A DNA stretch of 64,000 bases. Origin: Sphingomonas sp. Y38-1Y. GTDB taxonomy: Bacteria > Pseudomonadota > Alphaproteobacteria > Sphingomonadales > Sphingomonadaceae. The translations under genes were made by a program, and so were the position numbers. The stretch is taken from assembly GCF_032391395.1 (NCBI RefSeq), contig NZ_CP135916.1, forward strand, positions 1,550,001-1,614,000. The letters run 5' to 3'. Shown here in pieces: positions 1 to 64,000 of the stretch; position 1 is the first letter of the stretch, and the number at the start of each line of letters is the position of its first letter. A model generated the notes under the pieces. The model saw nothing but the letters and a program-made list of their open reading frames with translations. It was not told the DNA's origin and did not search any database.

Positions 1-329
1 TGTCGGCCCGTCGCCCAGAGCAACAGCGCCAGCACGACCCCGCCCGTCAGCACGACCGCGTGGAGCGGCCACACGCGGGCAAAGCGGCGGCGGAGGAAGC
101 CCGGCACCGCTGCCCAGCCGCTCGCGCGGACGCGATCCCGCCACGCGAGCGCGATGACGAAGCCCGAGAGGACGAAGAAGAAGTCGACCGCCAGATAGCC
201 ATGGTCCAGCACCGCCATGACCGGCGCGGGGACGGGCGGCAGCGACTCCCGGATATGATAGAAGACGACCAGCCACGCGGCGATCCCGCGCGCGCTGGTG
301 AGGGCGCGAAGCTCGCCCGGCTTGCTCAC
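1..329 (-). CDS. Acyltransferase family 3 protein (partial, C-terminus off window)
   Basis: The first ~109 residues of a membrane O-acyltransferase run off the left edge. Translation from a GTG at 329 gives the family N-terminus: an opening with LTSARGIAAWLVVFYH (first membrane helix, with the His that is typically catalytic), then a segment DFFFVLSGFVIALAW (second helix), then an arginine-rich loop (FLRRRFARVWPLH) before a third hydrophobic stretch. Such enzymes usually acylate surface sugars. The GTG overlaps the stop of the small gene upstream (GTGA), so the two are probably translationally coupled. The acceptor is unknown. Confidence 0.85.
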   Translation of the reverse strand, partial: MSKPGELRALTSARGIAAWLVVFYHIRESLPPVPAPVMAVLDHGYLAVDFFFVLSGFVIALAWRDRVRASGWAAVPGFLRRRFARVWPLHAVVLTGGVVLALLLWATGR

Positions 330-457
330 GGATCGCGCCGCAGAAAACCCTTGCGCGCAGGCCCGCCCTCCCGGTCGAGATCGTCGCGCGACAGCAGGCG
401 CCAGGCCGCAAGCAGCATCAGCCCGTGGGTCAGGAGGATGGAGAAGCCGTCGACCAT
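326..457 (-). CDS. Small single-pass membrane protein (43 aa)
   Basis: A 43-residue reading frame starts at an ATG preceded by an AAGGG ribosome-binding site 7 bases upstream. The N-terminal half (MVDGFSILLTHGLMLLAAWR) is hydrophobic and could form one membrane helix; the rest is charged (LLSRDDLDREGG). Its TGA overlaps the GTG start of the acyltransferase gene. I do not recognise a family. The ribosome-binding site, the 4-base overlap and the membrane character support a real gene, possibly a partner of the acyltransferase. Confidence 0.55.
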   Translation of the reverse strand: MVDGFSILLTHGLMLLAAWRLLSRDDLDREGGPARKGFLRRDP

Positions 458-501
458 GTCGCCCTTCGCTAACCCAGCAGCGTTGATGCGTGGTTAAGGC
501 G

Positions 502-1653
502 TCAGGCGTCGTCAGCAACGATGCCGTGCGCCTCGACCGCGCCGAGCAGCGCGGTGATCGCCGCGCGCTCGTCTTCGCCGATGTCGGGTCGCCAGACCTC
601 GAACAACAGGACCACGCGGTCGCTGGTGCCGCGGTTCCATGCTTCGTGCTCGAAGCTGTCGTCGAAGATCAGGAGCTCGCCCTCGCGCCACTCGCGCGTG
701 TCGGCGCCGACGCGAATGCCGCAGCCGGGCGGCACGATCAGCGGCAGGTGGCAGATCAGGCGCGTGTTGAAGACGCCGTGATGCGGGCGGATGTGCGTAC
801 CGGGGCGGAGCCGCGAGAACAGCGCCATCGGTGACCGTGTTCCGATCGCCGGCTGCGGTGCCTGTGTCAGTGCCGCCATCGTCGCCGGACATTGGTCGGC
901 ATGCACCGGATGGGGCTGCCCACCCTCGAACAGGTGCACCGCGCCCCAGGCGGGATCGTCGAGCAGGTGGTTGGCGGGCGCGGGCTGGTCCGGCGTCGAC
1001 GCGACATAGGGCGCGAACGGCTCGCCATCGGCGAGGAGCGCCATCAGCTCGTCGCGGATCGCCGCGGTTGCCGCCTCCACGCGCGGCGCCCAGTCGAACT
1101 CGGCGCGCTCGAAGAAGGCGCGTTGGGCGAGGCCGGGATAATAGAACATCGACGGCTGTTGCACATGGAGCTCACGCCGGCCGAGCAGCAGCTCGATCGC
1201 CTCGCCGACGCGCGGCGGCACGTTGCCGGCGGTCAGGCCCGCATCGGTCAGCGTCGCCTCCATCGTCTCCGCGAAGCGGCGCGACGCGTCGGCGGTGAAG
1301 CGCTGCGCCTCCTCCAGCGCCGGGTGCAGCGAGGCGTGTGGCGGCGTATGCGCGGCGGCGTTGAAGGCGGTGCGATAGAAGCGGACCGCGGTGCGATCGT
1401 CGCCCGCGCGCCGCGCCGACGCCGCGCGCGCCAGCAATGCGGGCAGGTGGCGGGGGCTGAGCGCCAGCGCGGCGGAGAGCGCCGCCTTCTCGCCTGCGGC
1501 ATCGCCCAGCCGCGCCTCGATCCCGGCGAGCATCGTCCAGCCATCGGCATCGGCGCCGGGCTCTGCCACGATCCGCCCGAGCATCGCCTTTGCGCCGACG
1601 AGGTCGCCGCCGCGGGCGAGGGACAAAGCGGAGGCGAGCGAATCGGTGACCAT
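502..1653 (-). CDS. TPR / aspartyl-asparaginyl beta-hydroxylase-like 2OG-Fe(II) dioxygenase
   Basis: A 383-residue protein. The N-terminal ~120 residues are alanine-rich helical repeats resembling TPRs. The C-terminal half is an aspartyl/asparaginyl beta-hydroxylase-like dioxygenase domain: RPHHG (~residue 290) and FEHEAWN (~335) supply the likely iron-binding histidines, and the Arg in NTRLICHLP fits the 2-oxoglutarate contact. Bacterial relatives include LpxO, which hydroxylates lipid A acyl chains, and protein or peptide hydroxylases; the substrate here is not visible. No membrane helix is evident. It stands alone, upstream of and divergent from scoA. Confidence 0.85.
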   Translation of the reverse strand: MVTDSLASALSLARGGDLVGAKAMLGRIVAEPGADADGWTMLAGIEARLGDAAGEKAALSAALALSPRHLPALLARAASARRAGDDRTAVRFYRTAFNAAAHTPPHASLHPALEEAQRFTADASRRFAETMEATLTDAGLTAGNVPPRVGEAIELLLGRRELHVQQPSMFYYPGLAQRAFFERAEFDWAPRVEAATAAIRDELMALLADGEPFAPYVASTPDQPAPANHLLDDPAWGAVHLFEGGQPHPVHADQCPATMAALTQAPQPAIGTRSPMALFSRLRPGTHIRPHHGVFNTRLICHLPLIVPPGCGIRVGADTREWREGELLIFDDSFEHEAWNRGTSDRVVLLFEVWRPDIGEDERAAITALLGAVEAHGIVADDA

Positions 1654-1766
1654 CGCCGCCGTTTAGAGCGCGGCGGCACGCGCACGGCAATCATCCGCGA
1701 TTGCGTCCGCCCGCCCGGCTTTGTAGTCACCCGCCCGACGCCCCGACCAGCCCGAGGACCCCGCCG

Positions 1767-2474
1767 ATGCAGAAGCTCTATCCCGATGCCGCCGCCGCAT
1801 TGGACGGCCTGCTCCATGACGGCATGACGATCTGTGCCGGCGGGTTTGGCCTGTGCGGCATTCCCGAGCGGCTGATCGACGCGATCCGCGACCACGGCGT
1901 CAAGGATCTGACGATCGCCAGCAACAATGCGGGCATCGACAACGAGGGCCTCGGCAAGCTTCTCCGCACGCGCCAGGTCAAGAAGATGATCTCGTCCTAT
2001 GTCGGCGAGAACAAGGAGTTCGAGCGGCAGTATCTCGCCGGCGAGCTGGATGTCGAGTTTTGCCCGCAGGGGACGCTCGCCGAGCGTTGCCGCGCGGGCG
2101 GGGCGGGCATTCCCGGTTTCTATACCAAGACCGGCGTCGGCACGAAGGTGGCCCAGGGCAAGGAAGTGAAGGTCTTCGACGGCGAGGAGTACATCCTCGA
2201 GCGCGGCATCCGCGCCGACCTGTCGATCATCAAGGGGTGGAAGGCGGACGAGATGGGCAACCTCATCTTTCGCAAGACCGCGCGCAACTTCAATCAGCCG
2301 ATGGCGACCGCCGCCAATATCTGCGTCGCCGAGGTCGAGGAAGTGGTGCCGGTCGGCAGCCTCGATCCCGACGCGATCCATCTGCCCGGCATCTATGTGA
2401 AGCGGATGATCGTCGGTGCCCCGTACGACAAGAAGATCGAGTTCCGCACGGTGCGGAGCCGCGAGGCGGCGTGA
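1767..2474 (+). CDS. scoA: 3-oxoacid CoA-transferase subunit A
   Basis: Alpha subunit (235 aa) of succinyl-CoA:3-ketoacid CoA-transferase, which moves CoA from succinyl-CoA to acetoacetate in ketone-body and PHB breakdown. The family-1 glycine motif GGFGLCGIP is at residues 25-33, followed by SNNAG and the typical EFCPQGTLAER segment. Start ATG 1767 was chosen because homologous sequence begins at MQKLYPDA and a GAGG lies ~10 bases upstream; in-frame extension further upstream is low-complexity. The matching beta subunit follows only after two unrelated overlapping genes, an unusual spacing. Confidence 0.93.
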   Translation: MQKLYPDAAAALDGLLHDGMTICAGGFGLCGIPERLIDAIRDHGVKDLTIASNNAGIDNEGLGKLLRTRQVKKMISSYVGENKEFERQYLAGELDVEFCPQGTLAERCRAGGAGIPGFYTKTGVGTKVAQGKEVKVFDGEEYILERGIRADLSIIKGWKADEMGNLIFRKTARNFNQPMATAANICVAEVEEVVPVGSLDPDAIHLPGIYVKRMIVGAPYDKKIEFRTVRSREAA

Positions 2475-3328
2475 TCCGGATCGGTGCCCTGATCGTCGCC
2501 GGCATGCTCGCCGGGTGCGCGGCGACGCCGCCGCCCGCCGCGAGCCAGGCGGCGCCCGCCCAACCGGGGCGTCATTATCGCTGGCAGCTCGGCTCGGGTG
2601 AGGCGGCGGTGCTGTCGGCCCAGGCGCATCGGGCGATGGCGACCTTTGTCGCCGCGCACGCCAAGGGACCGGCGACGAGCGTGGTGCTGGCGTCCGGATC
2701 GACGCCCGCGGCGCCGCGCTTCGAGACATGCGGGGCAAAGCCGCGCGCGGTCATCTACGACATCGACGAGACGGTGCTGCTCAACACCGGCGCCAATTAC
2801 GACAGCGCGGTGCGCGGCGACCCGCCCTTCGACCCCGCACGCTGGGCAAAGTGGGAACGGAACGGCGCGACCAAGGTCGAGGCGGTGCCCGGCGTCGTCG
2901 ACGCGATCGCCGCGATCCGCGCGGCCGGCGTGACCGTCGTGTTCAACTCCAACCGCGATCGTGCGGCGGCAGCGCCCACCGCTGCGGCGCTCGCCTCTGT
3001 CGGGATCGCGGGCTCGGTGCCGGGCGACACGCTGCTCCTCAAGGGCGATGTCGCGCCCGGCTCGGCCAAGGATCCGCGCCGCGCCGCCGTCGCCGCGCGC
3101 TATTGCGTGATCGCGATGGCGGGCGACAATCTCGGCGACTTCGCCGACGCCTTCAACGACAAGTCGCTGTCGACGCCCGCCCGCCGCGCACTGGCGCAGA
3201 GCCCGGCGCTGACGCCGCTCTGGGGCAATGGCTGGTTCCTGATCCCCAATGCGCTCTATGGCGGCTGGGAGGGCGCGGGCTTCGACGACCTGTTTCCCGC
3301 CGACAAGCGCTGGAGCCCGGAGTCGTGA
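2471..3328 (+). CDS. Lipoprotein acid phosphatase, HAD superfamily (P4/class B-like)
   Basis: A 285-residue exported phosphatase starting at a GTG that overlaps the scoA stop (GTGA). The N-terminus is a lipoprotein signal with MLAGC, lipidated Cys16. The HAD nucleophile motif DIDET is at residues 97-101, followed by a cap region and FNSNRDR and AGDNLGDF, which match HAD motifs II and IV of the 5'-nucleotidase, lipoprotein e(P4) family. It probably dephosphorylates nucleotides or other phosphomonoesters at the cell envelope. Its insertion between two CoA-transferase subunit genes makes no obvious metabolic sense. Confidence 0.88.
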
Positions 3329-3636
3329 ACGAGCCCAAGCATGCGATCAAGCTGGAGAATGGCGACACGCTGACCGACGCGTCGTCCGAGGTGGCGCGGA
3401 TCTGGGTCACGGACGGGGCGGGCAGCAGCGTCTGGATCAACGCGGCGGTGCTCCAGGACCCGGAAGTGTTCGGCTATCTGATGGCGGACACGATTCGGCA
3501 CGCCGCACGCGCCTACGCGCAGACCTGGGAGCTGGACGAGGACGAGGCGCTTCAGGCGATCGTCAACGGCAATTTTTCGGAGCTGCGCGACCAGCTTGGC
3601 GACATCGAGACCATACAAGAAGGGAAGCTGAACTGA
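3325..3636 (+). CDS. DUF5076-like small protein
   Basis: A 103-residue soluble acidic protein starting at GTG 3325, overlapping the phosphatase stop (GTGA), with GGAG ~10 bases upstream. No signal peptide or membrane helix. The central part ([16 protein letters not shown]) and the helical C-terminal half resemble DUF5076 proteins of alphaproteobacteria, recalled from memory rather than searched. Its stop overlaps the scoB start (TGATG). Function unknown; the consistent overlaps suggest the four genes are made from one mRNA. Confidence 0.65.
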
Positions 3637-4283
3637 TGGCCTGGACCCGCGACGACATGGCGGCGCGCGCCGCGCGCGAGCTTCGCGACGGCTTCTACGT
3701 CAATCTGGGCATCGGAATCCCGACGCTGGTCGCCAACCACATTCCCGACGGCGTCACCGTGACGCTCCAGTCGGAGAACGGGATGCTCGGTATCGGGCCG
3801 TTCCCGTTCGAGGGCGAGGAGGATCCCGACCTCATCAACGCGGGCAAGCAGACGATCAGCGAGCTGCCGCACTCGGTCTATTTCAGCTCGGCCGACAGCT
3901 TTGCCATGATCCGCGGCGGGCATATCGACCTGACCGTTCTGGGCGCGATGGAGATCAGCGAGGGCGGCGATATCGCCAACTGGATGATCCCCGGCAAGAT
4001 GATCAAGGGCATGGGCGGCGCGATGGACCTGGTCGCCGGGGTCAAGAAGATCATCGTCGTCATGGAGCACAACGCCAAGGACGGCAGCCCCAAGTTCATT
4101 CCCGCTTGCACGCTGCCGCTGACGGGCAAGAACGTCGTCGACATGATCGTCACCGACCTGGCCGTGTTCCAGCGCGTGGATCACGACAGCCCGTTCCGCC
4201 TGATCGAGCTTGCCGCAGGCGTCACCGCCGATGAGGTCGCGGCCAAGACGACGGCGAAGTACGAGGTGGCCGTCGCGGCCTGA
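3636..4283 (+). CDS. scoB: 3-oxoacid CoA-transferase subunit B
   Basis: Beta subunit (215 aa) of the heteromeric succinyl-CoA:3-ketoacid CoA-transferase and partner of the gene at 1767. The catalytic glutamate that forms the glutamyl-CoA thioester is Glu47 in SENGMLG, next to GIGPFP. The N-terminal VNLGIGIPT and the [17 protein letters not shown] segment are family hallmarks, and length is normal. It starts at ATG 3636, one base inside the stop of the preceding gene. Confidence 0.94.
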
Positions 4284-4310
4284 GCACCGCCCCAACGAAG
4301 AGGTTCTGTG

Positions 4311-5021
4311 ATGCGTATCCTGACCGCCGCGGCCGCCGCCGTGACGATCGCCGCCGCCATGCCCGCGGCAGCCGCCGACTATCCGGACATTCCAGAACCG
4401 ATGGTGTTCGACATGATCCGGCCGCTCGGCGCCAAGAAGGGCGAGCTGGAGATCAACGCGCTCGCCACCACGCCGCTGTCGGGTCAGTCGCGGGTCGTCG
4501 AATGGGCGCCGGAGATCGAATATGCGGTCACCGACGGGTTCGCGATCGAGTTCGAGCTGCCGTTCGAAAACGCGCGCCTGACCGAGCTCAAGCTGGGTTT
4601 GCAGAAGACGTTCGGGACGATGGACAATGGCCGGATCGCGCACGGCGTCCAGTATCTCGGCATCTATGACCGGCACGACGACAGCGCGTCGCATGCCGTG
4701 CTCTACATGATCGGGCGGCGCCACAGCGAGAAGCTGAGCACGATGACGATGGTCGGTGTCGGCGACGTCCGCGTCGGGCAGCCCGAGAGCGAGGCGGGCC
4801 TGCTCGTCAACCACTCGACCTTCTATCACATTGCCGAGGACAAGGTTGCGGGCCTCGAGCTCAACTACAAATCGGGTCAGGACGGCGGCGTGCTGGCGAT
4901 GCCGCAATATCATGGGTCGCTGGCGAAGAAGGTCGCGATCCAGGCGGGTGCGGGCGTCGACAAGCAGCGCGGCGCGAAGGCGCGGCCGGTGGCCGGACTG
5001 CGGCTGATCCGCGAGTTCTAG
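4311..5021 (+). CDS. Secreted protein of unknown function
   Basis: A 236-residue protein with a clear signal peptide (MRILTAAAAAVTIAAAMPAAAA, cleavage near residue 22). ATG 4311 was preferred over the GTG just before it because AGAGG lies 7 bases upstream. The mature part has alternating hydrophobic segments (VEWAPEIEYAV, FAIEFELPFENAR, VAGLRLIREF-end) that look like beta strands of a periplasmic or small outer-membrane barrel-type protein, ending in an aromatic Phe as outer-membrane proteins often do. I do not recognise the family. The stop codon shares CTAG with the stop of the convergent gene. Confidence 0.75.
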   Translation: MRILTAAAAAVTIAAAMPAAAADYPDIPEPMVFDMIRPLGAKKGELEINALATTPLSGQSRVVEWAPEIEYAVTDGFAIEFELPFENARLTELKLGLQKTFGTMDNGRIAHGVQYLGIYDRHDDSASHAVLYMIGRRHSEKLSTMTMVGVGDVRVGQPESEAGLLVNHSTFYHIAEDKVAGLELNYKSGQDGGVLAMPQYHGSLAKKVAIQAGAGVDKQRGAKARPVAGLRLIREF

Positions 5022-5482
5022 AAGGGCGCGCCGCTCACCGGATCGCGCTCGGGTCCGGGCACGGCGGCGATGCGCGCGCGGATCGCGTCGTCGGCCGCCT
5101 CGGTGACGATGTCCCAGTCCTGTCCCGCAGGATAGGCGCCGACGATGGCGAAGTCGTCGCTCGCGCGCTCGCATTTGTGGCCGGTGCCGGCGGGCAGCAG
5201 GATCGCATCGCCGGCCGCGATGTCGATCGCTTCGCCGCCCGGCCCGCCGACCGTTAGCGTCGCACGGCCGGCGTAGCAGCCGAGCACCTCGTGCGCGGTC
5301 GAATGGTAATGATGATAGTCGAACACGCCGTCCCGCCATGCCGGCGGCCATCCGTTCGTCCCGAACCGCGCCTCGAACGCTGAGGCGAGGTCGGGATCGT
5401 GCAGCGCGGCGCGATAGAGGCGGACCGGCAGCGCCGGATTGTTGGGGATGCCGCCGCGTGGCCCGAGCATCAGCCGCTGCAT
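5018..5482 (-). CDS. Cupin-fold protein (YjlB-like)
   Basis: A 154-residue single-domain cupin. The first metal-binding motif is seen in YHHYHSTAHEVLGCYAG, a G-X5-H-X-H-X(3,4)-E-like arrangement, and the second in AGDAILLPAGTGHKC with its His. The N-terminus (GGIPNNPALPVRLY) resembles Bacillus YjlB-type cupins. Small cupins may be isomerases, dioxygenases or sensors; the role here is unknown. It ends against the convergent secreted-protein gene, sharing CTAG, and lies 4 bases after the DUF5991-like gene. Confidence 0.8.
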   Translation of the reverse strand: MQRLMLGPRGGIPNNPALPVRLYRAALHDPDLASAFEARFGTNGWPPAWRDGVFDYHHYHSTAHEVLGCYAGRATLTVGGPGGEAIDIAAGDAILLPAGTGHKCERASDDFAIVGAYPAGQDWDIVTEAADDAIRARIAAVPGPERDPVSGAPF

Positions 5483-5486
5483 GCCG

Positions 5487-5918
5487 TCAGCCCTTGCGGA
5501 AATAGGTGCCGGTCTTTCCCTTGATCCCGTCGGGCTCGTACGCGCCCCAGCTCGTCACCACGCCGCGCGGGCCGCGGGTCAGCGTGAAGAGGGTGGCGCC
5601 GGGCTGATAGCGGGTGACGCCATACTGGTTCTTGATGCTGCCGTCGGCATAGCTCTTGAACGTGATCCGCATGCCGCCGCGCGTCGGGACGGCGGTGCAG
5701 CGGATATCCTCGTTCGACTGATAGCCCTGCGCCGTCAATCGGCAGCCGCCGCGGCCGCCGAGTACCAGACGATGCTCGACGCCGATGGAGATGCCCTTGC
5801 CCAGCGCGTCGCGGCCGAGATCGGCATCGAAGACATAGGTGCCGGTCCAGCCTGGCTGAGCCGCCAGCGGCGCCGCCGCGCCCATGATCGCCAGTGCCGC
5901 GATCGCCAGTCCACGCAT
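5487..5918 (-). CDS. Secreted DUF5991-like protein
   Basis: A 143-residue protein with a signal peptide (MRGLAIAALAIMGAAAPLAA, cleavage near residue 20). The mature part starts PGWTGTYVFDADLG and is beta-rich, with YGVTRYQPGATLFTLTRG near the centre and a TYFRKG C-terminus. Two cysteines in the mature part could form a disulphide. It resembles DUF5991 proteins as I recall them, but no function is known. It sits 4 bases before the cupin gene on the same strand, so the two are probably co-transcribed. Confidence 0.7.
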   Translation of the reverse strand: MRGLAIAALAIMGAAAPLAAQPGWTGTYVFDADLGRDALGKGISIGVEHRLVLGGRGGCRLTAQGYQSNEDIRCTAVPTRGGMRITFKSYADGSIKNQYGVTRYQPGATLFTLTRGPRGVVTSWGAYEPDGIKGKTGTYFRKG

Positions 5919-5987
5919 CGAACCACTCCCTGATTGTTGCCAGTGAAGCCTAGGCCGCGGGAGAGAACGCGTGGCTGAACGCGCGGT

Positions 5988-7217
5988 TCATGCGGGCGAC
6001 AGCCGGCCGCGCGTCTCCGGGATGGCGATGGCGAAGAAGACGAGGCCGATCGCCGCCACTGCCGCCAGCGTGACGAAGGCGGCGCCGAAGCCCGCCCACA
6101 CGACGATCGCGCCGGCCAGGCTGGTGCTGAGCGCGCCGCCTAGGCCCTGTACGGTGGCGACGGCCCCTTGCGCGACGTTGAAGCGGCCGGTGCCGCGGGT
6201 GAGGTCGGCGATGATGATCGGGAACAACGCCCCGAAGATGCCGGCACCGATCCCGTCGAGCAGCTGCACGCCGAGCAGCCAGGCGGGCGCATCGAAGAGC
6301 GGATAGAGCAGGCCGCGCAGCGTCAGCATCGCGAACGCGGCAAGAAACAGCGGCTTGCGGCCCCAGCGATCCGTCCGCGCGCCGACGATCAGCGCGACCG
6401 GGATCATCACCACCTGTGCCCCGACGATGCACGCGGCGATAAGCGACGTCGCACTGCCGCTGCCGACGATCCGCGCGAGTTGCTGGCCGACCGTCGGCAG
6501 CATCGCGGCGTTGGACAGGTGGAACAGGAAGCAGGCGCCGGCAAAGGCGGCGATCGCGGGGTGGCTGCGCAGCGTCTGCCACAGTGATTGCGGCGGCCGT
6601 TCGTCCTTTGCCTCGCCCATCCCGCGCGCCACACGGTGATCGATCGCCTTGGGATCGATTATCAGCGTCGCGCCGATGCTGAGCAGCGCGAACAGCGCCA
6701 TCAGCCAGAACACCACTTGCGGCCCGAAGCTGAAGGCGAGCACGCCGGCGAGGCCTGCCGACACCGCGTTGCCGGCATGGTTGAACGCTTCGTTGCGGCC
6801 GATGCGGCGGGTGAACAGTTTCGGCCCGACGATTCCGAGCGAGATCGCGGCGATGGCGGGGGCGAACACGGCGGCGGCGATCGCGGCGATCGACTGGCCG
6901 ATGGTGACGAGCGCGAACCCCTCGACCAGCGGCAGCGACACGGCCGACAGCGTGACCGCGACCGCCGCGGCGATCAGCAGCGCGCGCTTGGCATGGACGC
7001 GGTCGACCAGGCCGCCGGCGGGTGCCTGGGCGATCAGCCCGGCAATCCCCGCGATCGTCATCACCGCACCCGCGCTCGCCTCCGACCAGCCATGCGACGG
7101 CCCGCGGACGGCGACGAGGTAGATGGCAAGATAGGGACCGAGCCCGTCGCGCACGTCGGCGAGCACGGCATTGAGCGCATCGAGCGCGATGAGCGAGCGG
7201 CGATGCGGAGGCGTCAT
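5988..7217 (-). CDS. Major facilitator superfamily transporter
   Basis: A 12-helix MFS permease of 409 residues. Alternating hydrophobic segments run through the protein, with the inter-helix motif GLVDRVHAKRALL (motif A-like, DRxxxR) after helix 2 and a second copy-like segment VGARTDRWGRKPLFL between helices 8 and 9. ATG 7217 is preferred over a GTG seven codons upstream. Substrate unknown; drug or sugar-efflux MFS proteins look similar. The next gene downstream on this strand is the DUF5991-like gene, 69 bases away. Confidence 0.88.
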   Translation of the reverse strand: MTPPHRRSLIALDALNAVLADVRDGLGPYLAIYLVAVRGPSHGWSEASAGAVMTIAGIAGLIAQAPAGGLVDRVHAKRALLIAAAVAVTLSAVSLPLVEGFALVTIGQSIAAIAAAVFAPAIAAISLGIVGPKLFTRRIGRNEAFNHAGNAVSAGLAGVLAFSFGPQVVFWLMALFALLSIGATLIIDPKAIDHRVARGMGEAKDERPPQSLWQTLRSHPAIAAFAGACFLFHLSNAAMLPTVGQQLARIVGSGSATSLIAACIVGAQVVMIPVALIVGARTDRWGRKPLFLAAFAMLTLRGLLYPLFDAPAWLLGVQLLDGIGAGIFGALFPIIIADLTRGTGRFNVAQGAVATVQGLGGALSTSLAGAIVVWAGFGAAFVTLAAVAAIGLVFFAIAIPETRGRLSPA

Positions 7218-7269
7218 GCGGGCGAGAACGCGCCGCACGCCCCCGCGGCGCGGCCCTTCGTCCGCTATG

Positions 7270-8784
7270 TCACCTTGCGCGGATGAAGGCGCGAATATCG
7301 CTCGACAATTTCTTCAGGTCGTCCTCACGCACGTACATCATGTGGCCAGCGTGGTAATATTGCCAGACGATCCGCCCATCCGTGGGGATGCCGGTGCGGT
7401 TGAGCGAGTATTCGGCGCCGAAAAAGGGCGTCGCGAAATCGTAATAGCCCTGGCCCACGAACACGCGCAGGCCCGAATTCTCGCGCATCGCGGTGCCGAT
7501 GAACGGCGCGACGTTGAGATAGCCGGAGCCGCCGCGCGGCCCTTCACCGATGTTCCAGTCCCAGTCGCGCACCCCGCCGATCGAGGAATAGGTGAGGTCG
7601 GGCGAGTATTTCAGCCCCTCGCGCGACCACTGGTTCATCGCCGCGGTGTATGCGCCGTCGATCGCGTAGAAGCTGGGATCGTTGTCGGGGGTCTCGCCTG
7701 CATTGTCATAGTCGCGGCCGGTATAGCGCGTGTCGAGCCGGCCGATCACCAGCCCGCGATCGCGCAGCAGCTCCTTGTAGAAGCGGCTGGGCGAGAGGCG
7801 CAGGTCAGCGTTCGCGAGGTACGCCTGGCTGACGCCGGTGAAGCGCGACAGTTGCGGCAGGATCGCCTGACGCTCCTGCGCGCTCAGCGAATTGCCCTTG
7901 AGCAAGGCGGCGGCATAGGGGCCGATCGCGAACTGGCGCGCTTCCTCGACGAACGCCTCGACCGTCGCGGGCTTGTTCTGCACCTTGTCGTGGAACCAGG
8001 CGGTCGCCGCCATCGATGGGAGATTGGTGACGTAGCCGAGCTCGTTGCCCGGCGTGTCGGCGGCCTGGCTGAAGTCGAGAATCGAGGAGATCAGGATGAT
8101 CCCGTTGATTGCGACGTCGGTGTACGACCCCTCCAGCTCCTTGATGACCGCGGCCGAACGCGTGGTGCCATAGCTTTCGCCGCCGATGAACTTGGGCGCG
8201 TTCCAGCGGCCATTCTCGTTCAACCACAGGCGGATGAACGCCGCCATCGACTTGGCATCCTTGGTGACGCCCCAGTAATCCTTGGGATCGGTCTTGCCGA
8301 GCGCGCGGCTGAAACCGGTGCCGACGGGGTCGATGAAGACGATGTCGGTGACGTCGAGCAGCGATTCGGTGTTGTCGACGATCGGATAGGGCGGGGCGCC
8401 GTCGTCGCGCGCATCCGACGGGATGACGACCCGCTTCGGCCCGAACGCGCCCATCTGGAGCCAGAGCGATCCCGATCCCGGCCCGCCGTTCCACAGGAAG
8501 GTGACGGGGCGGTTCGGGTCGACGGGCCCTTCCTTGATGTAGCTGTACGAAGTGATTGAGGCGAGCGGCTTGCCGTCCTTGTCCTTGAGGTACGTGTCGC
8601 CCGCGATCGCACGATAGGCGATGCGCGTGCCGCCGAAGGTGCCGCTGTGCCGGGTGATCGAGCGGATGGGCGCCGGAATCGTCGCATCGGCGGCGACATC
8701 CGCCTTGGCATCAGGCTTGTCCTGCGCGGCGAGCGGCGCGGCAACGGCGAGGGCGGCAAGGCAGGCGAGCGAACGAAACGACAT
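7270..8784 (-). CDS. Secreted serine carboxypeptidase (peptidase S10)
   Basis: A 504-residue exported hydrolase. Signal peptide MSFRSLACLAALAVAAPLAAQ (cut after ~20). The S10 triad is visible: Ser in GGESYGTTR (about residue 204), Asp in GQGYYDFATP (~439) and His in YHAGHMMY (~483). The oxyanion/substrate loop FLWNGGPGSGS is at ~92-102, and DPVGTGFSRA is also typical. Bacterial S10 enzymes release C-terminal residues from peptides in the periplasm. It is probably expressed with the MFS gene beginning 53 bases downstream. Confidence 0.92.
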   Translation of the reverse strand: MSFRSLACLAALAVAAPLAAQDKPDAKADVAADATIPAPIRSITRHSGTFGGTRIAYRAIAGDTYLKDKDGKPLASITSYSYIKEGPVDPNRPVTFLWNGGPGSGSLWLQMGAFGPKRVVIPSDARDDGAPPYPIVDNTESLLDVTDIVFIDPVGTGFSRALGKTDPKDYWGVTKDAKSMAAFIRLWLNENGRWNAPKFIGGESYGTTRSAAVIKELEGSYTDVAINGIILISSILDFSQAADTPGNELGYVTNLPSMAATAWFHDKVQNKPATVEAFVEEARQFAIGPYAAALLKGNSLSAQERQAILPQLSRFTGVSQAYLANADLRLSPSRFYKELLRDRGLVIGRLDTRYTGRDYDNAGETPDNDPSFYAIDGAYTAAMNQWSREGLKYSPDLTYSSIGGVRDWDWNIGEGPRGGSGYLNVAPFIGTAMRENSGLRVFVGQGYYDFATPFFGAEYSLNRTGIPTDGRIVWQYYHAGHMMYVREDDLKKLSSDIRAFIRAR

Positions 8785-8843
8785 CCGGATTTTTCCCCTT
8801 TGCCGCCGGTTATTGCCGCGAGACCGCCCCGCTGCAAGCGCGC

Positions 8844-9401
8844 TCAGGTCACGGCATAGACGCGGACGATCGCCTTGTTGGGCAGGCGCGCGCCGACGCA
8901 GATGAAGACCGTTTCATTGAGCCAGCGATGCGGCCCGTCACCGACCTCGAAACTCGGGCAGGCGCGGAAGTAATAGGCGCCGGGCGGCACGATCTCGCCC
9001 GCCATCATGCGCTGCATGACCGCGGGCGGCGCACGGCGCAGGCCGCTGTTCTGGACGGAGATCGCCTGGCCGTCGTCCGCCTTCAGCCAGTAATGCGCGA
9101 ACACGCGGGTCAGGCCGTCGCCGGCGCGGATGCCCTGCCAGTCGGCCCCGCCCGGCATCACCCGGCCGTTGAGCCGCGGGCCTTTGACGGTGCCGCCGAC
9201 GATCGGAACGATGCGGCGGCGGATGCCGTCGATCGTGCCCAGTTCCTCGATCGGGCCGAGCTCGACATCCGCCTGGAACACGAATTCGAGGCCGGGGGTG
9301 GGATAGTCGTTCATCGTCTGGGCTGCCTCCGCCAATGCCGGCATCGCCCCCGCCGCGGCGCCGAGTGCGAGCATCGTGCGCCGTTCGATCCCGTCTGCCA
9401 T
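8844..9401 (-). CDS. DUF3237 protein with Tat-like signal
   Basis: A 185-residue protein. The N-terminus has ERRTMLALGAAAGAMPALAEA, a twin-arginine-type signal. The mature part starts GLEFVFQADVELGP and contains GGTVKGPRLNGRVMPGGADW and a later PPGAYYFRACPSFE, the pattern of the DUF3237 beta-barrel family. Function unknown. ATG 9401 was chosen over the ATG two codons upstream because GGGAGG lies 6 bases before it. Confidence 0.82.
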   Translation of the reverse strand: MADGIERRTMLALGAAAGAMPALAEAAQTMNDYPTPGLEFVFQADVELGPIEELGTIDGIRRRIVPIVGGTVKGPRLNGRVMPGGADWQGIRAGDGLTRVFAHYWLKADDGQAISVQNSGLRRAPPAVMQRMMAGEIVPPGAYYFRACPSFEVGDGPHRWLNETVFICVGARLPNKAIVRVYAVT

Positions 9402-9534
9402 CGCCATCCTCCCCGCTATGTTGTTCCGGATAGCTATAGCGCCTCAGGTCGCGAAAGCCATGGTAGGGCGCTGAGGAATACCTTCCTTGGCCTTGGCTGC
9501 GGAACCGCATCGGGTCGCGCTTCGCTGTTGCCGC

Positions 9535-10872
9535 ATGGCTCATGAAGAGAATGCGCGGCATCGCGCGGTGCCGAGCGGGCGGCTGGCCCGACTGGGCGGG
9601 TTCGGTCGGCTGGCGGGCGGCGTCGCCGGCGGCGTGCTGGCCGAAGGCGCGCGGCGGTTGGCGAGTGGGGAGCGGCCGAAGCTCGGCGACCTGATCCTCA
9701 CTCCCGCGAACGCCGCGCGTGTCGCCGACCGGCTGTCGCACCTTCGCGGTGCGGCGATGAAGCTGGGGCAGATGATCTCGATGGACGCGGGCGATCTGCT
9801 CCCGCCCGAACTGTCGAGCATCCTCGCGCGGGTTCGCGACCAGGCATACCGGATGCCGCCGGCGCAGCTCGACGCCGTGCTACGCGCCCAATGGGGCGCC
9901 GACTGGCGCCGCCGCTTCCGCCATTTCGAGGCGGCGCCGATGGCGGCGGCGTCGATCGGACAGGTCCATCGAGCGACGCTGCCCGATGGCCGCGTGCTCG
10001 CGATCAAGGTCCAGTATCCGGGCGTCGCCGAAAGCATCGACGCCGATGTCGACAATGTCGCGGCGCTGCTGCGCGTCTCCGGCCTGCTGCCCGCAGGCCT
10101 CGACCTCTCACCCCTGCTCGCCGCCGCCAAGCGGCAATTGGCGGAAGAAGCGGACTATGTGCGTGAGGGCGAGCAGATGCGCCTCTATGGCCAGCGGCTG
10201 GCCGGCGACGCGCGATATGTCGTGCCCGCGCTCGAACCCACGCTGACGACGCCGCGCGTGCTCGCGATGAGCTTCGTCGAGGGACGGCCGATCGAGACGC
10301 TCGCCGACGCCGATCAGGCGACGCGCGATCGGGCGATGACGTCGCTCATCACGCTGGTGCTGCGGGAGCTGTTCGCGTTCGGGACGATGCAGACCGATCC
10401 CAATTTCGCAAATTACCGCTGGCAGCCGGAGACGGGCGCGCTGGTCCTCCTGGACTTCGGCGCGGCGCGGGAAGTGCCGGCGGAGACGGCGGACGCCTAT
10501 CGTCGGCTGATCGCGGCGGGGTTGGCCCGCGACCTCGATCGCATTCGCGATATCGCGGTCGAGACGGGGTTTCTGGGTGAGGGCGCCGTCGCCGCGCACC
10601 GGTCCTCGGTCAACCGGATCATCGAGGCGATCGACGCCTCGCTCAACCGGCCGGGGTCGTTCGACTTCGGCGACCGTGCGTTCGTACCGGTGGTGCGCGA
10701 AGAGGCGCGGACGCTCGCCGCCGATCGCGCGACCTGGCACGTGCCCGATGCCGAAACCTTGTTCGTCCAGCGCAAGGTCAGCGGCACCGCGCTGCTCGCC
10801 GCGCGGCTGAAGGCGCGGGTCGACGTCCGCGGCCTCGCCGCAACGGCGGTGGGTCAGGCGTCCGCGAAATAG
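9535..10872 (+). CDS. ABC1/AarF (UbiB-like) atypical kinase
   Basis: A 445-residue ABC1-family protein related to UbiB/COQ8, which supports ubiquinone biosynthesis through ATPase activity. The KxGQ signature appears as MKLGQMISMDAGDLLP (~76-91), the nucleotide-binding lysine lies in VLAIKVQYPG, the alanine-rich loop in AAPMAAASIGQVHRA, and the metal motif in VLLDFGAARE. No C-terminal membrane helices are obvious, so it is closer to soluble AarF-like proteins than to E. coli UbiB. The last 19 bases overlap the convergent glycosyltransferase gene. Confidence 0.88.
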   Translation: MAHEENARHRAVPSGRLARLGGFGRLAGGVAGGVLAEGARRLASGERPKLGDLILTPANAARVADRLSHLRGAAMKLGQMISMDAGDLLPPELSSILARVRDQAYRMPPAQLDAVLRAQWGADWRRRFRHFEAAPMAAASIGQVHRATLPDGRVLAIKVQYPGVAESIDADVDNVAALLRVSGLLPAGLDLSPLLAAAKRQLAEEADYVREGEQMRLYGQRLAGDARYVVPALEPTLTTPRVLAMSFVEGRPIETLADADQATRDRAMTSLITLVLRELFAFGTMQTDPNFANYRWQPETGALVLLDFGAAREVPAETADAYRRLIAAGLARDLDRIRDIAVETGFLGEGAVAAHRSSVNRIIEAIDASLNRPGSFDFGDRAFVPVVREEARTLAADRATWHVPDAETLFVQRKVSGTALLAARLKARVDVRGLAATAVGQASAK

Positions 10873-11594
10873 GGGTGGGCGAGGACGCGCTGCGCGTTGA
10901 TCGCGCCGGCCGCGCTGTCGTTGACCAGCCGGTCGCCGGCCACCGTGCGATAAAGCGCGACCACCGCCTCGATCCGGGTGAACCGGCCGCCGGCCGCCGC
11001 GACGCGGGTGTAGAAGTCCCAGTCGTTGCAGTTTCGAAAGCTGGGGTCGAAGCCGTTGACCGCGAACACCGCGGTGCGCCGGACGATTGCCCAGCTCGGC
11101 CCGATCACGCCGCCGCTCGCCAGCGCGGTGCGAATGCAGCCGCCGTCCCAATGGCACTCCGGCGCCTGGGCGATGCCGTCGGCCTCGACCCGCGCGAAAT
11201 GGCCGACGACGATGTCTGTGGTGGTCGACGCCGCGGCGCTCAGCAGCGCGCGGGCGGCACCCGGCAGCCACAGGTCGTCGCTGTCGAGAAAGGCGATCCA
11301 GTCCGACCGCGCCCGCGCCGCACCGGCGTTCCGCGCGTTCGAGGCGCCGCCGTTGCGCGGCAGCAGCACCGCCTCGACCCGGTCCGGATACTGGCGTTCG
11401 AGGGCGGCGATGACGGCGGCGCTGTCGTCCGACGATCCGTCATCGACGATGATGACGCGCGCGGGGGCGGGGTCCTGCGCGAGCACGCTCTCGACCGCGT
11501 CGGCGACGCTGTGCGCGCGGTTGTAGCACGGGACGACGACGTCATAGGCGGCAAGCGGCGGATCGGCCGCGAAGAGTTCGCTGATGGGCTGCAT
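10854..11594 (-). CDS. Glycosyltransferase family 2
   Basis: A 246-residue GT-A glycosyltransferase. The N-terminal nucleotide-sugar site is YDVVVPCYNRAHSV, followed by VIIVDDGSSDDS, then GGASNARNAG and the DxD-type metal site FLDSDDLW. Start ATG 11594 (MQPISELF) was chosen because upstream in-frame sequence is a palindromic repeat. Donor and acceptor unknown; it may decorate a surface polysaccharide. The 3' end overlaps the convergent ABC1 gene by 19 bases. Confidence 0.9.
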   Translation of the reverse strand: MQPISELFAADPPLAAYDVVVPCYNRAHSVADAVESVLAQDPAPARVIIVDDGSSDDSAAVIAALERQYPDRVEAVLLPRNGGASNARNAGAARARSDWIAFLDSDDLWLPGAARALLSAAASTTTDIVVGHFARVEADGIAQAPECHWDGGCIRTALASGGVIGPSWAIVRRTAVFAVNGFDPSFRNCNDWDFYTRVAAAGGRFTRIEAVVALYRTVAGDRLVNDSAAGAINAQRVLAHPYFADA

Positions 11595-11651
11595 GCCCGA
11601 GCTATGTTCGTTGAAGCTGCGACGGGCAAGCGCTTGCTCCGTATCCTGCTC

Positions 11652-11755
11652 TGTTCCCCGGCGAAGGCCGGGGTCCAGTTGGTAGGCTTCCGAAATGAGC
11701 GCTGCGCCCGGTGACGAACGTCTCCCACCTGAACCCCGGCCTTCGCCGGGGTGCA
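11652..11755. repeat. Inverted pair of GC-rich palindromic repeats (CCCCGGCGAAGGCCGGGG type)
   Basis: Two copies of an 18-base near-palindrome, CCCCGGCGAAGGCCGGGG (11656-11673) and its reverse (11734-11751), flank ~60 bases. Flanking bases GTCCAGTTGG and CACCTGAACC are partly conserved. The same pair recurs near 36380, 38500 and 52770. It lies between the TonB-receptor gene end and the GT2 gene start, both on the minus strand. Confidence 0.85.
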
Positions 11756-11759
11756 AGGA

Positions 11760-14660
11760 TTACCGCCGGTCGAGATTCACCTTCGCGCCCATGTAGAAGA
11801 AGCGCCCGATCGGCGAGATCGGCACGTTGGTCTCGAAGCCGATGTCGGGCTTCTGGTCGGCCAGGTTGTTGACGCCGCCATAGAGCGCGAAGTTCGGCTC
11901 GACCGCGACCTCGACGCGCACGTCGTGCTGCCACAGATCCTTGTAGCGGAAGTAGCGCGGATCGACATAGCTCGCCGCGCCGTCGGTCTCCTGCCGCGTG
12001 AAGCGTCGGACGCCGTTCTGCCAGCGCAGATTGTAGCTCAGCGTCACCGCATCCATCGTCCAGGTGGGCGAGAAGGCGGCGTTCCACTGCGGGCGGAAGA
12101 TCGTGTCGACCTGGTTCTCGATCGCTGCGCCCGGCGTCGCGATCCGCTCCAGCCGGTCGAGATAGCCGCCGATCAGGCGCAGGTCGAAGCGGCCCATCGC
12201 CCCCGCCTCGAACGCATAGGCGGCGTTGAACTCCAGCCCGCGGGTGCGGAACGCGGCGACGTTCTGCGGCTGGACGGTATAGCCGTCGATGAACCCCGTG
12301 CCGCGCTGACGGCTGATCGACCGACAGAACGCGTTGTCGAGGTCGGGCTGGTCGACGCACAGCTCGGCCACGACGTTCGCATCGGGCGTGTTGATCGCGT
12401 CGCGAAGGTCGATGTCGTACCAGTCGACCGCGATCGACAGGCCGGGGACGAAGCGCGGACGCAGCACCACGCCCGCGGTCCAGGTCGTCGCCGTCTCAGC
12501 CCTCAGATCCGGATTGCCCGATTGGGTGCCGGGGATGAAGATCGTCGCATTGGGGTTGTTGGCGGCGGTGAAGGCGGCGTTGTTGCCGCCCAGTGAGCTG
12601 ATGAGCGCCTGGCAATTGGCGGCGCGGAACTCGGTCCCATTACCCCGATTGCCGAGGTAGCACGGGTCGGAGAAGAAGTTGCTGGTGCCGGTGCGCGGCT
12701 GAAAGATCTCGCCGATGTTGGGCGCGCGGACCGACCGGCCATAGGAGGCGCGGAAGCTGATGTCCCTGACCGGCGCCCAGATGCCGTTGAACTGATAGGC
12801 GCGCGCCGTCCCGATCGTCGAATAGTCCGAGATGCGGCCCGCCGCGCCGAACGACAAGATCGACGCGAACGGCGCGTCGGCGAGCAGCGGTACGTTCAAC
12901 TCGCCGAACGCCTCGCTGACGTCGAACGAACCGTCGGACGGCGTCGGGATGATGTACTCGTCATACTGGTAGAAGCGATTGTCGACGAGCGCCTGCGCCG
13001 GCCGGAAGCGGCTGGTCTCGCGCCGGTACTCGCCGCCGACCGCGAACTGCACGGGGCCGCCGGGCAGCGCGAAAAAGGCGCCGAAATCGCCGGTCAGCGT
13101 GGCGTTGGCGACCGACTGGGTGATGCGCGCATCGCTCGCCGGATCGCTGAGGTAATAGGCATAGGAAGCCGGATCGACGGTGGTGCCGCCGAACAGGTTG
13201 ACCGGCACGCAGCCGTCCGCCCGCGCGGCGGTCGAGCGACAGACCGCACGGCCCGTGGCCGGATCGCGCACCGCATCGAGGGCGGCGGTGAAGCGGTCGG
13301 CCAGGCGATCGTTGCGTTTGATCGCCCGCACGTCGGTCTGGCCATAAGTATAGCTGACGTCGTAGCGTGCGTGATCCGACAGCCGGCCGGTCACGCTGGC
13401 GACGCCGCGCCAGGTGCGGCGGCGATCGGTCTCGCCGCGGCGGGGGATGTCGAAATTGTTGCGGCTGACGTCGATCGAGGTGAGGCCCTCGGCCTGCGCC
13501 GCCTGAAGGATCGAGGCGGGGATGAACGGATTGTCGAGCGCGATCGTCGCCGGATAATTGCCGCCGAAGCCGCTGAAGCTCGTCACCGTCGTCTCGACGA
13601 ACTTGCCCTCCAGGTTGATCTGGAACGCGTCCGACGCCTCGTAGCGGGAGAGGATGTTGACCGCGTGGCGGCGCGTCGCGGGCAGGATGTCGCCGATATA
13701 GCCCGCGACCGGCGTGTCGTCGCCGCCGACCGAGTAGCCGTCGTTCACCAGCAGCGCGCCCGGCGTATAGAGCGCGCCGTCGCCGCGGAACACGCGGTCG
13801 CCGATGACGATGTAGCCCTGGTTCGAGCCATAGGGGTAGCGAAGGTCGCGCACCGGCACCTTCTGATAGCTACCGGGCCGCGCCGGATCGAAGTCGTTGG
13901 CGTTGACGAAGAACTGCCGCTGCGCCAGCGCCAGATAATCGCGGTCGTCGTTCGAGAGGGGATCGTCCTCGTTGAACTCGTAAGCGACCGTCAGATTGGC
14001 TTTGCCGCCGGCGAAGTTGCGGCCCGCGACGATCGATGCGAAGCGGTTGCCGGCGTCGCCGCGCTCCGAGATGCCCACCTGGCCGCGCGCGGCGATCCCG
14101 TCGAAGTCGCGCTTGAGGATGAAGTTGACGACACCCGAGACGCCGTCCGCGCCATAGATCGCCGACGCGCCGCCAGTCAGCACGTCGACCCGGTCGATCA
14201 GGTCGACGGGGATGGCGTTGATGTCGACCGCCGCCGTGTCCGGCTGCGCGGCGACATGCCGCCGTCCGTTGACGAGAACGAGCGTGCGCGCGGTGCCAAG
14301 CCCGCGCAGGTCGAGAAGATTGAGTCCGACCTGACCGAAGCTGCCGTCCGCCTGATTGCGTCCGGCGGTCCGCGTGCTGTCGAGCGAGTTGGTGAGCGCC
14401 GGCACGCGCTGGAGGAAGGTGGTGACGTTGGTGTTGCCCGACCGCTCGAGCGTCGCGGCGTCGAGCGAGACGATTGGATTGGGTGCGGCATAATCGGGAC
14501 GGGCGATGCGCGATCCGGTGACGACGATGTCGTCGGCGGCGGGCGCGGCCGGCGTGGTTTCGGGCGAGGGCGGCGTTTCCTGGGCGAAGGCGGCGGGCGC
14601 CCACAGGAGCAGTGCTGCGCCGGCGAGTAGTCCGCCGCGCGTTGAAGTGCCGAACGCCAT
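11760..14660 (-). CDS. TonB-dependent outer-membrane receptor
   Basis: A 966-residue outer-membrane receptor. Signal peptide ends ...APAAFAQ (~residue 27); a TonB box-like DDIVVTGSRI follows a proline-rich spacer (~44-53). The plug contains LLDLRGLGTARTLVLVNGRR and GGASAIYGADGVSGVVNF, then a long 22-strand barrel. The C-terminus ends in YMGAKVNLDRR. ATG 14660 is preferred over an ATG nine codons earlier. It is divergent from a sugar ABC transporter with an inverted repeat between them, suggesting it imports the same oligosaccharide across the outer membrane. The exact ligand is unknown. Confidence 0.92.
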   Translation of the reverse strand: MAFGTSTRGGLLAGAALLLWAPAAFAQETPPSPETTPAAPAADDIVVTGSRIARPDYAAPNPIVSLDAATLERSGNTNVTTFLQRVPALTNSLDSTRTAGRNQADGSFGQVGLNLLDLRGLGTARTLVLVNGRRHVAAQPDTAAVDINAIPVDLIDRVDVLTGGASAIYGADGVSGVVNFILKRDFDGIAARGQVGISERGDAGNRFASIVAGRNFAGGKANLTVAYEFNEDDPLSNDDRDYLALAQRQFFVNANDFDPARPGSYQKVPVRDLRYPYGSNQGYIVIGDRVFRGDGALYTPGALLVNDGYSVGGDDTPVAGYIGDILPATRRHAVNILSRYEASDAFQINLEGKFVETTVTSFSGFGGNYPATIALDNPFIPASILQAAQAEGLTSIDVSRNNFDIPRRGETDRRRTWRGVASVTGRLSDHARYDVSYTYGQTDVRAIKRNDRLADRFTAALDAVRDPATGRAVCRSTAARADGCVPVNLFGGTTVDPASYAYYLSDPASDARITQSVANATLTGDFGAFFALPGGPVQFAVGGEYRRETSRFRPAQALVDNRFYQYDEYIIPTPSDGSFDVSEAFGELNVPLLADAPFASILSFGAAGRISDYSTIGTARAYQFNGIWAPVRDISFRASYGRSVRAPNIGEIFQPRTGTSNFFSDPCYLGNRGNGTEFRAANCQALISSLGGNNAAFTAANNPNATIFIPGTQSGNPDLRAETATTWTAGVVLRPRFVPGLSIAVDWYDIDLRDAINTPDANVVAELCVDQPDLDNAFCRSISRQRGTGFIDGYTVQPQNVAAFRTRGLEFNAAYAFEAGAMGRFDLRLIGGYLDRLERIATPGAAIENQVDTIFRPQWNAAFSPTWTMDAVTLSYNLRWQNGVRRFTRQETDGAASYVDPRYFRYKDLWQHDVRVEVAVEPNFALYGGVNNLADQKPDIGFETNVPISPIGRFFYMGAKVNLDRR

Positions 14661-14715
14661 CTGATGGTTCCCCTTTGCGGCCGCCATGCGTTGCGCAGGT
14701 CGGGCCGAAGTCAGG

Positions 14716-14748
14716 AACGTGCCGGGAACGGAATGTTTCCGGCACGTT
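14716..14748. promoter_or_regulatory. Inverted repeat, candidate operator between TonB receptor and sugar ABC operon
   Basis: Arms AACGTGCCGGGAAC (14716-14729) and GTTTCCGGCACGTT (14735-14748) are inverted with one mismatch and a 5-base spacer. No T-run follows, so it is not a normal terminator. It lies in the 160-base divergent gap, 55 bases from the receptor start and 73 from the binding-protein start. The size and symmetry fit a dimeric or tetrameric regulator such as LacI. No regulator gene is adjacent. Confidence 0.6.
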
Positions 14749-14820
14749 TCCGTACATCGCTATGGCGCGTCGATGTGCGACCTGCCACCCTGGTCTTATG
14801 GACCTGTTCGGACGCCCGAT

Positions 14821-16068
14821 TTGATCGCCCTGAACCGGCGTGCGCTGCTTGGCGGCGGGGCCGCGCTGGCACTCGGCGGGTGCGGCGGGCGGCGGTCGGG
14901 CGGGCCGCTTCGTTTCTGGGCGACGGGTTATGAGGGCGATTACTCGCCGCTGTTGATGCCCGACTTCACCCGCGCAACCGGGATCGAGGTCGAGGTTCAG
15001 TCGCTGCCCGGCACCGCCGCGCACGAGAAGTTCCTGACCGCGTTCGCGGGCGGGGTGCTGCCCGACGTGTTCATGCTGCCGTCGGGCTGGGTGGGCGAGT
15101 TCGCGATGGTCGGCGCGGTGGCGCCGGTGCCGTCGCCCACGCTCATCGAGGACATGATGCCCGCCTCGCTGGAGATTGCGCGGGTGGGATCGCGCGACTT
15201 TGCCGTGCCGTGGTCGGCGGCGCCGCAGGTCCAGTATTTCCGGCGCGACATCCTGGGCGAGATCGGGCTTGCGACGCCGCCGGAAGACTGGGCGAACTGG
15301 CGGGCAATGGCGCGCGCGCTCAAGGCGCGGCGACCGGACGAGTATGTCATCCTCGCGCTGCTCAACTGGCCCGACACGCTGTTCTCGATGCTCTATCAGA
15401 CGGGCACGGTGCTGCTGCGCGACCGCGACACGCGCGGCAATTTCCGCTCCCCGGAGGCGGCCGAAGCGTTCGCCTTCTATGCCTCGCTGTTCGAGGAGGG
15501 GATGGCGCCCCGCGCGCTCTCGACCGAGGTGCAGGATCCCTTCGCCGCCTTTGCCGAGGGACGCTACGCGATCTGGCCGAGCTGGCCGACTTTGCTCCTC
15601 GATCTCCACCGCCGGGAGGCCGAGCTGCCGCGCGAGCGCTGGGGCCTGTCGCGATTGCCGGGACCGATGGGGCCGGGGCCGGCGACGATGGTCGCCAACA
15701 GCCTGTGCGTCGCCGCCGCTACCCCGCGGCCAGCCGAGGCGTGGGCGCTGGTCCGCCACCTGACCTCCGCCCCCGCGGAGCTGCGCGTCCAGCGGCTGAT
15801 CGGCAATCTGCCCGCCCGCGCCAGCGCCTGGGCCGATCCACAGATGGCGACGCCGCTGCTCCAGCCCTTTGCCCAGCAGATGCAGGCACCCGCGATCGCA
15901 CCCAAGGTCGTCGAGTGGGAGCGCATCCAGAACGAAGTCCAGCTCGTCGCCGAGCGGATGGTGCGCGGGCAGCTGACGGTGGCCGAGGCGCTGACGACGA
16001 TCGACACGCGGATCGACCGCATCCTCGCCAAGCGCCGCGCGCTGGTCGAGGCGGGGCGGATCGCATGA
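14821..16068 (+). CDS. ABC transporter sugar-binding lipoprotein
   Basis: A 415-residue family-1 extracellular solute-binding protein. The N-terminus (NRRALLGGGAALALGGCGG) combines a twin-Arg-like start with a lipobox Cys at about residue 20; the mature protein opens LRFWATGYEG, typical of MalE/UgpB-type proteins. GVLPDVFMLPSGWVGEF and the glycine-rich MGPGPATMVANS are also family-like. The start is uncertain: TTG 14821 gives the shortest signal peptide, ATG 14773 is an alternative. Its stop overlaps the first permease (ATGA). Probably binds an oligosaccharide delivered by the TonB receptor. Confidence 0.85.
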   Translation: MIALNRRALLGGGAALALGGCGGRRSGGPLRFWATGYEGDYSPLLMPDFTRATGIEVEVQSLPGTAAHEKFLTAFAGGVLPDVFMLPSGWVGEFAMVGAVAPVPSPTLIEDMMPASLEIARVGSRDFAVPWSAAPQVQYFRRDILGEIGLATPPEDWANWRAMARALKARRPDEYVILALLNWPDTLFSMLYQTGTVLLRDRDTRGNFRSPEAAEAFAFYASLFEEGMAPRALSTEVQDPFAAFAEGRYAIWPSWPTLLLDLHRREAELPRERWGLSRLPGPMGPGPATMVANSLCVAAATPRPAEAWALVRHLTSAPAELRVQRLIGNLPARASAWADPQMATPLLQPFAQQMQAPAIAPKVVEWERIQNEVQLVAERMVRGQLTVAEALTTIDTRIDRILAKRRALVEAGRIA

Positions 16069-16946
16069 CGCGGCAGGAACGCGCCGCCTGGGTCTTCGCC
16101 GGCCCCGTCCTCGCGGCGATCGCGGCGATGCTGGTGCTGCCGGTCGCGCTGGCGCTAGTGCTGGGGCTCACCGACTACAGTATCTATGCGCTGGCGGACG
16201 GCGGCAATCTTCGCTTCGTCGGGCTCGACAATTTCGCCGAGCTGTTCCGGACGCCGTTGTTCTGGCGAGCGCTCGCCAACACCGCGCTGTTCGCGCTCTT
16301 GGGCGTGCCGATGGCGATCGGTGCGTCGCTGTTCGCGGCGCTGCTGCTCAACGACGCGGCGGTCCGGTGGAAGCCGGTGTGGCGCGTCGCCTTGTTCGCG
16401 CCCTATGTCACCAGCGTCGTCGCGACCGCGATCGTGTGGCGGTTCCTGCTCAACACGCGGTTCGGGATCATCAACCATGCGCTGGGGATGGTGGGTATCC
16501 CGCCGGTCGACTGGCTGGGCGATCCGCGCGCGTCGATCCCGGCGATCCTGCTGTTCGTCACGTGGAAGATCTTCGGCTACAACATGATCGTCTTCACCGC
16601 CGCGCTGTCCGCCGTGCCGGGCGAGCTGATGGAGGCGGCGCGGCTGGACGGCGCGTCGCGATGGGGGCGGTTCCGCCACGTCACGCTGCCGGCGATCGGG
16701 CCGACGCTGCTGCTCGCCGCGGTGATGAGCGTCGCGGGCTTCCTCCAGCTGTTCGCCGAACCCTATGTGATGACGATGGGCGGGCCGGCACAAAGCACCG
16801 TCACCGTCCTCTACTTCATGTTCGACGAGGGGTTCCGCTGGTGGAACCTGGGTCAGGCATCGGCGACCGCGCTGATCCTGTTCGTCCTGATCTTGGGCGT
16901 GACCGCGATCCAGACGCGGGTCGGGCGACGGTATCAATGGCTGTGA
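16065..16946 (+). CDS. Sugar ABC transporter permease (MalF-type)
   Basis: A 293-residue inner-membrane permease with about six helices. The cytoplasmic EAA loop, which contacts the ATPase, reads GELMEAARLDGASRWGRFRH, followed by TLPAIGPTLLL. The N-terminal helix and the GLDNFAELFRTPLFW periplasmic segment are typical of the MalF/UgpA group. It overlaps the binding-protein stop by 4 bases and the next permease start by 10, so all three are one operon. Confidence 0.92.
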   Translation: MTRQERAAWVFAGPVLAAIAAMLVLPVALALVLGLTDYSIYALADGGNLRFVGLDNFAELFRTPLFWRALANTALFALLGVPMAIGASLFAALLLNDAAVRWKPVWRVALFAPYVTSVVATAIVWRFLLNTRFGIINHALGMVGIPPVDWLGDPRASIPAILLFVTWKIFGYNMIVFTAALSAVPGELMEAARLDGASRWGRFRHVTLPAIGPTLLLAAVMSVAGFLQLFAEPYVMTMGGPAQSTVTVLYFMFDEGFRWWNLGQASATALILFVLILGVTAIQTRVGRRYQWL

Positions 16947-17794
16947 AGCGGCGCACGATCCGCGCGGTGGCGGTCAACGGCGCGGCGGCGGCGCTTACCG
17001 GAGTCGTGCTGCTGCCGCTCGTCTGGATGGTGACGGTGTCGTTCATGCCGCGCGGCGCCTCCTCCCACGCGCCGCCGCCCTTCTGGCCCGAGCGGTGGAG
17101 CTGGGAGAATTATTACGAGCTGCTGGTCCGCCGCGCGATCGACGGGGCGTGGTTCGACTATCGGATCGTGCCGGCGCTCATCAACAGCCTGGGCATCGCC
17201 GCGCTCGCGACCTTGCTCGGGCTCATCCTGACGGTGCCCGCGGGCTATGCCTTCGCCAAGCTGCGCTTCACCGGGCGCGAGCGGCTGCTCAAGCTATTGA
17301 TCGCGGCGTTGGTGGTGCCGGGGCAGGTGGCGATGCTGCCCTTGTTCCTGATGTTCAAGGAACTGGGGCTGGTGAACAGCTACGCCGGCGTCATCCTGCC
17401 CGGCCTGGCCGGCGTGTTCGCGGTGCTGTTCGTGCGCCAGGCGGTGCTGGCGATCCCCGACGAGATGCTCGACGCCGCGCGGATCGACGGGGCGGGGGAG
17501 GGGCGGATCTTCGTCTCCATCGTCCTGCCGCTGATCGCGCCGATCACGGTCACGCTGGCGCTGTTCATTTTCCTGGGAAGCTGGAACGACTTCCTCTGGC
17601 CGCTCATCATCCTGTCGGATCAGACTCGCTATACGCTGCCCGTCGCGGTCGCGGCGATCATGCGCGAGCATGCGGCGGACGGCGAGCTGATGATGGCGGC
17701 GTCGGTGGTGACGACGCTGCCGGTGCTGCTCATCTTCCTGCCGCTCCAGCGCTTCTACATCGGCGGGCTGCTGGGCGGCAGCGTCAAGGGTTAG
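16937..17794 (+). CDS. Sugar ABC transporter permease (MalG-type)
   Basis: A 285-residue permease, six predicted helices. The EAA loop is IPDEMLDAARIDGAGEGRIF, followed by VLPLIAPITVTLALF. The N-terminal loop carries a WSWENYYELL segment as in MalG/UgpE. It begins inside the end of the MalF-type gene. Its last 4 bases overlap the stop of the ATPase gene on the opposite strand, so transcription of the permease operon and of the ATPase gene collide here. Confidence 0.92.
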   Translation: MAVKRRTIRAVAVNGAAAALTGVVLLPLVWMVTVSFMPRGASSHAPPPFWPERWSWENYYELLVRRAIDGAWFDYRIVPALINSLGIAALATLLGLILTVPAGYAFAKLRFTGRERLLKLLIAALVVPGQVAMLPLFLMFKELGLVNSYAGVILPGLAGVFAVLFVRQAVLAIPDEMLDAARIDGAGEGRIFVSIVLPLIAPITVTLALFIFLGSWNDFLWPLIILSDQTRYTLPVAVAAIMREHAADGELMMAASVVTTLPVLLIFLPLQRFYIGGLLGGSVKG

Positions 17795-18870
17795 CGGGGG
17801 AGGGCGTCGCCTGCGGCGTCGAACACCTGGACGCGGAACGGTTGCGCGCCGAAGCGGAGCCTTTCGCCCAGCGTGACCGCGCGGTCGCCGGGAAGCTGTG
17901 CGACAAGCGACCCGCCGTCCCCCGCGCCGAGATGCGCGAAGGAGAGCGGGCCGAGCCGCTCGAACAATTCGACCGCGCCGACGAAGGGCCCGTCGCTGTC
18001 GGGCTCCAGATGCTCGGGGCGGATTCCGATCGTCACCGGCGCCCCTACCGACCCGCCTTCGGCTCGCGCAATGCTGCGCAGCATCTGCCCGTCGGACAGC
18101 CGCAGGACGATCCCGCTGCCATCGACCGCGTCGATCGTCGCGGGGAGGAGGTTGATCCCCGGCGCCCCGATCGCCCGCGCCACCGCCAGGCTGGCGGGCC
18201 GGGCATAGAGGTCGAGCGGCGCGCCGACCTGCTCGACGCGGCCCGCGCCCATTACGACGATGCGATTGGCGAGCGTCATCGCCTCGAGCTGGTCGTGAGT
18301 CACATAGATCATCGTTGCGCCCAGCCGTCCGTGCAGCCGCGCGAACTCGTGCCGCATGCGCACGCGCAGCTCCGCATCGAGGTTCGACAGCGGCTCGTCG
18401 AGCAGCAGCACGCGCGGCTCGCGCACGATCGCGCGGGCAATCGAGACCCGCTGGCGCTGCCCGCCCGACAGCGCGGCAGGGCGGCGGTCGAGAAGGGGGG
18501 TGAGCTCCAGCGTCTCGGCGACCGCGGCCACCCGGTCGCGCACCTCGGCGCGGGGCCGGCGCGCGACCTTGAGGGGGAAGGCGATGTTCTCCGCGACGGT
18601 CAGGTGCGGGTAGAGCGCATAGGACTGGAATACCATCGCCAAGCCGCGATCGGCGGGGGCGGCGTCGGTCACATCCTCGCCGCCGATCAGCACGCGGCCC
18701 GCGCTCGGCGTCTCCAGCCCGGCGATCATCCTGAGCAGCGTCGACTTGCCGCACCCCGACGGCCCCACGATCACCGCGAACTCACCATCGGCGATCGACA
18801 GGTCGGTGGGCTCCAGCACCGTGGTGGTGCCGAAACGCTTGGTCAGGCCGCGGATGTCGACGGTCGCCAC
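17791..18870 (-). CDS. Sugar ABC transporter ATPase (UgpC/MalK-type)
   Basis: A 359-residue ATPase. Walker A is GPSGCGKST (~36-44), Q-loop VFQSYALYPH, signature LSGGQRQRV (~134-142), Walker B VLLLDEP, H-loop THD. The C-terminal ~110 residues form the TOBE regulatory domain of CUT1 sugar importers (IGIRPEHLE). It is the expected motor of the two permeases but lies convergent to and overlapping them, so it must be made from a separate promoter. Some bacteria share one MsiK-like ATPase among several importers; that may also be the case here. Confidence 0.92.
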   Translation of the reverse strand: MATVDIRGLTKRFGTTTVLEPTDLSIADGEFAVIVGPSGCGKSTLLRMIAGLETPSAGRVLIGGEDVTDAAPADRGLAMVFQSYALYPHLTVAENIAFPLKVARRPRAEVRDRVAAVAETLELTPLLDRRPAALSGGQRQRVSIARAIVREPRVLLLDEPLSNLDAELRVRMRHEFARLHGRLGATMIYVTHDQLEAMTLANRIVVMGAGRVEQVGAPLDLYARPASLAVARAIGAPGINLLPATIDAVDGSGIVLRLSDGQMLRSIARAEGGSVGAPVTIGIRPEHLEPDSDGPFVGAVELFERLGPLSFAHLGAGDGGSLVAQLPGDRAVTLGERLRFGAQPFRVQVFDAAGDALPR

Positions 18871-18947
18871 GTCAGGACGGCGTGGCTGGGCAGGGGGTCA
18901 TGCCGCCACGGTGACGCTGCCGGCTGCGGCTGGCAAGCGCGCGAAAC

Positions 18948-18976
18948 AGCCCGCCCCGTTTGGCACGGGACGGGCT
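18948..18976 (-). terminator. Likely intrinsic terminator of the isocitrate lyase gene
   Basis: An 11-base-pair stem (AGCCCGTCCCG / CGGGGCGGGCT read on the minus strand, one G-U pair) with a 7-base loop is followed by GTTT. It starts 22 bases after the isocitrate lyase stop codon, the normal position for an intrinsic terminator. Confidence 0.65.
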
Positions 18977-18998
18977 GCCTTCCTCCCCAGGAAGTCGG

Positions 18999-20591
18999 TC
19001 AGGCCGCGAACTGGTTCATCGTGTTGTGCGTGCCGCCGGCCTTCAGCGCCGCCTCGCCCGCGAAATAGTCCTTGTGGTCGTCGCCGATGTCGGAGCCGGC
19101 CATGTTCTGGTGGCGGACACAGGCGATGCCCTGGCGGATCTCCTGCCGCTGGACGTTCCTGACGTAGCCGAGCATCCCCGCCTCGCCGAAATATTCGCGC
19201 GCGAGATTGTCGGTCGACAGCGCCGCGGTGTGATAGGTCGGCAGCGTGATAAGGTGGTGGAAGATGCCCGCCCGCGCCGCGGCATCGCGCTGGAAGGTGC
19301 GGATGCGCTCGTCGGCCTCCGCCGCCAGCTCGCTGCCGTCATAATCGACGCTCATCAGCTTCGCGCGGTCATAGGCCGAGACGTCGCGCCCGTCCTTGGT
19401 CCAGGCGTCGAACACCTGCTGGCGGAAGTTGAGCGTCCAGTTGAAGCTGGGCGAATTGTTGTAGACGAGCTTTGCGCCCGGCACGACGGCGCGGATGCGG
19501 TCGACCATGCCAGCGATCTGCTCGATGTGCGGCTTCTCCGTTTCGATCCAGAGCAGGTCGGCGCCGTTCTGGAGGCTGGTGATGCAGTCGAGGACGCAGC
19601 GATCCTCACCCGTGCCGGTGCGGAACTGGTAGAGGTTCGACGGCAGCCGCTTGGGCCGCATCAACTGGCCGTCGCGGTTGATGACGACGTCGCCATTCAG
19701 GCTCCCGGCATCGACCGGCTCGCAATCGAGGAAGCGGTTATACTGGTCGCCCAGGTCGCCGGGCTCTTTCGAGTAGGCGATCTGCTTGGTGAGGCCCGCG
19801 CCCAGCGAGTCGGTGCGCGCGACGATGATGCCGTCATCGACGCCGAGCTCGAGAAAGGCATAGCGGATCGCGCGGATCTTCTGGAGGAAGTCCTCGTGCG
19901 GCACGGTCACCTTGCCGTCCTGGTGGCCGCACTGCTTCTCGTCCGAGACCTGGTTCTCGATCTGGAGCGCGCAGGCGCCCGCCTCGATCATCTTCTTGGC
20001 GAGGAGGTAGGTCGCCTCCGCATTGCCGAAGCCCGCATCGATGTCGGCGATGATCGGCACGATGTGCGTCTCGTGATGGTCGATCGCGTTGAGGATGCGC
20101 TTTTCCTCGACCTCGTTCCCAGCCTCTCGCGCCTTGTCGAGGTCGCGGAAAAGGCCGCCGAGCTCGCGCGCATCGGCCTGGCGCAGGAAGGTGTAGAGCT
20201 CCTCGATCAGCGCGGGGACGCTCGTCTTCTCGTGCATCGATTGGTCGGGCAGCGGGCCGAAGTCGCTGCGCAGTGCCGCGATCATCCAGCCGGAGAGATA
20301 GAGGTAACGGCGCTTGGTGGTGCCGAAATGCTTCTTGATGGCGATCAGCTTCTGCTGACCGATGAACCCGTGCCAGCAGCCGAGCGACTGGGTGTAGGCG
20401 GCCGGGTCGGCGTCATAGGCGGCCATGTCGGCGCGCATGATCCCGGCGGTATAGCGCGCGATGTCGAGGCCGGTGGCGAAGCGGTTCTGCGCGCGCATCC
20501 TCGCCACGCCCTCGGGCTCGATCGCGGCCCAGGGCGCGCCGGCGGCGGCTATGGTGCGGGCGGCATCGGTAACGGCTTGGTGGTAGGTCAT
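18999..20591 (-). CDS. aceA: Isocitrate lyase
   Basis: A 530-residue isocitrate lyase that cleaves isocitrate to succinate and glyoxylate, the first glyoxylate-shunt step for growth on acetate or fatty acids. The catalytic Cys is in KQCGH (219-223), a form seen in the longer Pseudomonas-type enzyme; the E. coli form (434 aa) has KKCGH. Also visible are IVPIIADIDAGFGN and FNWTLNF. Malate synthase is not adjacent. A terminator follows and a small inverted repeat lies upstream. Confidence 0.95.
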   Translation of the reverse strand: MTYHQAVTDAARTIAAAGAPWAAIEPEGVARMRAQNRFATGLDIARYTAGIMRADMAAYDADPAAYTQSLGCWHGFIGQQKLIAIKKHFGTTKRRYLYLSGWMIAALRSDFGPLPDQSMHEKTSVPALIEELYTFLRQADARELGGLFRDLDKAREAGNEVEEKRILNAIDHHETHIVPIIADIDAGFGNAEATYLLAKKMIEAGACALQIENQVSDEKQCGHQDGKVTVPHEDFLQKIRAIRYAFLELGVDDGIIVARTDSLGAGLTKQIAYSKEPGDLGDQYNRFLDCEPVDAGSLNGDVVINRDGQLMRPKRLPSNLYQFRTGTGEDRCVLDCITSLQNGADLLWIETEKPHIEQIAGMVDRIRAVVPGAKLVYNNSPSFNWTLNFRQQVFDAWTKDGRDVSAYDRAKLMSVDYDGSELAAEADERIRTFQRDAAARAGIFHHLITLPTYHTAALSTDNLAREYFGEAGMLGYVRNVQRQEIRQGIACVRHQNMAGSDIGDDHKDYFAGEAALKAGGTHNTMNQFAA

Positions 20592-20711
20592 GGCACGTCT
20601 CGCTTCGTTGGCGTGCCCTCTGCCTAATCGCCGCCATTCAGCATCACGATGGCTGCTGTGCTTTTTTGACGTGTTCCGGTCGCCGGATCATGGCCTCAGC
20701 CTTGTTAATCT

Positions 20712-20724
20712 GTAAACTCTTTAC
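20712..20724. promoter_or_regulatory. GTAAA-N3-TTTAC inverted repeat upstream of aceA
   Basis: A perfect 5-3-5 inverted repeat, GTAAA CTC TTTAC, lies ~120 bases upstream of the isocitrate lyase start and touches the stop codon of the PPIase gene. It is in an AT-rich island inside GC-rich sequence, as expected of a promoter/operator. A regulator of acetate or fatty-acid genes could bind here, but this is only suggested by position. Confidence 0.35.
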
Positions 20725-21326
20725 TTGAGTCTTGTCGCTTTCAGTACCTTGATCGGCGCCGCGATCATCTGGCCCGGGAAGTGGCCACCGGGCTGCGTCG
20801 GGGCGTCGAGGATCGTGTAGATCACGTCCATCCCCTCGACCACGCGGCCGAACGCGGCATAGCCGAGATTGTCGCCCGGCTTCGACGGATCGGCGTCCAG
20901 GCTGGGCTGGTCGCCGACGCTGATCGTGAAGTCGCCGCGTGCGCTGCCCGGCTCGAACCGCGCGACGCTGATCGCCCCGTCGACATGTTTGACGCCGGTC
21001 TGCGTCGTCGGCTCGTGCTTGATCGGCGGGAGCGCGCGCGCCGGCGCGTTCTGGACGCCGAACTGGACGAAGCCGAACTTATCGCCCGCCTTGACCGTCC
21101 GGTAGAAGGTGATGCCGTCCAGCCGCTTTTCATCGACATATTTCAGGAAGTTGGCGGCGGTGATCGGCGCGCGCTCGGTCTCCACCGCGACGACGAAGCG
21201 GCCCTTGTCGGTGTCGATCGCGACCCGCTCTGTCCGCGGCTCGACGGTCGGGGTCGGCGCTGGCGCGGGGGCGGGCACGGTCTGGACGGCCGCGAGGAGA
21301 AGGCAAACGATCGGCATCAGGGTCAC
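20721..21326 (-). CDS. Exported cyclophilin-type peptidyl-prolyl isomerase
   Basis: A 201-residue protein. A signal peptide (LMPIVCLLLAAVQTVPAPA) precedes a proline-rich linker and a cyclophilin domain opening VAIDTDKGRFVVAVETERAP. FYRTVKAGDKFGFVQFG, YAAFGRVVEGMDV and SVARFEPGSARGDFTI match the fold. Active-site residues are somewhat divergent (a normal FHRVI reads FYRTV), so activity may be weak. The start is GTG 21326: AAAGGAG lies 8 bases before it, while the ATG three codons later is too far from it. Confidence 0.87.
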   Translation of the reverse strand: MTLMPIVCLLLAAVQTVPAPAPAPTPTVEPRTERVAIDTDKGRFVVAVETERAPITAANFLKYVDEKRLDGITFYRTVKAGDKFGFVQFGVQNAPARALPPIKHEPTTQTGVKHVDGAISVARFEPGSARGDFTISVGDQPSLDADPSKPGDNLGYAAFGRVVEGMDVIYTILDAPTQPGGHFPGQMIAAPIKVLKATRLK

Positions 21327-21430
21327 AAACCAAACTCCTTTGTCCGGGCGGTCCGGCGACCCCATGTTGCAGCAAACCGCCCCGGATCGTAAGGCCGGGG
21401 CATCCCGATTTCTCGACGAAAGTACCTTCG

Positions 21431-22402
21431 ATGACGACTCATTCGACCCGCATGCTGATCCTAGGGTCCGGTCCCGCCGGGCTCTCGGCGGCGATCTATG
21501 GCGCGCGGGCGGGGATGGAGCCGATCGTGGTCCAGGGCATCCAGCCGGGCGGTCAGCTGATGACGACCACCGATGTCGAGAATTACCCCGGCTTTCGCGA
21601 GGTCGTGCAGGGCCCCTGGCTGATGGGCGAGATGCAGGCGCAGGCCGAGCATGTCGGTACCCGGATGATGTACGACACCATCGTCGAGGTCGACCTGACC
21701 CGCCGCCCGTTCCGCCTGATCGGCGACGGCGGCGACGTCTATGAGGGCGAGGTGCTGGTGATCGCGACGGGCGCACAGGCCAAGTGGCTGGGCCTCGACA
21801 GCGAGGAGTCGCTGAAGGGCAAGGGCGTCAGCGCGTGCGCGACCTGCGACGGCTTCTTCTATCGCGGCAAGAAGGTGGCGGTGATCGGCGGCGGCAACAC
21901 CGCGGTCGAGGAGGCGCTGTACCTCACCAACCATTCGCCCGACGTGACGCTGATCCACCGCCGCAATAGCCTGCGCGCCGAGAAGATCCTGCAGGCGCGG
22001 CTGCACGCCAACGAGCGGATCTCGGTCCTCTGGAACAAGGAGGTCGAGCGATTCGTCGACGGCGGCGGCACCGCGGGGCTGGTCGCGCTGGAACTGCGCG
22101 ACACGGTGACGGGCGAGCTGTCGACGCTGGACGTCGACGGCGGCTTCGTCGCGATCGGCCACCATCCCGCGACCGAGCTGTTCCGCGGGCACCTCGCGCT
22201 CGACGAGGACGGCTATATCGCGGTGGAGACGGGATCGACGCGCACCAGCGTCCCTGGCGTGTTCGCGTGCGGCGACGTGATGGACAAGGTCTATCGCCAG
22301 GCGGTGACCGCGGCGGGCACCGGCTGCATGGCCGCGCTCGATGCCGAGCGGTTCCTGGCAGAAGCGGAGTTCGTCGAGGAGCAGGCCGAAGCCGCGGAGT
22401 AA
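21431..22402 (+). CDS. trxB: Thioredoxin-disulfide reductase
   Basis: A 323-residue NADPH-dependent thioredoxin reductase. FAD-binding GSGPAGLSAAIYGARAG is at 13-29, the redox-active CATC at 136-139 (ACATCDGFFYRGK), the NADPH motif GGGNTAVEEA follows, and VFACGDVMDKVYRQAVTAAG is the C-terminal FAD contact. Length is standard. It keeps cytoplasmic thioredoxin reduced. Confidence 0.96.
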   Translation: MTTHSTRMLILGSGPAGLSAAIYGARAGMEPIVVQGIQPGGQLMTTTDVENYPGFREVVQGPWLMGEMQAQAEHVGTRMMYDTIVEVDLTRRPFRLIGDGGDVYEGEVLVIATGAQAKWLGLDSEESLKGKGVSACATCDGFFYRGKKVAVIGGGNTAVEEALYLTNHSPDVTLIHRRNSLRAEKILQARLHANERISVLWNKEVERFVDGGGTAGLVALELRDTVTGELSTLDVDGGFVAIGHHPATELFRGHLALDEDGYIAVETGSTRTSVPGVFACGDVMDKVYRQAVTAAGTGCMAALDAERFLAEAEFVEEQAEAAE

Positions 22403-22443
22403 GGCCATGTGCTCCCGCGAAGGCTGGAGCGCTTCTCTTCCTT

Positions 22444-22527
22444 CGTCATCCCGGACTTGATCCGGGATCCCGCTTTTTCTCTGACCGTCGAGAGGCAGCG
22501 GGACCCCGGATCAAGTCCGGGGTGACG
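22444..22527. repeat. Palindromic repeat unit (CGTCATCCCGGACTTGATCCGGG type)
   Basis: CGTCATCCCGGACTTGATCC... at 22444 is mirrored by ...GGATCAAGTCCGGGGTGACG ending at 22527, giving an 84-base imperfect palindrome that could form a long hairpin. It fills the space between two convergent genes (trxB and the M28 peptidase), where it could end transcription from both. A second copy is at 36501-36586. Confidence 0.85.
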
Positions 22528-22531
22528 AGAT

Positions 22532-23839
22532 TTAGCGAGCGGGCGCCGCCCTGCCAGCAAACGTCACGATGCTCTCCGCACCACCCGCCAGTGCCGAGAC
22601 GCCGAAGAAGTTGTCGTCGACGATTACCCCCTTCGCCGTGAACGCCGTCGCGTCTGCGCCGACATCGGCATGGTCGGTCCAGTCCTGGCCATCGTTGCGG
22701 CGCCAGTGGATGCGATACCCCGTCGCGCCCGGCACCGCCGCCCATTTCAGCACCGAATCGACCCCCAGCGCGCCATCGACGCTCACCCCCGTCGGGGCAG
22801 AGGGCGCGTCGGCCAGCCGGCGCAGCACCGCGACGTTGATCGCCGTCACCTTGGCAGCATAGTCGAAGTCCATCTTGTCGATGGTGTCGCCATAGATGCG
22901 GCCATTCTCGGTGCGCAGGTTCTGGTGCTGCTGGTCGTAATTCTCGACCCCCACGGTGAAGCGGACCGCCGGGTAGCCGAGGCGCAGGAACGCCTCATGG
23001 TCGCCGCCGCGGCCGAAGCGGTCGGGGCGGCGGACCGCAAACACGTCGAGTGCGCCGGGCATCCCCTTGGCGACCGCGTCGATCGCCTTGGCGAGCGCGC
23101 GGCTGGGGCCGTCGTCCTCGCCGCCGTCGCCGCGCCGCTTCTTGGCCTCCTCGATCGTCTCGACCTGGCGGATGCCTTCGGAAAAGACGCGGACGCGGTC
23201 GGTGACGCGGCGGCCGTCCTGGCCGACGGTGTTGCCGACGATGTCGTTGTTGAGCACCGCATCGACCGTCCAGCCGCGCGCCTTCGCGGTCTCGGCAAGC
23301 AGGGTCGCGCCCCACAGGCCCTGCTCCTCACCCGACAGCGCGGCATAGATGATCGTCGCGCGATGCTTGCTCTTCGAAAGGATGCGCGCCGCCTCGATCG
23401 CGAGCGCCACGCCCGAGGCGTCGTCGTTCGCGCCCGGCGCCTCGCCGCTGGCGTCCATCACGTCGGAGTTGCGGCTGTCGAGATGGCCCATGACGATGAC
23501 GACGCGCCCGGGCTCAGTGCCTTTCTGAATGCCGAGCACGTCGACGATCTCGACCCCGTTCGGCGCGCGCGGGCCGGTGAAGCTGCGCGCCAGCCGCTCG
23601 GTGGTGATGCACCCGCCGCACGCCTTGCCGATCGCCTTGAACTCGGCCTCCACCCAGTTGCGCGCGGCGCCGATGCCGCGCTTGGGGTCGGTGGTCGTGG
23701 AAGCCGAATGGCGCGTGCCGAAGCTCACCATCTTGGCGACGTCGGCGCGCATCCGCTGCGGCGACGGCGCCTCCTGCGCGGCGGCGGGGACGGCCGCGAT
23801 CAGGACGGGCACGGCGAAGATCAGGGGTGTGTGGCGCAT
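22532..23839 (-). CDS. Secreted M28 aminopeptidase-like zinc peptidase
   Basis: A 435-residue exported metallopeptidase. Signal peptide MRHTPLIFAVPVLIAAVPAAAQ. The metal ligands are seen in GHLDSRNS, GANDDASG, SGEEQGLWG, NNDIVGN and YDQQHQN, the order expected of M28. The last ~90 residues (APTGVSVDG...WAAVPGATGYRIHWRR) look like a fibronectin III domain, perhaps for substrate or surface binding. ATG 23839 was chosen because the signal peptide begins there. The repeat just downstream may serve as its terminator. Confidence 0.92.
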   Translation of the reverse strand: MRHTPLIFAVPVLIAAVPAAAQEAPSPQRMRADVAKMVSFGTRHSASTTTDPKRGIGAARNWVEAEFKAIGKACGGCITTERLARSFTGPRAPNGVEIVDVLGIQKGTEPGRVVIVMGHLDSRNSDVMDASGEAPGANDDASGVALAIEAARILSKSKHRATIIYAALSGEEQGLWGATLLAETAKARGWTVDAVLNNDIVGNTVGQDGRRVTDRVRVFSEGIRQVETIEEAKKRRGDGGEDDGPSRALAKAIDAVAKGMPGALDVFAVRRPDRFGRGGDHEAFLRLGYPAVRFTVGVENYDQQHQNLRTENGRIYGDTIDKMDFDYAAKVTAINVAVLRRLADAPSAPTGVSVDGALGVDSVLKWAAVPGATGYRIHWRRNDGQDWTDHADVGADATAFTAKGVIVDDNFFGVSALAGGAESIVTFAGRAAPAR

Positions 23840-23870
23840 CGTGCGATAGGGACGCCCCGCCGCCTGCCTG

Positions 23871-24326
23871 TCAACTAAGGCGATCAATCCCGTCACGATC
23901 CAGGCTGCCGGGGATGATCATCACCGGTACCGGCAGCGCGCCCGCATCGGTGCCCGCAAAGTGGCTGACCAGCGGCCCTGGCGCGCCGCTCGCCGCCGCG
24001 CCCAGCACGAGTGCGGCGATCTCCGGATTGGCGGCGATCATCTCGCGCACGATCTTGGGGCCGTCGCCCTGGCGCACGGTGATCGAAGGCTTCAGTCCCG
24101 ATTCGGACAGAAGCGTACCCGCCGCACCCGCGACCAGCGCCTCTGCATGGAGGCGTGCTTCCTCCTCCATCGTCGCCATCACGCCGCCCCACTGGACGAA
24201 CTCCGTCGAGGGGACGAGCGCCAGGATCTCGACCGATCCGCCCGTCTTGACTGCGCGCCGCGCGGCGAAGCGCATCGCGATCTCCGCCTCCGGACTTTCG
24301 TCGATCACCACCAGATAGGTGCGCAT
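23871..24326 (-). CDS. Universal stress protein (UspA family)
   Basis: A 151-residue single UspA domain. It opens RTYLVVIDESPEAE, the usual first strand and loop; near the end VLGAAASGAPGPLVSHFAGT replaces the ATP-binding G-2X-G-9X-G(S/T) motif only loosely, so ATP binding is uncertain. It ends with PVPVMIIPG. Start ATG 24326 has GAGAGGA nine bases upstream; a TTG three codons earlier is less likely. The next gene downstream on this strand is the M28 peptidase, 31 bases away. Confidence 0.87.
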   Translation of the reverse strand: MRTYLVVIDESPEAEIAMRFAARRAVKTGGSVEILALVPSTEFVQWGGVMATMEEEARLHAEALVAGAAGTLLSESGLKPSITVRQGDGPKIVREMIAANPEIAALVLGAAASGAPGPLVSHFAGTDAGALPVPVMIIPGSLDRDGIDRLS

Positions 24327-24484
24327 GCCGGCCAATCCTCTCCCCGTCTGAACCAGAGGTGGACGCCCGCGCGTTCGGGCGCAAGATGAGCCGTACAGAT
24401 ACGTATGCGTGCCCCTTGCCCTTGACCCCGCGCGGCCGGATGGCGAAGAGGCGGCAACCCTAGGGAAAAGGCAGGATCCCCTCG

Positions 24485-25810
24485 ATGTCGATCGAACTCA
24501 AGATGCCCGCACTCTCGCCGACGATGGAGGAGGGCACCCTCGCCAAGTGGCTCGTCAAGGAAGGTGACGTCGTCAAGGCCGGCGACATCATGGCCGAGAT
24601 CGAGACCGACAAGGCGACGATGGAATTCGAGGCCGTGGACGAAGGCACGATCGCCAAGATCACCGTCGCCGAAGGCACCGACGGCGTGAAGGTCGGCACC
24701 GTCATCGCCATTCTCGCCGAAGAGGGCGAGGACGCGTCTTCGGTCGAGGCGCCCAAGGCCGACGCGACGCAGGACCCCTCCAAGGCCGAAGCGCCCAAGG
24801 AAGAGCCCAAGCAGGCAAAGTCGGAAAGCGCCCCTGTGCCGACGCCCGCGCCGGCCCCCGCCGCCAAGAGCGACGATAGCGGCCGCGTGAAGGCGAGCCC
24901 GCTTGCCCGCCGCCTTGCCGCCGAGCAGGGGGTCGACCTGTCCGGCGTGACCGGCAGCGGCCCCAACGGCCGCATCGTCAAGGCCGACCTGGAGGGCGCC
25001 AAGTCTGGCGCCGTCGCGCCGAAGGCAGAAGCTGCGCCTGCGGCCAAGGCCGACGCCGCCGTCCCCTCGACCGGTGCCGCGCCGACGCCCGAGACCAAGG
25101 CGGTCTGGTACGACGAATCGATCCCGCACGAGGTTTCGAAGCTCTCGAACATCCGCAAGACGATCGCGCGCCGCCTGACCGAGGCGAAGCAGACGATCCC
25201 GCACATCTATCTGACGCTCGACATCCGCCTCGATGCGCTGCTCAAGCTGCGCGGCGAGCTCAACAAGGGGCTGGAGAGCCGCGGCGTGAAGCTGTCGGTC
25301 AACGACATGCTCATCAAGGCGCTGGGCGTGGCGCTGGAGGCGACGCCCAAGTGCAACGTCACCTTCCTGGGCAACGAACTCGTCAGCTATCATCGCGCCG
25401 ACGTGTCGGTCGCGGTCTCGACGCCGACCGGCCTCATCACCCCGATCGTCCGCGATGCCGCCAACAAGGCGCTGTCGAAAATCTCGACCGAGATGAAGGA
25501 ACTGGGCGCGCTGGCCAAGGACAACAAGCTCAAGCCCGAGCAGTATCAGGGCGGCACCGCCAGCCTGTCGAACATGGGCATGTTCGGGATCAAGCAGTTC
25601 GAGGCGGTCATCAACCCGCCCCAGGGCATGATCCTGGCGATCGGCGCGGGCGAGAAGCGTCCCTATATCGTCGACGACGCGCTGGGCGTCGCCACGGTGA
25701 TGTCGGCAACGGGCAGCTTCGACCACCGCGCGATCGACGGCGCGGACGGCGCGCAGCTGATGAAGCTGTTCAAGGAGCTGGTCGAAAGCCCGCTGGGCAT
25801 GATCGCCTGA
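24485..25810 (+). CDS. pdhC: Pyruvate dehydrogenase E2, dihydrolipoamide acetyltransferase
   Basis: A 441-residue E2 that transfers acetyl groups to CoA in the pyruvate dehydrogenase complex. One lipoyl domain (1-80) with Lys43 in [10 protein letters not shown]; an Ala/Pro/Lys-rich linker; the E3/E1-binding domain ([20 protein letters not shown], ~135-170); a second linker; and the catalytic domain ending with [10 protein letters not shown] (His414). E1 genes are not next to it in this window, but E3 lies three genes downstream in the same direction. Confidence 0.95.
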
Positions 25811-25827
25811 GGTGAGGGGGACGGCCC

Positions 25828-26031
25828 ATGCCGATCCTGCGCGTCCTGATCGAGGTCCTGCACGTCGTCGCCGGGGTGCTGGCGGCGCTGCTGATCGGGG
25901 GCGCCGCGGCCTGGGCCTATCCGGTGGGCAAGGCCAATATCTGGCTCGTCACCTATGTCTCGATCGGGGTCGTCGTGCTGCTCGGCATCCGGCCGGTGCT
26001 GCGCGCGGCAAGGGGAAATGCGCATGAGTGA
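25828..26031 (+). CDS. Small two-helix membrane protein
   Basis: A 67-residue protein with two hydrophobic stretches: VLIEVLHVVAGVLAALLIGG and LVTYVSIGVVVLLGI. GAGGTGAGGGGG lies close upstream, a good ribosome-binding region. The last 8 bases overlap the start of the thioesterase gene. No family recognised; its place in the PDH operon is conserved or accidental, which cannot be told from one genome. Confidence 0.65.
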   Translation: MPILRVLIEVLHVVAGVLAALLIGGAAAWAYPVGKANIWLVTYVSIGVVVLLGIRPVLRAARGNAHE

Positions 26032-26407
26032 GCTACCGCCCGACAAGGCGCCGGCGCTGCGCGTCACGACGATGCCCGCCGACGCCAATGCCTATGGCGA
26101 CATCTTCGGCGGCTGGCTGATGAGCCAGATGGACATGGCCGCGGGCCTGGTCGCCGCGCGCTTCTCCAAGGGGCGGGCGGTCACCGTCGCGATGGACGGC
26201 ATGCAGTTCCACGCCCCCGTCGCGGTCGGCGACGAGGTGTCGGTGTTCTGCGACATCGTGAAAGTCGGTCGCACGTCGATGACCATCGCCGTCGAAGCCT
26301 GGCGCCGCGACCGCCACCAGGAGGAACAGTGCCGCGTCACCCAGGCGCGGTTCGTGTTCGTCGCGGTGGATGAGGCAAAGCGGCCGCGGGTGATCGGTGA
26401 GGGGTGA
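26024..26407 (+). CDS. Acyl-CoA thioesterase (hotdog fold, YciA-like)
   Basis: A 127-residue thioesterase. The run TTMPADANAYGDIFGGWLMS closely follows E. coli YciA, including the catalytic Asp in GDIFGG; VTVAMDGMQFHAPVAVGDEV and VFVAVDEAKRPR complete the fold. It hydrolyses short and medium acyl-CoAs. ATG 26024 (MSELPP) was chosen over an ATG two codons earlier because AAGGGG is 8 bases upstream. It overlaps the small membrane-protein gene by 8 bases. Confidence 0.92.
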   Translation: MSELPPDKAPALRVTTMPADANAYGDIFGGWLMSQMDMAAGLVAARFSKGRAVTVAMDGMQFHAPVAVGDEVSVFCDIVKVGRTSMTIAVEAWRRDRHQEEQCRVTQARFVFVAVDEAKRPRVIGEG

Positions 26408-26408
26408 A

Positions 26409-26900
26409 ATGCCTTCTTCCCCCTCTCCCCTTGAGGGAGAGGGAGGGGCCCGCCCGGCGCAGCCGGGTGGGAGGGTGAGGGGGCGTGGTTACGATGCGTC
26501 GACCCTCGCGCACGCAAAGCGCCTCCGCCGCGACATGACCGACGCCGAGCGCCGCTTCTGGTCGATCCTTCGCGGTGCACAGATCACCGGGGCCAAGTTC
26601 CGTCGCCAGCAGCCGATCGGCCCCTATATCGTCGACTTCGTCTGCCAGTCGCACCGCCTGGTCGTCGAAGTCGATGGCGGCCAGCACAGCGCCGGAGCCG
26701 ATGCGGACCGCACCGCCTGGCTGAACGCCGCAGGTTACCGCGTCATCCGCTTCTGGAACAACGAAATCACCAGCAATCTCGATGGCGTGGCGGCGGAGAT
26801 CGCGCGTGTCCTCGCCACCCCTCACCCTCCCACCGCTGCGCGGCGGGCCCCTCCCTCTCCCTCAAGGGGAGAGGGGTTTGATGGAGCACTAAATGGCTGA
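26409..26900 (+). CDS. DUF559 endonuclease-like protein inside an inverted-repeat unit
   Basis: A protein of up to 163 residues with a DUF559 core (~40-135), a family with a very-short-patch-repair-like nuclease fold. Conserved residues: MTDAERRFWSILR, FRRQQPIGPYIVDFV (Asp), VVEVDGGQH (Glu and Asp) and YRVIRFWNNEI. Its first and last ~25 residues ([35 protein letters not shown]) are translated from ~60-base inverted repeats, so they are not domain sequence. Start uncertain: ATG 26409 (AGGGG 5 bases before) or GTG 26475. Its stop overlaps the E3 start by 8 bases. It looks inserted in the PDH operon. Confidence 0.82.
   Translation: MPSSPSPLEGEGGARPAQPGGRVRGRGYDASTLAHAKRLRRDMTDAERRFWSILRGAQITGAKFRRQQPIGPYIVDFVCQSHRLVVEVDGGQHSAGADADRTAWLNAAGYRVIRFWNNEITSNLDGVAAEIARVLATPHPPTAARRAPPSPSRGEGFDGALNG
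26420..26482. repeat. Left inverted repeat flanking DUF559 gene
   Basis: About 60 bases made of two small hairpins: CCCTCTCCC/GGGAGAGGG (loop CTTGA) and CCCGGC/GCCGGG (loop GCA), followed by TGGGAGGGTGAG. The right copy at 26815-26876 is its reverse complement: the first 35 bases match exactly, one 3-base gap and a few changes follow. Confidence 0.9.
26815..26876. repeat. Right inverted repeat flanking DUF559 gene
   Basis: Reverse complement of the repeat at 26420-26482, starting CTCACCCTCCCACC and ending with GGGGAGAGGGG. Together the two copies bracket the DUF559 gene as a ~457-base unit, with the E3 start codon 17 bases beyond. Confidence 0.9.
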
Positions 26901-28311
26901 CACCTACGACCTCATCGTGCTCGGTTCGGGGCCTGGCGGCTATGTCGCGGCGATCCGCGCGGCGCAGCTGGGGCTCAAGACCGCGATCGTCGAGCGTGAG
27001 AATCTGGGCGGGATCTGCCTCAACTGGGGCTGCATCCCGACCAAGGCGCTGCTGCGCTCGGCCGAGATCTTTCACTATATGCAGCATGCCAAGAATTACG
27101 GCTTGGCTGCCGAGAAGATCAGCGCCGACCTGGACGCCGTGGTCAAGCGGTCGCGCGGCGTCGCCAAGCAGCTCAATCAGGGCGTCACGCACCTGATGAA
27201 GAAGAACAAGATCGCCGTGCACATGGGCGAGGGCAAGCTGACCGGGAAGGGCAAGCTTTCCGTAACCGACAAGGACGGCAAGGCGACCGAGCTCAGCGCG
27301 AAGCACATCATCCTGGCGACCGGTGCGCGGGCCCGCGACCTGCCCGGCACGCCCGCCGACGGCAAGCGGATCTGGACCTATCGCCACGCGATGACGCCGG
27401 CGGAGATGCCGACCAAGCTGCTCGTCATCGGATCGGGCGCGATCGGGATCGAGTTCGCGAGCTTCTATAACGACATGGGTGCCGAAACGACGGTCGTCGA
27501 GATGATGGATCGCATCGTCCCCGTCGAGGATGCGGACGTCTCGACCTTCCTTGAAAAGTCGCTGACCAAGCAGGGCATGCGCATCCTCACCAAGGCGGGC
27601 GTCAGCGACATCAAGGTCGGCGAGGGCGGCGTGTCGGTCAAGCTGAAGGACAAGGCCGGCAAGGAGACCTCGGAGACGTTCAGCCACGTCATCACCGCGA
27701 TCGGCATCGTCCCCAACACCGAGAATTTGGGGCTCGAGGCGCTGAAGGTCGAGGTCAATGATCGCGGCTTCCTCGTCACCGACCCGATGTGCCGCACCAA
27801 TGTCGACGGCCTCTGGGCGATCGGTGACATCACCGCGCCGCCGTGGCTGGCGCACAAGGCGAGCCACGAGGGCGTGATCGCGGCGGAGTCGATCGCGCAG
27901 GCGCTCGGCAACAAGGATGTGCATCCGCATGCGATGGACGTGCGGAACATCCCCGGCTGCACCTATTGCCACCCGCAAGTGGCGTCGGTCGGCTTGACCG
28001 AGGCGAAGGCCAAAGAGGCCGGCTACTCGGTGAAGGTCGGCAACTTCCCCTTCATCGGCAACGGAAAGGCGATCGCGCTGGGTGAGGCGGAAGGCTTCAT
28101 CAAGACGGTGTTCGACGCCAAGACCGGCGAGCTCTTGGGCGCGCACATGGTCGGCGCCGAAGTGACCGAGCTGATCCAGGGCTATACCGTCGGCAAGCAG
28201 CTCGAGACGACCGAGGTCGAGCTGATGCAGACCGTCTTCCCGCACCCCACGCTGTCCGAGATGATGCACGAGAGCGTGCTGAGCGCGTACGGCAAGGCTT
28301 TGCATATCTGA
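26893..28311 (+). CDS. lpdA: Dihydrolipoyl dehydrogenase (E3)
   Basis: A 472-residue flavoprotein that reoxidises lipoamide of 2-oxoacid dehydrogenases. FAD site GSGPGGYVAAIRA (11-23); redox cysteines 42 and 47 in GGICLNWGC; NAD site GSGAIGIEFASFY; FAD contact GLWAIGDIT; and the C-terminal active-site pair in HPTLSEMMHE. Standard length. Being downstream of pdhC and yciA it likely serves pyruvate dehydrogenase. Its ATG lies inside the end of the DUF559 frame, so translation may now be coupled to that gene. Confidence 0.96.
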   Translation: MADTYDLIVLGSGPGGYVAAIRAAQLGLKTAIVERENLGGICLNWGCIPTKALLRSAEIFHYMQHAKNYGLAAEKISADLDAVVKRSRGVAKQLNQGVTHLMKKNKIAVHMGEGKLTGKGKLSVTDKDGKATELSAKHIILATGARARDLPGTPADGKRIWTYRHAMTPAEMPTKLLVIGSGAIGIEFASFYNDMGAETTVVEMMDRIVPVEDADVSTFLEKSLTKQGMRILTKAGVSDIKVGEGGVSVKLKDKAGKETSETFSHVITAIGIVPNTENLGLEALKVEVNDRGFLVTDPMCRTNVDGLWAIGDITAPPWLAHKASHEGVIAAESIAQALGNKDVHPHAMDVRNIPGCTYCHPQVASVGLTEAKAKEAGYSVKVGNFPFIGNGKAIALGEAEGFIKTVFDAKTGELLGAHMVGAEVTELIQGYTVGKQLETTEVELMQTVFPHPTLSEMMHESVLSAYGKALHI

Positions 28312-28328
28312 GCGGCAACAAGGCCGGA

Positions 28329-28433
28329 CCAGCACGAACGGACCAACATCGCCGTTCGTGCTGGGCCTGTCGAAGCACGTGATCTGGGGGCACCGCTTCT
28401 GACACGTCCTTCGACAAGCTTAGCACGAACCGG
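28329..28433. repeat. Palindromic repeat (TTCGTGCTGAGCTTGTCGAAG type) after lpdA
   Basis: A perfect 13-base inverted repeat, CCAGCACGAACGG / CCGTTCGTGCTGG (28329-28364), merges into a longer palindrome whose right arm contains CCTTCGACAAGCTTAGCACGAA (ending ~28433). Related copies are at 42173-42606 and 57337-57403. It lies just after lpdA and may act as its terminator. Confidence 0.75.
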
Positions 28434-28481
28434 AACGTACGGGCCGAACAAAGCCCGCTGACAGCGGCATTTTTCGCAGGC

Positions 28482-29969
28482 ATGCTGCGTGCCATGCGTA
28501 ACCGTATCTTTGCGCGACCCGGGGCCGCGCTGGCGATTCTTGCAATGCTCTCGGCCTGCGGGGGCGGCGGGAGCAACGGCACCGGGGCGACGGTCGTGGT
28601 GCCCCAGCCGACACCCACCCCGACGCCGACCGCCAGCCCGCCCGTCACCGGCGCCTGTTCGCTGCGCTCGCGGCAGGACTGGGTGCTCGCGCAGATGCGC
28701 GAATGGTATCTGTTTCCCGAAACGCTGCCCGCATCGCCCGATCCGGCGAGCGTCACCAACCTGGACGACTGGGTCGATGCGCTGACCGCGACCGTGCGGG
28801 GGCAGGGGCGGGACCGCTACTTCACCTATGTCACCTCGATCGCGGAGGAGAACGCCTTCTACAGTTCGGGCGCGAGCGCGGGGTTCGGCTTCCGGATCGG
28901 CGCGAACCAGGGCGACCGGCGCGCGGGCATCCTCGAAGCGTTCGAGAACGCGCCGGCGCTGGAGGCGGGGCTGGATCGCGGGACCGAGCTGCTCGCGATC
29001 GGCACGACGACCGCGAACCTGCGCAGCGTCTCCGACATTATTGCCGCGGAGGGGACCGGCGGCATCAACGCGGCGCTGGGGCCGTCCGACGTTGGCGTCA
29101 CCCGCGTGCTGCGCGTGCAGGACGCCAGCGGCACGCGGGTCGTGACGCTGACCAAGCGCGAGTATGACATCGCCCCGGTCTCCTCGCGCACCGGCGTCCG
29201 CGTACTCGATACTGCCGCAGGCAAGGTCGGCTATGTCAACCTGCGCACCTTCATCGATCCGGCGAGCCCCGCACTCCGCTCGGCGTTCGCGCAATTCAAG
29301 GCGCAGGGCGTTCGCGATCTCATCATCGACCTTCGCTACAATGGCGGCGGGCTGATCTCGGTCGCGGGGGTGCTGGGCGACCTAATCGGCGGCGGGCGGG
29401 CAACGTCCGATGTACAGAGCCGCGTGACCTTCCGCCCGGAAAAGAGCGGCGAAAACGAGACGCGCTACTTCAACCAGCTGGCCGAGACGGTGACGCCGCG
29501 GCGGATCGCGTTTATCGGCACGGGCGGAACCGCGTCAGCCAGCGAACTCGTCATCAACGCGATGATCCCGTATCTGGGCGCCGACGTCGCGCTGATCGGC
29601 ACCAACACCTTTGGCAAGCCGGTCGGCCAGATCGCGCTCGACAAGAGCGAGTGCGACGATCGCCTGCGCGTCGTCGCCTTCTCCGTGCGCAACCGCGACA
29701 ATCAGGGCGACTATTATAGCGGTCTCGCCTCCACCGTGCGGGCGAGCTGCCAGGCGATCGACGATCCGACCCGCCCGCTCGGCGACCCGGCCGAGGCGTC
29801 GACGGCCGCGGCGCTCGACTTCCTGGCCGGACGCAGCTGCACGCCGATCGGGCCGGGCGTCGCAGCCCTGTCCGCGAGTGCCGAGCGCACGCCGGCGGCG
29901 GGGCAGCGCCGCCTCGTCTCGCCCGACCGGCCCACGCCGTCGCAGCGCGAGGTGCCGGGTTCGTTCTGA
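28482..29969 (+). CDS. Lipoprotein S41 family peptidase
   Basis: A 495-residue tail-specific-protease-like protein. Lipobox LSAC at ~residue 26 followed by a glycine- and TP-rich linker. A PDZ-like region (ASAGFGFRIG...GLDRGTELLAIG) precedes the S41 core: VGYVNLRTFID, LIIDLRYNGGG, catalytic Ser in GGTASASELVIN and Lys in GTNTFGKPVGQ. It probably degrades proteins in the periplasm. M1 (28482) or M5 (28494) may be the start; neither has a strong ribosome-binding site. Confidence 0.88.
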   Translation: MLRAMRNRIFARPGAALAILAMLSACGGGGSNGTGATVVVPQPTPTPTPTASPPVTGACSLRSRQDWVLAQMREWYLFPETLPASPDPASVTNLDDWVDALTATVRGQGRDRYFTYVTSIAEENAFYSSGASAGFGFRIGANQGDRRAGILEAFENAPALEAGLDRGTELLAIGTTTANLRSVSDIIAAEGTGGINAALGPSDVGVTRVLRVQDASGTRVVTLTKREYDIAPVSSRTGVRVLDTAAGKVGYVNLRTFIDPASPALRSAFAQFKAQGVRDLIIDLRYNGGGLISVAGVLGDLIGGGRATSDVQSRVTFRPEKSGENETRYFNQLAETVTPRRIAFIGTGGTASASELVINAMIPYLGADVALIGTNTFGKPVGQIALDKSECDDRLRVVAFSVRNRDNQGDYYSGLASTVRASCQAIDDPTRPLGDPAEASTAAALDFLAGRSCTPIGPGVAALSASAERTPAAGQRRLVSPDRPTPSQREVPGSF

Positions 29970-30014
29970 CGGGTCTTGCCCGGTCGCCGACGCTCGCCTA
30001 ACCAGCGGGTTCTG

Positions 30015-30090
30015 GGGCGGTTAGCTCAGTTGGTAGAGCGCCTCCTTTACACGGAGGATGTCGGCGGTTCGAGCCCGTCACCGCCCACCA
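30015..30090 (+). tRNA. tRNA-Val (anticodon TAC)
   Basis: A 76-base cloverleaf: acceptor GGGCGGT/ACCGCCC, D arm TTAGCTCAGTTGGTAGAGC, anticodon stem CCTCC/GGAGG with loop TTTACAC (anticodon TAC at 30048-30050), and T arm with loop TTCGAGC. The CCA end is encoded (30088-30090). Confidence 0.97.
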
Positions 30091-30110
30091 GAGATTTGGG
30101 GGAGAGCCGC

Positions 30111-30368
30111 ATGATCCGCACACGCCTGCTTGCGCCGTTGTTGGCGGCGGCCGTGCTCGCGGGATGCGGCGGCGCCGACCAGGGCGCCGCGGACGGTAAT
30201 GCGGCGGACGAAGCGCTGACCTCGAATGACGAGCCCATCTATGCCGGCGACAACCTGACCGCGATCGATGCCGCGGCCAACGGAGCCGCCGCGCAGCCGC
30301 TGGCGCCGGACACGCCGTCCGAGGGCGAACCGGCCGTGCCGGCGAATGCGACCGACACGGCGGAATGA
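30111..30368 (+). CDS. Small lipoprotein of unknown function
   Basis: An 85-residue protein beginning MIRTRLLAPLLAAAVLAGCGG, a lipoprotein signal with lipid-modified Cys19. The mature part is acidic, alanine-rich and low-complexity, with no recognisable domain. GGGGGAGAG 5 bases upstream is a good ribosome-binding site. It is 20 bases after the tRNA and 4 bases before the MarR gene, so it may be co-transcribed with the latter. Confidence 0.75.
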   Translation: MIRTRLLAPLLAAAVLAGCGGADQGAADGNAADEALTSNDEPIYAGDNLTAIDAAANGAAAQPLAPDTPSEGEPAVPANATDTAE

Positions 30369-30372
30369 CGGC

Positions 30373-30828
30373 ATGAGCAACGGCGGCGACCATGATGCGG
30401 GCGGCGTGACCCAACTGACGCTGCTCGACAGCTTCGTCGGCTATCACCTGCGCCGCGCCTCCTCGCGCTTTGCCGCGGGGTTCAGCGAGAGCGTCGGACC
30501 GCTCGGCATGCGTCAGGTGCTGTTCGGCATCCTGACCGTCGTCCACGACAATCCGGGCATCCGCCAAGGCGCGGCGGGCGAGGCGCTGAGCATCCAGCGC
30601 GCGAACATGGTGAGCCTGGTCAACGAACTCGTCGATCGCGGACTGATCGAGCGGCGCGTGTCGGAAGTCGACCGCCGCGCCTTTGCGCTGGCGCTGACGC
30701 CGGCGGGCGAAGTGCTGGTTGAGCAGGGGCTGGAGCGCATCCGCGTCAACGAGGACGCTTTGCTACGCACCTTGTCGCCGGCCGAGCGCGAGCAGCTCGT
30801 CTCGCTGCTCAGCCGGATCGAGGGCTAG
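30373..30828 (+). CDS. MarR-family transcriptional regulator
   Basis: A 151-residue winged-helix protein. Helices and wing of MarR are evident: PLGMRQVLFGILTVVHDNPG, then recognition helix LSIQRANMVSLVNELVDRG and wing RRVSEVDRRAFALALTPAG. No effector or target can be inferred; the neighbouring lipoprotein gene is probably in its operon. It ends 4 bases from the convergent hypothetical gene. Confidence 0.9.
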   Translation: MSNGGDHDAGGVTQLTLLDSFVGYHLRRASSRFAAGFSESVGPLGMRQVLFGILTVVHDNPGIRQGAAGEALSIQRANMVSLVNELVDRGLIERRVSEVDRRAFALALTPAGEVLVEQGLERIRVNEDALLRTLSPAEREQLVSLLSRIEG

Positions 30829-30831
30829 GCG

Positions 30832-31383
30832 TCAGTTCGGCAACGCCGTCGTGTCGACCTTCTCGACCCAGGCCGGGTAGAAGCTCGGCTGGCGAGAGGA
30901 CCAGCCCGACGCCGTCGCCGCCGCTTCGCTGATCGACTGGAGCAGCCGGCGGCGAAGGTCGGGGTGGAGCGTCGGCAGCGCCGCCGCCGAGCAGAAGGCC
31001 CCCGGCAGCCACGGCCGAACCTCGGCACCGATCAGCCGTTCATAGAGGAAGCGATACGCCGAGAAGCTGGTCAGCCGTCCCTGGCCCAGGTCGAATGCCG
31101 ACAGCGTGATGAGCGGCGCCATGAACGGCTCGACCGCATCCAGCCCGTTGTCGTCGGGCACCATCGCGCGGACTTCCGGCAGGCGATCGTACATGCGCGC
31201 CTGGGCGCGGATGCTCGCGGCCTCCACCACGTCGCGCGACCAGCGCGACAGCGCGTCGTCGCGATCGAGGCCGATATCCAGCGAGCGGCGCACATAGCGC
31301 TGCGTCGCGGCGGGAAACCCCGCAAATTCCTTCATCTCTGAAAGGGTCATCGCCCCTTCGGCTGGCTTCATCCTTGCGCCCAT
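30832..31383 (-). CDS. Hypothetical soluble protein
   Basis: A 183-residue, mostly helical protein rich in Ala, Arg and Leu. No signal peptide and no recognised motif. A conserved-looking core is RYVRRSLDIGLDRDDALSRW and FSAYRFLYERLIG. Starts at 31383, 31371 and 31350 are all possible; the last has GAAGGGG close upstream. It is divergent from the CHAP gene across a 335-base gap with CtrA-like half-sites. Confidence 0.6.
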   Translation of the reverse strand: MGARMKPAEGAMTLSEMKEFAGFPAATQRYVRRSLDIGLDRDDALSRWSRDVVEAASIRAQARMYDRLPEVRAMVPDDNGLDAVEPFMAPLITLSAFDLGQGRLTSFSAYRFLYERLIGAEVRPWLPGAFCSAAALPTLHPDLRRRLLQSISEAAATASGWSSRQPSFYPAWVEKVDTTALPN

Positions 31384-31718
31384 TGATCTTCACCCATCCC
31401 GCTCAATGCACGTTTCACCGTAGCAACTCATGGTTAACGCTCCCCTTAACCACTTCGTCGCGTCCGGTTCATGAAAGGAAACATGGATCGTGGTGCGACG
31501 CAACATGCGTTGCGACGGTCGGAGAGGCTGACCCTAAAAGAGGCAGATTTCCGCCGATGCACCCTTAAGGGTCACGCCGATCAGGGCGAGTTCCGAACCG
31601 CCATTTCAACTTACCGCCATCCGTTCACCGTTCATCGGATCGACAGGTTGCGGGGGTTTCCCCGGCCGCCGGCCCCTGCTTAACACCCGCTCGGGCAAGA
31701 ACGGGACTCGGGGGTTCC
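31384..31718. other. 335-base divergent intergenic region
   Basis: This gap separates the hypothetical gene and the CHAP gene, and is richer in A/T than its surroundings. It has GGTTAA-N8-TTAACC (31432-31451) and the perfect 12-base palindrome ACCCTTAAGGGT (31561-31572). A 70-codon open frame at 31471 has no recognisable features and was not called. No RNA gene seen. Confidence 0.6.
31432..31451. promoter_or_regulatory. GGTTAA-N8-TTAACC inverted repeat (CtrA-like half-sites)
   Basis: TTAA at 31434-31437 and TTAAC at 31446-31450 are separated by 8 bases. The alphaproteobacterial cell-cycle regulator CtrA binds TTAA-N7-TTAAC, so this is one base too wide for the consensus but otherwise symmetrical. 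It lies between two divergent genes, either of which it could control. Confidence 0.35.
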
Positions 31719-32273
31719 ATGAAGTCGGTTGGTCTGGCGGCGCGTTTCGCCGCGGTGGTGGCGTGTGCTTTTTTGACGGCGACGCCGGCATTCGCGCAAT
31801 TCTGGCAGTGCGCGCCTTATGCTCGGAAGATTTCGGGCATCCAGATTCATGGCAATGCGAATACCTGGTGGGGCCAGGCGGCCGGCCGCTATGAGCGCGG
31901 CACCAAGCCGAAGGTCGGTGCGGTGCTGGCAATGTCGTCCAGCCGCCGCATGCCGCTCGGCCACGTCGCGATGGTCTCGCGCGTCGTCAGCGATCGCGAA
32001 GTGCTGCTGACCCACGCCAACTGGTCGCGCCGCGGGGGGATCGAGACCGACGTCCGCGCGATCGACGTCTCGGCCGCGAACGATTGGAGCGAAGTACGCG
32101 TGTGGTACGGCCCGATCGGCGGCCTGGGGACCAGCAGCAACCCCGCCCGCGGCTTCATCTATTCGGGCGATGCGCCCGCAATCGAGCAGGCCCCGGCGCC
32201 CGAACTGCCCCCGGTGACGCTGGCGAGCGCCGCGCGCGTCGCCGTCGACAGCGCGGTGGTGATCGCCGAATAA
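31719..32273 (+). CDS. Secreted CHAP-domain peptidoglycan hydrolase-like protein
   Basis: A 184-residue protein with a signal peptide (MKSVGLAARFAAVVACAFLTATPAFA). The CHAP catalytic Cys is in FWQCAPYAR, the His in PLGHVAMVSRVV and a third polar residue in LTHANWSR, as in NlpC/P60-related amidases. GNANTWWGQAAGRYERGTKPKVGAVLAM between them is typical of CHAP. The C-terminal ~45 residues are Pro/Ala-rich. It probably cleaves peptidoglycan peptides in the periplasm. Confidence 0.9.
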   Translation: MKSVGLAARFAAVVACAFLTATPAFAQFWQCAPYARKISGIQIHGNANTWWGQAAGRYERGTKPKVGAVLAMSSSRRMPLGHVAMVSRVVSDREVLLTHANWSRRGGIETDVRAIDVSAANDWSEVRVWYGPIGGLGTSSNPARGFIYSGDAPAIEQAPAPELPPVTLASAARVAVDSAVVIAE

Positions 32274-32276
32274 GGT

Positions 32277-32765
32277 TCAGGCGGGGCGGAAGCTCAGCGC
32301 CACGCCGTTCATGCAGTAACGCTTGCCCGTCGGCGGCGGGCCATCGTCGAAGACATGGCCCAGATGCCCGCCGCAGCGGCGACACAGGATCTCGGTCCGG
32401 CGCATCCCCAGCGTGTTGTCCGCACGCTCGATCACCGCATTGTCGCGCGCGGCATAGAAGCTCGGCCAGCCGGTCCCGCTTTCGAACTTGGTCGAGGATA
32501 GGAACAGCGGCAGCTCGCACCCGGCGCAGCTGAAGATGCCCCGCCGTTTTTCCTTGTTGAGCGGCGAGCTGTATGGCCGCTCGGTATCCCCATCCCGCAG
32601 CACGCCGTACGCCGCGGGCGACAGGCGCTTTCGCCACTCGGCATCGCTCAACATGAACGGATAGCGTTCCGCCGCGCGCGAGGGCGGCGAGCCGCAAGCG
32701 GTGGCGAGCACGGCCAGTGCCGCACTCGAGAGGAAGCCGCGGCGATCGGGAAGGGGCGTCGACAT
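32277..32765 (-). CDS. msrB: Exported peptide-methionine (R)-S-oxide reductase
   Basis: A 162-residue MsrB with catalytic Cys151 in RYCMNGVAL and zinc-binding CAGC and CRRC motifs. Unlike cytoplasmic MsrB, it begins with an export signal, DRRGFLSSAALAVLATACG, having both a twin-Arg pair and a lipobox-like Cys. It should therefore repair oxidised methionines in periplasmic or envelope proteins. HVFDDGPPPTGKR is the usual substrate loop. Confidence 0.94.
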   Translation of the reverse strand: MSTPLPDRRGFLSSAALAVLATACGSPPSRAAERYPFMLSDAEWRKRLSPAAYGVLRDGDTERPYSSPLNKEKRRGIFSCAGCELPLFLSSTKFESGTGWPSFYAARDNAVIERADNTLGMRRTEILCRRCGGHLGHVFDDGPPPTGKRYCMNGVALSFRPA

Positions 32766-32837
32766 GGGAATTGATATGGGCGCGGCGCGCGGAACCGCAA
32801 CATAGGTTGACGCGCTATGCGGCTGGAGGCCAGACGT

Positions 32838-33092
32838 ATGTCATTCCAGCAGCTTAACCCGCCAATTCCCGTCCATGTCCTCGAACGCGGACCCGGACTC
32901 GCTTTTGCGGTGATCGATTACGGGCCGGAACACAATTTGATCTGGGTCACCGCGCTCGACGCCAATGGCGAGATCTGGTGTGCGCCCAATCCGAAGGTGC
33001 GGATGCAGGGCAACTGGACGATGGGCCGCGCCCGACCCGCCGCCGTCGCAGCGGAACGAGACGCTTGTGCCGGGGATGCGGTGGCGGCCTGA
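32838..33092 (+). CDS. Small hypothetical protein
   Basis: An 84-residue protein beginning MSFQQLNPPIPVHVLERGPG. The middle (GLAFAVIDYGPEHNLIWVTALD, then GEIWCAPNPKVRMQGNWTMGR) suggests a small beta-sheet protein; no signal or membrane helix. I do not recognise a family. GGAGG is ~10 bases upstream of an earlier in-frame ATG (32817), an alternative start. Confidence 0.6.
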   Translation: MSFQQLNPPIPVHVLERGPGLAFAVIDYGPEHNLIWVTALDANGEIWCAPNPKVRMQGNWTMGRARPAAVAAERDACAGDAVAA

Positions 33093-33096
33093 CGCG

Positions 33097-34329
33097 TCAG
33101 GCCCTGGCTTTTCCCTTCCGCCACCGGAACTTGGGGCCGGCCGACTGGAGCACGCCGCGCCGAAAGGCGCGTGCGCCGATCGTGACGGTCAGCGCCACCC
33201 AGGCGAGCTGCCAGCCGAGCGCGAGGACGTGCGGCATGACCGCGCCGTCGCTCGCCGCGCGTGCGACCATGGCGAACGGTGAACTGAACGGGAAGATCGC
33301 CGCCGCGCTCGCCACCCAGCCATCGGGATTGGCGGCAGCCGCGCTCGCCAACCCGAACATCGCGACCTGAAAGATCGTGATCGGCAGCGATAGCATCTGG
33401 ATCTCGCGCGGGGTCGCCGCCTGTGACCCGACGCCAAGGAACACCGCGCCGAGCAGCAGATAGGCCATGGTGAAATAGGCGACGAACAACGCCGCGAACG
33501 CCGGGCCGCCGAGCGCCGGCGCCATCCCCGCGAGCGCCGCACCGACATTGCCGGGCAGCACGCTCGCGACGTTGGCAGCAATCGTGCCCCAGAACGCGAC
33601 GAAGGTCAGCGCGACACCGAACATGCCGACCAGCTTGCCCAGGAACACCGCCTCCAGCGGAACGGCGGCGGCGAGCACCTCAATCACCTTGTTCGACCGC
33701 TCCTCCGCCATCGACGAGACGACCTGGCCCGCGAGAAGGAGCGTGAGGAAGAACAATGCGAACACGGCGAAGAAGCCGCCCTCGTCGCGGCTGACGGGGG
33801 CGGCGCGGGCGCGCGCGACCTCGACCAGCCGCGCGGTGCTGCGCGGCGCGGCGCCGCTCGCCTCGATCCGCAGCGCCTGGTCGGCGAGCGAGGCGAGATA
33901 GGCGGCCGAGCGCGTGCCGATCGGCGCGTGGAGCACGGTCGGCCGGTCGAGCGCGCCGAAAAGCACCGCCGTCACCTGCGTCGTGCGGCTGTCGAGTGCG
34001 GCGCGCGCCTGACGTTCGGCATCGCCGGTCGGGGTGCGCAGGTCGAGAACCGGCGGCGCATCGCGCTCGCGAAAGATCCCGCGCAGGCTGCGGTCGGCGG
34101 CGATCAGGGCGGCGCGGTCGGCCGGCGTGACGATCGCGACGATGCGAAGGTTGCGCTCGCCCCGCTCGGCGATGCTCGCCGCGCCCATGCCGCCGATTGC
34201 CGCCGACAGCCCCATGAACAGGAAGGGCGCGAACAGGAACAGGAGGAACGTCGGCGTGAACACCGTAGAGGTGAAGTCGCGCCGGGCGATCGTCAGCGTC
34301 TGGCGCGTCAGGCGTTTGAGGTTGCTCAT
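33097..34329 (-). CDS. ABC-2 type permease (NatB-like)
   Basis: A 410-residue membrane protein: one N-terminal helix (FLLFLFAPFLFMGLSAAIG), a ~150-residue external domain, then five to six helices, with FFLTLLLAGQVVSSMAEERSNKVIEVLAAAVP as the diagnostic ABC-2/NatB segment. With the ATPase immediately upstream (4-base overlap, ATGA) it forms an exporter that in NatAB homologues pumps Na+. Substrate here unproved. Confidence 0.9.
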   Translation of the reverse strand: MSNLKRLTRQTLTIARRDFTSTVFTPTFLLFLFAPFLFMGLSAAIGGMGAASIAERGERNLRIVAIVTPADRAALIAADRSLRGIFRERDAPPVLDLRTPTGDAERQARAALDSRTTQVTAVLFGALDRPTVLHAPIGTRSAAYLASLADQALRIEASGAAPRSTARLVEVARARAAPVSRDEGGFFAVFALFFLTLLLAGQVVSSMAEERSNKVIEVLAAAVPLEAVFLGKLVGMFGVALTFVAFWGTIAANVASVLPGNVGAALAGMAPALGGPAFAALFVAYFTMAYLLLGAVFLGVGSQAATPREIQMLSLPITIFQVAMFGLASAAAANPDGWVASAAAIFPFSSPFAMVARAASDGAVMPHVLALGWQLAWVALTVTIGARAFRRGVLQSAGPKFRWRKGKARA

Positions 34330-35252
34330 GCCGCCACCTCGTCGTTGAGCGCTTCGGGGCCGACGATGCGGACGAAGACGTCGTGCAGGCTGGGCCGCTC
34401 GATCGAGAGGCCAGAAATGCCGTGCCCTGCGGCGATCAGCCGGGAGAGCAGCGGCTCGATCCCCTCGTCGGGTACGACGAAGCGCCAGCCGTCGCCCTCC
34501 TTCACGGCGTCGTTCGGCAGTAGCGCGGGCAGGCCCTCGTGCGCAAAATGCGGGACATAGTGCGCGCGGTAAGGCAGCGTGGCGCGTGCGTCGGCAACGG
34601 TCCCCTCGAACCGTGCCCGCCCGCGCGCGATGATGGTCAGCCGGTCGCACAGCCGCTCGGCATGGGCCATGACGTGGGTCGAGAACAGGATCGTTGCGCC
34701 GCGATCGCGCTGGACGCGGATCAGACGCTCCAGCCGGTCCTGGTTGACGGGGTCGAGGCCCGAGAAAGGTTCGTCGAGGACGATGAAGTCGGGTTCGTGG
34801 ACGACCGAGCCGAGCAACTGGACGAGCTGCGCCATGCCCTTGGACAGCTTGCGGATCTTCTCGTCGGCGGCGTGACCGATCCCGGCTTCCTCCAGCATCG
34901 TCTCCGCCCGCTTGCGGCCCGTCCGCCAGTCGAGCCCGCGCAGCGCGCCCATGAATGCGATCGCCTCCTTGGCGCGCATGCCGGGATAGAGGCCGCGTTC
35001 CTCGGGCAGATAGCCGACGCGGTCGCTGGCCTCGCGCGGGCGCGCGTGGCCGAGCAGGGTGCGTTCGCCCTGGTCGGGCTCCAGGATGCCGAGCAGCATG
35101 CGCAGCGTCGTCGTCTTGCCCGCGCCATTGGGGCCGAGCACGCCATAGATGCTGTTCGCGGGTACCGCGATGTCGATGCCGTCGACCACGCGCCGGTCGC
35201 CGAACCTTTTGACCAGCCCATGCGCCTGAAGCGCCAGTTCGGGTGCCTGCAA
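34326..35252 (-). CDS. ABC transporter ATPase (NatA-like)
   Basis: A 308-residue ATPase: Walker A GPNGAGKTT (~37-45), signature LSKGMAQLVQL, Walker B FIVLDEP, H-loop STH. The C-terminal ~90 residues resemble the DUF4162 extension of NatA-type proteins. TTG 35252 was chosen because AGGGGG lies 7 bases upstream; a GTG seven codons earlier is possible. Its partner permease overlaps downstream. It is divergent from queG with a ~70-base gap. Confidence 0.9.
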   Translation of the reverse strand: MQAPELALQAHGLVKRFGDRRVVDGIDIAVPANSIYGVLGPNGAGKTTTLRMLLGILEPDQGERTLLGHARPREASDRVGYLPEERGLYPGMRAKEAIAFMGALRGLDWRTGRKRAETMLEEAGIGHAADEKIRKLSKGMAQLVQLLGSVVHEPDFIVLDEPFSGLDPVNQDRLERLIRVQRDRGATILFSTHVMAHAERLCDRLTIIARGRARFEGTVADARATLPYRAHYVPHFAHEGLPALLPNDAVKEGDGWRFVVPDEGIEPLLSRLIAAGHGISGLSIERPSLHDVFVRIVGPEALNDEVAA

Positions 35253-35321
35253 CGTCGATCCCCCTGCAATCACGCGCCATTCGCCTGATCGCTGCGAAAC
35301 TGGTAGCGGGCGCGCGTGGCC

Positions 35322-36377
35322 ATGCACAAGTCGATTGAGGACCGCATCCGCGACAAGGCGGCCGAGCTCGGCTTTGCCGCCTGCGGCTTCGCGCGCGCGG
35401 ACGCCGCGCCCCGGACCGGCGAGCGGCTGCGGCAATGGCTGGCCGATGGGTGCCACGGCAGCATGATCTGGATGGAGGGCCGCGCCGACCAGCGCGCGAG
35501 CCCGGCCGGCCTCTGGCCCGAGGTGCGCAGCGTCATCGCGCTCGGCATGAGCTATGCCCCCGCGGTCGATCCGCTGGCGCTCGAGGGGGTGGGGGATCGC
35601 GGGCGCATCTCGGTCTATGCGCAAGGGGCCGACTATCACGACATCGTCAAGAAGGCGCTGAAGGCACTCGGCCGGTGGCTGGTCGCCGAGGCGGGATGCG
35701 AGCTCAAGGTGTTCGTCGACACCGCGCCCGTCATGGAAAAGCCGCTGGCGGAAGCGGCGGGGCTCGGCTGGCAGGGCAAGCACACCAATCTCGTCAGCCA
35801 GGCGCATGGGAGCTGGCTGTTCCTAGGCGCGATCTACACGACGCTGGAGCTGGCCGGGGAGGGCGGCGGGCGCGACCGGTGCGGATCGTGCGACGCGTGC
35901 CAGCGCGCATGCCCCACCGACGCGTTTCCCGCGCCCTATCGCCTCGATGCGCGGCGCTGCATCTCCTACTGGACGATCGAGCATGCCGGCCCGATCCCCG
36001 ACGAGATCGCGTTGGCGATGGGCAACCGCATCTATGGCTGCGACGATTGCCTGGCGGTCTGTCCCTGGAACAAGTTCGCGGCGGCGGCAGCGGCGAACCG
36101 CGCCTTTTGGCCGCGCGCGGAACTGGTCGCGCCGTCGCTGGCGGAGCTGCTGGCGCTCGACGATGCCGGGTTCCGGCAGGTGTTCGCCGGCTCGCCGATC
36201 AAGCGGATCGGGCGCAACCGGATGGTGCGCAACTGCCTGATCGCGGCGGGGAACGGCGGGGACGCGTCGCTGCTGCCGGCGGTGCGGGCGCTGCTGGACG
36301 ACGAGGATGACGTGGTGCGGGAAGCGGCGGTTTGGGCGATGGCGCGGCTGAGTATGGCAAGCGCCGCTGCCTCATAA
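35322..36377 (+). CDS. queG: Epoxyqueuosine reductase
   Basis: A 351-residue cobalamin and iron-sulfur enzyme for the last step of queuosine tRNA modification. Two [4Fe-4S] motifs: CGSCDACQRACPT (from ~187) and CDDCLAVCPW (from ~240). FVDTAPVMEKPLAEAAGLGWQGK, which has the catalytic Asp, is present, and the C-terminus has one HEAT-like repeat (DDEDDVVREAAVWAM). ATG 35322 is used; GTG 35316 is also possible. Confidence 0.95.
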   Translation: MHKSIEDRIRDKAAELGFAACGFARADAAPRTGERLRQWLADGCHGSMIWMEGRADQRASPAGLWPEVRSVIALGMSYAPAVDPLALEGVGDRGRISVYAQGADYHDIVKKALKALGRWLVAEAGCELKVFVDTAPVMEKPLAEAAGLGWQGKHTNLVSQAHGSWLFLGAIYTTLELAGEGGGRDRCGSCDACQRACPTDAFPAPYRLDARRCISYWTIEHAGPIPDEIALAMGNRIYGCDDCLAVCPWNKFAAAAAANRAFWPRAELVAPSLAELLALDDAGFRQVFAGSPIKRIGRNRMVRNCLIAAGNGGDASLLPAVRALLDDEDDVVREAAVWAMARLSMASAAAS

Positions 36378-36379
36378 AC

Positions 36380-36475
36380 CATGTACCCCGGCGAAGGCCG
36401 GGGTCCAGTTGGGGGACGTTGGTGGCTTCCACCCAAGCCTTCCCGACTGGGCCCCGGCCTCCGCCGGGGCACAAG
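36380..36475. repeat. Inverted pair of CCCCGGCGAAGGCCGGGG-type repeats
   Basis: CCCCGGCGAAGGCCGGGG at 36386-36403 and CCCCGGCCTCCGCCGGGG at 36452-36469 flank ~48 bases. The arrangement matches the unit at 11652-11755. It is immediately downstream of queG. Confidence 0.85.
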
Positions 36476-36500
36476 CAACGGGAGGCGCCGCTCCTTCAAC

Positions 36501-36586
36501 CGTCATCCCGGACTTGATCCGGGATCCCGCTTTCTTCTTGCCGCGCTGAACAAGAAGCGGGACCCCGGCTCAAGGCCGGGGTGACG
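36501..36586. repeat. Palindromic repeat unit (CGTCATCCCGGACTTGATCCGGG type)
   Basis: Second copy of the unit at 22444-22527: CGTCATCCCGGACTTGATCC at 36501, mirrored by ...CCGGGGTGACG ending 36586. It sits right against the end of the DUF885 gene and next to another repeat type, so this convergent gap is nearly all palindrome. Confidence 0.85.
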
Positions 36587-36590
36587 ACGA

Positions 36591-38414
36591 TTACCCCTTC
36601 TTCGCCGCGATGTACGCGTCGACCACCTGCTCCAGCACTTCCAGCGGCATGATGCCGTTTGCCAGCACCGCCTCGTGGAAGTCGCGGATGTCGAACTTGG
36701 GGCCGAGCGCCTTCTTCGCGCGGTCGCGTAGCTCGGCGATCTTGAGCTGGCCGACCATGTAGCTGGTCGCCTGGCCGGGGTTGTTCATGTAGCGGTCGAC
36801 CTCACGCTTAAGGTCAATCTCCGACAACGATGAATTGTCGCGGAAGTATTGCTGCGCCTGCTCGCGCGTCCAGCGCTTCGAATGCATGCCGGTGTCGACG
36901 ACCAGTCGGATCGCGCGCCACATCTGGAGCGAGAGCATGCCGAACCGCTGATAGGGATCCTTGTAGATCCCCATCTCGTCCGCCAGCCGTTCCGAATAGA
37001 GGCCCCATCCCTCGGTATAGGCGCTGTAGCCGCCAAGCTTGCGGAACTTCGGCAGGCCCGCCAGCTCCTGCGCGCGGGCGATCTGAAAATGGTGGCCGGG
37101 CGCGCCCTCGTGCACCGAGATGCCCGAGTTCTGGACCTTCTGCACCTGGCTCATGTCGGCGAGGTTGACGTAGTAGATCCCGGGCCTCGAGCCGTCGGGG
37201 GCAGGGCGGTTGTAGAAGGCGGTGGAAGCGGTCGCCTCGCGCCATTTCTCGACCGCGCGGACCTCCAGCGGCGCCTTGGGCAGCACGCTGAACCATTTCG
37301 GCGCCTTGCCCATCACCTCGGCGATGGTGGCGCGGGCGTCGGCGAGATACGCCTCCTTGCCCGCCTCGCTATTCTCGTATTTGAAACGCGGATCGTCGCG
37401 GATGAAGGCGAAGAACGCCTTCAGGTCGCCCTTGAATCCGGTCTGCTTGCGGATCGCGTCCATCTCAGCGCGGATGCTGGCGACCTGGCGCAGGCCGAGC
37501 TGGTGGATCTGATCGGCGGTGAGGTCGGTGGTCGTGAAGTTGTAGAGGCGCGCGGCGTAATAGGCGTCACCGCGCGGCAGGCTCCACGCGCCGTTATTGC
37601 CCTTGGCCTTCGCCTCGATCTCGTCCAGCGCGGCGAACAGCGTGTCGTAGCCGGTCTTGAACGGGCCGGTCAGCGCGGTGCGCGCGTCGGCGAGCAGCTT
37701 TTCCTTGGTGGCGGCGGGCGCGTCGAGCGCGGCGACCTTCTTGGCGAAGTCGGCCATCACCGTGCTGTCGGGGCCCGCGGAGAAGGGTGCGCCGACCAGC
37801 ACCTTCTTCGCATCGGCACGGGCGGGGGCGAACACCATCTGCGGCGGGATGATGCCCTTGGCCGCCTGCATCCGCATCTTCGCCGCGACCTCGCGCATCG
37901 CGCGCTCGGTCTCGCGGATGCGGGCGATATACGCCTCGGCATCGGCGACGCTCGCCACCTTGTGGTTGTTGATGAGGAAGACGGGGATCTCGCCCGCCGG
38001 GCTGCCGTTGGTGGAAACGGGGAAGCTATAGTCGCGCCATTCGAACTGGCGGCGCTGGTTGGCGACCTGGAACTCGTAAAGGCGGTAGGTGAGCTTGCCC
38101 TGCGTCCCGAGTTTTGCCGGATCGAAGCGACGCTTCATCTCGGCGAGCGTCGCCTCCGCCATCTGCATCCGCTGCTCGCCCGTGCGGCCGGTATAGTCGT
38201 CAAGCTTGTCGTAGTTCGCCTTGCCGCCCAGCGACGTGGTCTGCTCCGGGCTGAGCGCGGTCGACGCGTCGAACGCGGCGTCGAGGAAGGCGTTGAGCCG
38301 GGTGTCCTCCGCCTCGGCCCCGGTGGCGGCGGCGGGCGCCTGCTGCGCCGAGGCGACGAGCGGGAGCGGCAGGAGCAGGGCGGCGGACAACAGCAAGCGA
38401 GTGGAAACGACCAA
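36591..38414 (-). CDS. Secreted DUF885 metalloprotease-like protein
   Basis: A 607-residue exported protein. Signal peptide ending PLVASAQ (~24). The hallmark of DUF885 is [11 protein letters not shown] (~442-452), a zinc-site-like HExxxxHH. Surrounding [20 protein letters not shown] supplies a further acidic residue of the family. DUF885 proteins are thought to be thermolysin/M32-like peptidases. Full length. Confidence 0.88.
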
Positions 38415-38499
38415 GCGAACCTCCTGATTTTGCGAGGACGCTATGCGCTGGGGCGGGGCGGGGCAAGTTGGTTTCGGCAGTTACGGGCGTCGTTGTGCT

Positions 38500-38590
38500 T
38501 GGCCCTGGACCCCGGCGTGCGCCGGGGTGGTGACCCCTTGGGCCATCGCATTCGCTCCCACCACGGCGAAGGCCGGGGTCCAGAGCCAAG
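38500..38590. repeat. GC-rich palindromic repeat pair (CCCCGGCG...CGCCGGGG type)
   Basis: CCCCGGCGTGCGCCGGGG at 38510-38527 and a degenerate partner CACGGCGAAGGCCGGGGTCC at 38562-38581. It lies between the DUF885 gene start and the esterase gene end, both on the minus strand. Confidence 0.75.
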
Positions 38591-38601
38591 CAGGACAGAG
38601 A

Positions 38602-39570
38602 CTAACCCCCCGCCGCCATCCGGTTCGCCCAGGTCGCGTACAGCGCGCCCCAGCCATGCGCGGGATGCTGCGGGTCGAGCGCCATGCCGAAACCATGGCC
38701 GCCCTTGTCGTAGAAATGCGCCGCGATCGACACGCCCGACGTGCGCGCCGCCGCGATCATCGCGGTGCTCATTTCCAGCGGGACGATCGGGTCGTCGGCG
38801 GCGTGGAGCAGGAACAGCGGCGGGGTATTCGCATCGACGCGGCGCACCGTGTCGTACCGCGCCGCGGCCTCGTTCATCACCGACGGGCCGAGCAGGTTGG
38901 CGCGCGACCGGCTGGGCGAGCCGGTTTCCGCCAGCGTCGTCACCGGATAGACGAGGCCCGAGAAGTCCGGCCGTGCCGGCATGCGATCCGTCGCGTCGAC
39001 GGGCTCGTAAACCGGATCGTTGTACGCGGTCGACAACGCGGCGCCGAGATGCCCGCCGGCCGAGAAGCCGAGGATGCCGAGCTTCTTGGGGTCGATCCCG
39101 AACGCGCCCGCCCGCGACCGGATGATCCGCATCGCCCGCTGCGCGTCCTGGAGCGGTACGTCCGCGCGGTTCGCCCAGCCTTCACCCGGCAGGCGATAGA
39201 CGAGCGCGAAGACGGTGAAGCCGAGCGGATTGAGCACCTTGGCGACATTGTGCCCCTCATTCTCGACCGAGACGAAGGCATAGCCGCCGCCGGGGATCGA
39301 GAGGATGCCGATGCCGTTGGGGTTGGCGGGGCGATAGACCGACAGCGTCGGCTTGGCGATGCCGCGCAGCCACAGCTCGCGCCCGGCGGGGCCGTAGCGG
39401 ACGAGGCTGGGCAGCTTGGCGGGCATTCCCGGCGCCTTGCCCGGCCACAGGTCGAACGTCTCGCGCGGCGGCCAGGGCAGGTCGCTCGGCCGATCGTCGC
39501 CGGTCTGCGCCCGCGCGGCGCCTGCCGCGATCAGTCCGGCACCCATGCCCAATACAGTCCGTCGATCCAT
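38602..39570 (-). CDS. Exported alpha/beta hydrolase (BD-FAE/acetyl-esterase-like)
   Basis: A 322-residue hydrolase. Tat-type signal DRRTVLGMGAGLIAAGAARA. Oxyanion loop IPGGGYAFV, nucleophile Ser in GILGFSAGGHL, acid in LHAADDPIVP, His in GGHGFGM. Related enzymes deacetylate or de-esterify plant polysaccharides (axe-like). ATG 39570 has GGAGGGG 6 bases upstream. Confidence 0.9.
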   Translation of the reverse strand: MDRRTVLGMGAGLIAAGAARAQTGDDRPSDLPWPPRETFDLWPGKAPGMPAKLPSLVRYGPAGRELWLRGIAKPTLSVYRPANPNGIGILSIPGGGYAFVSVENEGHNVAKVLNPLGFTVFALVYRLPGEGWANRADVPLQDAQRAMRIIRSRAGAFGIDPKKLGILGFSAGGHLGAALSTAYNDPVYEPVDATDRMPARPDFSGLVYPVTTLAETGSPSRSRANLLGPSVMNEAAARYDTVRRVDANTPPLFLLHAADDPIVPLEMSTAMIAAARTSGVSIAAHFYDKGGHGFGMALDPQHPAHGWGALYATWANRMAAGG

Positions 39571-39685
39571 CGTCGTCCCCTCCATCATTGTCATCGCGGC
39601 TTCACATCCCCGCGCAAGGCTTTGCATCCCGTGGCCCGGTCCCATATGGGGCCGCGATCCCCTTACTCGCGCGAAAGGCTCTCAG

Positions 39686-40891
39686 GTGAAAGACGTTCTG
39701 GTGATCGGTGCGGGCGGCGTTTCCTCCGTCGCGGTGCACAAGATGGCGAAGAACCCCGAGCTGTTCGGCAAGGTGACGCTCGCCAGTCGCCGCAAGTTCA
39801 AGTGCGATGCGATCGCGCAGTCGGTCAAGGAGCGCTTCGGCGCCGACATCGACACGGCCGAAGTCGATGCCGACGACGTCGACGCGACCGCGCGGTTGAT
39901 CGAGCAGGTCAAGCCCAAGCTGCTCGTCAACCTGGCGCTCCCCTATCAGGACCTCAACCTGATGGAGGCGTGCCTCAAGACCGGCACCGACTATCTCGAC
40001 ACCGCCAATTACGAGCCGCGCGACGAGGCCAAGTTCGAATATGGTTGGCAGTGGGCGTATCAGGATCGCTTCAAGGAAGCCGGCCTGATGGCGCTGCTCG
40101 GTTCGGGCTTCGATCCGGGCGTCACCAGCGTGTTCGCGACCTATATCAGGAAGCACCTGCTCGACACGATCGAGACGCTCGACATCCTCGATTGCAACGG
40201 CGGCGACCACGGCCAGCATTTCGCGACCAACTTCAATCCCGAAATCAACATCCGCGAAGTGACCGCGCCCGCGCGGCACTGGGAAGGTGGCGGCTGGGTC
40301 GAGACGCCCGCGCTCAGCGAGCGTCAGGTGTTCATCTTCGACCAGGTCGGCGCGAAGAACATGTACTTGATGTACCACGAGGAGCTCGAAAGCCTCGTCA
40401 AGCACATCCCCGAGATCAAGCGCGCGCGCTTCTGGATGACGTTCGGCGAGCAGTATCTGACGCACCTGCGCGTGCTCCAGAACGTCGGCATGACCTCGAT
40501 CGAACCGGTGATGTACGAAGGGCGAGAGGTGATCCCGCTTCAGTTTCTAAAGGCGGTGCTGCCCGAACCCTCGACGCTGGGCGAGACGACCAAGGGCAAG
40601 ACCAACATCGGCGACATCGCCACGGGCATGAAGGACGGGGCGGAGAAGACCGTCTATGTCTATAATGTCTGCGATCACGAGGACGCCTATGCCGAGACCG
40701 GCAACCAGGCGGTGAGCTACACCACCGGCGTGCCGGCGATGATCGGCGCGGCGCTGATGCTGAACGACCAGTGGCGCGGCACCGGCGTTTTCAACATGGA
40801 GGAGTTCGATCCCGACCCTTTCATGGACATGCTCAACCAGCATGGCCTGCCCTGGCAGGTGAAGGAACTGCCCGAGCCGCTGCGGTTCTGA
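39686..40891 (+). CDS. Carboxynorspermidine/carboxyspermidine dehydrogenase
   Basis: A 401-residue saccharopine-dehydrogenase-like enzyme. NAD(P) motif VLVIGAGGVSSVAVHK at the N-terminus; typical family segments YLDTANYEPRDEAKFEYGW and GSGFDPGVTSVF. It condenses a diamine with aspartate semialdehyde to carboxy(nor)spermidine. GTG 39686 is the start: AAAGG is 7 bases upstream and the next in-frame ATG would cut the Rossmann motif. The decarboxylase follows 48 bases later across a perfect hairpin. Confidence 0.93.
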   Translation: MKDVLVIGAGGVSSVAVHKMAKNPELFGKVTLASRRKFKCDAIAQSVKERFGADIDTAEVDADDVDATARLIEQVKPKLLVNLALPYQDLNLMEACLKTGTDYLDTANYEPRDEAKFEYGWQWAYQDRFKEAGLMALLGSGFDPGVTSVFATYIRKHLLDTIETLDILDCNGGDHGQHFATNFNPEINIREVTAPARHWEGGGWVETPALSERQVFIFDQVGAKNMYLMYHEELESLVKHIPEIKRARFWMTFGEQYLTHLRVLQNVGMTSIEPVMYEGREVIPLQFLKAVLPEPSTLGETTKGKTNIGDIATGMKDGAEKTVYVYNVCDHEDAYAETGNQAVSYTTGVPAMIGAALMLNDQWRGTGVFNMEEFDPDPFMDMLNQHGLPWQVKELPEPLRF

Positions 40892-40898
40892 GTCGAGC

Positions 40899-40926
40899 CG
40901 TCACCCCAGCCTGCGCTGGGGTGACG
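40899..40926. terminator. Perfect hairpin between the two polyamine genes
   Basis: A 12-base-pair stem, CGTCACCCCAGC (40899-40910) and GCTGGGGTGACG (40915-40926), with a 4-base loop CTGC, starts 8 bases after the dehydrogenase stop. Only TTCTTCT follows, so it may be a partial terminator, an mRNA stabiliser or another mobile palindrome. Confidence 0.55.
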
Positions 40927-40939
40927 TTCTTCTGATGGA

Positions 40940-42151
40940 ATGAACATGAAACCCAACGACACCCGCGCCGCGGCGCCGATGACCACCAAGTCGGGCGGCG
41001 CGGGGGCGTTTGCCCGCTTCGACCTCGCCCGGGTGCCGAGCCCCTGCTTCGTCGTCGACAAGGCGGCGATCGAGCGTAACCTGTCGATCTTGGCGGACGT
41101 CCGCGACCGGGCGGGCGTGAAGGTGCTGCTGGCGCTCAAGGCGTTCTCGATGTGGTCGCTTGGACCTCTGGTCGGCCAATACCTAGACGGCACGGCGACG
41201 TCGGGCCTGTGGGAAGCGCGGCTGGCGGCGGGGCACTATACGGGCGAGGTCGCGACCTTCTGTGCGGGCTACAAGGCCGACCAGATCGCCGAGGTCTGTG
41301 CGCTGTCGGACCATGTCATCTTCAATTCGCCCGGCCAGCACCGCCGCTTCGCCGCCGAGTTGCAGGCCGCTCGCGATGCAGGCGCGCAGTTCGACGTGGG
41401 TCTGCGCCTCAACCCGATGCATGCCGAGGGCGAGGTGCCGAAATACGACCCGGCCCAGCCGCACTCGCGGCTCGGCCATCCGGCCGACCAGCTCACCGCC
41501 GCCGATCTGGAGGGGGTGACGGGGCTTCACATCCATTCGCTGTGCGAGCAGGACTTCCCGCCGCTCCGCCGCACCTGGGAAGCGCTGCGCCCGCGGATCG
41601 AGCCGTTCCTCGGCCAGCTCAAATGGCTGAACTTCGGCGGTGGGCACCATATCACCCGCGCCGACTACCAGCGCGACGATCTGGTCGAGTTCCTGCGAGG
41701 CGTGAAGGCCGACACGGGTCTCGAGGTTTATCTCGAGCCCGGCGAGGCGATCGCGTTCGACGCGGGTATCCTGGTGGGCGAGGTGGTCGACGTGATCGAC
41801 AATGGCATGGCGGTCGGCATCGTCGACATTTCCGCGACCTGCCACATGCCCGACGTGATCGAAGCGCCCTATCGCCCGGCGATGCTGGGCGAAGCGGACG
41901 AGGGCGTCGTCGTGCGCCTCGGCGGGCCGTCGTGCCTGGCCGGCGACATCCTCGGCGACTATCGCTTCGCCGAGCGGCCGGCGCCGGGCGCGCGGATCGC
42001 GTTCCTGGATCAGGCGCATTACTCGATGGTCAAGACGACGACCTTCAACGGTGTGCCGCTGCCCGGCATCGCGCTGTGGGACTCGCGCGACGACAGCCTG
42101 GAGATGGTGCGCGAGTTCGGGTGGGAGACGTTCCGGGATCGGTTGTCGTAA
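40940..42151 (+). CDS. nspC: Carboxynorspermidine decarboxylase
   Basis: A 403-residue PLP enzyme of the alanine-racemase-fold decarboxylases. PLP Lys in VLLALKAFSMWS; FNSPGQHRRF, GLRLNPMHAEGE, GLHIHSLCEQDF and NFGGGHHITR are NspC features; DISATCHMPDVIEAPYRP near the C-terminus. It decarboxylates carboxy(nor)spermidine to (nor)spermidine, the step after the preceding enzyme. ATG 40940 or 40946 may be the start; the first 20 residues are not conserved in appearance. Confidence 0.94.
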   Translation: MNMKPNDTRAAAPMTTKSGGAGAFARFDLARVPSPCFVVDKAAIERNLSILADVRDRAGVKVLLALKAFSMWSLGPLVGQYLDGTATSGLWEARLAAGHYTGEVATFCAGYKADQIAEVCALSDHVIFNSPGQHRRFAAELQAARDAGAQFDVGLRLNPMHAEGEVPKYDPAQPHSRLGHPADQLTAADLEGVTGLHIHSLCEQDFPPLRRTWEALRPRIEPFLGQLKWLNFGGGHHITRADYQRDDLVEFLRGVKADTGLEVYLEPGEAIAFDAGILVGEVVDVIDNGMAVGIVDISATCHMPDVIEAPYRPAMLGEADEGVVVRLGGPSCLAGDILGDYRFAERPAPGARIAFLDQAHYSMVKTTTFNGVPLPGIALWDSRDDSLEMVREFGWETFRDRLS

Positions 42152-42172
42152 CGCCCCGTAGAACCACCCACC

Positions 42173-42322
42173 CCATTCGTGCTGAGTAGAGACCGAGTAG
42201 CTGCGCAAGCAGCATATCGAGGGCTCGTATCGAAGTACGGTTGCGCGCACCAACCTGTCCTTCGATACGCCATTTCGATACGCGGCTTGCGCCGCTACTC
42301 GACGGCTACTCAGGACGAACGG
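42173..42322. repeat. 150-base palindromic repeat, copy A
   Basis: Starts CCATTCGTGCTGAGTAGAGACC and ends CTACTCAGGACGAACGG. The left half folds back on the right (GTATCGAAGTACGG near GTCCTTCGATACGCC), so the whole unit can form one long hairpin. About 80 % similar by eye to copy B. The ends match the TTCGTGCTGAG family at 28352 and 57337. Confidence 0.85.
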
Positions 42323-42457
42323 GGGAGGTGGATCGCGGACGGGTTCTCCCCGCATCGCCTTGTGGGACTTGCATAGCCACGGCGTCGGAATGCGACGCGA
42401 GTCTTGTGTGGGACGGGTTTAGGTCGTCCTGAGCGCGTCTCCCGTTCCCAGCAACCA

Positions 42458-42606
42458 CCGTTCGTGCTGAGTAGAGGCCGAGTAGCGGCGTAGGCGCTTA
42501 TCGAGGACTCGTATCGAAGTACGGTTCCGCGCGCCAACCTGTCCTTCGATACGCCGTCTCGATACGCCGCTTTGCGGCTACTTGATGGCTACTCTGGACA
42601 AACGGG
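42458..42606. repeat. 150-base palindromic repeat, copy B
   Basis: Starts CCGTTCGTGCTGAGTAGAGG; its right end has GGCTACTCTGGACAAACGGG. Same orientation and layout as copy A 285 bases upstream, including GGCTCGTATCGAAGTACGG-like and CCAACCTGTCCTTCGATACG cores. Differences are spread through both arms, so the copies are not recent. Confidence 0.85.
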
Positions 42607-42635
42607 AGGCGGGCGTCGGCACTTAAAACAAGAAA

Positions 42636-42663
42636 GGCGGCGGAAGCCTTCGCCTCCGCCGCC
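42636..42663 (-). terminator. Intrinsic terminator of the ornithine/lysine decarboxylase gene
   Basis: Read on the minus strand, GGCGGCGGA...TCCGCCGCC forms a strong stem, followed by TTTCTTGTTTT (42635 down to 42625). It starts 23 bases after the decarboxylase stop. Confidence 0.8.
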
Positions 42664-42686
42664 CTTTTCTGTCCAAGAGCCCAGGA

Positions 42687-43889
42687 TCAGCCCCGGCGCG
42701 CGCCCAGTCGAACGACGTTGCCGGTGTCGGCCTCGTCCTCAAGCCCGCCGTACAGCGTAGCCATCGGCTCGTCGGTCACCTCGATGGTCTCGTCGGTGCC
42801 GAAGCCGTTGAATGCGGTACGCATCGCCGAGCCATAGGCGCCGAGCATCCCGACCTCGATATAGTCGCCCGTATCGACGTCGGCGGGCAGGTCAAACGGC
42901 CCGGCCATGTGGTCGAGGTCGTCGCAGGTCGGCCCGTAGAAGCTGAACGCCAGGTCCTTGGCACGGCTGTCCTGGTCGCGCAGCAGCTGGACGGGGAAGC
43001 GCCAGCCGACATGCGCGGCATCGAACAGCGCGCCATACGCGCCGTCGTTGATGTAGAGCTCATCGCCGCGGCGCTTCTCGACACGCACGATCAGCGAGCT
43101 GTACTCGGCGCACAGCGCGCGGCCGGGCTCGGCCCAGAGCTCGGCCGAATAGGAGATCGGCAGGCTCTCGAACGCGCGGTGGATCGTCTCGAAATAACGC
43201 TCGAGCGGCGGGGGCTCCATGCCGGGGTAGGCCGACGGGAAGCCGCCGCCGACGTCGATGACGTCGACCGTCACCGCCGCCTCGACGATCGCCATGCGGA
43301 CGCGCTCCATCGCCTGGGCATAGGCGTCGGGCGACATCGCCTGGCTACCGACGTGGAAGCAGATGCCTAGCGTGTCGGCGGCCTGACGTGCGGCGAACAA
43401 GAGGTCCTTGGTCTCGCCCGGGCCCGCACCGAACTTCGACGCTAGGCTGAGCTTCGACAGCTCGGACGAGACGCGGATGCGGACGCACAGCGTCAGATCC
43501 TCGGCCGCCTTGGTCGCGCGAACGATCTTCTCCAGCTCCTCGATCGTGTCGAGCGAGAAGGTGCGCACGCCGTGCTTGAAATAAGCCTCGGCGATCGCCT
43601 CCTCGGCCTTGACCGGGTGCATGAAGCAGAGCGTGGCGTCAGGCAGCGTGCGCGAAACCAGCCGCACTTCGCCGATCGATGCCACGTCGTAATGCGTGAC
43701 CCCGTTGTCCCACAGGATCTGGAGTAAGTCGGGCGACGGGTTCGCCTTGACGGCATAGAGCGTCCGACCCGGGAACTTCTCGACGAAGAACCGAGCCGCA
43801 CGAGCCGCAGCGTGCGGACGAACCAGCGTTACCGGCTGAACCGGTCGAAGGGTACGAGCTACCCCCAGCGCGCGATGATGCTTGGCCAA
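42687..43889 (-). CDS. odc: Ornithine/lysine decarboxylase (PLP fold III)
   Basis: A 400-residue eukaryotic-like decarboxylase making putrescine (or cadaverine). PLP Lys48 in YAVKANPS; GGGFPSAYPG and EPGRALCAE bind phosphate and cofactor; the substrate Cys is in GPTCDDLDHM; MLGAYGSAMRT near the end. It supplies the diamine for the two polyamine genes convergent to it. The start is taken as TTG 43889, since TGGAGGT is 8 bases upstream; an ATG ten codons earlier (43919) has no ribosome-binding site. Confidence 0.94.
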   Translation of the reverse strand: MAKHHRALGVARTLRPVQPVTLVRPHAAARAARFFVEKFPGRTLYAVKANPSPDLLQILWDNGVTHYDVASIGEVRLVSRTLPDATLCFMHPVKAEEAIAEAYFKHGVRTFSLDTIEELEKIVRATKAAEDLTLCVRIRVSSELSKLSLASKFGAGPGETKDLLFAARQAADTLGICFHVGSQAMSPDAYAQAMERVRMAIVEAAVTVDVIDVGGGFPSAYPGMEPPPLERYFETIHRAFESLPISYSAELWAEPGRALCAEYSSLIVRVEKRRGDELYINDGAYGALFDAAHVGWRFPVQLLRDQDSRAKDLAFSFYGPTCDDLDHMAGPFDLPADVDTGDYIEVGMLGAYGSAMRTAFNGFGTDETIEVTDEPMATLYGGLEDEADTGNVVRLGARRG

Positions 43890-44038
43890 TTCAAGGGACC
43901 TCCAATTGCCTTTCGGCATACGGTGACAAAAGCTGCCTTGCGGTTGGAAGTCCCATGGGGCAGCGGAGGGGGCACATAGGGTCCACCCCCCGGGGTGTAA
44001 AGCGATTCTGCACGGCTTTTTGGGCGACGAGGCGATTT

Positions 44039-45028
44039 GTGACGTTTCTGCGACAACCGACGAGAGCAGGGGTTCGCGACGCCGCCGCCAAGGTTGCGGC
44101 GATCCTGCCGGCCAGCCCGCTGTTCGTGGTCGACGTCCACGGCCAAGCCGTTGCGTTCAAGGCGGAATCTCTCCAGCCGATGGGTGCGTTCAAGCTGCGC
44201 GGCGCGTGGCACCGGCTGACCGCGATCGCCGATGAGGATCGCGCGAAGGGCGTGGTCGCCTTCTCGTCGGGCAACCATGCGCAGGGTGTGGCGTGGGCGG
44301 CGCGTCGCTTGGGCATGCCCTGTGTCATCGTGATGCCGGCCGACGCACCCAAGGTGAAACGGGACGCGACGTTGGCCATGGGCGGCGAAGTGGTCAGTTA
44401 CGACCGCAAAACCGAAAGCCGGGAGAAGATCGCCGCGCATCTGGCACATGCGCGCGGCGCGGTTCTGGTGCCGAGCTTCGACGATCCGTGGATCATCGAG
44501 GGGCAGGGGAGCGCCGGGATCGAGGCGGCGCGCCAGGCCGAGGCGCAGGGCTTCGGCCCGATCGAGCGCGTGGTCGTGCCGTGCGGCGGCGGCGGGCTTG
44601 CCGCAGGGCTGGCGCTGGCGCTGCCGGACGCGGCGATCGTCACGGCCGAGCCCGAAGGATGGGACGACATGGCGCGCAGCCTGGACGCCGGCTGGATCGA
44701 GCCGGTGGGCGAGGGCGCGCCGCCGACCGCTTGCGATGCGCTCCAGACCACGCGCGTGAGCGAACGGACGTTCGAGGTGCTCGCGCGCCGCGGCGCGACC
44801 GGCGTGGCGGTCACCGAGCGCGAGGTGCGCGATGCGCAGCGCTGGGCCGCGACCAAGCTGCGGCTGGTGGTGGAGCCGGGCGGCGCGGTGGCGCTGGCGG
44901 CGCTCCTGTCTCGGCGGGTCGAGGCCCGGCCGGGGACGCTGGTGCTGTTGTCGGGGGGGAACACCGATCCCGGCGACTATGCCCGCGTGCTGGCCGGGGA
45001 GGCCGCGGTCGTGGCGGAGCCCGCCTGA
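44039..45028 (+). CDS. Serine/threonine dehydratase-like PLP enzyme
   Basis: A 329-residue fold-II PLP enzyme. PLP Lys in SLQPMGAFKLRGA; SSGNHAQGVAWAARRLG; the phosphate loop CGGGGLAAGLA; LSGGNTDP binds the pyridine nitrogen. It most resembles threonine ammonia-lyase/serine racemase proteins that turn Thr or Ser into 2-oxoacids. No C-terminal ACT regulatory domain, so it is likely the short catabolic type. GTG 44039 has GAGG 6-7 bases upstream. Confidence 0.9.
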   Translation: MTFLRQPTRAGVRDAAAKVAAILPASPLFVVDVHGQAVAFKAESLQPMGAFKLRGAWHRLTAIADEDRAKGVVAFSSGNHAQGVAWAARRLGMPCVIVMPADAPKVKRDATLAMGGEVVSYDRKTESREKIAAHLAHARGAVLVPSFDDPWIIEGQGSAGIEAARQAEAQGFGPIERVVVPCGGGGLAAGLALALPDAAIVTAEPEGWDDMARSLDAGWIEPVGEGAPPTACDALQTTRVSERTFEVLARRGATGVAVTEREVRDAQRWAATKLRLVVEPGGAVALAALLSRRVEARPGTLVLLSGGNTDPGDYARVLAGEAAVVAEPA

Positions 45029-45201
45029 TGCCCGCACCCTCCGCCACCGCCTCCGCCCTGCTCGCCATCGCGATGATCGGCGTGTTCGCGCTGTTCATCG
45101 GCGCCGTCCTGCTCTGGCGCCGCGGCGAGCGGCAGAAGCCGGTGCTGATGGCGCTGGCGGCGCTCGTCACGCTGGCGAACGTGCTGATCTGGACGGTCTA
45201 G
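45028..45201 (+). CDS. Small two-helix membrane protein
   Basis: A 57-residue protein starting in the stop of the preceding gene (TGATG). Two hydrophobic segments: ASALLAIAMIGVFALFIGAVLLW and VLMALAALVTLANVLIW, linked by RRGERQKP. No family recognised. The overlap suggests co-translation with the PLP enzyme. A perfect hairpin follows 9 bases downstream. Confidence 0.7.
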   Translation: MPAPSATASALLAIAMIGVFALFIGAVLLWRRGERQKPVLMALAALVTLANVLIWTV

Positions 45202-45210
45202 GCGCCGTCC

Positions 45211-45234
45211 GTGCTCCCGCCTTCGCGGGAGCAC
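45211..45234. terminator. Perfect hairpin between convergent genes
   Basis: GTGCTCCCGC (45211-45220) and GCGGGAGCAC (45225-45234), 10-base-pair stem, 4-base loop CTTC, directly in the 34-base gap between the small membrane protein and APC permease. It could stop transcription from both sides, though a T-run is lacking. Confidence 0.55.
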
Positions 45235-45235
45235 A

Positions 45236-46636
45236 TCAACCCACCCGCAACCGGCTGTTACGGCGGCCATATGCCAGATAGATCGCCAGCCCGATCACCG
45301 TCGCGATCGCGAACCGGCCCTGCGTCGTCGCGGGCAGGCTGGCGAACAGATAGAGGCAGCCGGCGATCGCCAGCGTCCCAACCAGCATCGGGGCGGGGCA
45401 GCGGAACAGGCGCGGCATGTCGGGCGCGGTGCGGCGCAGGATCATCATGCACGCCGCCACCGCGATGAACGCGACCAGCGTGCCGGCATTGGCGAGCTCC
45501 GCCAACTCCGCGATCGGAAAGAACCCCGCAATCGACGCGCTGACGAGGCCCGATAGCAGCGTGATGCGGATCGGTGCGCCCTTGGCGCTGAGCTTGGCCA
45601 GCCATTGCGGCAGCAGCCCGTCGCGCGCCATCGCCAGGAACACACGGCTCTGCCCGTACATGAAGACGAGAATGACCGACGGGAGCGCGACGACCGCGGC
45701 GAGCGCGATACCCTGCGCCGCGGTCACCTGACCCACCGACCGCAGCACCAGCGCCAGCGGCTCGGGCGAGTCGGCGAGCTGGCGGAACGGCATCGCCCCC
45801 ACCGCGGCCAACGCGATGATCATGTAGATGCTCGTGCAGGCGATCATCGACCCGACGATGCCGATCTTGAGATCGCGCGTCGGGTTCTTCGCTTCCTCGG
45901 CCGAGGTGGCGACAGTGTCGAAGCCGTAAAAGGCGAAGAACACGATCGCCGCCGCCGCCATCACCCCGCGCTGCGTCCCGTCGATCTCGCTCGACCCGAA
46001 GCCATAGGGCATGAAGGGGCTGAGATTGTCCGCATCGAAGGCGGGCGCGGCGAAGACGACGAAGACGGTCAGCGCGACCAGCTTGATCGCGACGAGGATG
46101 ATGTTGAGCGTCGCGCTCTCGCGCGTGCCGGCGATCAGCATCCCCATCACCGCCAGCGCGACCAGCACCGCCGGCAGGTTGAGGAGCCCGCCGGCATGCG
46201 GCCCGGCCAGCAGCGCGGGGGGCAGCGACACGCCCGCCGATTGCAGCCATCCGACCAGATAGCCGGACCAGCCGACCGCGACGGTCGAACAGACCAGCGA
46301 ATATTCGATGATGAGCGCCCAGCCGACGATCCAGGCGACCGTCTCACCGATCGCGGCATAGCTGAAGGTATAGGCGCTGCCCGCCGCGGGGATCATGGTC
46401 GCGAGCTCGGCATAGGCGAGCGCGGCGCATGCACAGACCGCACCGGCGATCGCGAAGGCCAGGATCACCGCCGGTCCCGCACGCTCCGCGCCGACGCCGG
46501 TCAGCGTATAGATGCCGGTGCCGACGATCGCGCCGACGCCCAGCGCGATCAGGTGCGGCCAGCCCAACGTCTTGCGCAGGCCGCCACCCGGATGCGCGGC
46601 TGCCTCCAGCCCCTTTCGCGGACCCCAGATCGACAT
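45236..46636 (-). CDS. Amino-acid permease (APC superfamily, YfnA/CAT-like)
   Basis: A 466-residue transporter with ~12 helices. The APC signature in helix 1 is ALGVGAIVGTGIYTLTG; YAELATMIPAAGSAYTFSYA and AWIVGWALIIEY place it with cationic amino-acid transporters. FFAFYGFDTVATSAEEAKNP is the conserved helix 6 to loop. The start ATG 46636 has GGGGAG 8 bases upstream. Specificity unknown. Confidence 0.92.
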   Translation of the reverse strand: MSIWGPRKGLEAAAHPGGGLRKTLGWPHLIALGVGAIVGTGIYTLTGVGAERAGPAVILAFAIAGAVCACAALAYAELATMIPAAGSAYTFSYAAIGETVAWIVGWALIIEYSLVCSTVAVGWSGYLVGWLQSAGVSLPPALLAGPHAGGLLNLPAVLVALAVMGMLIAGTRESATLNIILVAIKLVALTVFVVFAAPAFDADNLSPFMPYGFGSSEIDGTQRGVMAAAAIVFFAFYGFDTVATSAEEAKNPTRDLKIGIVGSMIACTSIYMIIALAAVGAMPFRQLADSPEPLALVLRSVGQVTAAQGIALAAVVALPSVILVFMYGQSRVFLAMARDGLLPQWLAKLSAKGAPIRITLLSGLVSASIAGFFPIAELAELANAGTLVAFIAVAACMMILRRTAPDMPRLFRCPAPMLVGTLAIAGCLYLFASLPATTQGRFAIATVIGLAIYLAYGRRNSRLRVG

Positions 46637-46815
46637 CGCCTTCACTCCCCGCTTTCGTATCGTTGGCAACCTCCTTCCACGCCCCGCGCGCCGGATCAAT
46701 CGCCACGCGCGACAAAGCGCCGCGGTACGGTTGCGAAACGATGGCGGCGGACCCATTGAGGGTCGACGGCGTTCCTTCGCCGAACCCGATCGCCTTATCC
46801 CAGGAGGAAGCTTCC

Positions 46816-47430
46816 ATGGCCTTCGAACTGCCGCCGCTGCCCTATGCCTATGACGCGCTGGAACCGACCATCGACAAGGAAACGATGACGTTCCACCACG
46901 ACAAGCATCACGCCGCCTATACCGCCAAGCTGAACGAGGGCGTCGAGAAGGACGGGCTCGAGGGCAAGTCGATCGAGGAGATCCTGGCCAGCATCTCGTC
47001 GGCGTCGACGCTGGTGCGCAACAATGGCGGCGGTTACTGGAACCACGACTTCTTCTGGAAGACGATGGGCGCGGCGGACGAGCGCGGCCAGCCCTCGGCC
47101 GAGCTTCAGGCGGCGATCGACCGCGACTTCGGCGGGCTCGATAAGCTCAAGGAAGAGTTCAACACCAAGGGCGCGGGCCAGTTCGGCTCGGGCTGGGCCT
47201 GGCTGATCGTCGACGCGAGCGGCACGCTCAAGGTCACCTCGACGCCCAATCAGGACAACCCGCTGATGGACGTGGTCGATACCAAGGGCACGCCGCTGCT
47301 CGGCAACGACGTGTGGGAGCACGCCTATTACCTCACCTACAAGAACGACCGCCCCGGCTATCTGAAGGCGTGGTGGGACGTGGTGAACTGGAACACGGTG
47401 TCGCAGCGCTTCGCGGACGCGACCGCCTGA
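46816..47430 (+). CDS. sodB: Superoxide dismutase [Fe/Mn]
   Basis: A 204-residue Fe/Mn superoxide dismutase. Metal ligands: His27 (TFHHDKHH), His in WNHDFFW, Asp and His in DVWEHAYYLTYKNDRPGY. GGGYWNHDFFWKTM and GAGQFGSGWAWL suggest the Fe or cambialistic type. AGGAGGA is a strong ribosome-binding site upstream. Cytoplasmic, as no signal peptide is seen. Confidence 0.96.
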   Translation: MAFELPPLPYAYDALEPTIDKETMTFHHDKHHAAYTAKLNEGVEKDGLEGKSIEEILASISSASTLVRNNGGGYWNHDFFWKTMGAADERGQPSAELQAAIDRDFGGLDKLKEEFNTKGAGQFGSGWAWLIVDASGTLKVTSTPNQDNPLMDVVDTKGTPLLGNDVWEHAYYLTYKNDRPGYLKAWWDVVNWNTVSQRFADATA

Positions 47431-47439
47431 CGACCATGG

Positions 47440-47464
47440 GGGCGGGGCCTGATCGGCTCCGCCC
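47440..47464 (+). terminator. Terminator of sodB
   Basis: GGGCGGGGCC / GGCTCCGCCC, a 10-base-pair stem (one G-U) and 5-base loop, followed by TTATTT. It starts 9 bases after the sodB stop and touches the stop of the convergent F420-hydrogenase-beta-like gene. Confidence 0.75.
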
Positions 47465-48781
47465 TTATTTCGGCTTCGGCCAGGCGAGCCGCTGGTAGTT
47501 TTTCAGCGCCAGCCGCGCCGGCACGAGATAGATGGCGTGCCACCCGGTCGCTCGCGCCATCCAGGCCAGCCGATGGCTCGCCCGCGCGATCCAGCGACGC
47601 ACCCGATAGACCCATTTGCGGCGGAGCGGCAGATCGCCACCGCCCGGCGCCACCCGCTTTCGCAGCGGCAGCCGCGGCGGATAGTGCCGCAGGCGCCAGC
47701 TCAGCCCCTCGCGCCGGTGCCTCAGCCCCGCCGCCTGCGTATTGGCGATGAAGTCGGCGTCGACCGGTTCCAGCGTCAGCCGCTCGCCCTCGATCGCCTC
47801 GCGCACGATCGCTGCCAGCGCGGGATCGCGGACGATGACGACGTTGGTACCGCGGCCGTCGGACGAATAGGGCTCGACCCAGGCATCCCCGAACGCGATG
47901 TCCGCCGTCTCCGCCACGACATCGTCGCAATAGTCGCATGCCGGGTTCTGGAAATAGCCCGCGCCCCAGTCGCCATCGGCCAGGTGCCACCAGTCCTGCC
48001 ACCGCGCGCTGCCGTCGCGCAGCGTCAGATGCGCGGTGTACCAGTTGGCGGGGCGATCGGCGTTCTTCTGCCGGTACTCGACTGCGGCGACGTCTTCGAT
48101 CGGGACCTCGAGCTGCCAGGCAAAGCTGTCGACCAGCCGCGCGCTCTTCATGTGTCCGCAGAACAGGCCGAGCGTGTGGGTGATGCGCTCGGCCAGCACC
48201 GGTTCCGCCGCGCGGGCGAGGTGCACCGCCTTGATGAAGCAGGGCACGCCGACGATCGCATAGCGGCCGGGCACCGCGCGGATCTCGGCGAGCACGGACG
48301 ACAGTTCGACAGGATAGTAGCGGGAGCGGGCGCCCGCCTGCACTTCGGCGACACTGCGCGACAGGCGATAGCCGAAGAAGCGGCCGTCGGCGTCGGGATC
48401 GGCGGGGGCGACATGCGCGACACCTTCGACCAGGCCACGGCGCAGCAACTCGGCCGCGACCCAGCTCACCATCCCGCCGGAGCTGCCGCCGGCCCGAAAC
48501 TCACCCTCGGCGACGTGGCCGACATAGGCCGCCTCGAACCGGCCGATCCTCGTGTCTGCGACCGGCGCGGCGGGAAAGCGGGCGTCGGCGATCGCGTTCT
48601 CGTCCACGGCGTCCGGCGAAAAGGGACAGGTGCGGGCGAACGCTTCGCCCTGGATCGCGTCCGGCCGCTCGGGCTTGAGCTGGCCAACCCGGTCCCATCC
48701 CATCGCACCCGCCCCCGCGCAGCCGCCACAGCCGATGCAGAGGTCGGCGGCAACGACATCGGCGGGGCGAAGCTCAGCCAA
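47465..48781 (-). CDS. Coenzyme F420 hydrogenase/dehydrogenase beta-subunit-like protein
   Basis: A 438-residue iron-sulfur protein. Cysteines CIGCGGC and later TCPFSPD form a ferredoxin-like cluster; AGGSSGGMVSWVAAELL and VGVPCFIKAVHLA match the FrhB/FdhB_C family; PACDYCDDVVAETADIAFGDAW near residue 300 is also characteristic. Such proteins often sit beside polysaccharide pyruvyl transferases, as here, with an unknown role. The start is uncertain; TTG 48781 overlaps the preceding gene by 8 bases. Confidence 0.85.
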   Translation of the reverse strand: MAELRPADVVAADLCIGCGGCAGAGAMGWDRVGQLKPERPDAIQGEAFARTCPFSPDAVDENAIADARFPAAPVADTRIGRFEAAYVGHVAEGEFRAGGSSGGMVSWVAAELLRRGLVEGVAHVAPADPDADGRFFGYRLSRSVAEVQAGARSRYYPVELSSVLAEIRAVPGRYAIVGVPCFIKAVHLARAAEPVLAERITHTLGLFCGHMKSARLVDSFAWQLEVPIEDVAAVEYRQKNADRPANWYTAHLTLRDGSARWQDWWHLADGDWGAGYFQNPACDYCDDVVAETADIAFGDAWVEPYSSDGRGTNVVIVRDPALAAIVREAIEGERLTLEPVDADFIANTQAAGLRHRREGLSWRLRHYPPRLPLRKRVAPGGGDLPLRRKWVYRVRRWIARASHRLAWMARATGWHAIYLVPARLALKNYQRLAWPKPK

Positions 48782-49811
48782 GCGCCGCCTCCAGCCAGGC
48801 GACCGACCTGTCGCGCAGCGCGGCGATGCGCTCGCCTGCGCCCGGCGGCTCCGACAGCAGCGTGTCGAGCGTCGCGGGCTCCGTCGCCTCGGTGACGATC
48901 TGCCGCTCGACTGACAGCTTGGCGGCGAGGTCGCGCACCTTGTTGAAGCGATAGGGCGAGGGCGCGGTGACGAACGGCCGGTCGTAGCGAAGCGCGAACA
49001 CGCAGCCGTGGAAGAAATTGGTCGCGACCGCACTCGCTCCCGCCATCGCCGCGGGGAAGTCGAGCGGCCCCACATCGATGCGCTGCTCGTCCGCCCAGTC
49101 GTTGCGATAGCCGAGGCTGACGATGCGCAGGCCGCGGCGACGAGCGCCCGCCCGGATTGCCTCGACGAACCAGCCGGGAAAGCCGTGGCCATAGACGATC
49201 AGGTCGCCGCCGCACTCTGCCTGATCGGCGGGTGGGAAGGCGAGGCAGGGGTCGAGCACCAGCGCCGGCTCGCGCCCCGTCCCCGCGCGGACGATCGCCG
49301 CGCCATTGTCGTCGCGAACCGACAGATGGTCGAACCGCGCGAGCTTCGCCGCCCAGGCCTGCTCGATCCCCTGCGCCGCGTCGTGATTGCCGAAGCTTGC
49401 GGCATAGGCGATCCGGCGGTGGGTGTTCAGCCCCTCGCCGAAGAAGATCGGTTTGTAGCCGTACCAGGGGTGGCGGAAGTTCCAGACCTCGTCGCTGCCG
49501 ATGACGACCGCGTCCCACTCGCCCGCGCTTTCCGGCCGATCGAGGTCGAAGCGCGGCGATTGCGGCAGCGCCTCGAACGCGTCGAGGAAGGCGCGCGTCT
49601 TGGCCGCGAACGCCTTGCGGTCGCCGGGCAGGCCATCGGGCAGCTGCGGATCGAGCGCGTTGCGCCACTCCCGCCGCCGCACGACATGCGAGTCATGGTC
49701 GAGCAGCACCGCATCATGGCCTAGGCCGCGCAGCCCCTCGACCAGGCAGCGCGCCTGCCAATAGGAGCCGTAGTTGATGCAGCGATGAAAGGTGAGGACG
49801 CCGACGCGCAT
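48774..49811 (-). CDS. Polysaccharide pyruvyl transferase family protein
   Basis: A 345-residue protein of the CsaB/PssM family, which puts ketal-linked pyruvate on cell-surface sugars. N-terminus MRVGVLTFHRCINYGSYWQA; VVIGSDEVWNFRHPW, then a central DPCLAF and C-terminal ATNFFHGCVFALRYDRPFV, all typical. Its start overlaps the Gfo/Idh/MocA gene stop. Sugar target unknown. Confidence 0.93.
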   Translation of the reverse strand: MRVGVLTFHRCINYGSYWQARCLVEGLRGLGHDAVLLDHDSHVVRRREWRNALDPQLPDGLPGDRKAFAAKTRAFLDAFEALPQSPRFDLDRPESAGEWDAVVIGSDEVWNFRHPWYGYKPIFFGEGLNTHRRIAYAASFGNHDAAQGIEQAWAAKLARFDHLSVRDDNGAAIVRAGTGREPALVLDPCLAFPPADQAECGGDLIVYGHGFPGWFVEAIRAGARRRGLRIVSLGYRNDWADEQRIDVGPLDFPAAMAGASAVATNFFHGCVFALRYDRPFVTAPSPYRFNKVRDLAAKLSVERQIVTEATEPATLDTLLSEPPGAGERIAALRDRSVAWLEAALG

Positions 49812-50785
49812 CAACGGCCATAGATGCGGTCGAGCACCTCGGCAGAGGCGACGAATTGGTCGGCGGCGGGATCGAAGCGCGGGCTGACCGCGAGTGCCCG
49901 CGCCCATTCGGCAGCGGCGCGGCCGCCCCATTCATCAGGCGGATCGGCAAGGCGGGTGGCGGCGGTGCCGTCGAACCGCTCGGCGGTGAAGTCGTAGAAA
50001 GAGCCGCCGACATTGCGCAGCGCCGCGCCGCCCTCGGTCCCGTAGAACGCCGCCTCGATCACCGCATCGCGGCCGGCGTGCAGGCGCCACGAGCAGGCGA
50101 GCCGCACCTGGGTGTCGCCGGCCGCGAACTGCGCGAGCGCGAAGTCCTCGACCTCGCCGGGTTGGAGCGGCACGCCGCCGCTCGTCAGCCGCGCATCGAC
50201 ATCGCCGATCGCCGGAAAGCCGAGCGTCCAGAGCGCGAGGTCGACGAGGTGCACGCCAAGGTCGACCACACAGCCGCCGCCCGACTGGACGGGATCGTAG
50301 AACCACGGCTTGTCGGGACCATAGGCATTGTGGAACGTGAGATCGACCGCGAATACCCGGCCAAGCGCGCCGCCGCGCACCAGTGCGGCGATTTCCGCCA
50401 TCGCCGCGGTGTGGCGATAGGAGAGGTCCAGGCCGAGTAGCCGATCGGCCGCGCGCGCGGCATCGACGACGGCGCGCGCCTCCGCGGCGCTGCGGCCGAG
50501 CGGCTTCTGGCAGAACACCGCGACGCCCGCGTTCAGCGCGGCGATCGACTGCTCGGCATGAAGCGCGCTCGGCGTCGCGATGACGATGCCGTCGAGATCC
50601 TGCGCGAGCATCGCGTCGAGCCCGTCGACCTGCACCGCACCGGGCGCGAGCGCCGCTGCTTCCGCCGCGCATTCGGGCGAGGGGTCGCAGATCGCTGCCG
50701 CCTCGACCGCGCCGGTGTCGAGCATCGCGGCCATGCGGTGACGACCGATCCAGCCGGTGCCCAAAAATCCGATCCGCGGCTTCAT
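49811..50785 (-). CDS. Gfo/Idh/MocA family oxidoreductase
   Basis: A 324-residue NAD(P)-dependent sugar or cyclitol dehydrogenase. Rossmann motif GFLGTGWIGRHR (5-16); ATPSALHAEQSI; the EKP motif reads CQKPLGRS, keeping the Lys; catalytic-region HNAYGPDKPWFYDP...GVHLVDLALW has the His. Related enzymes oxidise inositols or UDP-sugars. Its start overlaps the MDR gene (ATGA), and its stop the pyruvyl transferase start. Confidence 0.93.
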   Translation of the reverse strand: MKPRIGFLGTGWIGRHRMAAMLDTGAVEAAAICDPSPECAAEAAALAPGAVQVDGLDAMLAQDLDGIVIATPSALHAEQSIAALNAGVAVFCQKPLGRSAAEARAVVDAARAADRLLGLDLSYRHTAAMAEIAALVRGGALGRVFAVDLTFHNAYGPDKPWFYDPVQSGGGCVVDLGVHLVDLALWTLGFPAIGDVDARLTSGGVPLQPGEVEDFALAQFAAGDTQVRLACSWRLHAGRDAVIEAAFYGTEGGAALRNVGGSFYDFTAERFDGTAATRLADPPDEWGGRAAAEWARALAVSPRFDPAADQFVASAEVLDRIYGR

Positions 50786-51747
50786 GGGAATGTCACCAGC
50801 GCCTTGACGAAGCCCTCGGGCTTGTCGCGCGTGGCGTCTAGGGCGTCGGCGAGCCCCTCCAGCGGGTATCGATGCGTATAGAGCGGTTCGGGGTCGAGCC
50901 GGCCGCTCGCGACCGCATCGATCGCCTCGCGCACGCCCTGAATCTGGATCGCGGGATCGCGCTCGTGCGCGTTGACGACGTCGATGCCCTTCCAGTTCCA
51001 GTTCTGCATGCTCACCTGGCGCGGCCCGTCCTGGTGATAGCCCGCAATGACGAGACGACCGCCGAAGCCGATCAACTCGCCGGCCAGGTCGAGCGGCCAT
51101 TGCTTGCCCACCGCCTCGATCACGCGTTCGCACATCGCGTCGCCGGTCAGCGCCTTGACCGCGTCGATGATCGCATAATGGTGGTGCATCGCGATCGTCT
51201 CGGCCGCGCCATAGTGGCGCGCAAGGTCGAGCGATTCCTGCCGACGCGAGATGGCGATGACGCGCGCGCCGGCCTCGCTCGCCAGCCGGGTCAAAACGGC
51301 GCCGAGGAAGCCGATGCCGATGATCGCCACCGTCTGACCCGCGCGGATGTCGCTGCGGCGAAAGATGTTGAACGCGCAGCCGAGCGGCTCGCCGGGAAAC
51401 GGCCGATCGCCGAGTTCAGACGGCAGCTTCACCGCCATGTCGGCGCGCACGACGTCATATTGCGCGAAGCTGCGATAGGAGAGGGCGGCGATGCGATCGC
51501 CGGGCGCAAAGTCGGTCACGCCGTCGCCGACCGCGTCGACCACGCCCCAGCCTTCGTGGCCCAGGTCGCCCGGCGCCGTCGGATAGGTCATCCATTCGAG
51601 GCCCGCCCAGGGCTCCAGGTTCGACGCGCAGACGCCGCAGCCTTCCAGCCTGATGCGAAGCTCGCCCGCACCGGGTTCGGGCCGGTCCACCTCGGCGATC
51701 GTCACCACGCCAGGACCGCTCACCACGGCCGCCTTCATCGATTGCAT
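50782..51747 (-). CDS. Zinc-type medium-chain dehydrogenase (MDR family)
   Basis: A 321-residue MDR dehydrogenase, first gene of a four-gene operon. Catalytic-zinc-type Cys in CGVCASN and GHEGWG are seen, and the Rossmann motif is IIGIGFLGAVLTR. It lacks the four-Cys structural zinc lobe of classical alcohol dehydrogenases. ATG 51747 has GAAGGGG 5 bases upstream. With the Gfo/Idh/MocA gene it may oxidise a cyclitol or sugar hydroxyl. Confidence 0.9.
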   Translation of the reverse strand: MQSMKAAVVSGPGVVTIAEVDRPEPGAGELRIRLEGCGVCASNLEPWAGLEWMTYPTAPGDLGHEGWGVVDAVGDGVTDFAPGDRIAALSYRSFAQYDVVRADMAVKLPSELGDRPFPGEPLGCAFNIFRRSDIRAGQTVAIIGIGFLGAVLTRLASEAGARVIAISRRQESLDLARHYGAAETIAMHHHYAIIDAVKALTGDAMCERVIEAVGKQWPLDLAGELIGFGGRLVIAGYHQDGPRQVSMQNWNWKGIDVVNAHERDPAIQIQGVREAIDAVASGRLDPEPLYTHRYPLEGLADALDATRDKPEGFVKALVTFP

Positions 51748-51863
51748 GTATTCCCCTTCCGCAATGGCGCGAACGGCGCATCGGCCAAAGCGTTCCATCT
51801 GTGCAACCATTTGATCGCCAAGCGGGTTTCGCCCATCACCACCAACCGAAAAGGGCGATGACG

Positions 51864-52196
51864 ATGGCGCGGACGGCCGAACAGCGCGGCAAGCAGGAAA
51901 CGGCGGCAGCCGAGAAGAAGGTCAAGAAGACGGGCAAGCCGGCCGGCGGTGCGCGCGGCGGCATCACCGCGCCCGTGCAGCCCTCCGACGACCTCGCCGT
52001 CGTCACCGGCAAGGATCCGCTGCCGCGCAGCGAGGTCGTGTCGAAGATGTGGGAATACATCAAGAAGAACGATCTTCAGAATCCCAAGGACAAGCGCGAG
52101 ATCCTGGCGGACGACACGCTGGAGAAGATCTTCGGCGGCAAGAAGAAGGTGTCGATGTTCGAGATGAACAAGCACCTGTCGAACCACCTGAAATGA
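51864..52196 (+). CDS. SWIB/MDM2 domain protein
   Basis: A 110-residue protein: a Lys/Ala-rich tail (1-50) and a SWIB domain (LPRSEVVSKMWEYIKKNDLQ, then ILADDTLEKIFGGKKKVSMFEMNKHLSNHLK). SWIB domains are known from eukaryotic chromatin remodellers; bacterial versions (Chlamydia, many proteobacteria) may bind DNA or topoisomerase. ATG 51864 was chosen: AAAGGG is 8 bases upstream. It overlaps the DUF1003 gene (ATGA). Confidence 0.94.
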   Translation: MARTAEQRGKQETAAAEKKVKKTGKPAGGARGGITAPVQPSDDLAVVTGKDPLPRSEVVSKMWEYIKKNDLQNPKDKREILADDTLEKIFGGKKKVSMFEMNKHLSNHLK

Positions 52197-52747
52197 GTGG
52201 CGCGCGCGGCGATGCCGTCGCCAATGCGGCGGCGCGCCGCGCGGCCGACACGCCCGGCATGACGGCGACGCTCGCCGCCAACATCGCGCGCCTGCGCGAG
52301 CGGCGACGCGCGGAGGCCGAGCGCGCGTCGGCAAGCGAGCGGGTCGCCGCGGCGATCACCGGCTTCACGGGATCGATGACGTTCGTCGTCATCCACCTGC
52401 TGCTGTTCGGGACCTGGATCCTGGCCAACACGGTTGGCCTGCCGGGCATCCCGGCATTCGACCCCAGCCTGGTCGTGCTGGCGATGGCTGCGTCGGTGGA
52501 GGCGATCTTCCTCTCCACCTTCGTCCTGATCAGTCAGAACCGCATGGCCGCCGCCGCCGATCGCCGCGCCGACTTGGACCTTCATATCGGGCTTCTCGCC
52601 GAGCATGAGCTGACGCGGGTCGCGGCCTTGCTCGAGGCGGTGGCGTCGCAGGTCGGGGTTCGGCACGACGACCCCGAGTTCGCGGAGGTCAAGCGCGACG
52701 TGGAGCCGGAGAAGGTGCTCGACGCCCTGGATGAGGGTGAGGCGTAA
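52193..52747 (+). CDS. DUF1003 membrane protein
   Basis: A 184-residue protein with two membrane helices (FTGSMTFVVIHLLLFGTWILAN and AFDPSLVVLAMAASVEAIFLSTFVLI), as in DUF1003, followed by ISQNRMAAAADRRADLDLHI and a coiled C-terminal region. N-terminal part is Ala/Arg-rich. Function unknown. It begins in the stop codon of the SWIB gene. Confidence 0.9.
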   Translation: MSGARGDAVANAAARRAADTPGMTATLAANIARLRERRRAEAERASASERVAAAITGFTGSMTFVVIHLLLFGTWILANTVGLPGIPAFDPSLVVLAMAASVEAIFLSTFVLISQNRMAAAADRRADLDLHIGLLAEHELTRVAALLEAVASQVGVRHDDPEFAEVKRDVEPEKVLDALDEGEA

Positions 52748-52769
52748 GGCGTGCTCTCGCTCTCCTCTA

Positions 52770-52880
52770 TGTTTCCCCGGCGAAGGCCGGGGCCCAGCTG
52801 GGAAGGCCGCCGTGACGACGCGCAGCGCTCCCAAACCGAAACCTTCCCCACTGGACCCCGGCCTTCGCCGGGGAAGTAAA
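52770..52880. repeat. Inverted pair of CCCCGGCGAAGGCCGGGG-type repeats
   Basis: CCCCGGCGAAGGCCGGGG (52775-52792) and CCCCGGCCTTCGCCGGGG (52856-52873). It fills the gap between convergent DUF1003 and inositol-phosphate synthase genes. Spacing matches the other units. Confidence 0.85.
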
Positions 52881-52901
52881 AAGGGGAGGGCAGTCCACGC
52901 C

Positions 52902-54005
52902 TCACCCCTCGATGAACGCCTCCACCGCCGCGCACGCCTCGTCGTCGGTCATCTGCACCGGCGGGTGCTTGCAGAACCACGCCGCCGCGGGCAGCAGCGG
53001 GCCCGCCAGACCGCGATCGCGCGCGACCTTGGCGCAGCGGATCATGTCGATCGCGACACCGGCCGAATTCGGCGAATCCTCGACCGACAGTCGAAGCTCC
53101 AGGTTCATCGGCACGCCGCCGAACATCCGGCCTTCCATACGGAGGAAGCAGACCTTGTTGTCGTTCTGCCACGCGACATAGTCGCTGGGACCGACATGGA
53201 TGTTCTCGTCGACGAGGCGCGTTGCCGCGACCGACTGCACCGCCTCGGTCTTCGAGGTCTTCTTGGAGGCGAGGCGCGAGCGGTTGAGCATGTTGGCGAA
53301 GTCGGTGTTGCCGCCGGTGTTGAGCTGATACGTCCGTTCGAGCTCGACGCCGCGCTTCTTGAACAGGTCGGTCAGGACGCGGTGGACGATCGTCGCGCCC
53401 AGCTGCGCCTTGATGTCGTCGCCGATGATGGGCACCCCCGCCGCGGTGAAGCGGTCGGCCCAGTCGGGATCGCTCGCGATGAAAACGGGAATGTTGTTCA
53501 CGAACGCCACCCCGGCTTCCAGCGCGCATTCGGCGTAGAATTCGCTCGCCTTCTGCGACCCGACGGGCAGGTAGTTCATCAGCACGTCGGCCTTGGCGTC
53601 GCGCAGCGCCGCGATGACGTCCTCGGCGCTCGGCTCGGCCTCCTCGGCGACGCGGAAGCTGCGGTCCTCGGGAAAGTCGCCCATATGGTCGGCAACGCCG
53701 TCGAGCACGCGGCCCATGCGGACCACCGCGCCCGTCTCCTCGACCCGATCGCAGAAGACCGCGGTGCAATTGGGCTTGGCAAAGATCGCCTCTGCGACGT
53801 CGCGGCCGACCTTGCGCTTGTCGACGTCCCAGGCGGCGACGACGCGGATGTCGCTCGGGTGATAGCCGCCGATCGTCTCGTGCATCAGCCCGATCGTCTC
53901 GTTCGCGCCCGCGCGGTAATGGGACAGGCCCTGCACCAGCGAGCTGGCACAATTGCCGATGCCGACGATGGCGACGTTAATGCCGCGGCGTTCGGGGGAA
54001 AGCAT
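52902..54005 (-). CDS. ino1: Inositol-3-phosphate synthase
   Basis: A 367-residue NAD-dependent enzyme that cyclises glucose-6-phosphate to myo-inositol-3-phosphate. Rossmann VAIVGIGNCASSLVQG (~11-26); YHPSDIRVVAAWDVDKRKVG; MNYLPVGS; QLNTGGNTDFANM; SDYVAWQNDNKVC; and a C-terminal DDEACAAVEAFIEG. It is closer in length to actinobacterial than eukaryotic enzymes. It starts one base inside the stop of the glycoside hydrolase gene, implying a linked role in making an inositol-bearing product. Confidence 0.95.
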   Translation of the reverse strand: MLSPERRGINVAIVGIGNCASSLVQGLSHYRAGANETIGLMHETIGGYHPSDIRVVAAWDVDKRKVGRDVAEAIFAKPNCTAVFCDRVEETGAVVRMGRVLDGVADHMGDFPEDRSFRVAEEAEPSAEDVIAALRDAKADVLMNYLPVGSQKASEFYAECALEAGVAFVNNIPVFIASDPDWADRFTAAGVPIIGDDIKAQLGATIVHRVLTDLFKKRGVELERTYQLNTGGNTDFANMLNRSRLASKKTSKTEAVQSVAATRLVDENIHVGPSDYVAWQNDNKVCFLRMEGRMFGGVPMNLELRLSVEDSPNSAGVAIDMIRCAKVARDRGLAGPLLPAAAWFCKHPPVQMTDDEACAAVEAFIEG

Positions 54006-55015
54006 CAGGCGGCGCTCCGTTCGGCGGCGAGGCGCTCGTCGCGGTTAAAGGCGAGGGGGGTGAGTTCGGGCGCCGCCGGCGGCTCGGCCGGGGCGGGCGG
54101 GGCGGTGAGGCCCTGCGATCCGCCGCTGGCGGGCGCATAGCGATCGATCATCCAGGCGCAGAAATCGGCAAACGCCTGTGGATCGCGCGCGGGACTGGTG
54201 TGGTGCGGTGCGATGCCGAGATGCTCGGGCGTGAAGCAGAAGGTGACGGTGACGTCGAAGTCGGCCAGCGCCTCCATCTGCCGGTCGAACCAGTCGACCG
54301 CGTTCGGGCGGAAACTGTCGGCCCAGGACAGGCCGGTGCGGATGCGCCGCGTGCCCAGCCGCTTCATCCACGCCACGGCTTCGTCCAGGCGGGGGTCCTC
54401 GAAATGGAACCACTGCATCAGGCCGATGTCGGCGGCATGGCGCGCATAGGTGTCGAGCGCGGGCTTGGGCGTCCCGTCCTCGCGGATCAGGCCGAGATAG
54501 AAGTGGCGGTAATAGGACGATCCCTCCGCCTCCCGGTGGCGCGTCTCGGCGCCCCAGCTCATCGGCAGGTCGAACAGCGAGTACCAGAAGATGCGCGGCG
54601 CCTTGTCCTTCAGGAGCGTGGCGGTGCGATCGAGGCCGAAGACCTGCACCTCCTCGGCCCCGAAGGAGCTGACGCCGACCTCCGTCACCCAGACCGGCTT
54701 GTCGGTGACGGCGCGGATCTCGTCGATCTTGGCCGGCCACTGGTCGAGCGGCCACAGGTTCCAGTCGAGCGGGAAGCCGTGGACGGCGACGACGTCGACC
54801 GCCTCCAGCGCGCCATGTCCTTCCATCCGCCGCAACCAATGCGTGTCGATCGGCGACATGCCGCCCAGCACGCGCGTCATGGCCGGATTGACCGCGCGGA
54901 TCGAATTGCCCGCCGCGATCACGTGGCTTGCGAACATCGACCAGTCGGGATCGATCGACGGATCCCAGTGCGACTTGTTGTTGGGCTCGTTCCAGAGCAT
55001 CGCCGCTTCGATCAA
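54005..55015 (-). CDS. Glycoside hydrolase (clan GH-A, apparently circularly permuted)
   Basis: A 336-residue hydrolase-like protein. Acid/base Glu10 in MLWNEPN and nucleophile-like Glu112 in VTEVGVSS have the ~100-residue spacing of clan GH-A barrels. But the beta-1 to beta-3 part that should precede NEP appears at the C-terminus: RTGLSWADSF (~227-236), VTVTFCFTPEHLG (~255-267), FADFCAWMIDRYAP (~283-296). The order is thus strands 4-8 then 1-3. TTG 55015 (GAAGGGA upstream) overlaps the methyltransferase stop (TTGA). Cytoplasmic by lack of signal; substrate unknown. Confidence 0.8.
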   Translation of the reverse strand: MIEAAMLWNEPNNKSHWDPSIDPDWSMFASHVIAAGNSIRAVNPAMTRVLGGMSPIDTHWLRRMEGHGALEAVDVVAVHGFPLDWNLWPLDQWPAKIDEIRAVTDKPVWVTEVGVSSFGAEEVQVFGLDRTATLLKDKAPRIFWYSLFDLPMSWGAETRHREAEGSSYYRHFYLGLIREDGTPKPALDTYARHAADIGLMQWFHFEDPRLDEAVAWMKRLGTRRIRTGLSWADSFRPNAVDWFDRQMEALADFDVTVTFCFTPEHLGIAPHHTSPARDPQAFADFCAWMIDRYAPASGGSQGLTAPPAPAEPPAAPELTPLAFNRDERLAAERSAA

Positions 55016-55824
55016 GCGCTTGTTCCCTTCGAAGGATAGACCGCGGCGGGGCCGTGCTCGGCATAGGGCACCGGCGCCGTGCGGCAGAGATAGACGTCGG
55101 GCTCGGCGGTTCGCTGCACCGTGAAGCCCGCGGCGCGCAGCATCGCCTGCGTCGCGGCGGCGTTGGGCGCCCACCAGTTGGTCCAGTCGCCCGCGAACCT
55201 GCGCTCGATGAAATGGAGCTTTGGATAGGCGGGGTCGTCGAAATAGGGCGGGGGCGTCGTCGTGCCCGGCAGGAAGAACGGATGGTCCTCGGCCACGTCC
55301 AGCACCTCGGCCGATCCTTGCTGCATCGTCTGGAACAGCATCAGGTCGCCGGCGACATGCTCGCGGATCAGGTCGAGCGCGAGCAGCGGGTGGCGCAGGT
55401 GATAGAGCACGCCCATGAAGATCACGACGTCGAACCGCTCACCGAGCGACGCGACGTCATAGACCGAGCATTTCGCGAACTCGACGGTATCGAAGCCGAG
55501 CGCGTCGGTGGCGAGCCGCGCCTGCGCCAGATAGCGGTCGTCGCTGTCGATGCCGAGCACGCGGGCGGCGCCGCGCCGCGCCATCTCGACCGAATAGAAG
55601 CCCGCGTTGCAACCGATGTCGAGCACGCTCTTGCCCGTCAGATCGGCGGGCAGGTCGGCGGCGAAGCGGCGGAACTTGTCCCCCGGATAGTCGCCGAGGA
55701 AATGGTCGGGCGCAGTCCACTGACCGCCCAGGTCGATATTGTGGAACCAGGGTCCGAGCTCGGCCACGCGCGCGGCGAGCGCCGGGTCTCCCGCTTCTTC
55801 TTTCCTGTGCAGCGTTTGATGCAA
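55012..55824 (-). CDS. SAM-dependent methyltransferase (CmoB-like, TIGR04290-type)
   Basis: A 270-residue methyltransferase. WFHNIDLGG and TAPDHFLGDYPGDKFRRF followed by VLDIGCNAGFYSVEMARRG (SAM motif I) and VIFMGVLYHLRHP mark the CmoB-like family; from memory it fits TIGR04290, found in glycan clusters. It therefore more likely methylates a sugar than tRNA. TTG 55824 was chosen because GGAGGGG is 8 bases upstream; upstream in-frame residues look non-coding. Confidence 0.87.
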   Translation of the reverse strand: MHQTLHRKEEAGDPALAARVAELGPWFHNIDLGGQWTAPDHFLGDYPGDKFRRFAADLPADLTGKSVLDIGCNAGFYSVEMARRGAARVLGIDSDDRYLAQARLATDALGFDTVEFAKCSVYDVASLGERFDVVIFMGVLYHLRHPLLALDLIREHVAGDLMLFQTMQQGSAEVLDVAEDHPFFLPGTTTPPPYFDDPAYPKLHFIERRFAGDWTNWWAPNAAATQAMLRAAGFTVQRTAEPDVYLCRTAPVPYAEHGPAAVYPSKGTSA

Positions 55825-56021
55825 AAGCCGAACCCCTCCGCCCGAGAACACATCATCGGGCAGCCCAGGGCGATCCGATTGGTTTCGATGCGCGAACGAA
55901 CATTGTGCGCACGCTGTTCCCAGAAAAGCAACAAAGCTGGCAATCTTGATCTGGATTAAGCCTTTCTGATTTTTGCGGAAATTTGGGAACAAGCCTGCGG
56001 GGCGGCGCGCTTGCGGCAGCC

Positions 56022-57002
56022 ATGGCGGCGGTGTTCGAACTCTGGACCAAAACGATGCGGGAACGCGATTATCCGCGTGCCTGGACGCTGGCCGACACCT
56101 CGCTCCGCGCGCGCGATCCAGCGACGCGGGACGATCCCCGGCTTCCTTATCATGAGCGCTGGGTGTGGGACGGGACGGCGCCCGACGGTCGCGACGTGTT
56201 GGTGCGCTGCTATCACGGGCTGGGCGACACGATCCAATATGCCCGCTTCCTGCCGCTGCTCGCCGCCCGCGCTCAGTCGCTGACGATCGAGGTGCAGCCG
56301 CGGCTGCTCGCGCTGCTGCGACCGCTGGTGCCGGGTGCGAGCTGGGTGCCGTTTGACCCCGCGCACCCGCTGCCGGCGGCCGAAGTCGACATCGGCATTA
56401 CCGAACTCGACTTCGCGCTGCGGGCGGCCCCCGGCGACGCGGTAGTCCCGTACCTGACGGCCAAAGCCGCTGCGCTGCCTTCAGGCACCGTGGCGCTTTG
56501 TTATGGCGCGGGCGACTGGGATGCCGATCGGTCGATCGCGCCAGAAATGCTCTCACAGGTTTGCGGGAGCGTGCCGTGCGTCACGCTGATGCCAGGCGCC
56601 TCGCCGCTGAAGGTGCTCAACCCGGCGGGCTGCCCCTTCGACATGAGCGAGACCGCCGCGCTCGTCGCCGGCGCCTCGCTGGTCGTCACGGTCGACACGA
56701 TGATCGCGCACCTCGCCGGCGCGCTCGGTCGGCCGGTGTGGCTGATGCTCAAGGCCGAACCCGACTGGCGCTGGAACCCCGCCGCGCGCGACAGCGACTG
56801 GTATCCGACCGCGCGCCTCTATCCGCAGCCGCAGCCCGGCGACTGGGCCGGCGTGATCGCGGCCGTGCTTCACGATCTCATGCTTGCAAGGGAGCCGAAC
56901 GATGGACCAGCGAACGACGCCGGTGGTGCCCGTGTCCTGGGGCGAGTTACTCGACAAGATGACGATCCTCGACATCAAGCGCGCGCGATTGGTGCGGCCT
57001 GA
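56022..57002 (+). CDS. GT9-like (ADP-heptosyltransferase-fold) glycosyltransferase
   Basis: A 326-residue GT-B protein. CYHGLGDTIQYARFLPLL is the GT9 N-terminal signature and TVDTMIAHLAGALGRPVWLML the C-terminal donor-site one. A TPR-like start (ERDYPRAWTLADTSLRARDP) resembles TPR-linked versions. The last ~33 codons overlap the start of the DUF6165 gene in another frame and look non-conserved (acidic, Arg-rich), so the true C-terminus may be ancestral near residue 295. Divergent from the methyltransferase. Confidence 0.85.
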   Translation: MAAVFELWTKTMRERDYPRAWTLADTSLRARDPATRDDPRLPYHERWVWDGTAPDGRDVLVRCYHGLGDTIQYARFLPLLAARAQSLTIEVQPRLLALLRPLVPGASWVPFDPAHPLPAAEVDIGITELDFALRAAPGDAVVPYLTAKAAALPSGTVALCYGAGDWDADRSIAPEMLSQVCGSVPCVTLMPGASPLKVLNPAGCPFDMSETAALVAGASLVVTVDTMIAHLAGALGRPVWLMLKAEPDWRWNPAARDSDWYPTARLYPQPQPGDWAGVIAAVLHDLMLAREPNDGPANDAGGARVLGRVTRQDDDPRHQARAIGAA

Positions 57003-57333
57003 AGCACGCGCGAACGTCGAGCGGGAGGCGCGGGCGTTGGGCGCGGTCGGCTCGCCCGCGCTCCAGCACGAGGGGGTGGCGGGCGCGTTCGCCGAGCTCC
57101 GCCGCGTTAACGAGCGGCTCTGGGATATCGAGGACGCGATCCGCATCGCCGAAGCGAAGGCAAGCTTCGGCGCCGAGTTCGTCGGTCTCGCCCGCGCCGT
57201 CTATCAGCGCAACGACGAGCGCGCGGCGATCAAGCGGCGCATCAACGACCTGATGGGCTCGGAACTGACCGAGGAAAAGAGCTACGCGCCCTACCGGCCG
57301 GCGGCGAGCGCCGGCGTTGCCCTGTCCACCTGA
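56902..57333 (+). CDS. DUF6165 protein
   Basis: A 143-residue helical protein. VPVSWGELLDKMTILDIKRAR is the DUF6165 hallmark; VNERLWDIEDAIR, then FVGLARAVYQRNDERAAIKRRIND and EEKSYAPY follow the family. Often linked to glycosyltransferase genes, function unknown. ATG 56902 has AAGGGA 8 bases upstream. It overlaps the GT9-like gene by 101 bases. Confidence 0.87.
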   Translation: MDQRTTPVVPVSWGELLDKMTILDIKRARLVRPEARANVEREARALGAVGSPALQHEGVAGAFAELRRVNERLWDIEDAIRIAEAKASFGAEFVGLARAVYQRNDERAAIKRRINDLMGSELTEEKSYAPYRPAASAGVALST

Positions 57334-57336
57334 GAC

Positions 57337-57403
57337 CCGTTCGTGCTGAGCTTGTCGAAGCACGTGGTCGCAGCACGCCCTTCGACAAGCTCAGGACGAA
57401 CGG
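57337..57403. repeat. Palindromic repeat (TTCGTGCTGAGCTTGTCGAAG type)
   Basis: CCGTTCGTGCTGAGCTTGTCGAAG... at 57337 is mirrored by CTTCGACAAGCTCAGGACGAACGG ending 57403. It lies between convergent DUF6165 and histidine-phosphatase genes and overlaps the last 13 bases of the latter, providing its stop codon. Confidence 0.88.
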
Positions 57404-57984
57404 AGTAGCGGGTTCGGGCGCTCGTTGAGGGTGACCAGGCGCACGTGATCGCCCTCGATCGCGAGCGTCGTGACTGAAGCGGGATCGCAGTCGAAGTCGA
57501 GCAAGCGGTCGAGCGAGAGCCCGATCGCCAGCGCGACGACGCCGCGGATCACGTCGCAATGCGAGACGCACATTGCCGCCTGCGCATCAATGCAGCGAAC
57601 GAAGTCGAGCGCGCGCGCGGCGGCTGCGTGCATCGTCTCGCCGCCCGGAACCGTCGCCGTTGCGCGATGCGCGTTCCACGCGTGCCAGCGCGGATCGCGC
57701 GGCAGGGCATCGAAGCGCTGGCCGGTCCAGTCGCCGAAGTCGATCTCGTCGAGCGCCGCCTCGATCACCGGTGCCCGACCCGGCGCGACAATCGCGGCGG
57801 TCTCGACCGCGCGGCGGCGCGGGCTGCTGAACACCGCATCGATCGACAGTGACGACAGATGTGCCGCGAGCGCTGCCGCTTCCGCGCGGCCGGCGGCGTT
57901 GAGCGCGATCTCCGACCGACCGCTCAACACCCGACCGACCTCGTCATGCGCGGCGTGACGGACAAGATAAATCAGGCGCCGCAT
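57391..57984 (-). CDS. Histidine phosphatase family protein
   Basis: A 197-residue phosphatase of the phosphoglycerate-mutase-like superfamily. Catalytic LVRHAAHDE at the N-terminus (RHG form here RHA), SSPRRRAVETAA, DEIDFGDWTG and VSHCDVIRGV with the second His. Similar to CobC/sugar-phosphate phosphatases. In this cluster it could dephosphorylate inositol phosphate or a glycosyl intermediate. Its last residues (LLRSS) and stop come from a repeat. Confidence 0.88.
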   Translation of the reverse strand: MRRLIYLVRHAAHDEVGRVLSGRSEIALNAAGRAEAAALAAHLSSLSIDAVFSSPRRRAVETAAIVAPGRAPVIEAALDEIDFGDWTGQRFDALPRDPRWHAWNAHRATATVPGGETMHAAAARALDFVRCIDAQAAMCVSHCDVIRGVVALAIGLSLDRLLDFDCDPASVTTLAIEGDHVRLVTLNERPNPLLRSS

Positions 57985-58028
57985 CGGCTCTCCACTTGAT
58001 CTAGATAAAGAAGAAGCTTCGGTTCCCC

Positions 58029-58058
58029 GCAAAATACTCGAAAACCAACGTATTTTGC
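58029..58058. promoter_or_regulatory. Perfect 9-bp inverted repeat upstream of epimerase operon
   Basis: GCAAAATAC (58029-58037) and GTATTTTGC (58050-58058) with 12-base spacer, in an AT-rich stretch between the divergent phosphatase and epimerase genes. 131 bases before the epimerase start. Either an operator or an RNA hairpin in the leader; no T-run follows. Confidence 0.5.
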
Positions 58059-58189
58059 TGATCGCGCGGAACCAAGAAGAAGAAGAAGGTTTGATGCTTC
58101 CGAAACGATCTCCGGGTGGGCGGCAGAAGAACGCAAGCTATTTAGCTGTTCGGACGAAAGTTGATCTGGATCAAGGCGGGAGGGAATAT

Positions 58190-59302
58190 TTGGAACATGT
58201 CCTGATTACGGGCGGAGCAGGCTTTATCGGCCGATTCGTCGCGGACGAACTCCTCAGCCGCGGCAACCGCGTTCGCGTGCTCGACAGCCTGATCGATCAG
58301 GTCCACGGCGCCACCGACGGCTCGGCGATGCTCAACCGCGAAGCCGAACTGATCCGCGCCGACGTACGCGACAAGGCGGCGGTCTCGCGCGCGCTCGACG
58401 GCATCGATTCCGTCATCCACCTCGCCGCCGAAGTCGGCGTCGGCCAGTCGATGTACGAGGTTGAGCGCTATACCTCGACCAACGACGTCGGCACCGCCGT
58501 GCTGTTCGAGGCGCTGATCGAAAAGCCCGTGCGCCGCGTCGTCACCGCCTCCTCGATGAGCATCTATGGCGAAGGCCTGTACCGCGATGCCGATGGCGAG
58601 CTGGTCCAGGACGCCGATCGCCCGACGCTGCGCGACGGACAGGCCAATTGGGAGCCCGTCGACGATCTCGGCCGCCCGCTGACCCCCGTCGCCACGCCCG
58701 AGTGGAAGCGGCCCAATCTCGCCTCGATCTATGCGCTCAACAAATATGTGCAGGAGCGCACCACCCACATCATGGCCGCGCCGTACGGGATGGAGGGCGT
58801 GTGCCTGCGCCTCTTCAACGTCTATGGCCCGGGTCAGGCGCTGTCGAACCCCTATACCGGCGTGCTCGCGATCTTCGCCTCGCGCCTGCTCAACGGCCAG
58901 CAGCCGATGATCTTCGAGGATGGCGAGCAGCGGCGCGACTTCGTGCATGTCAGCGACGTCGCGCGCGCCTTTGCCGACGCGCTGGTGCTGCCCCAGGCGG
59001 CGGGCGGCACGTTCAACATCGGGTCGGGACACCACCGGTCGGTGACGGAGGTCGCGACCGAACTCGCCCGCGCCATGGGCAAGAACGCGATCGAGCCCGA
59101 GATCGTCGGCAAGGCGCGCATCGGCGACATTCGCCACTGCTTCTGCGACACCAGCCTGGCTGCAGACAGGCTCGATTTTCGCGCGACGCAGGATTTCCAG
59201 GCCGGGCTTGCCGAACTTGCCGAATGGGTGGCGCAGCAGACCGCGCAGGATCGCGTGGCGGAAATGCGCGCGCAGCTAGAGGCGCGGGGACTGGTCGCAT
59301 GA
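58190..59302 (+). CDS. NAD-dependent epimerase/dehydratase
   Basis: A 370-residue extended SDR enzyme. NAD motif TGGAGFIG (7-14); VIHLAAEVG; SSMSIYGEG; catalytic YALNK; LRLFNVYGPGQ. Closest in kind to UDP-glucose 4-epimerase/dTDP-glucose dehydratase-like enzymes acting on nucleotide sugars. TTG 58190 (GGAGGGA upstream) makes the Rossmann motif start at residue 4 as usual; the more 5' ATGs add unrelated sequence. First gene of an operon with every later gene overlapping by 4 bases. Confidence 0.92.
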   Translation: MEHVLITGGAGFIGRFVADELLSRGNRVRVLDSLIDQVHGATDGSAMLNREAELIRADVRDKAAVSRALDGIDSVIHLAAEVGVGQSMYEVERYTSTNDVGTAVLFEALIEKPVRRVVTASSMSIYGEGLYRDADGELVQDADRPTLRDGQANWEPVDDLGRPLTPVATPEWKRPNLASIYALNKYVQERTTHIMAAPYGMEGVCLRLFNVYGPGQALSNPYTGVLAIFASRLLNGQQPMIFEDGEQRRDFVHVSDVARAFADALVLPQAAGGTFNIGSGHHRSVTEVATELARAMGKNAIEPEIVGKARIGDIRHCFCDTSLAADRLDFRATQDFQAGLAELAEWVAQQTAQDRVAEMRAQLEARGLVA

Positions 59303-60354
59303 GCGACGCCATCCTCGTCACCGGCGGCGCCGGCTTCATCGGCTCCAACCTCACCGACCGGCTGGCGGGCGAGGGGCGCCGCGTCATCGTCTATGACGCG
59401 CTGTCGCGGGCGGGCGTCGAGACCAATCTCGAATGGCTGCGCTCGCGTCATGGCGATCGGATCGAGGCGGTGATCGCCGACGTTCGCGACGGTGATCGGC
59501 TGGCGCATGAAGCGGCGCGGGCGGGCGCGGTGTTTCACCTGGCGGCGCAGGTCGCGGTGACGACCAGCCTGGTCGACCCGCGCGAGGATTTCGCGATCAA
59601 CATCGCCGCGACGCTCGACCTTCTGGAGGCGCTGCGCACGCGCAACCCGGCGGCGCCGATCGTCTTCGCCTCGACCAACAAGGTGTACGGCGACCTCAGC
59701 GACATCGCGTTCACCGTCGAGGGCGAGCGCTACGTGCCGGCCGACGCGGAGGTTCGCGCGCACGGCATCGGCGAGGCGCGGCCGCTCGACTTCCATACGC
59801 CCTATGGCTGTTCGAAGGGCGCGGCGGACCAATATGTGCTCGACTACGCGCGCAGCTTCGGCCTGCGCGCCGCGGTGCTCCGCATGAGCTGCATCTACGG
59901 CCAGCGCCAGATGGGGACCGAGGACCAGGGGTGGGTCGCGCATTTCCTGATCCGCGCGCTCGAGGGCAAGCCGATCACGCTTTATGGCGACGGGCGGCAG
60001 GTGCGCGACATCCTCGACGTGCGCGATGCCGTCGACGCGTATGTCGCCGCTTGGTCGAATATCGACGCCGTGGCGGGCCGCGCGTTCAACCTGGGCGGCG
60101 GGCCCGATAATTCGGTCAGCCTGCGCGAGCTTCTCGCCCAGATCGGAGAGCTGATCGGGCGCGAGGTCGAGATCGGCTATGACGACTGGCGCGCGGGCGA
60201 CCAGCGCTATTTCGTCGCCGACACGCGCGCGGCGGAGGCGGCGCTGGGGCTCGGCCCGAAGCGTCCGTGGCGCGAGGGGGTCGAACGGCTGGCGCACTGG
60301 CTGTCCGAAGCGCGCGGCCTGCCGATCGGCGCCGCCAGCCGGGTGGCCGCGTGA
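59299..60354 (+). CDS. NAD-dependent epimerase (CDP-paratose 2-epimerase-like)
   Basis: A 351-residue extended SDR. TGGAGFIGSN (8-17); STNKVYGDL (typical of RfbE-like CDP-tyvelose/paratose epimerases); catalytic YGCSK; RMSCIYGQRQMGTEDQGWVAHF; RDILDVRDAVDAY. It probably alters a nucleotide sugar for the glycosyltransferases downstream. Begins in the preceding stop (ATGA). Confidence 0.93.
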   Translation: MSDAILVTGGAGFIGSNLTDRLAGEGRRVIVYDALSRAGVETNLEWLRSRHGDRIEAVIADVRDGDRLAHEAARAGAVFHLAAQVAVTTSLVDPREDFAINIAATLDLLEALRTRNPAAPIVFASTNKVYGDLSDIAFTVEGERYVPADAEVRAHGIGEARPLDFHTPYGCSKGAADQYVLDYARSFGLRAAVLRMSCIYGQRQMGTEDQGWVAHFLIRALEGKPITLYGDGRQVRDILDVRDAVDAYVAAWSNIDAVAGRAFNLGGGPDNSVSLRELLAQIGELIGREVEIGYDDWRAGDQRYFVADTRAAEAALGLGPKRPWREGVERLAHWLSEARGLPIGAASRVAA

Positions 60355-61430
60355 CTCGCCTGTTGATGACAGCCGATGCCGTTGGCGGCGTCTGGCAATA
60401 TGCTCTCGATCTTGCGCGCGCGCTGGCGCCGCTGGGGACCGAAACGGTCTTGGCGCTGCTCGGCCCGGCGCCCGACGCGGCACAGCGACGCGCGGCGGAA
60501 GCGGTGCCGGGCCTGCGACTGATCGAGACTGGCTTGCCGCTCGACTGGCTTGCCGAGGACGAGGACGCGGTCCGCGCCTCTGGGGCAGCGGTCGCTACGC
60601 TGGCCGTGCGCGAAGGCGCCGACCTCATCCAGCTCAACCAGCCCGCGCTCGCCGCCACGCCGATGCCCGCGCCGACGATTGCGGTGCTGCACAGCTGCGT
60701 CGCGACCTGGTGGCAGGCGGCGGGCGAGGGGGCGATGCCCGAAGCCTTCGCCTGGCAGACGCGATTGGTGGCGGACGGGCTTGCGCGGGCGAGCGTCGTC
60801 GTCTGCCCGACCCAAGCCTTTGCCGATGCCGCGACCCGCGCTTATGCGCTGCGGCGCTCGCCGATGGTAATCCACAATGGCCGCGCGCCGGCGGTGGTCG
60901 CGGCGGCGCCGATGCGCGACTTCGCCTTTACCGCCGGTCGCCTGTGGGACGGCGGCAAGGACGTGGCAACGCTCGACCGCGCGGCGGCGATGCTCGGCGT
61001 GCCGTTCGAAGCGGCCGGACCGCTCGCGGCTCCGAATGGGGATCGGGTCGAGATTGCACACCTGACCGCGCTCGGCCGTCTCGACGACGGTGCGGTCGCC
61101 GCGCGCCTGACCGAGCGCCCCGTCTTCGTGTCGGCCGCGCGCTATGAGCCGTTCGGGCTTGCGGTGCTGGAAGCGGCGCAAGCGGGCTGCGCACTCGTCC
61201 TGTCGGACATTCCCACCTTTCGCGAGCTGTGGGACGGCGCGGCGGACTTCGTCGCCCCCGGCGATGCCGCGGGGTTCGCCGCCGCCACTGCCGCGCTGAT
61301 CGCCGATCGTGATCGCCGGATCGCGCAAGGCGAAGCGGCACAGGTTCGCGCACTCGACTACACGCCCGACCGCATGGTCGCGGCGATGGCGGCTATCTAC
61401 GCGCCGCTTTTACAGCGGGTGGCGGCATGA
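60351..61430 (+). CDS. Glycosyltransferase family 4
   Basis: A 359-residue GT-B enzyme. N-terminal LLMTADAVGGVWQYALDLARAL acceptor loop; VIHNG separating the domains; donor-site RYEPFGLAVLEAAQAGCALV, E-X7-E motif. Starts at GTG 60351 in the previous stop (GTGA) and ends with ATGA to the next gene. Donor unknown. Confidence 0.92.
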   Translation: MTRLLMTADAVGGVWQYALDLARALAPLGTETVLALLGPAPDAAQRRAAEAVPGLRLIETGLPLDWLAEDEDAVRASGAAVATLAVREGADLIQLNQPALAATPMPAPTIAVLHSCVATWWQAAGEGAMPEAFAWQTRLVADGLARASVVVCPTQAFADAATRAYALRRSPMVIHNGRAPAVVAAAPMRDFAFTAGRLWDGGKDVATLDRAAAMLGVPFEAAGPLAAPNGDRVEIAHLTALGRLDDGAVAARLTERPVFVSAARYEPFGLAVLEAAQAGCALVLSDIPTFRELWDGAADFVAPGDAAGFAAATAALIADRDRRIAQGEAAQVRALDYTPDRMVAAMAAIYAPLLQRVAA

Positions 61431-62536
61431 GGATCGCCTATTTCACCCACTCGCTCGCGTCCTGCTGGAACCACGGCAACGCGCATTTCCTGCGCGGCGT
61501 GCTGCGCGCGCTGATCGAACGCGGGCATCAGGTCCGCGCCTATGAGCCCGCCGGCAATTGGAGTCTGACCAACCTGCTCGCCGATCACGGTCGCGAGGGG
61601 CTGAACGCCTATGACGCGGCCTATCCCAATCTCGGCTCGATCGCGTTCGAGAGCGATGCCGATCCGGCCGAGCTGATCGGCGACGCCGACCTCGTCATCG
61701 TCCATGAGTGGAACGAGCCCGCGCTCGTCGCCGCGATCGGACGAGTGCGTGCGGCGGGCGGGCGTTTCCGCCTGTTGTTCCACGACACCCACCATCGCGC
61801 AGTCAGCGATCCGGAGGCGATTCGCGCCTTCGACCTGTCCGGCTATGACGGCGTCCTCGCCTTTGGCGAGGCATTGTCCGAAGTCTATCGCCGCTGGGGC
61901 TGGGGCGACCGCGTCTGGACCTGGCACGAGGCCGCCGACATCCGCCATTTCCACCCGCCGGCCGAAGAGGGCGAGCGCGCCGGCCTCGTCTGGATCGGCA
62001 ATTGGGGCGACGGCGAGCGGACCGAGGAGCTGGAACGCTTCCTGTTCCGTCCGGCGCAGGATGCCGGGCTGCCGCTCGACCTGTATGGCGTCCGCTATCC
62101 CGACGAGGCGCGGGCGATGCTCCGGCGCTACGGCGTCGCGTTCCATGGCTGGGCGCCCAATGCCGCCGCGCCGGGGATCTTTGCGCGCCACCTCGCCACC
62201 GTCCATGTGCCTCGGCGATATTACACGACGATCCTCCCCGGCATCCCGACGATCCGCGTGTTCGAGGCGCTGGCGTGCGGCATTCCGCTCGTCAGCGCAC
62301 CCTGGGACGATGCCGAGGGGCTGTTCACCCCTGGCCGCGACTTCCTGTTCGCCGAGGATGGCGAGGCGATGGCGCGCCACCTGCGCGCGCTCGCCGCCGA
62401 TCCGGCGATGCGCGCGGAACTCGCCGCCCACGGCCTTGCCACCATCCGAGCGCGCCACAGCTGCGACCACCGCGCCGACGAGCTGCTGGCGATCGCCGCC
62501 ACGCTCGACACCCCCGATCTGGAGACCGTCGCTTGA
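61427..62536 (+). CDS. CgeB-like glycosyltransferase
   Basis: A 369-residue GT-B protein. Opens RIAYFTHSLASCWNHGNAHFLRGVLRAL; WIGNWGDGERTEELE starts the C-terminal domain; YYTTILPGIPTIRVFEALACGIPLVSAPW is the donor site, as in CgeB/glycosyltransferase 1 family. It shares layout with the two genes that follow. Coupled by ATGA before and TTGA after. Confidence 0.88.
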   Translation: MRIAYFTHSLASCWNHGNAHFLRGVLRALIERGHQVRAYEPAGNWSLTNLLADHGREGLNAYDAAYPNLGSIAFESDADPAELIGDADLVIVHEWNEPALVAAIGRVRAAGGRFRLLFHDTHHRAVSDPEAIRAFDLSGYDGVLAFGEALSEVYRRWGWGDRVWTWHEAADIRHFHPPAEEGERAGLVWIGNWGDGERTEELERFLFRPAQDAGLPLDLYGVRYPDEARAMLRRYGVAFHGWAPNAAAPGIFARHLATVHVPRRYYTTILPGIPTIRVFEALACGIPLVSAPWDDAEGLFTPGRDFLFAEDGEAMARHLRALAADPAMRAELAAHGLATIRARHSCDHRADELLAIAATLDTPDLETVA

Positions 62537-63621
62537 AAATCGCCTTCTACGGATCGAGCCTCGTCTCCTCCTATTGGAACGGTGCCGCGACCTATTATCG
62601 CGGCATCCTCCACGCGCTCGCGCGGCGCGGCTACGACATCACTTTCTACGAGCCCGACGCGTTCGGGCGGCAGCAGCATCGCGACATCGACGCGCCCGAC
62701 TGGTGCCGCTCGGTCGTCTATCCCGCGACCGACGAGGGGCTGCGCTCGGTCCTGGCCGAAGCGGGCGGCGCCAACATCGTCGTCAAGGCGAACGGCGTCG
62801 GCGTGTTCGATCGCGAACTGCTGGAGGGCGTGGTCGAGCTCGGCCGGCCGGGGGCGCTGAAGCTGTTCTGGGACGTCGACGCCGCCGCGACGCTGGACGA
62901 GATGCGCGGCGATGCCTCGCACCCGGTGCTCGCCGCTTTGCCCAAACTCGACATGGTGCTGACCTATGGCGGCGGGCCGCCGGTGGTGGACGCCTATGAG
63001 GGGTTCGGCGCGGCGACGTGCGTGCCCGTCTATAACGCGCTCGATCCCTCGACGCATCATCCGGTGCCGGCGGACGATCGCTTCGCCTGCGACCTCGCCT
63101 TTCTCGGCAACCGGCTGCCCGACCGCGAGGCGAGGGTGGAGGAATTCTTTCTCAAGCCCGCCGCGCTGCTGCCAGAGCGCCGCTTCCTGATCGGCGGCAA
63201 CGGGTGGGAGGACAAGGGGATGCCCGGCAACGTCCGTCACCGGGGGCATGTCTACACCGCCGAGCACAACGCCTTTAACGCCAGCCCCCTGGCCGTGCTC
63301 AACGTCGCGCGCGACTCGATGGCGAATGTCGGCTTCTCGCCCGCGACCCGCGTGTTCGAGGCGGCCGGCGCCGCCGCCTGCCTCATCACCGACGCGTGGG
63401 AGGGGATCGAACAATTCCTGGCGCCCGACACCGAAGTGCTCGTCGCCCGTGACGGTCAGGACGTCGCCGACCATGTCGCGGCGCTGACGCCCGAGCGCGC
63501 CAAGGCGATCGGCGAGGCGGCACTGGCCCGCGTGCTGGCCGAGCACACCTATGAGCTGCGCGGCGAGCAGGTCGATGCACTTCTCAAGACGGCGATGGCC
63601 GAGCGGCGGGTGGCGGCATGA
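62533..63621 (+). CDS. CgeB-like glycosyltransferase
   Basis: A 362-residue GT-B protein beginning at TTG in the previous stop. KIAFYGSSLVSSYWNGAATYYRG; CDLAFLGNRLPDREARVEEFF; NVARDSMANVGFSPATRVFEAAGAAAC, the CgeB family donor-site pattern. Named after Bacillus spore-coat CgeB, itself poorly known. A sugar donor cannot be inferred. Confidence 0.88.
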   Translation: MKIAFYGSSLVSSYWNGAATYYRGILHALARRGYDITFYEPDAFGRQQHRDIDAPDWCRSVVYPATDEGLRSVLAEAGGANIVVKANGVGVFDRELLEGVVELGRPGALKLFWDVDAAATLDEMRGDASHPVLAALPKLDMVLTYGGGPPVVDAYEGFGAATCVPVYNALDPSTHHPVPADDRFACDLAFLGNRLPDREARVEEFFLKPAALLPERRFLIGGNGWEDKGMPGNVRHRGHVYTAEHNAFNASPLAVLNVARDSMANVGFSPATRVFEAAGAAACLITDAWEGIEQFLAPDTEVLVARDGQDVADHVAALTPERAKAIGEAALARVLAEHTYELRGEQVDALLKTAMAERRVAA

Positions 63622-64000
63622 AGCTCGTCGTCCTCGGTCTCAGCCTCTCCTCCTCCTGGGGGAATGGCCACGCGACCACCTATCGCGCGCTCCTCCGGGC
63701 GTTCGCGGCGCGCGGGCATGAGGTGCTGTTCCTTGAGCGCGACGTGCCGTGGTATGCCAGCCAGCGCGACCTGACCGATCCCGATTTCTGTCGGCTCGAT
63801 TATTACGCCGACCTCGACGAGCTCGCGCGCTGGCGGAGCGAGATCGCCGCGGCGGATGCGGTCATCATCGGCTCCTACGTGCCCGACGGCGTCGCGGTGG
63901 CGCGGCTGGTGCGCGGCTGGCGTGAGGGGACACTCGCCTTCTACGACATCGACACGCCGGTGACGCTCGCCAAGCTCGAGCGCGGGGACGAGGAGTATTT
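63618..64000 (+). CDS. CgeB-like glycosyltransferase (partial, C-terminus off window)
   Basis: The first 127 residues only. MKLVVLGLSLSSSWGNGHATTYRAL repeats the opening of the preceding two proteins, then LFLERDVPWYASQRDL and FYDIDTPVTLAKL. It begins in the previous stop (ATGA) and continues past the right edge, so the operon extends further. Confidence 0.83.
   Translation, partial: MKLVVLGLSLSSSWGNGHATTYRALLRAFAARGHEVLFLERDVPWYASQRDLTDPDFCRLDYYADLDELARWRSEIAAADAVIIGSYVPDGVAVARLVRGWREGTLAFYDIDTPVTLAKLERGDEEY

Follow-up and report, generated by a model that had tools for sequence, protein, structure and literature searches.

A DUF559 gene between inverted arms at the yciA/lpdA junction

The feature under study is a unit of 457 bp (positions 26420-26876 of the window, by which we mean the whole 64-kb stretch of DNA that was analysed), in which a DUF559 gene lies between inverted two-hairpin arms. 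It is wedged between two genes that, like its own, are read from the forward strand: a yciA-type acyl-CoA thioesterase gene on the left (26024..26407; named from the earlier note and from its position) and, to the right of the insertion junction, lpdA, encoding dihydrolipoamide dehydrogenase (26893..28311). The DUF559 open reading frame (Pfam DUF559, E = 1.6e-40) occupies 26397..26900 of the forward strand: it begins inside the end of yciA, with a GTG at 26397 and the likelier start, an ATG, at 26409, and it stops 8 nt inside lpdA. The nuclease domain, for which a Vsr-like PD-(D/E)XK fold is predicted, is encoded by 26505..26813 of the same strand.

The left arm (26420..26482, forward strand) comprises a hairpin, CCCTCTCCC-loop-GGGAGAGGG, then a second hairpin, and finally a purine strand, GGGAGGGTGAGGGG; it represents the long-loop form of a pyrimidine-purine-purine intrastrand triplex motif (TM), with the third strand facing the gene. 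The right arm (26818..26876, reverse strand) is an inverted copy of the left. Without gaps, the arms pair over 52 nt (26420-26471 and 26825-26876; 85% complementary); with gaps, stretches of 63 and 59 nt align as inverted copies at 93.7% identity (E = 1.5e-20), and the first 35 bases are identical in both. The earlier note on this DNA had described a DUF559 gene enclosed by inverted repeats of about 60 bases, identical over their first 35, at the yciA/lpdA junction, its frame overlapping lpdA by 8 bases, and our alignments and coordinates agree with this description. It had also held that the two ends of the protein are translated from the repeats; indeed, provided that the start prediction holds, both the N- and the C-terminal residues of the predicted protein would be arm-coded.

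The arms are not a plain chance repeat: their outer 23-mer (allowing up to three mismatches) occurs only twice in the window, and 100 shuffles of the window yield none. The fold of each arm consists of two hairpins with the purine strand after them (z = -3.5 and -2.3), and the third strand is placed 23-31 nt past the first hairpin, the distance varying with the stem register. The two arms are the sole triplex-like sites that the motif detector found in the 64-kb window, and it found no short-loop motif there. Because five 2-mer shuffles of the window gave 1, 1, 0, 0 and 0 sites of the loose (long-loop) form, a single such site could in itself arise by chance, which does not hold for the inverted pair that the two arms make.

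The predicted enzyme

DUF559 is a common bacterial family of which, to our knowledge, little is known. The window protein matches its profile, PF04480, with 137.8 bits against a cut-off of 20.6, over profile positions 4-108 of 109; the only other Pfam match, to MTES_1575, is sub-threshold. Across 164 distinct DUF559 domains, Glu15, Gln35, the E55-x-D57-G58 motif and Arg82 (domain numbering) are invariant, and Asp44, His61 and Trp19 show at most three exceptions. No tyrosine is invariant among these 164 domains, the best placed, Y41, being Tyr in 133 and Phe in 23.

An AlphaFold2 model of the residues encoded from 26481 onwards has a mean pLDDT of 78.7, the tail that is coded by the right arm lying mostly below 50. 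Foldseek matched this model, in order, to PDB entries 3HRL (NGO0050), 3R3P and 1VSR. For 3R3P, the catalytic domain of I-Bth0305I, a homing endonuclease of the EDxHD family, E is 3.9e-5 and the TM-score by target 0.75-0.76; for 1VSR, which is E. coli Vsr, the corresponding values are 7.5e-3 and 0.42. Judging from the model, the window protein has the nuclease fold of a known homing family with the conserved acidic site intact, which bears out the Vsr-like nuclease fold that had earlier been attributed to DUF559. The resemblance to both enzymes is one of modelled fold. Unlike the gene of a homing endonuclease such as I-Bth0305I, the DUF559 gene is free-standing and intergenic, between its own palindromes, with no intron or intein; unlike that of Vsr, it has yciA and lpdA as its neighbours here, and no methyltransferase gene.

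From the one pair of sequences compared in each case, the DUF559 protein appears to evolve faster than lpdA: dN/dS is 0.30 for DUF559 between our genome and S. spermidinifaciens, compared with 0.06 for lpdA between our genome and G027. Two further candidate roles were rejected: an anti-phage defence gene, as PADLOC gives no match up to E = 0.01, and a phage-borne gene, as a match is found in only 3 of 50,697 phage records.

Palindromes bracket DUF559 genes in many genomes

PF04480 finds six DUF559 genes in our own genome, every one of them between inverted repeats, whose matched stretches measure 63, 39, 57, 21, 27 and 30 nt. The arm sequence differs between these loci, and the two arms of one locus agree.

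Our wider survey scored 161 DUF559 loci in four sets (35 + 47 + 72 + 7): our own loci together with the best-scoring loci of the bacterial family; a phylum sample, made up of 27 new loci and 20 taken in score order down to E = 1.5e-29, and omitting own-family places, one contig-edge place and the fragment G178:C42; loci of named species genomes (72 of 80, eight having been dropped as their flanks were too short); and records of a plasmid collection (44 matched, eight were fetched and seven used, one E. coli duplicate being omitted). Positions shifted by 1 kb served as controls (n = 311), and TMs were counted within 300 bp of the gene. A TM is present on at least one side of 155/161 DUF559 loci but of only 13/311 controls (Fisher p about 6e-100; p-values are overstated here, as loci of related genomes are non-independent); for the family, phylum, named and plasmid sets the counts are 34/35, 44/47, 71/72 and 6/7, respectively. 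Both sides carry a TM at 113/161 loci compared with 1/311 controls, whilst 42 loci have one on a single side and six on neither; with the short-loop form alone, the counts become 114/161 and 9/311. Inverted repeats with a score of at least 16 are seen at 118/161 loci and 1/311 controls (34/35, 31/47, 50/72 and 3/7 in the same order of sets). For the named loci, gene bounds from tblastn give 50/72 with inverted repeats (controls 0/137) and cruder bounds 40/75 (controls 1/138); a first survey of the family set, at score 18 and with three short loci omitted, gave 31/32 (controls 0/64).

The same motif is found near just 2 of 29 GIY-YIG genes of the same bacterial family (the 30 best-scoring loci, L289-L318, less one of odd length), and, therefore, it is no general neighbour of small nuclease genes. 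Among the DUF559 genes scored, a TM neighbourhood is the norm, and it is rare at nearby controls and around GIY-YIG genes. The earlier note had proposed that an endonuclease and the palindromes beside it travel as one compact unit, and had asked whether DUF559 genes are generally flanked in this way, naming DUF559 genes elsewhere without the repeats as part of the outcome that would count against it. What we find is the reverse: with 6/6 of our own genes bracketed and a motif beside 155/161 loci compared with 13/311 controls, the proposal is strongly supported, as it also is by the empty sites and by the scattered gene-less doublets, alike in the type of their ends, that are described below.

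The nearest upstream TM lies on the strand of the gene at 115/135 loci, and the nearest downstream TM on the opposite strand at 113/133; the third strand, therefore, mostly faces the gene. Where both motifs are so oriented (n = 107, plasmid records excluded), unit lengths have a median of 470 bp, the middle half falling between 448 and 512 bp; the stop codon falls in or past the right motif in 81 of these 107 units, and the furthest-upstream start falls in or past the left motif in 49.

The distribution of the gene bears on whether the enzyme might serve its host. A DUF559 protein acting in repair, as a Vsr-like nuclease specific for mismatches or structures, would have the palindromes only as regulatory elements or tolerated substrates. 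Its residues are indeed under purifying selection, and the accessible portion of PMC12907096 makes the Caulobacter DUF559 protein VsrA responsible for the SOS (DNA damage) response in cells without the methyltransferase ScmA. DUF559 genes are, however, patchily present, with up to 10 copies per genome, at junctions that differ by species and of which empty versions exist; moreover, a host-serving role leaves the bracketing of 113/161 genes on both sides unexplained, and we consider it very unlikely.

The palindrome and its gene-less doublets

In its short-loop form, CCCTCTCCC-loop-GGGAGAGGG-TT-GGGTGAGGG, the palindrome is the intrastrand triplex motif that was earlier named the BoxC or PIT element, a kinship that had escaped the earlier note. 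Knowledge of these repeats goes back to the 1990s and, as far as the accessible portion of PMC4666352 goes, one G/C-rich kind occurs in >260 genomes and has no known agent of spread; triplex formation in vitro is reported there for the E. coli motif, and the inverted pairs of E. coli always consist of one TTA-loop and one CCG-loop copy. The DUF559 arms share with these repeats the pyrimidine stem, the purine stem and the third purine strand. They differ in two respects: here, the motif goes with a family of nuclease genes, whereas the authors of PMC4666352, in that same portion, saw no mobility gene near the E. coli motifs; and the arms of the window are a longer, two-hairpin version, the second loop measuring 23-31 nt. 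Our search of the literature, mostly of journals open without subscription, found no link between DUF559 and BoxC, PIT or TM repeats in the accessible portions of its sources.

TM doublets that enclose no gene are scattered in five genomes, namely, our own, G139, G185, G239 and G010; of 20 loci fetched, 19 hold two or more motifs. The ends of the doublets are conserved and often combine one CCG/TCG-type with one TT-type loop, several of them thus resembling the TTA and CCG pairs of E. coli (PMC4666352, accessible portion), and their middles are variable. In our own genome the ends are distinct as well as conserved; in G185 the third strands are directed outwards. Such varying middles are not expected from simple cut-and-paste of whole doublets. 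Nor do the data support the doublets as simple deletion products of our own unit L002, several of their left ends bearing another loop.

Elsewhere in our own genome, outside the window, there are non-coding multi-hairpin elements of about 200 bp (L009, L010, L011/L016, L012 and L014); judged by eye, their ends are of the CCCTCTCCCC...GGGAGAGGG type, with several hairpins in between. Perhaps, these L009-L016-type elements form a further MITE-like family with a common outer palindrome.

Occupied and empty junctions

The yciA/lpdA junction was compared at 30 aligned loci, our own and 29 of relatives. A DUF559 unit is present in four of these (our own genome, its closest relative G027, G028 and G015) and a single eroded palindrome in two (L027 and L029); the genes lie 15-43 nt apart in nine, the yciA frame enters lpdA in three, other inserts or wider gaps are seen in six, and six have no yciA match. 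The search for empty sites at the lpdA loci of relatives that had been suggested earlier thus finds junctions without the unit, and finds it present in the closest relative. The DUF559 proteins of our genome and G027, and those of G028 and G015, fall into separate pairs (support 0.93 and 0.95, respectively) within a clade of 16 tips, which points to this one junction having been hit by two insertions, of separate DUF559 lineages. At L019 and L033, the junction holds an insert of 715-732 bp that, by eye, is like a toxin-antitoxin pair.

Empty sites exist, and they are clearest at trpB/trpA. This gene pair was matched in 61/61 genomes of the genus; 30 loci were fetched and 29 compared, L265 being without its left side. 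The unit occupies the junction in our own genome, G021 and G328, and the three proteins form one clade (support 0.90). In G027, the closest relative, and in ten others, the junction is still a compact 14 nt with the stop and start overlapping; two loci have 17 nt and two 26 nt, and seven carry other inserts. At the same point, G024, G343, G034 and G018 have a gene-less doublet: both doublets and gene-bearing units are, therefore, found at trpB/trpA, but with different motif variants. Our own insertion, as read, has kept both the start of trpA and the stop of trpB. No consistent target-site duplication is seen at the trpB/trpA sites compared, and the TCA(T) that is repeated at some of them may reflect no more than the need to preserve both genes. 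Overall, units and doublets sit at junctions that are empty in relatives. In L272, L273, L281, L283, L285 and L287, the trpB/trpA overlap holds palindromic elements that differ by species.

Motif and gene across genomes

Among 150 genomes of the phylum, strict TMs occur in 22 of the 36 with a DUF559 match below 1e-10, a cut-off of our choosing, and in 11 of the 114 others (p = 1.6e-9; the counts were matched by hand between listings); with the search tool's own limit of 1e-3, the corresponding counts are 24/49 and 9/101. Among 119 genomes of the family, they occur in 45 of the 102 that are DUF559-positive (1e-3) and in 2 of the 17 that are negative (p = 0.014), these two having one copy each. 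The reversed control pattern scores 0 in every genome listed. The strict motif is missing in 14 of the 36 DUF559 genomes of the phylum. Conversely, 11 genomes carry TMs but lack a strong DUF559 match, although weak ones are seen in two of them, G202 and G319.

Where neighbouring strict TMs lie 250-600 bp apart, the interval encloses DUF559 in 17 of 18 cases among the matches listed (tallied by hand), with the two motifs inverted in 11 of the 17 and on the same strand in six; in the exception, G113:C1:1116571-1117062, we recognised no nuclease on reading the six frames by eye. G312 has 105 strict motifs and a single DUF559 match, which lies between a pair of them; most of the motifs listed have the stem-loop of that pair. 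We also compared the arms of 23 loci in 11 genomes, ten of them without a short-loop motif, with one to five chosen motif strings per genome: in 16 of 28 cases, a figure that comes without a chance level, the DUF559 arm is closest, or equally close, to motifs dispersed in the same genome, and this does not hold in G185.

These data also bear on the possibility that TMs move or arise by another agent, such as replication slippage or a host enzyme, and that DUF559 is merely cargo caught between two of them. Three TM-rich genomes without any DUF559 match (G230, with 39 copies, G225, with 15, and G195, with 10) speak for such hitch-hiking, and replication effects are discussed by Holder et al. as a source of TM instability, in the accessible portion of PMC4666352. 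Random cargo should vary, however, and the gene-sized intervals hold DUF559 in 17/18 of those among the matches listed; moreover, another family of small nuclease genes from the same bacterial family, GIY-YIG, has the motif in the 2/29 given above. Hitch-hiking of this kind is, in our judgement, unlikely. The data suggest instead a joint spread of DUF559 and the hairpin repeat, which would rank the pair among the most minimal types of mobile DNA.

Five triplex motifs form a tandem array with a period of 147 bp in G230 (C29:102006-102629), a genome without a DUF559 match.

The ycjD gene of E. coli

Both YcjD of E. coli (PRK09767) and NGO0050 of N. gonorrhoeae (PDB code: 3HRL) belong, as the window protein does, to the DUF559 family, and YcjD was earlier assigned to the PD-(D/E)XK superfamily (PMC1189080, accessible portion). 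The window protein differs from YcjD in falling, with 106.2 bits, below the 218-bit cut-off of the YcjD equivalog NF007294. In 3333 of 5426 E. coli genomes, the ycjD region is found between sapF and fabI (80% coverage criterion). We reject a clean empty site for ycjD in the two E. coli genomes without the region that were read: efflux genes occupy its place between sapF and fabI, an arrangement that is also described in the accessible portion of PMC12817139.

We likewise reject E. coli ycjD as a bracketed unit, since neither L191 nor L192 yields a motif with the detector, which requires a pure pyrimidine stem. Inspection by eye shows a degenerate BoxC-like motif immediately downstream of ycjD in the 118UI allele, and another, nearer fabI, in both ycjD alleles; thus, whereas the window gene is bracketed, ycjD is accompanied at most by degenerate repeats of the BoxC type, and these lie downstream. 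The PF04480 search of the E. coli control genome gave no match, though many E. coli ycjD genes are annotated as DUF559; perhaps, this strain is one without ycjD. E. coli K-12 carries the gene (PMC12817139, accessible portion), and the link between DUF559 and the TM makes both testable in that strain.

A nuclease and its palindrome as a probable mobile unit

The RAYT (TnpA-REP) genes with their REPs, many of which carry the conserved tag GTAG, and REPINs (REPtrons) offer the closest comparison in layout: in both systems, a single small gene lies between two inverted palindromes, and gene-less inverted doublets of the palindrome are dispersed in the genome. The two differ in the palindrome, that of DUF559 being a pyrimidine-purine-purine motif, and in the enzyme, a PD-(D/E)XK Vsr-like nuclease by its model as opposed to an HUH/Y1 transposase. 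Inverted flanking palindromes, fast evolution of the gene and a correlation with palindrome abundance are given as marks of RAYTs in the accessible portion of PMC2817692; here too, the gene evolves fast and palindrome abundance correlates with it, with exceptions such as G230. PF01797 (the Y1/HUH transposase) has no match in the whole of our own genome, which excludes a RAYT of this type as the agent of movement; with no such domain in the protein either, a plain RAYT element is ruled out. The comparison with RAYTs made in the earlier note consequently stands for the layout, and falls for the enzyme, which is Vsr-like in a genome where no RAYT was found.

DUF559 might nevertheless transpose in the manner of a RAYT, excising and inserting a single strand bounded by two hairpins, with the doublets as non-autonomous passengers. 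The layout, which fits the marks published for RAYTs (PMC2817692, accessible portion), and the distinct, conserved ends of the doublets in our own genome would both be in order for such a process. We think it distinctly unlikely, given that the modelled fold is PD-(D/E)XK and not HUH, that there is no invariant tyrosine (Y41 is Tyr in 133 and Phe in 23 of the 164 domains) and that no regular target duplication accompanies the insertions.

Our preferred reading, which we hold to be probable, is that the unit is a selfish partnership of nuclease and palindrome, with a RAYT/REP-like layout and an unrelated enzyme. The DUF559 protein would recognise the hairpin or triplex form of its palindrome, probably when replication or repair leaves one strand unpaired, and would nick or cut it; repair of the break could then copy the palindrome-bounded segment, with or without the gene, to new places. 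The action of the endonuclease on its own palindromes, which the earlier note had also suggested, is an inference, as is the way in which the segment is copied. The arms would thereby provide both the cleavage site and the homology, and the gene would spread with its palindromes much as homing endonucleases do with their cut sites and RAYTs with their REPs. As to the route, the pristine trpB/trpA junction of G027 favours whole units jumping into motif-free DNA, whereas three features, namely, the fold, the varying middles of the doublets and the sharing of junctions, speak for homing, in which the gene invades existing doublets. The DUF559-TM pair would stand beside the RAYT-REP system as a second arrangement of this type, with another chemistry.

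Palindromes at GIY-YIG genes

GIY-YIG is a classic homing family. In the sample of 29 loci described above, its genes are bracketed by inverted repeats in 21 cases compared with 0 of 58 controls, and the palindromes belong to several families other than the triplex motif. This parallel suggests a general rule, and the pairing of a nuclease family with a palindrome family may be that rule. We put forward, tentatively and as something of an open bet, a general class of minimal bacterial mobile DNA, in which a homing-type nuclease is joined to a private palindrome family and gene-less doublets are its passengers, DUF559 being paired with BoxC/TM repeats and small GIY-YIG nucleases with other palindromes. 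Were such a class to exist, it would explain much of the dispersed palindromic repeat content that has no transposase.

The window itself contains, at 22440-22535, a gene-less inverted pair of palindromes from another repeat family (GTCATCCCGGACTTGATCCGGG ... CCCGGATCAAGTCCGGGGTGAC); by eye, this pair is like the palindromes that flank GIY-YIG genes in related genomes.
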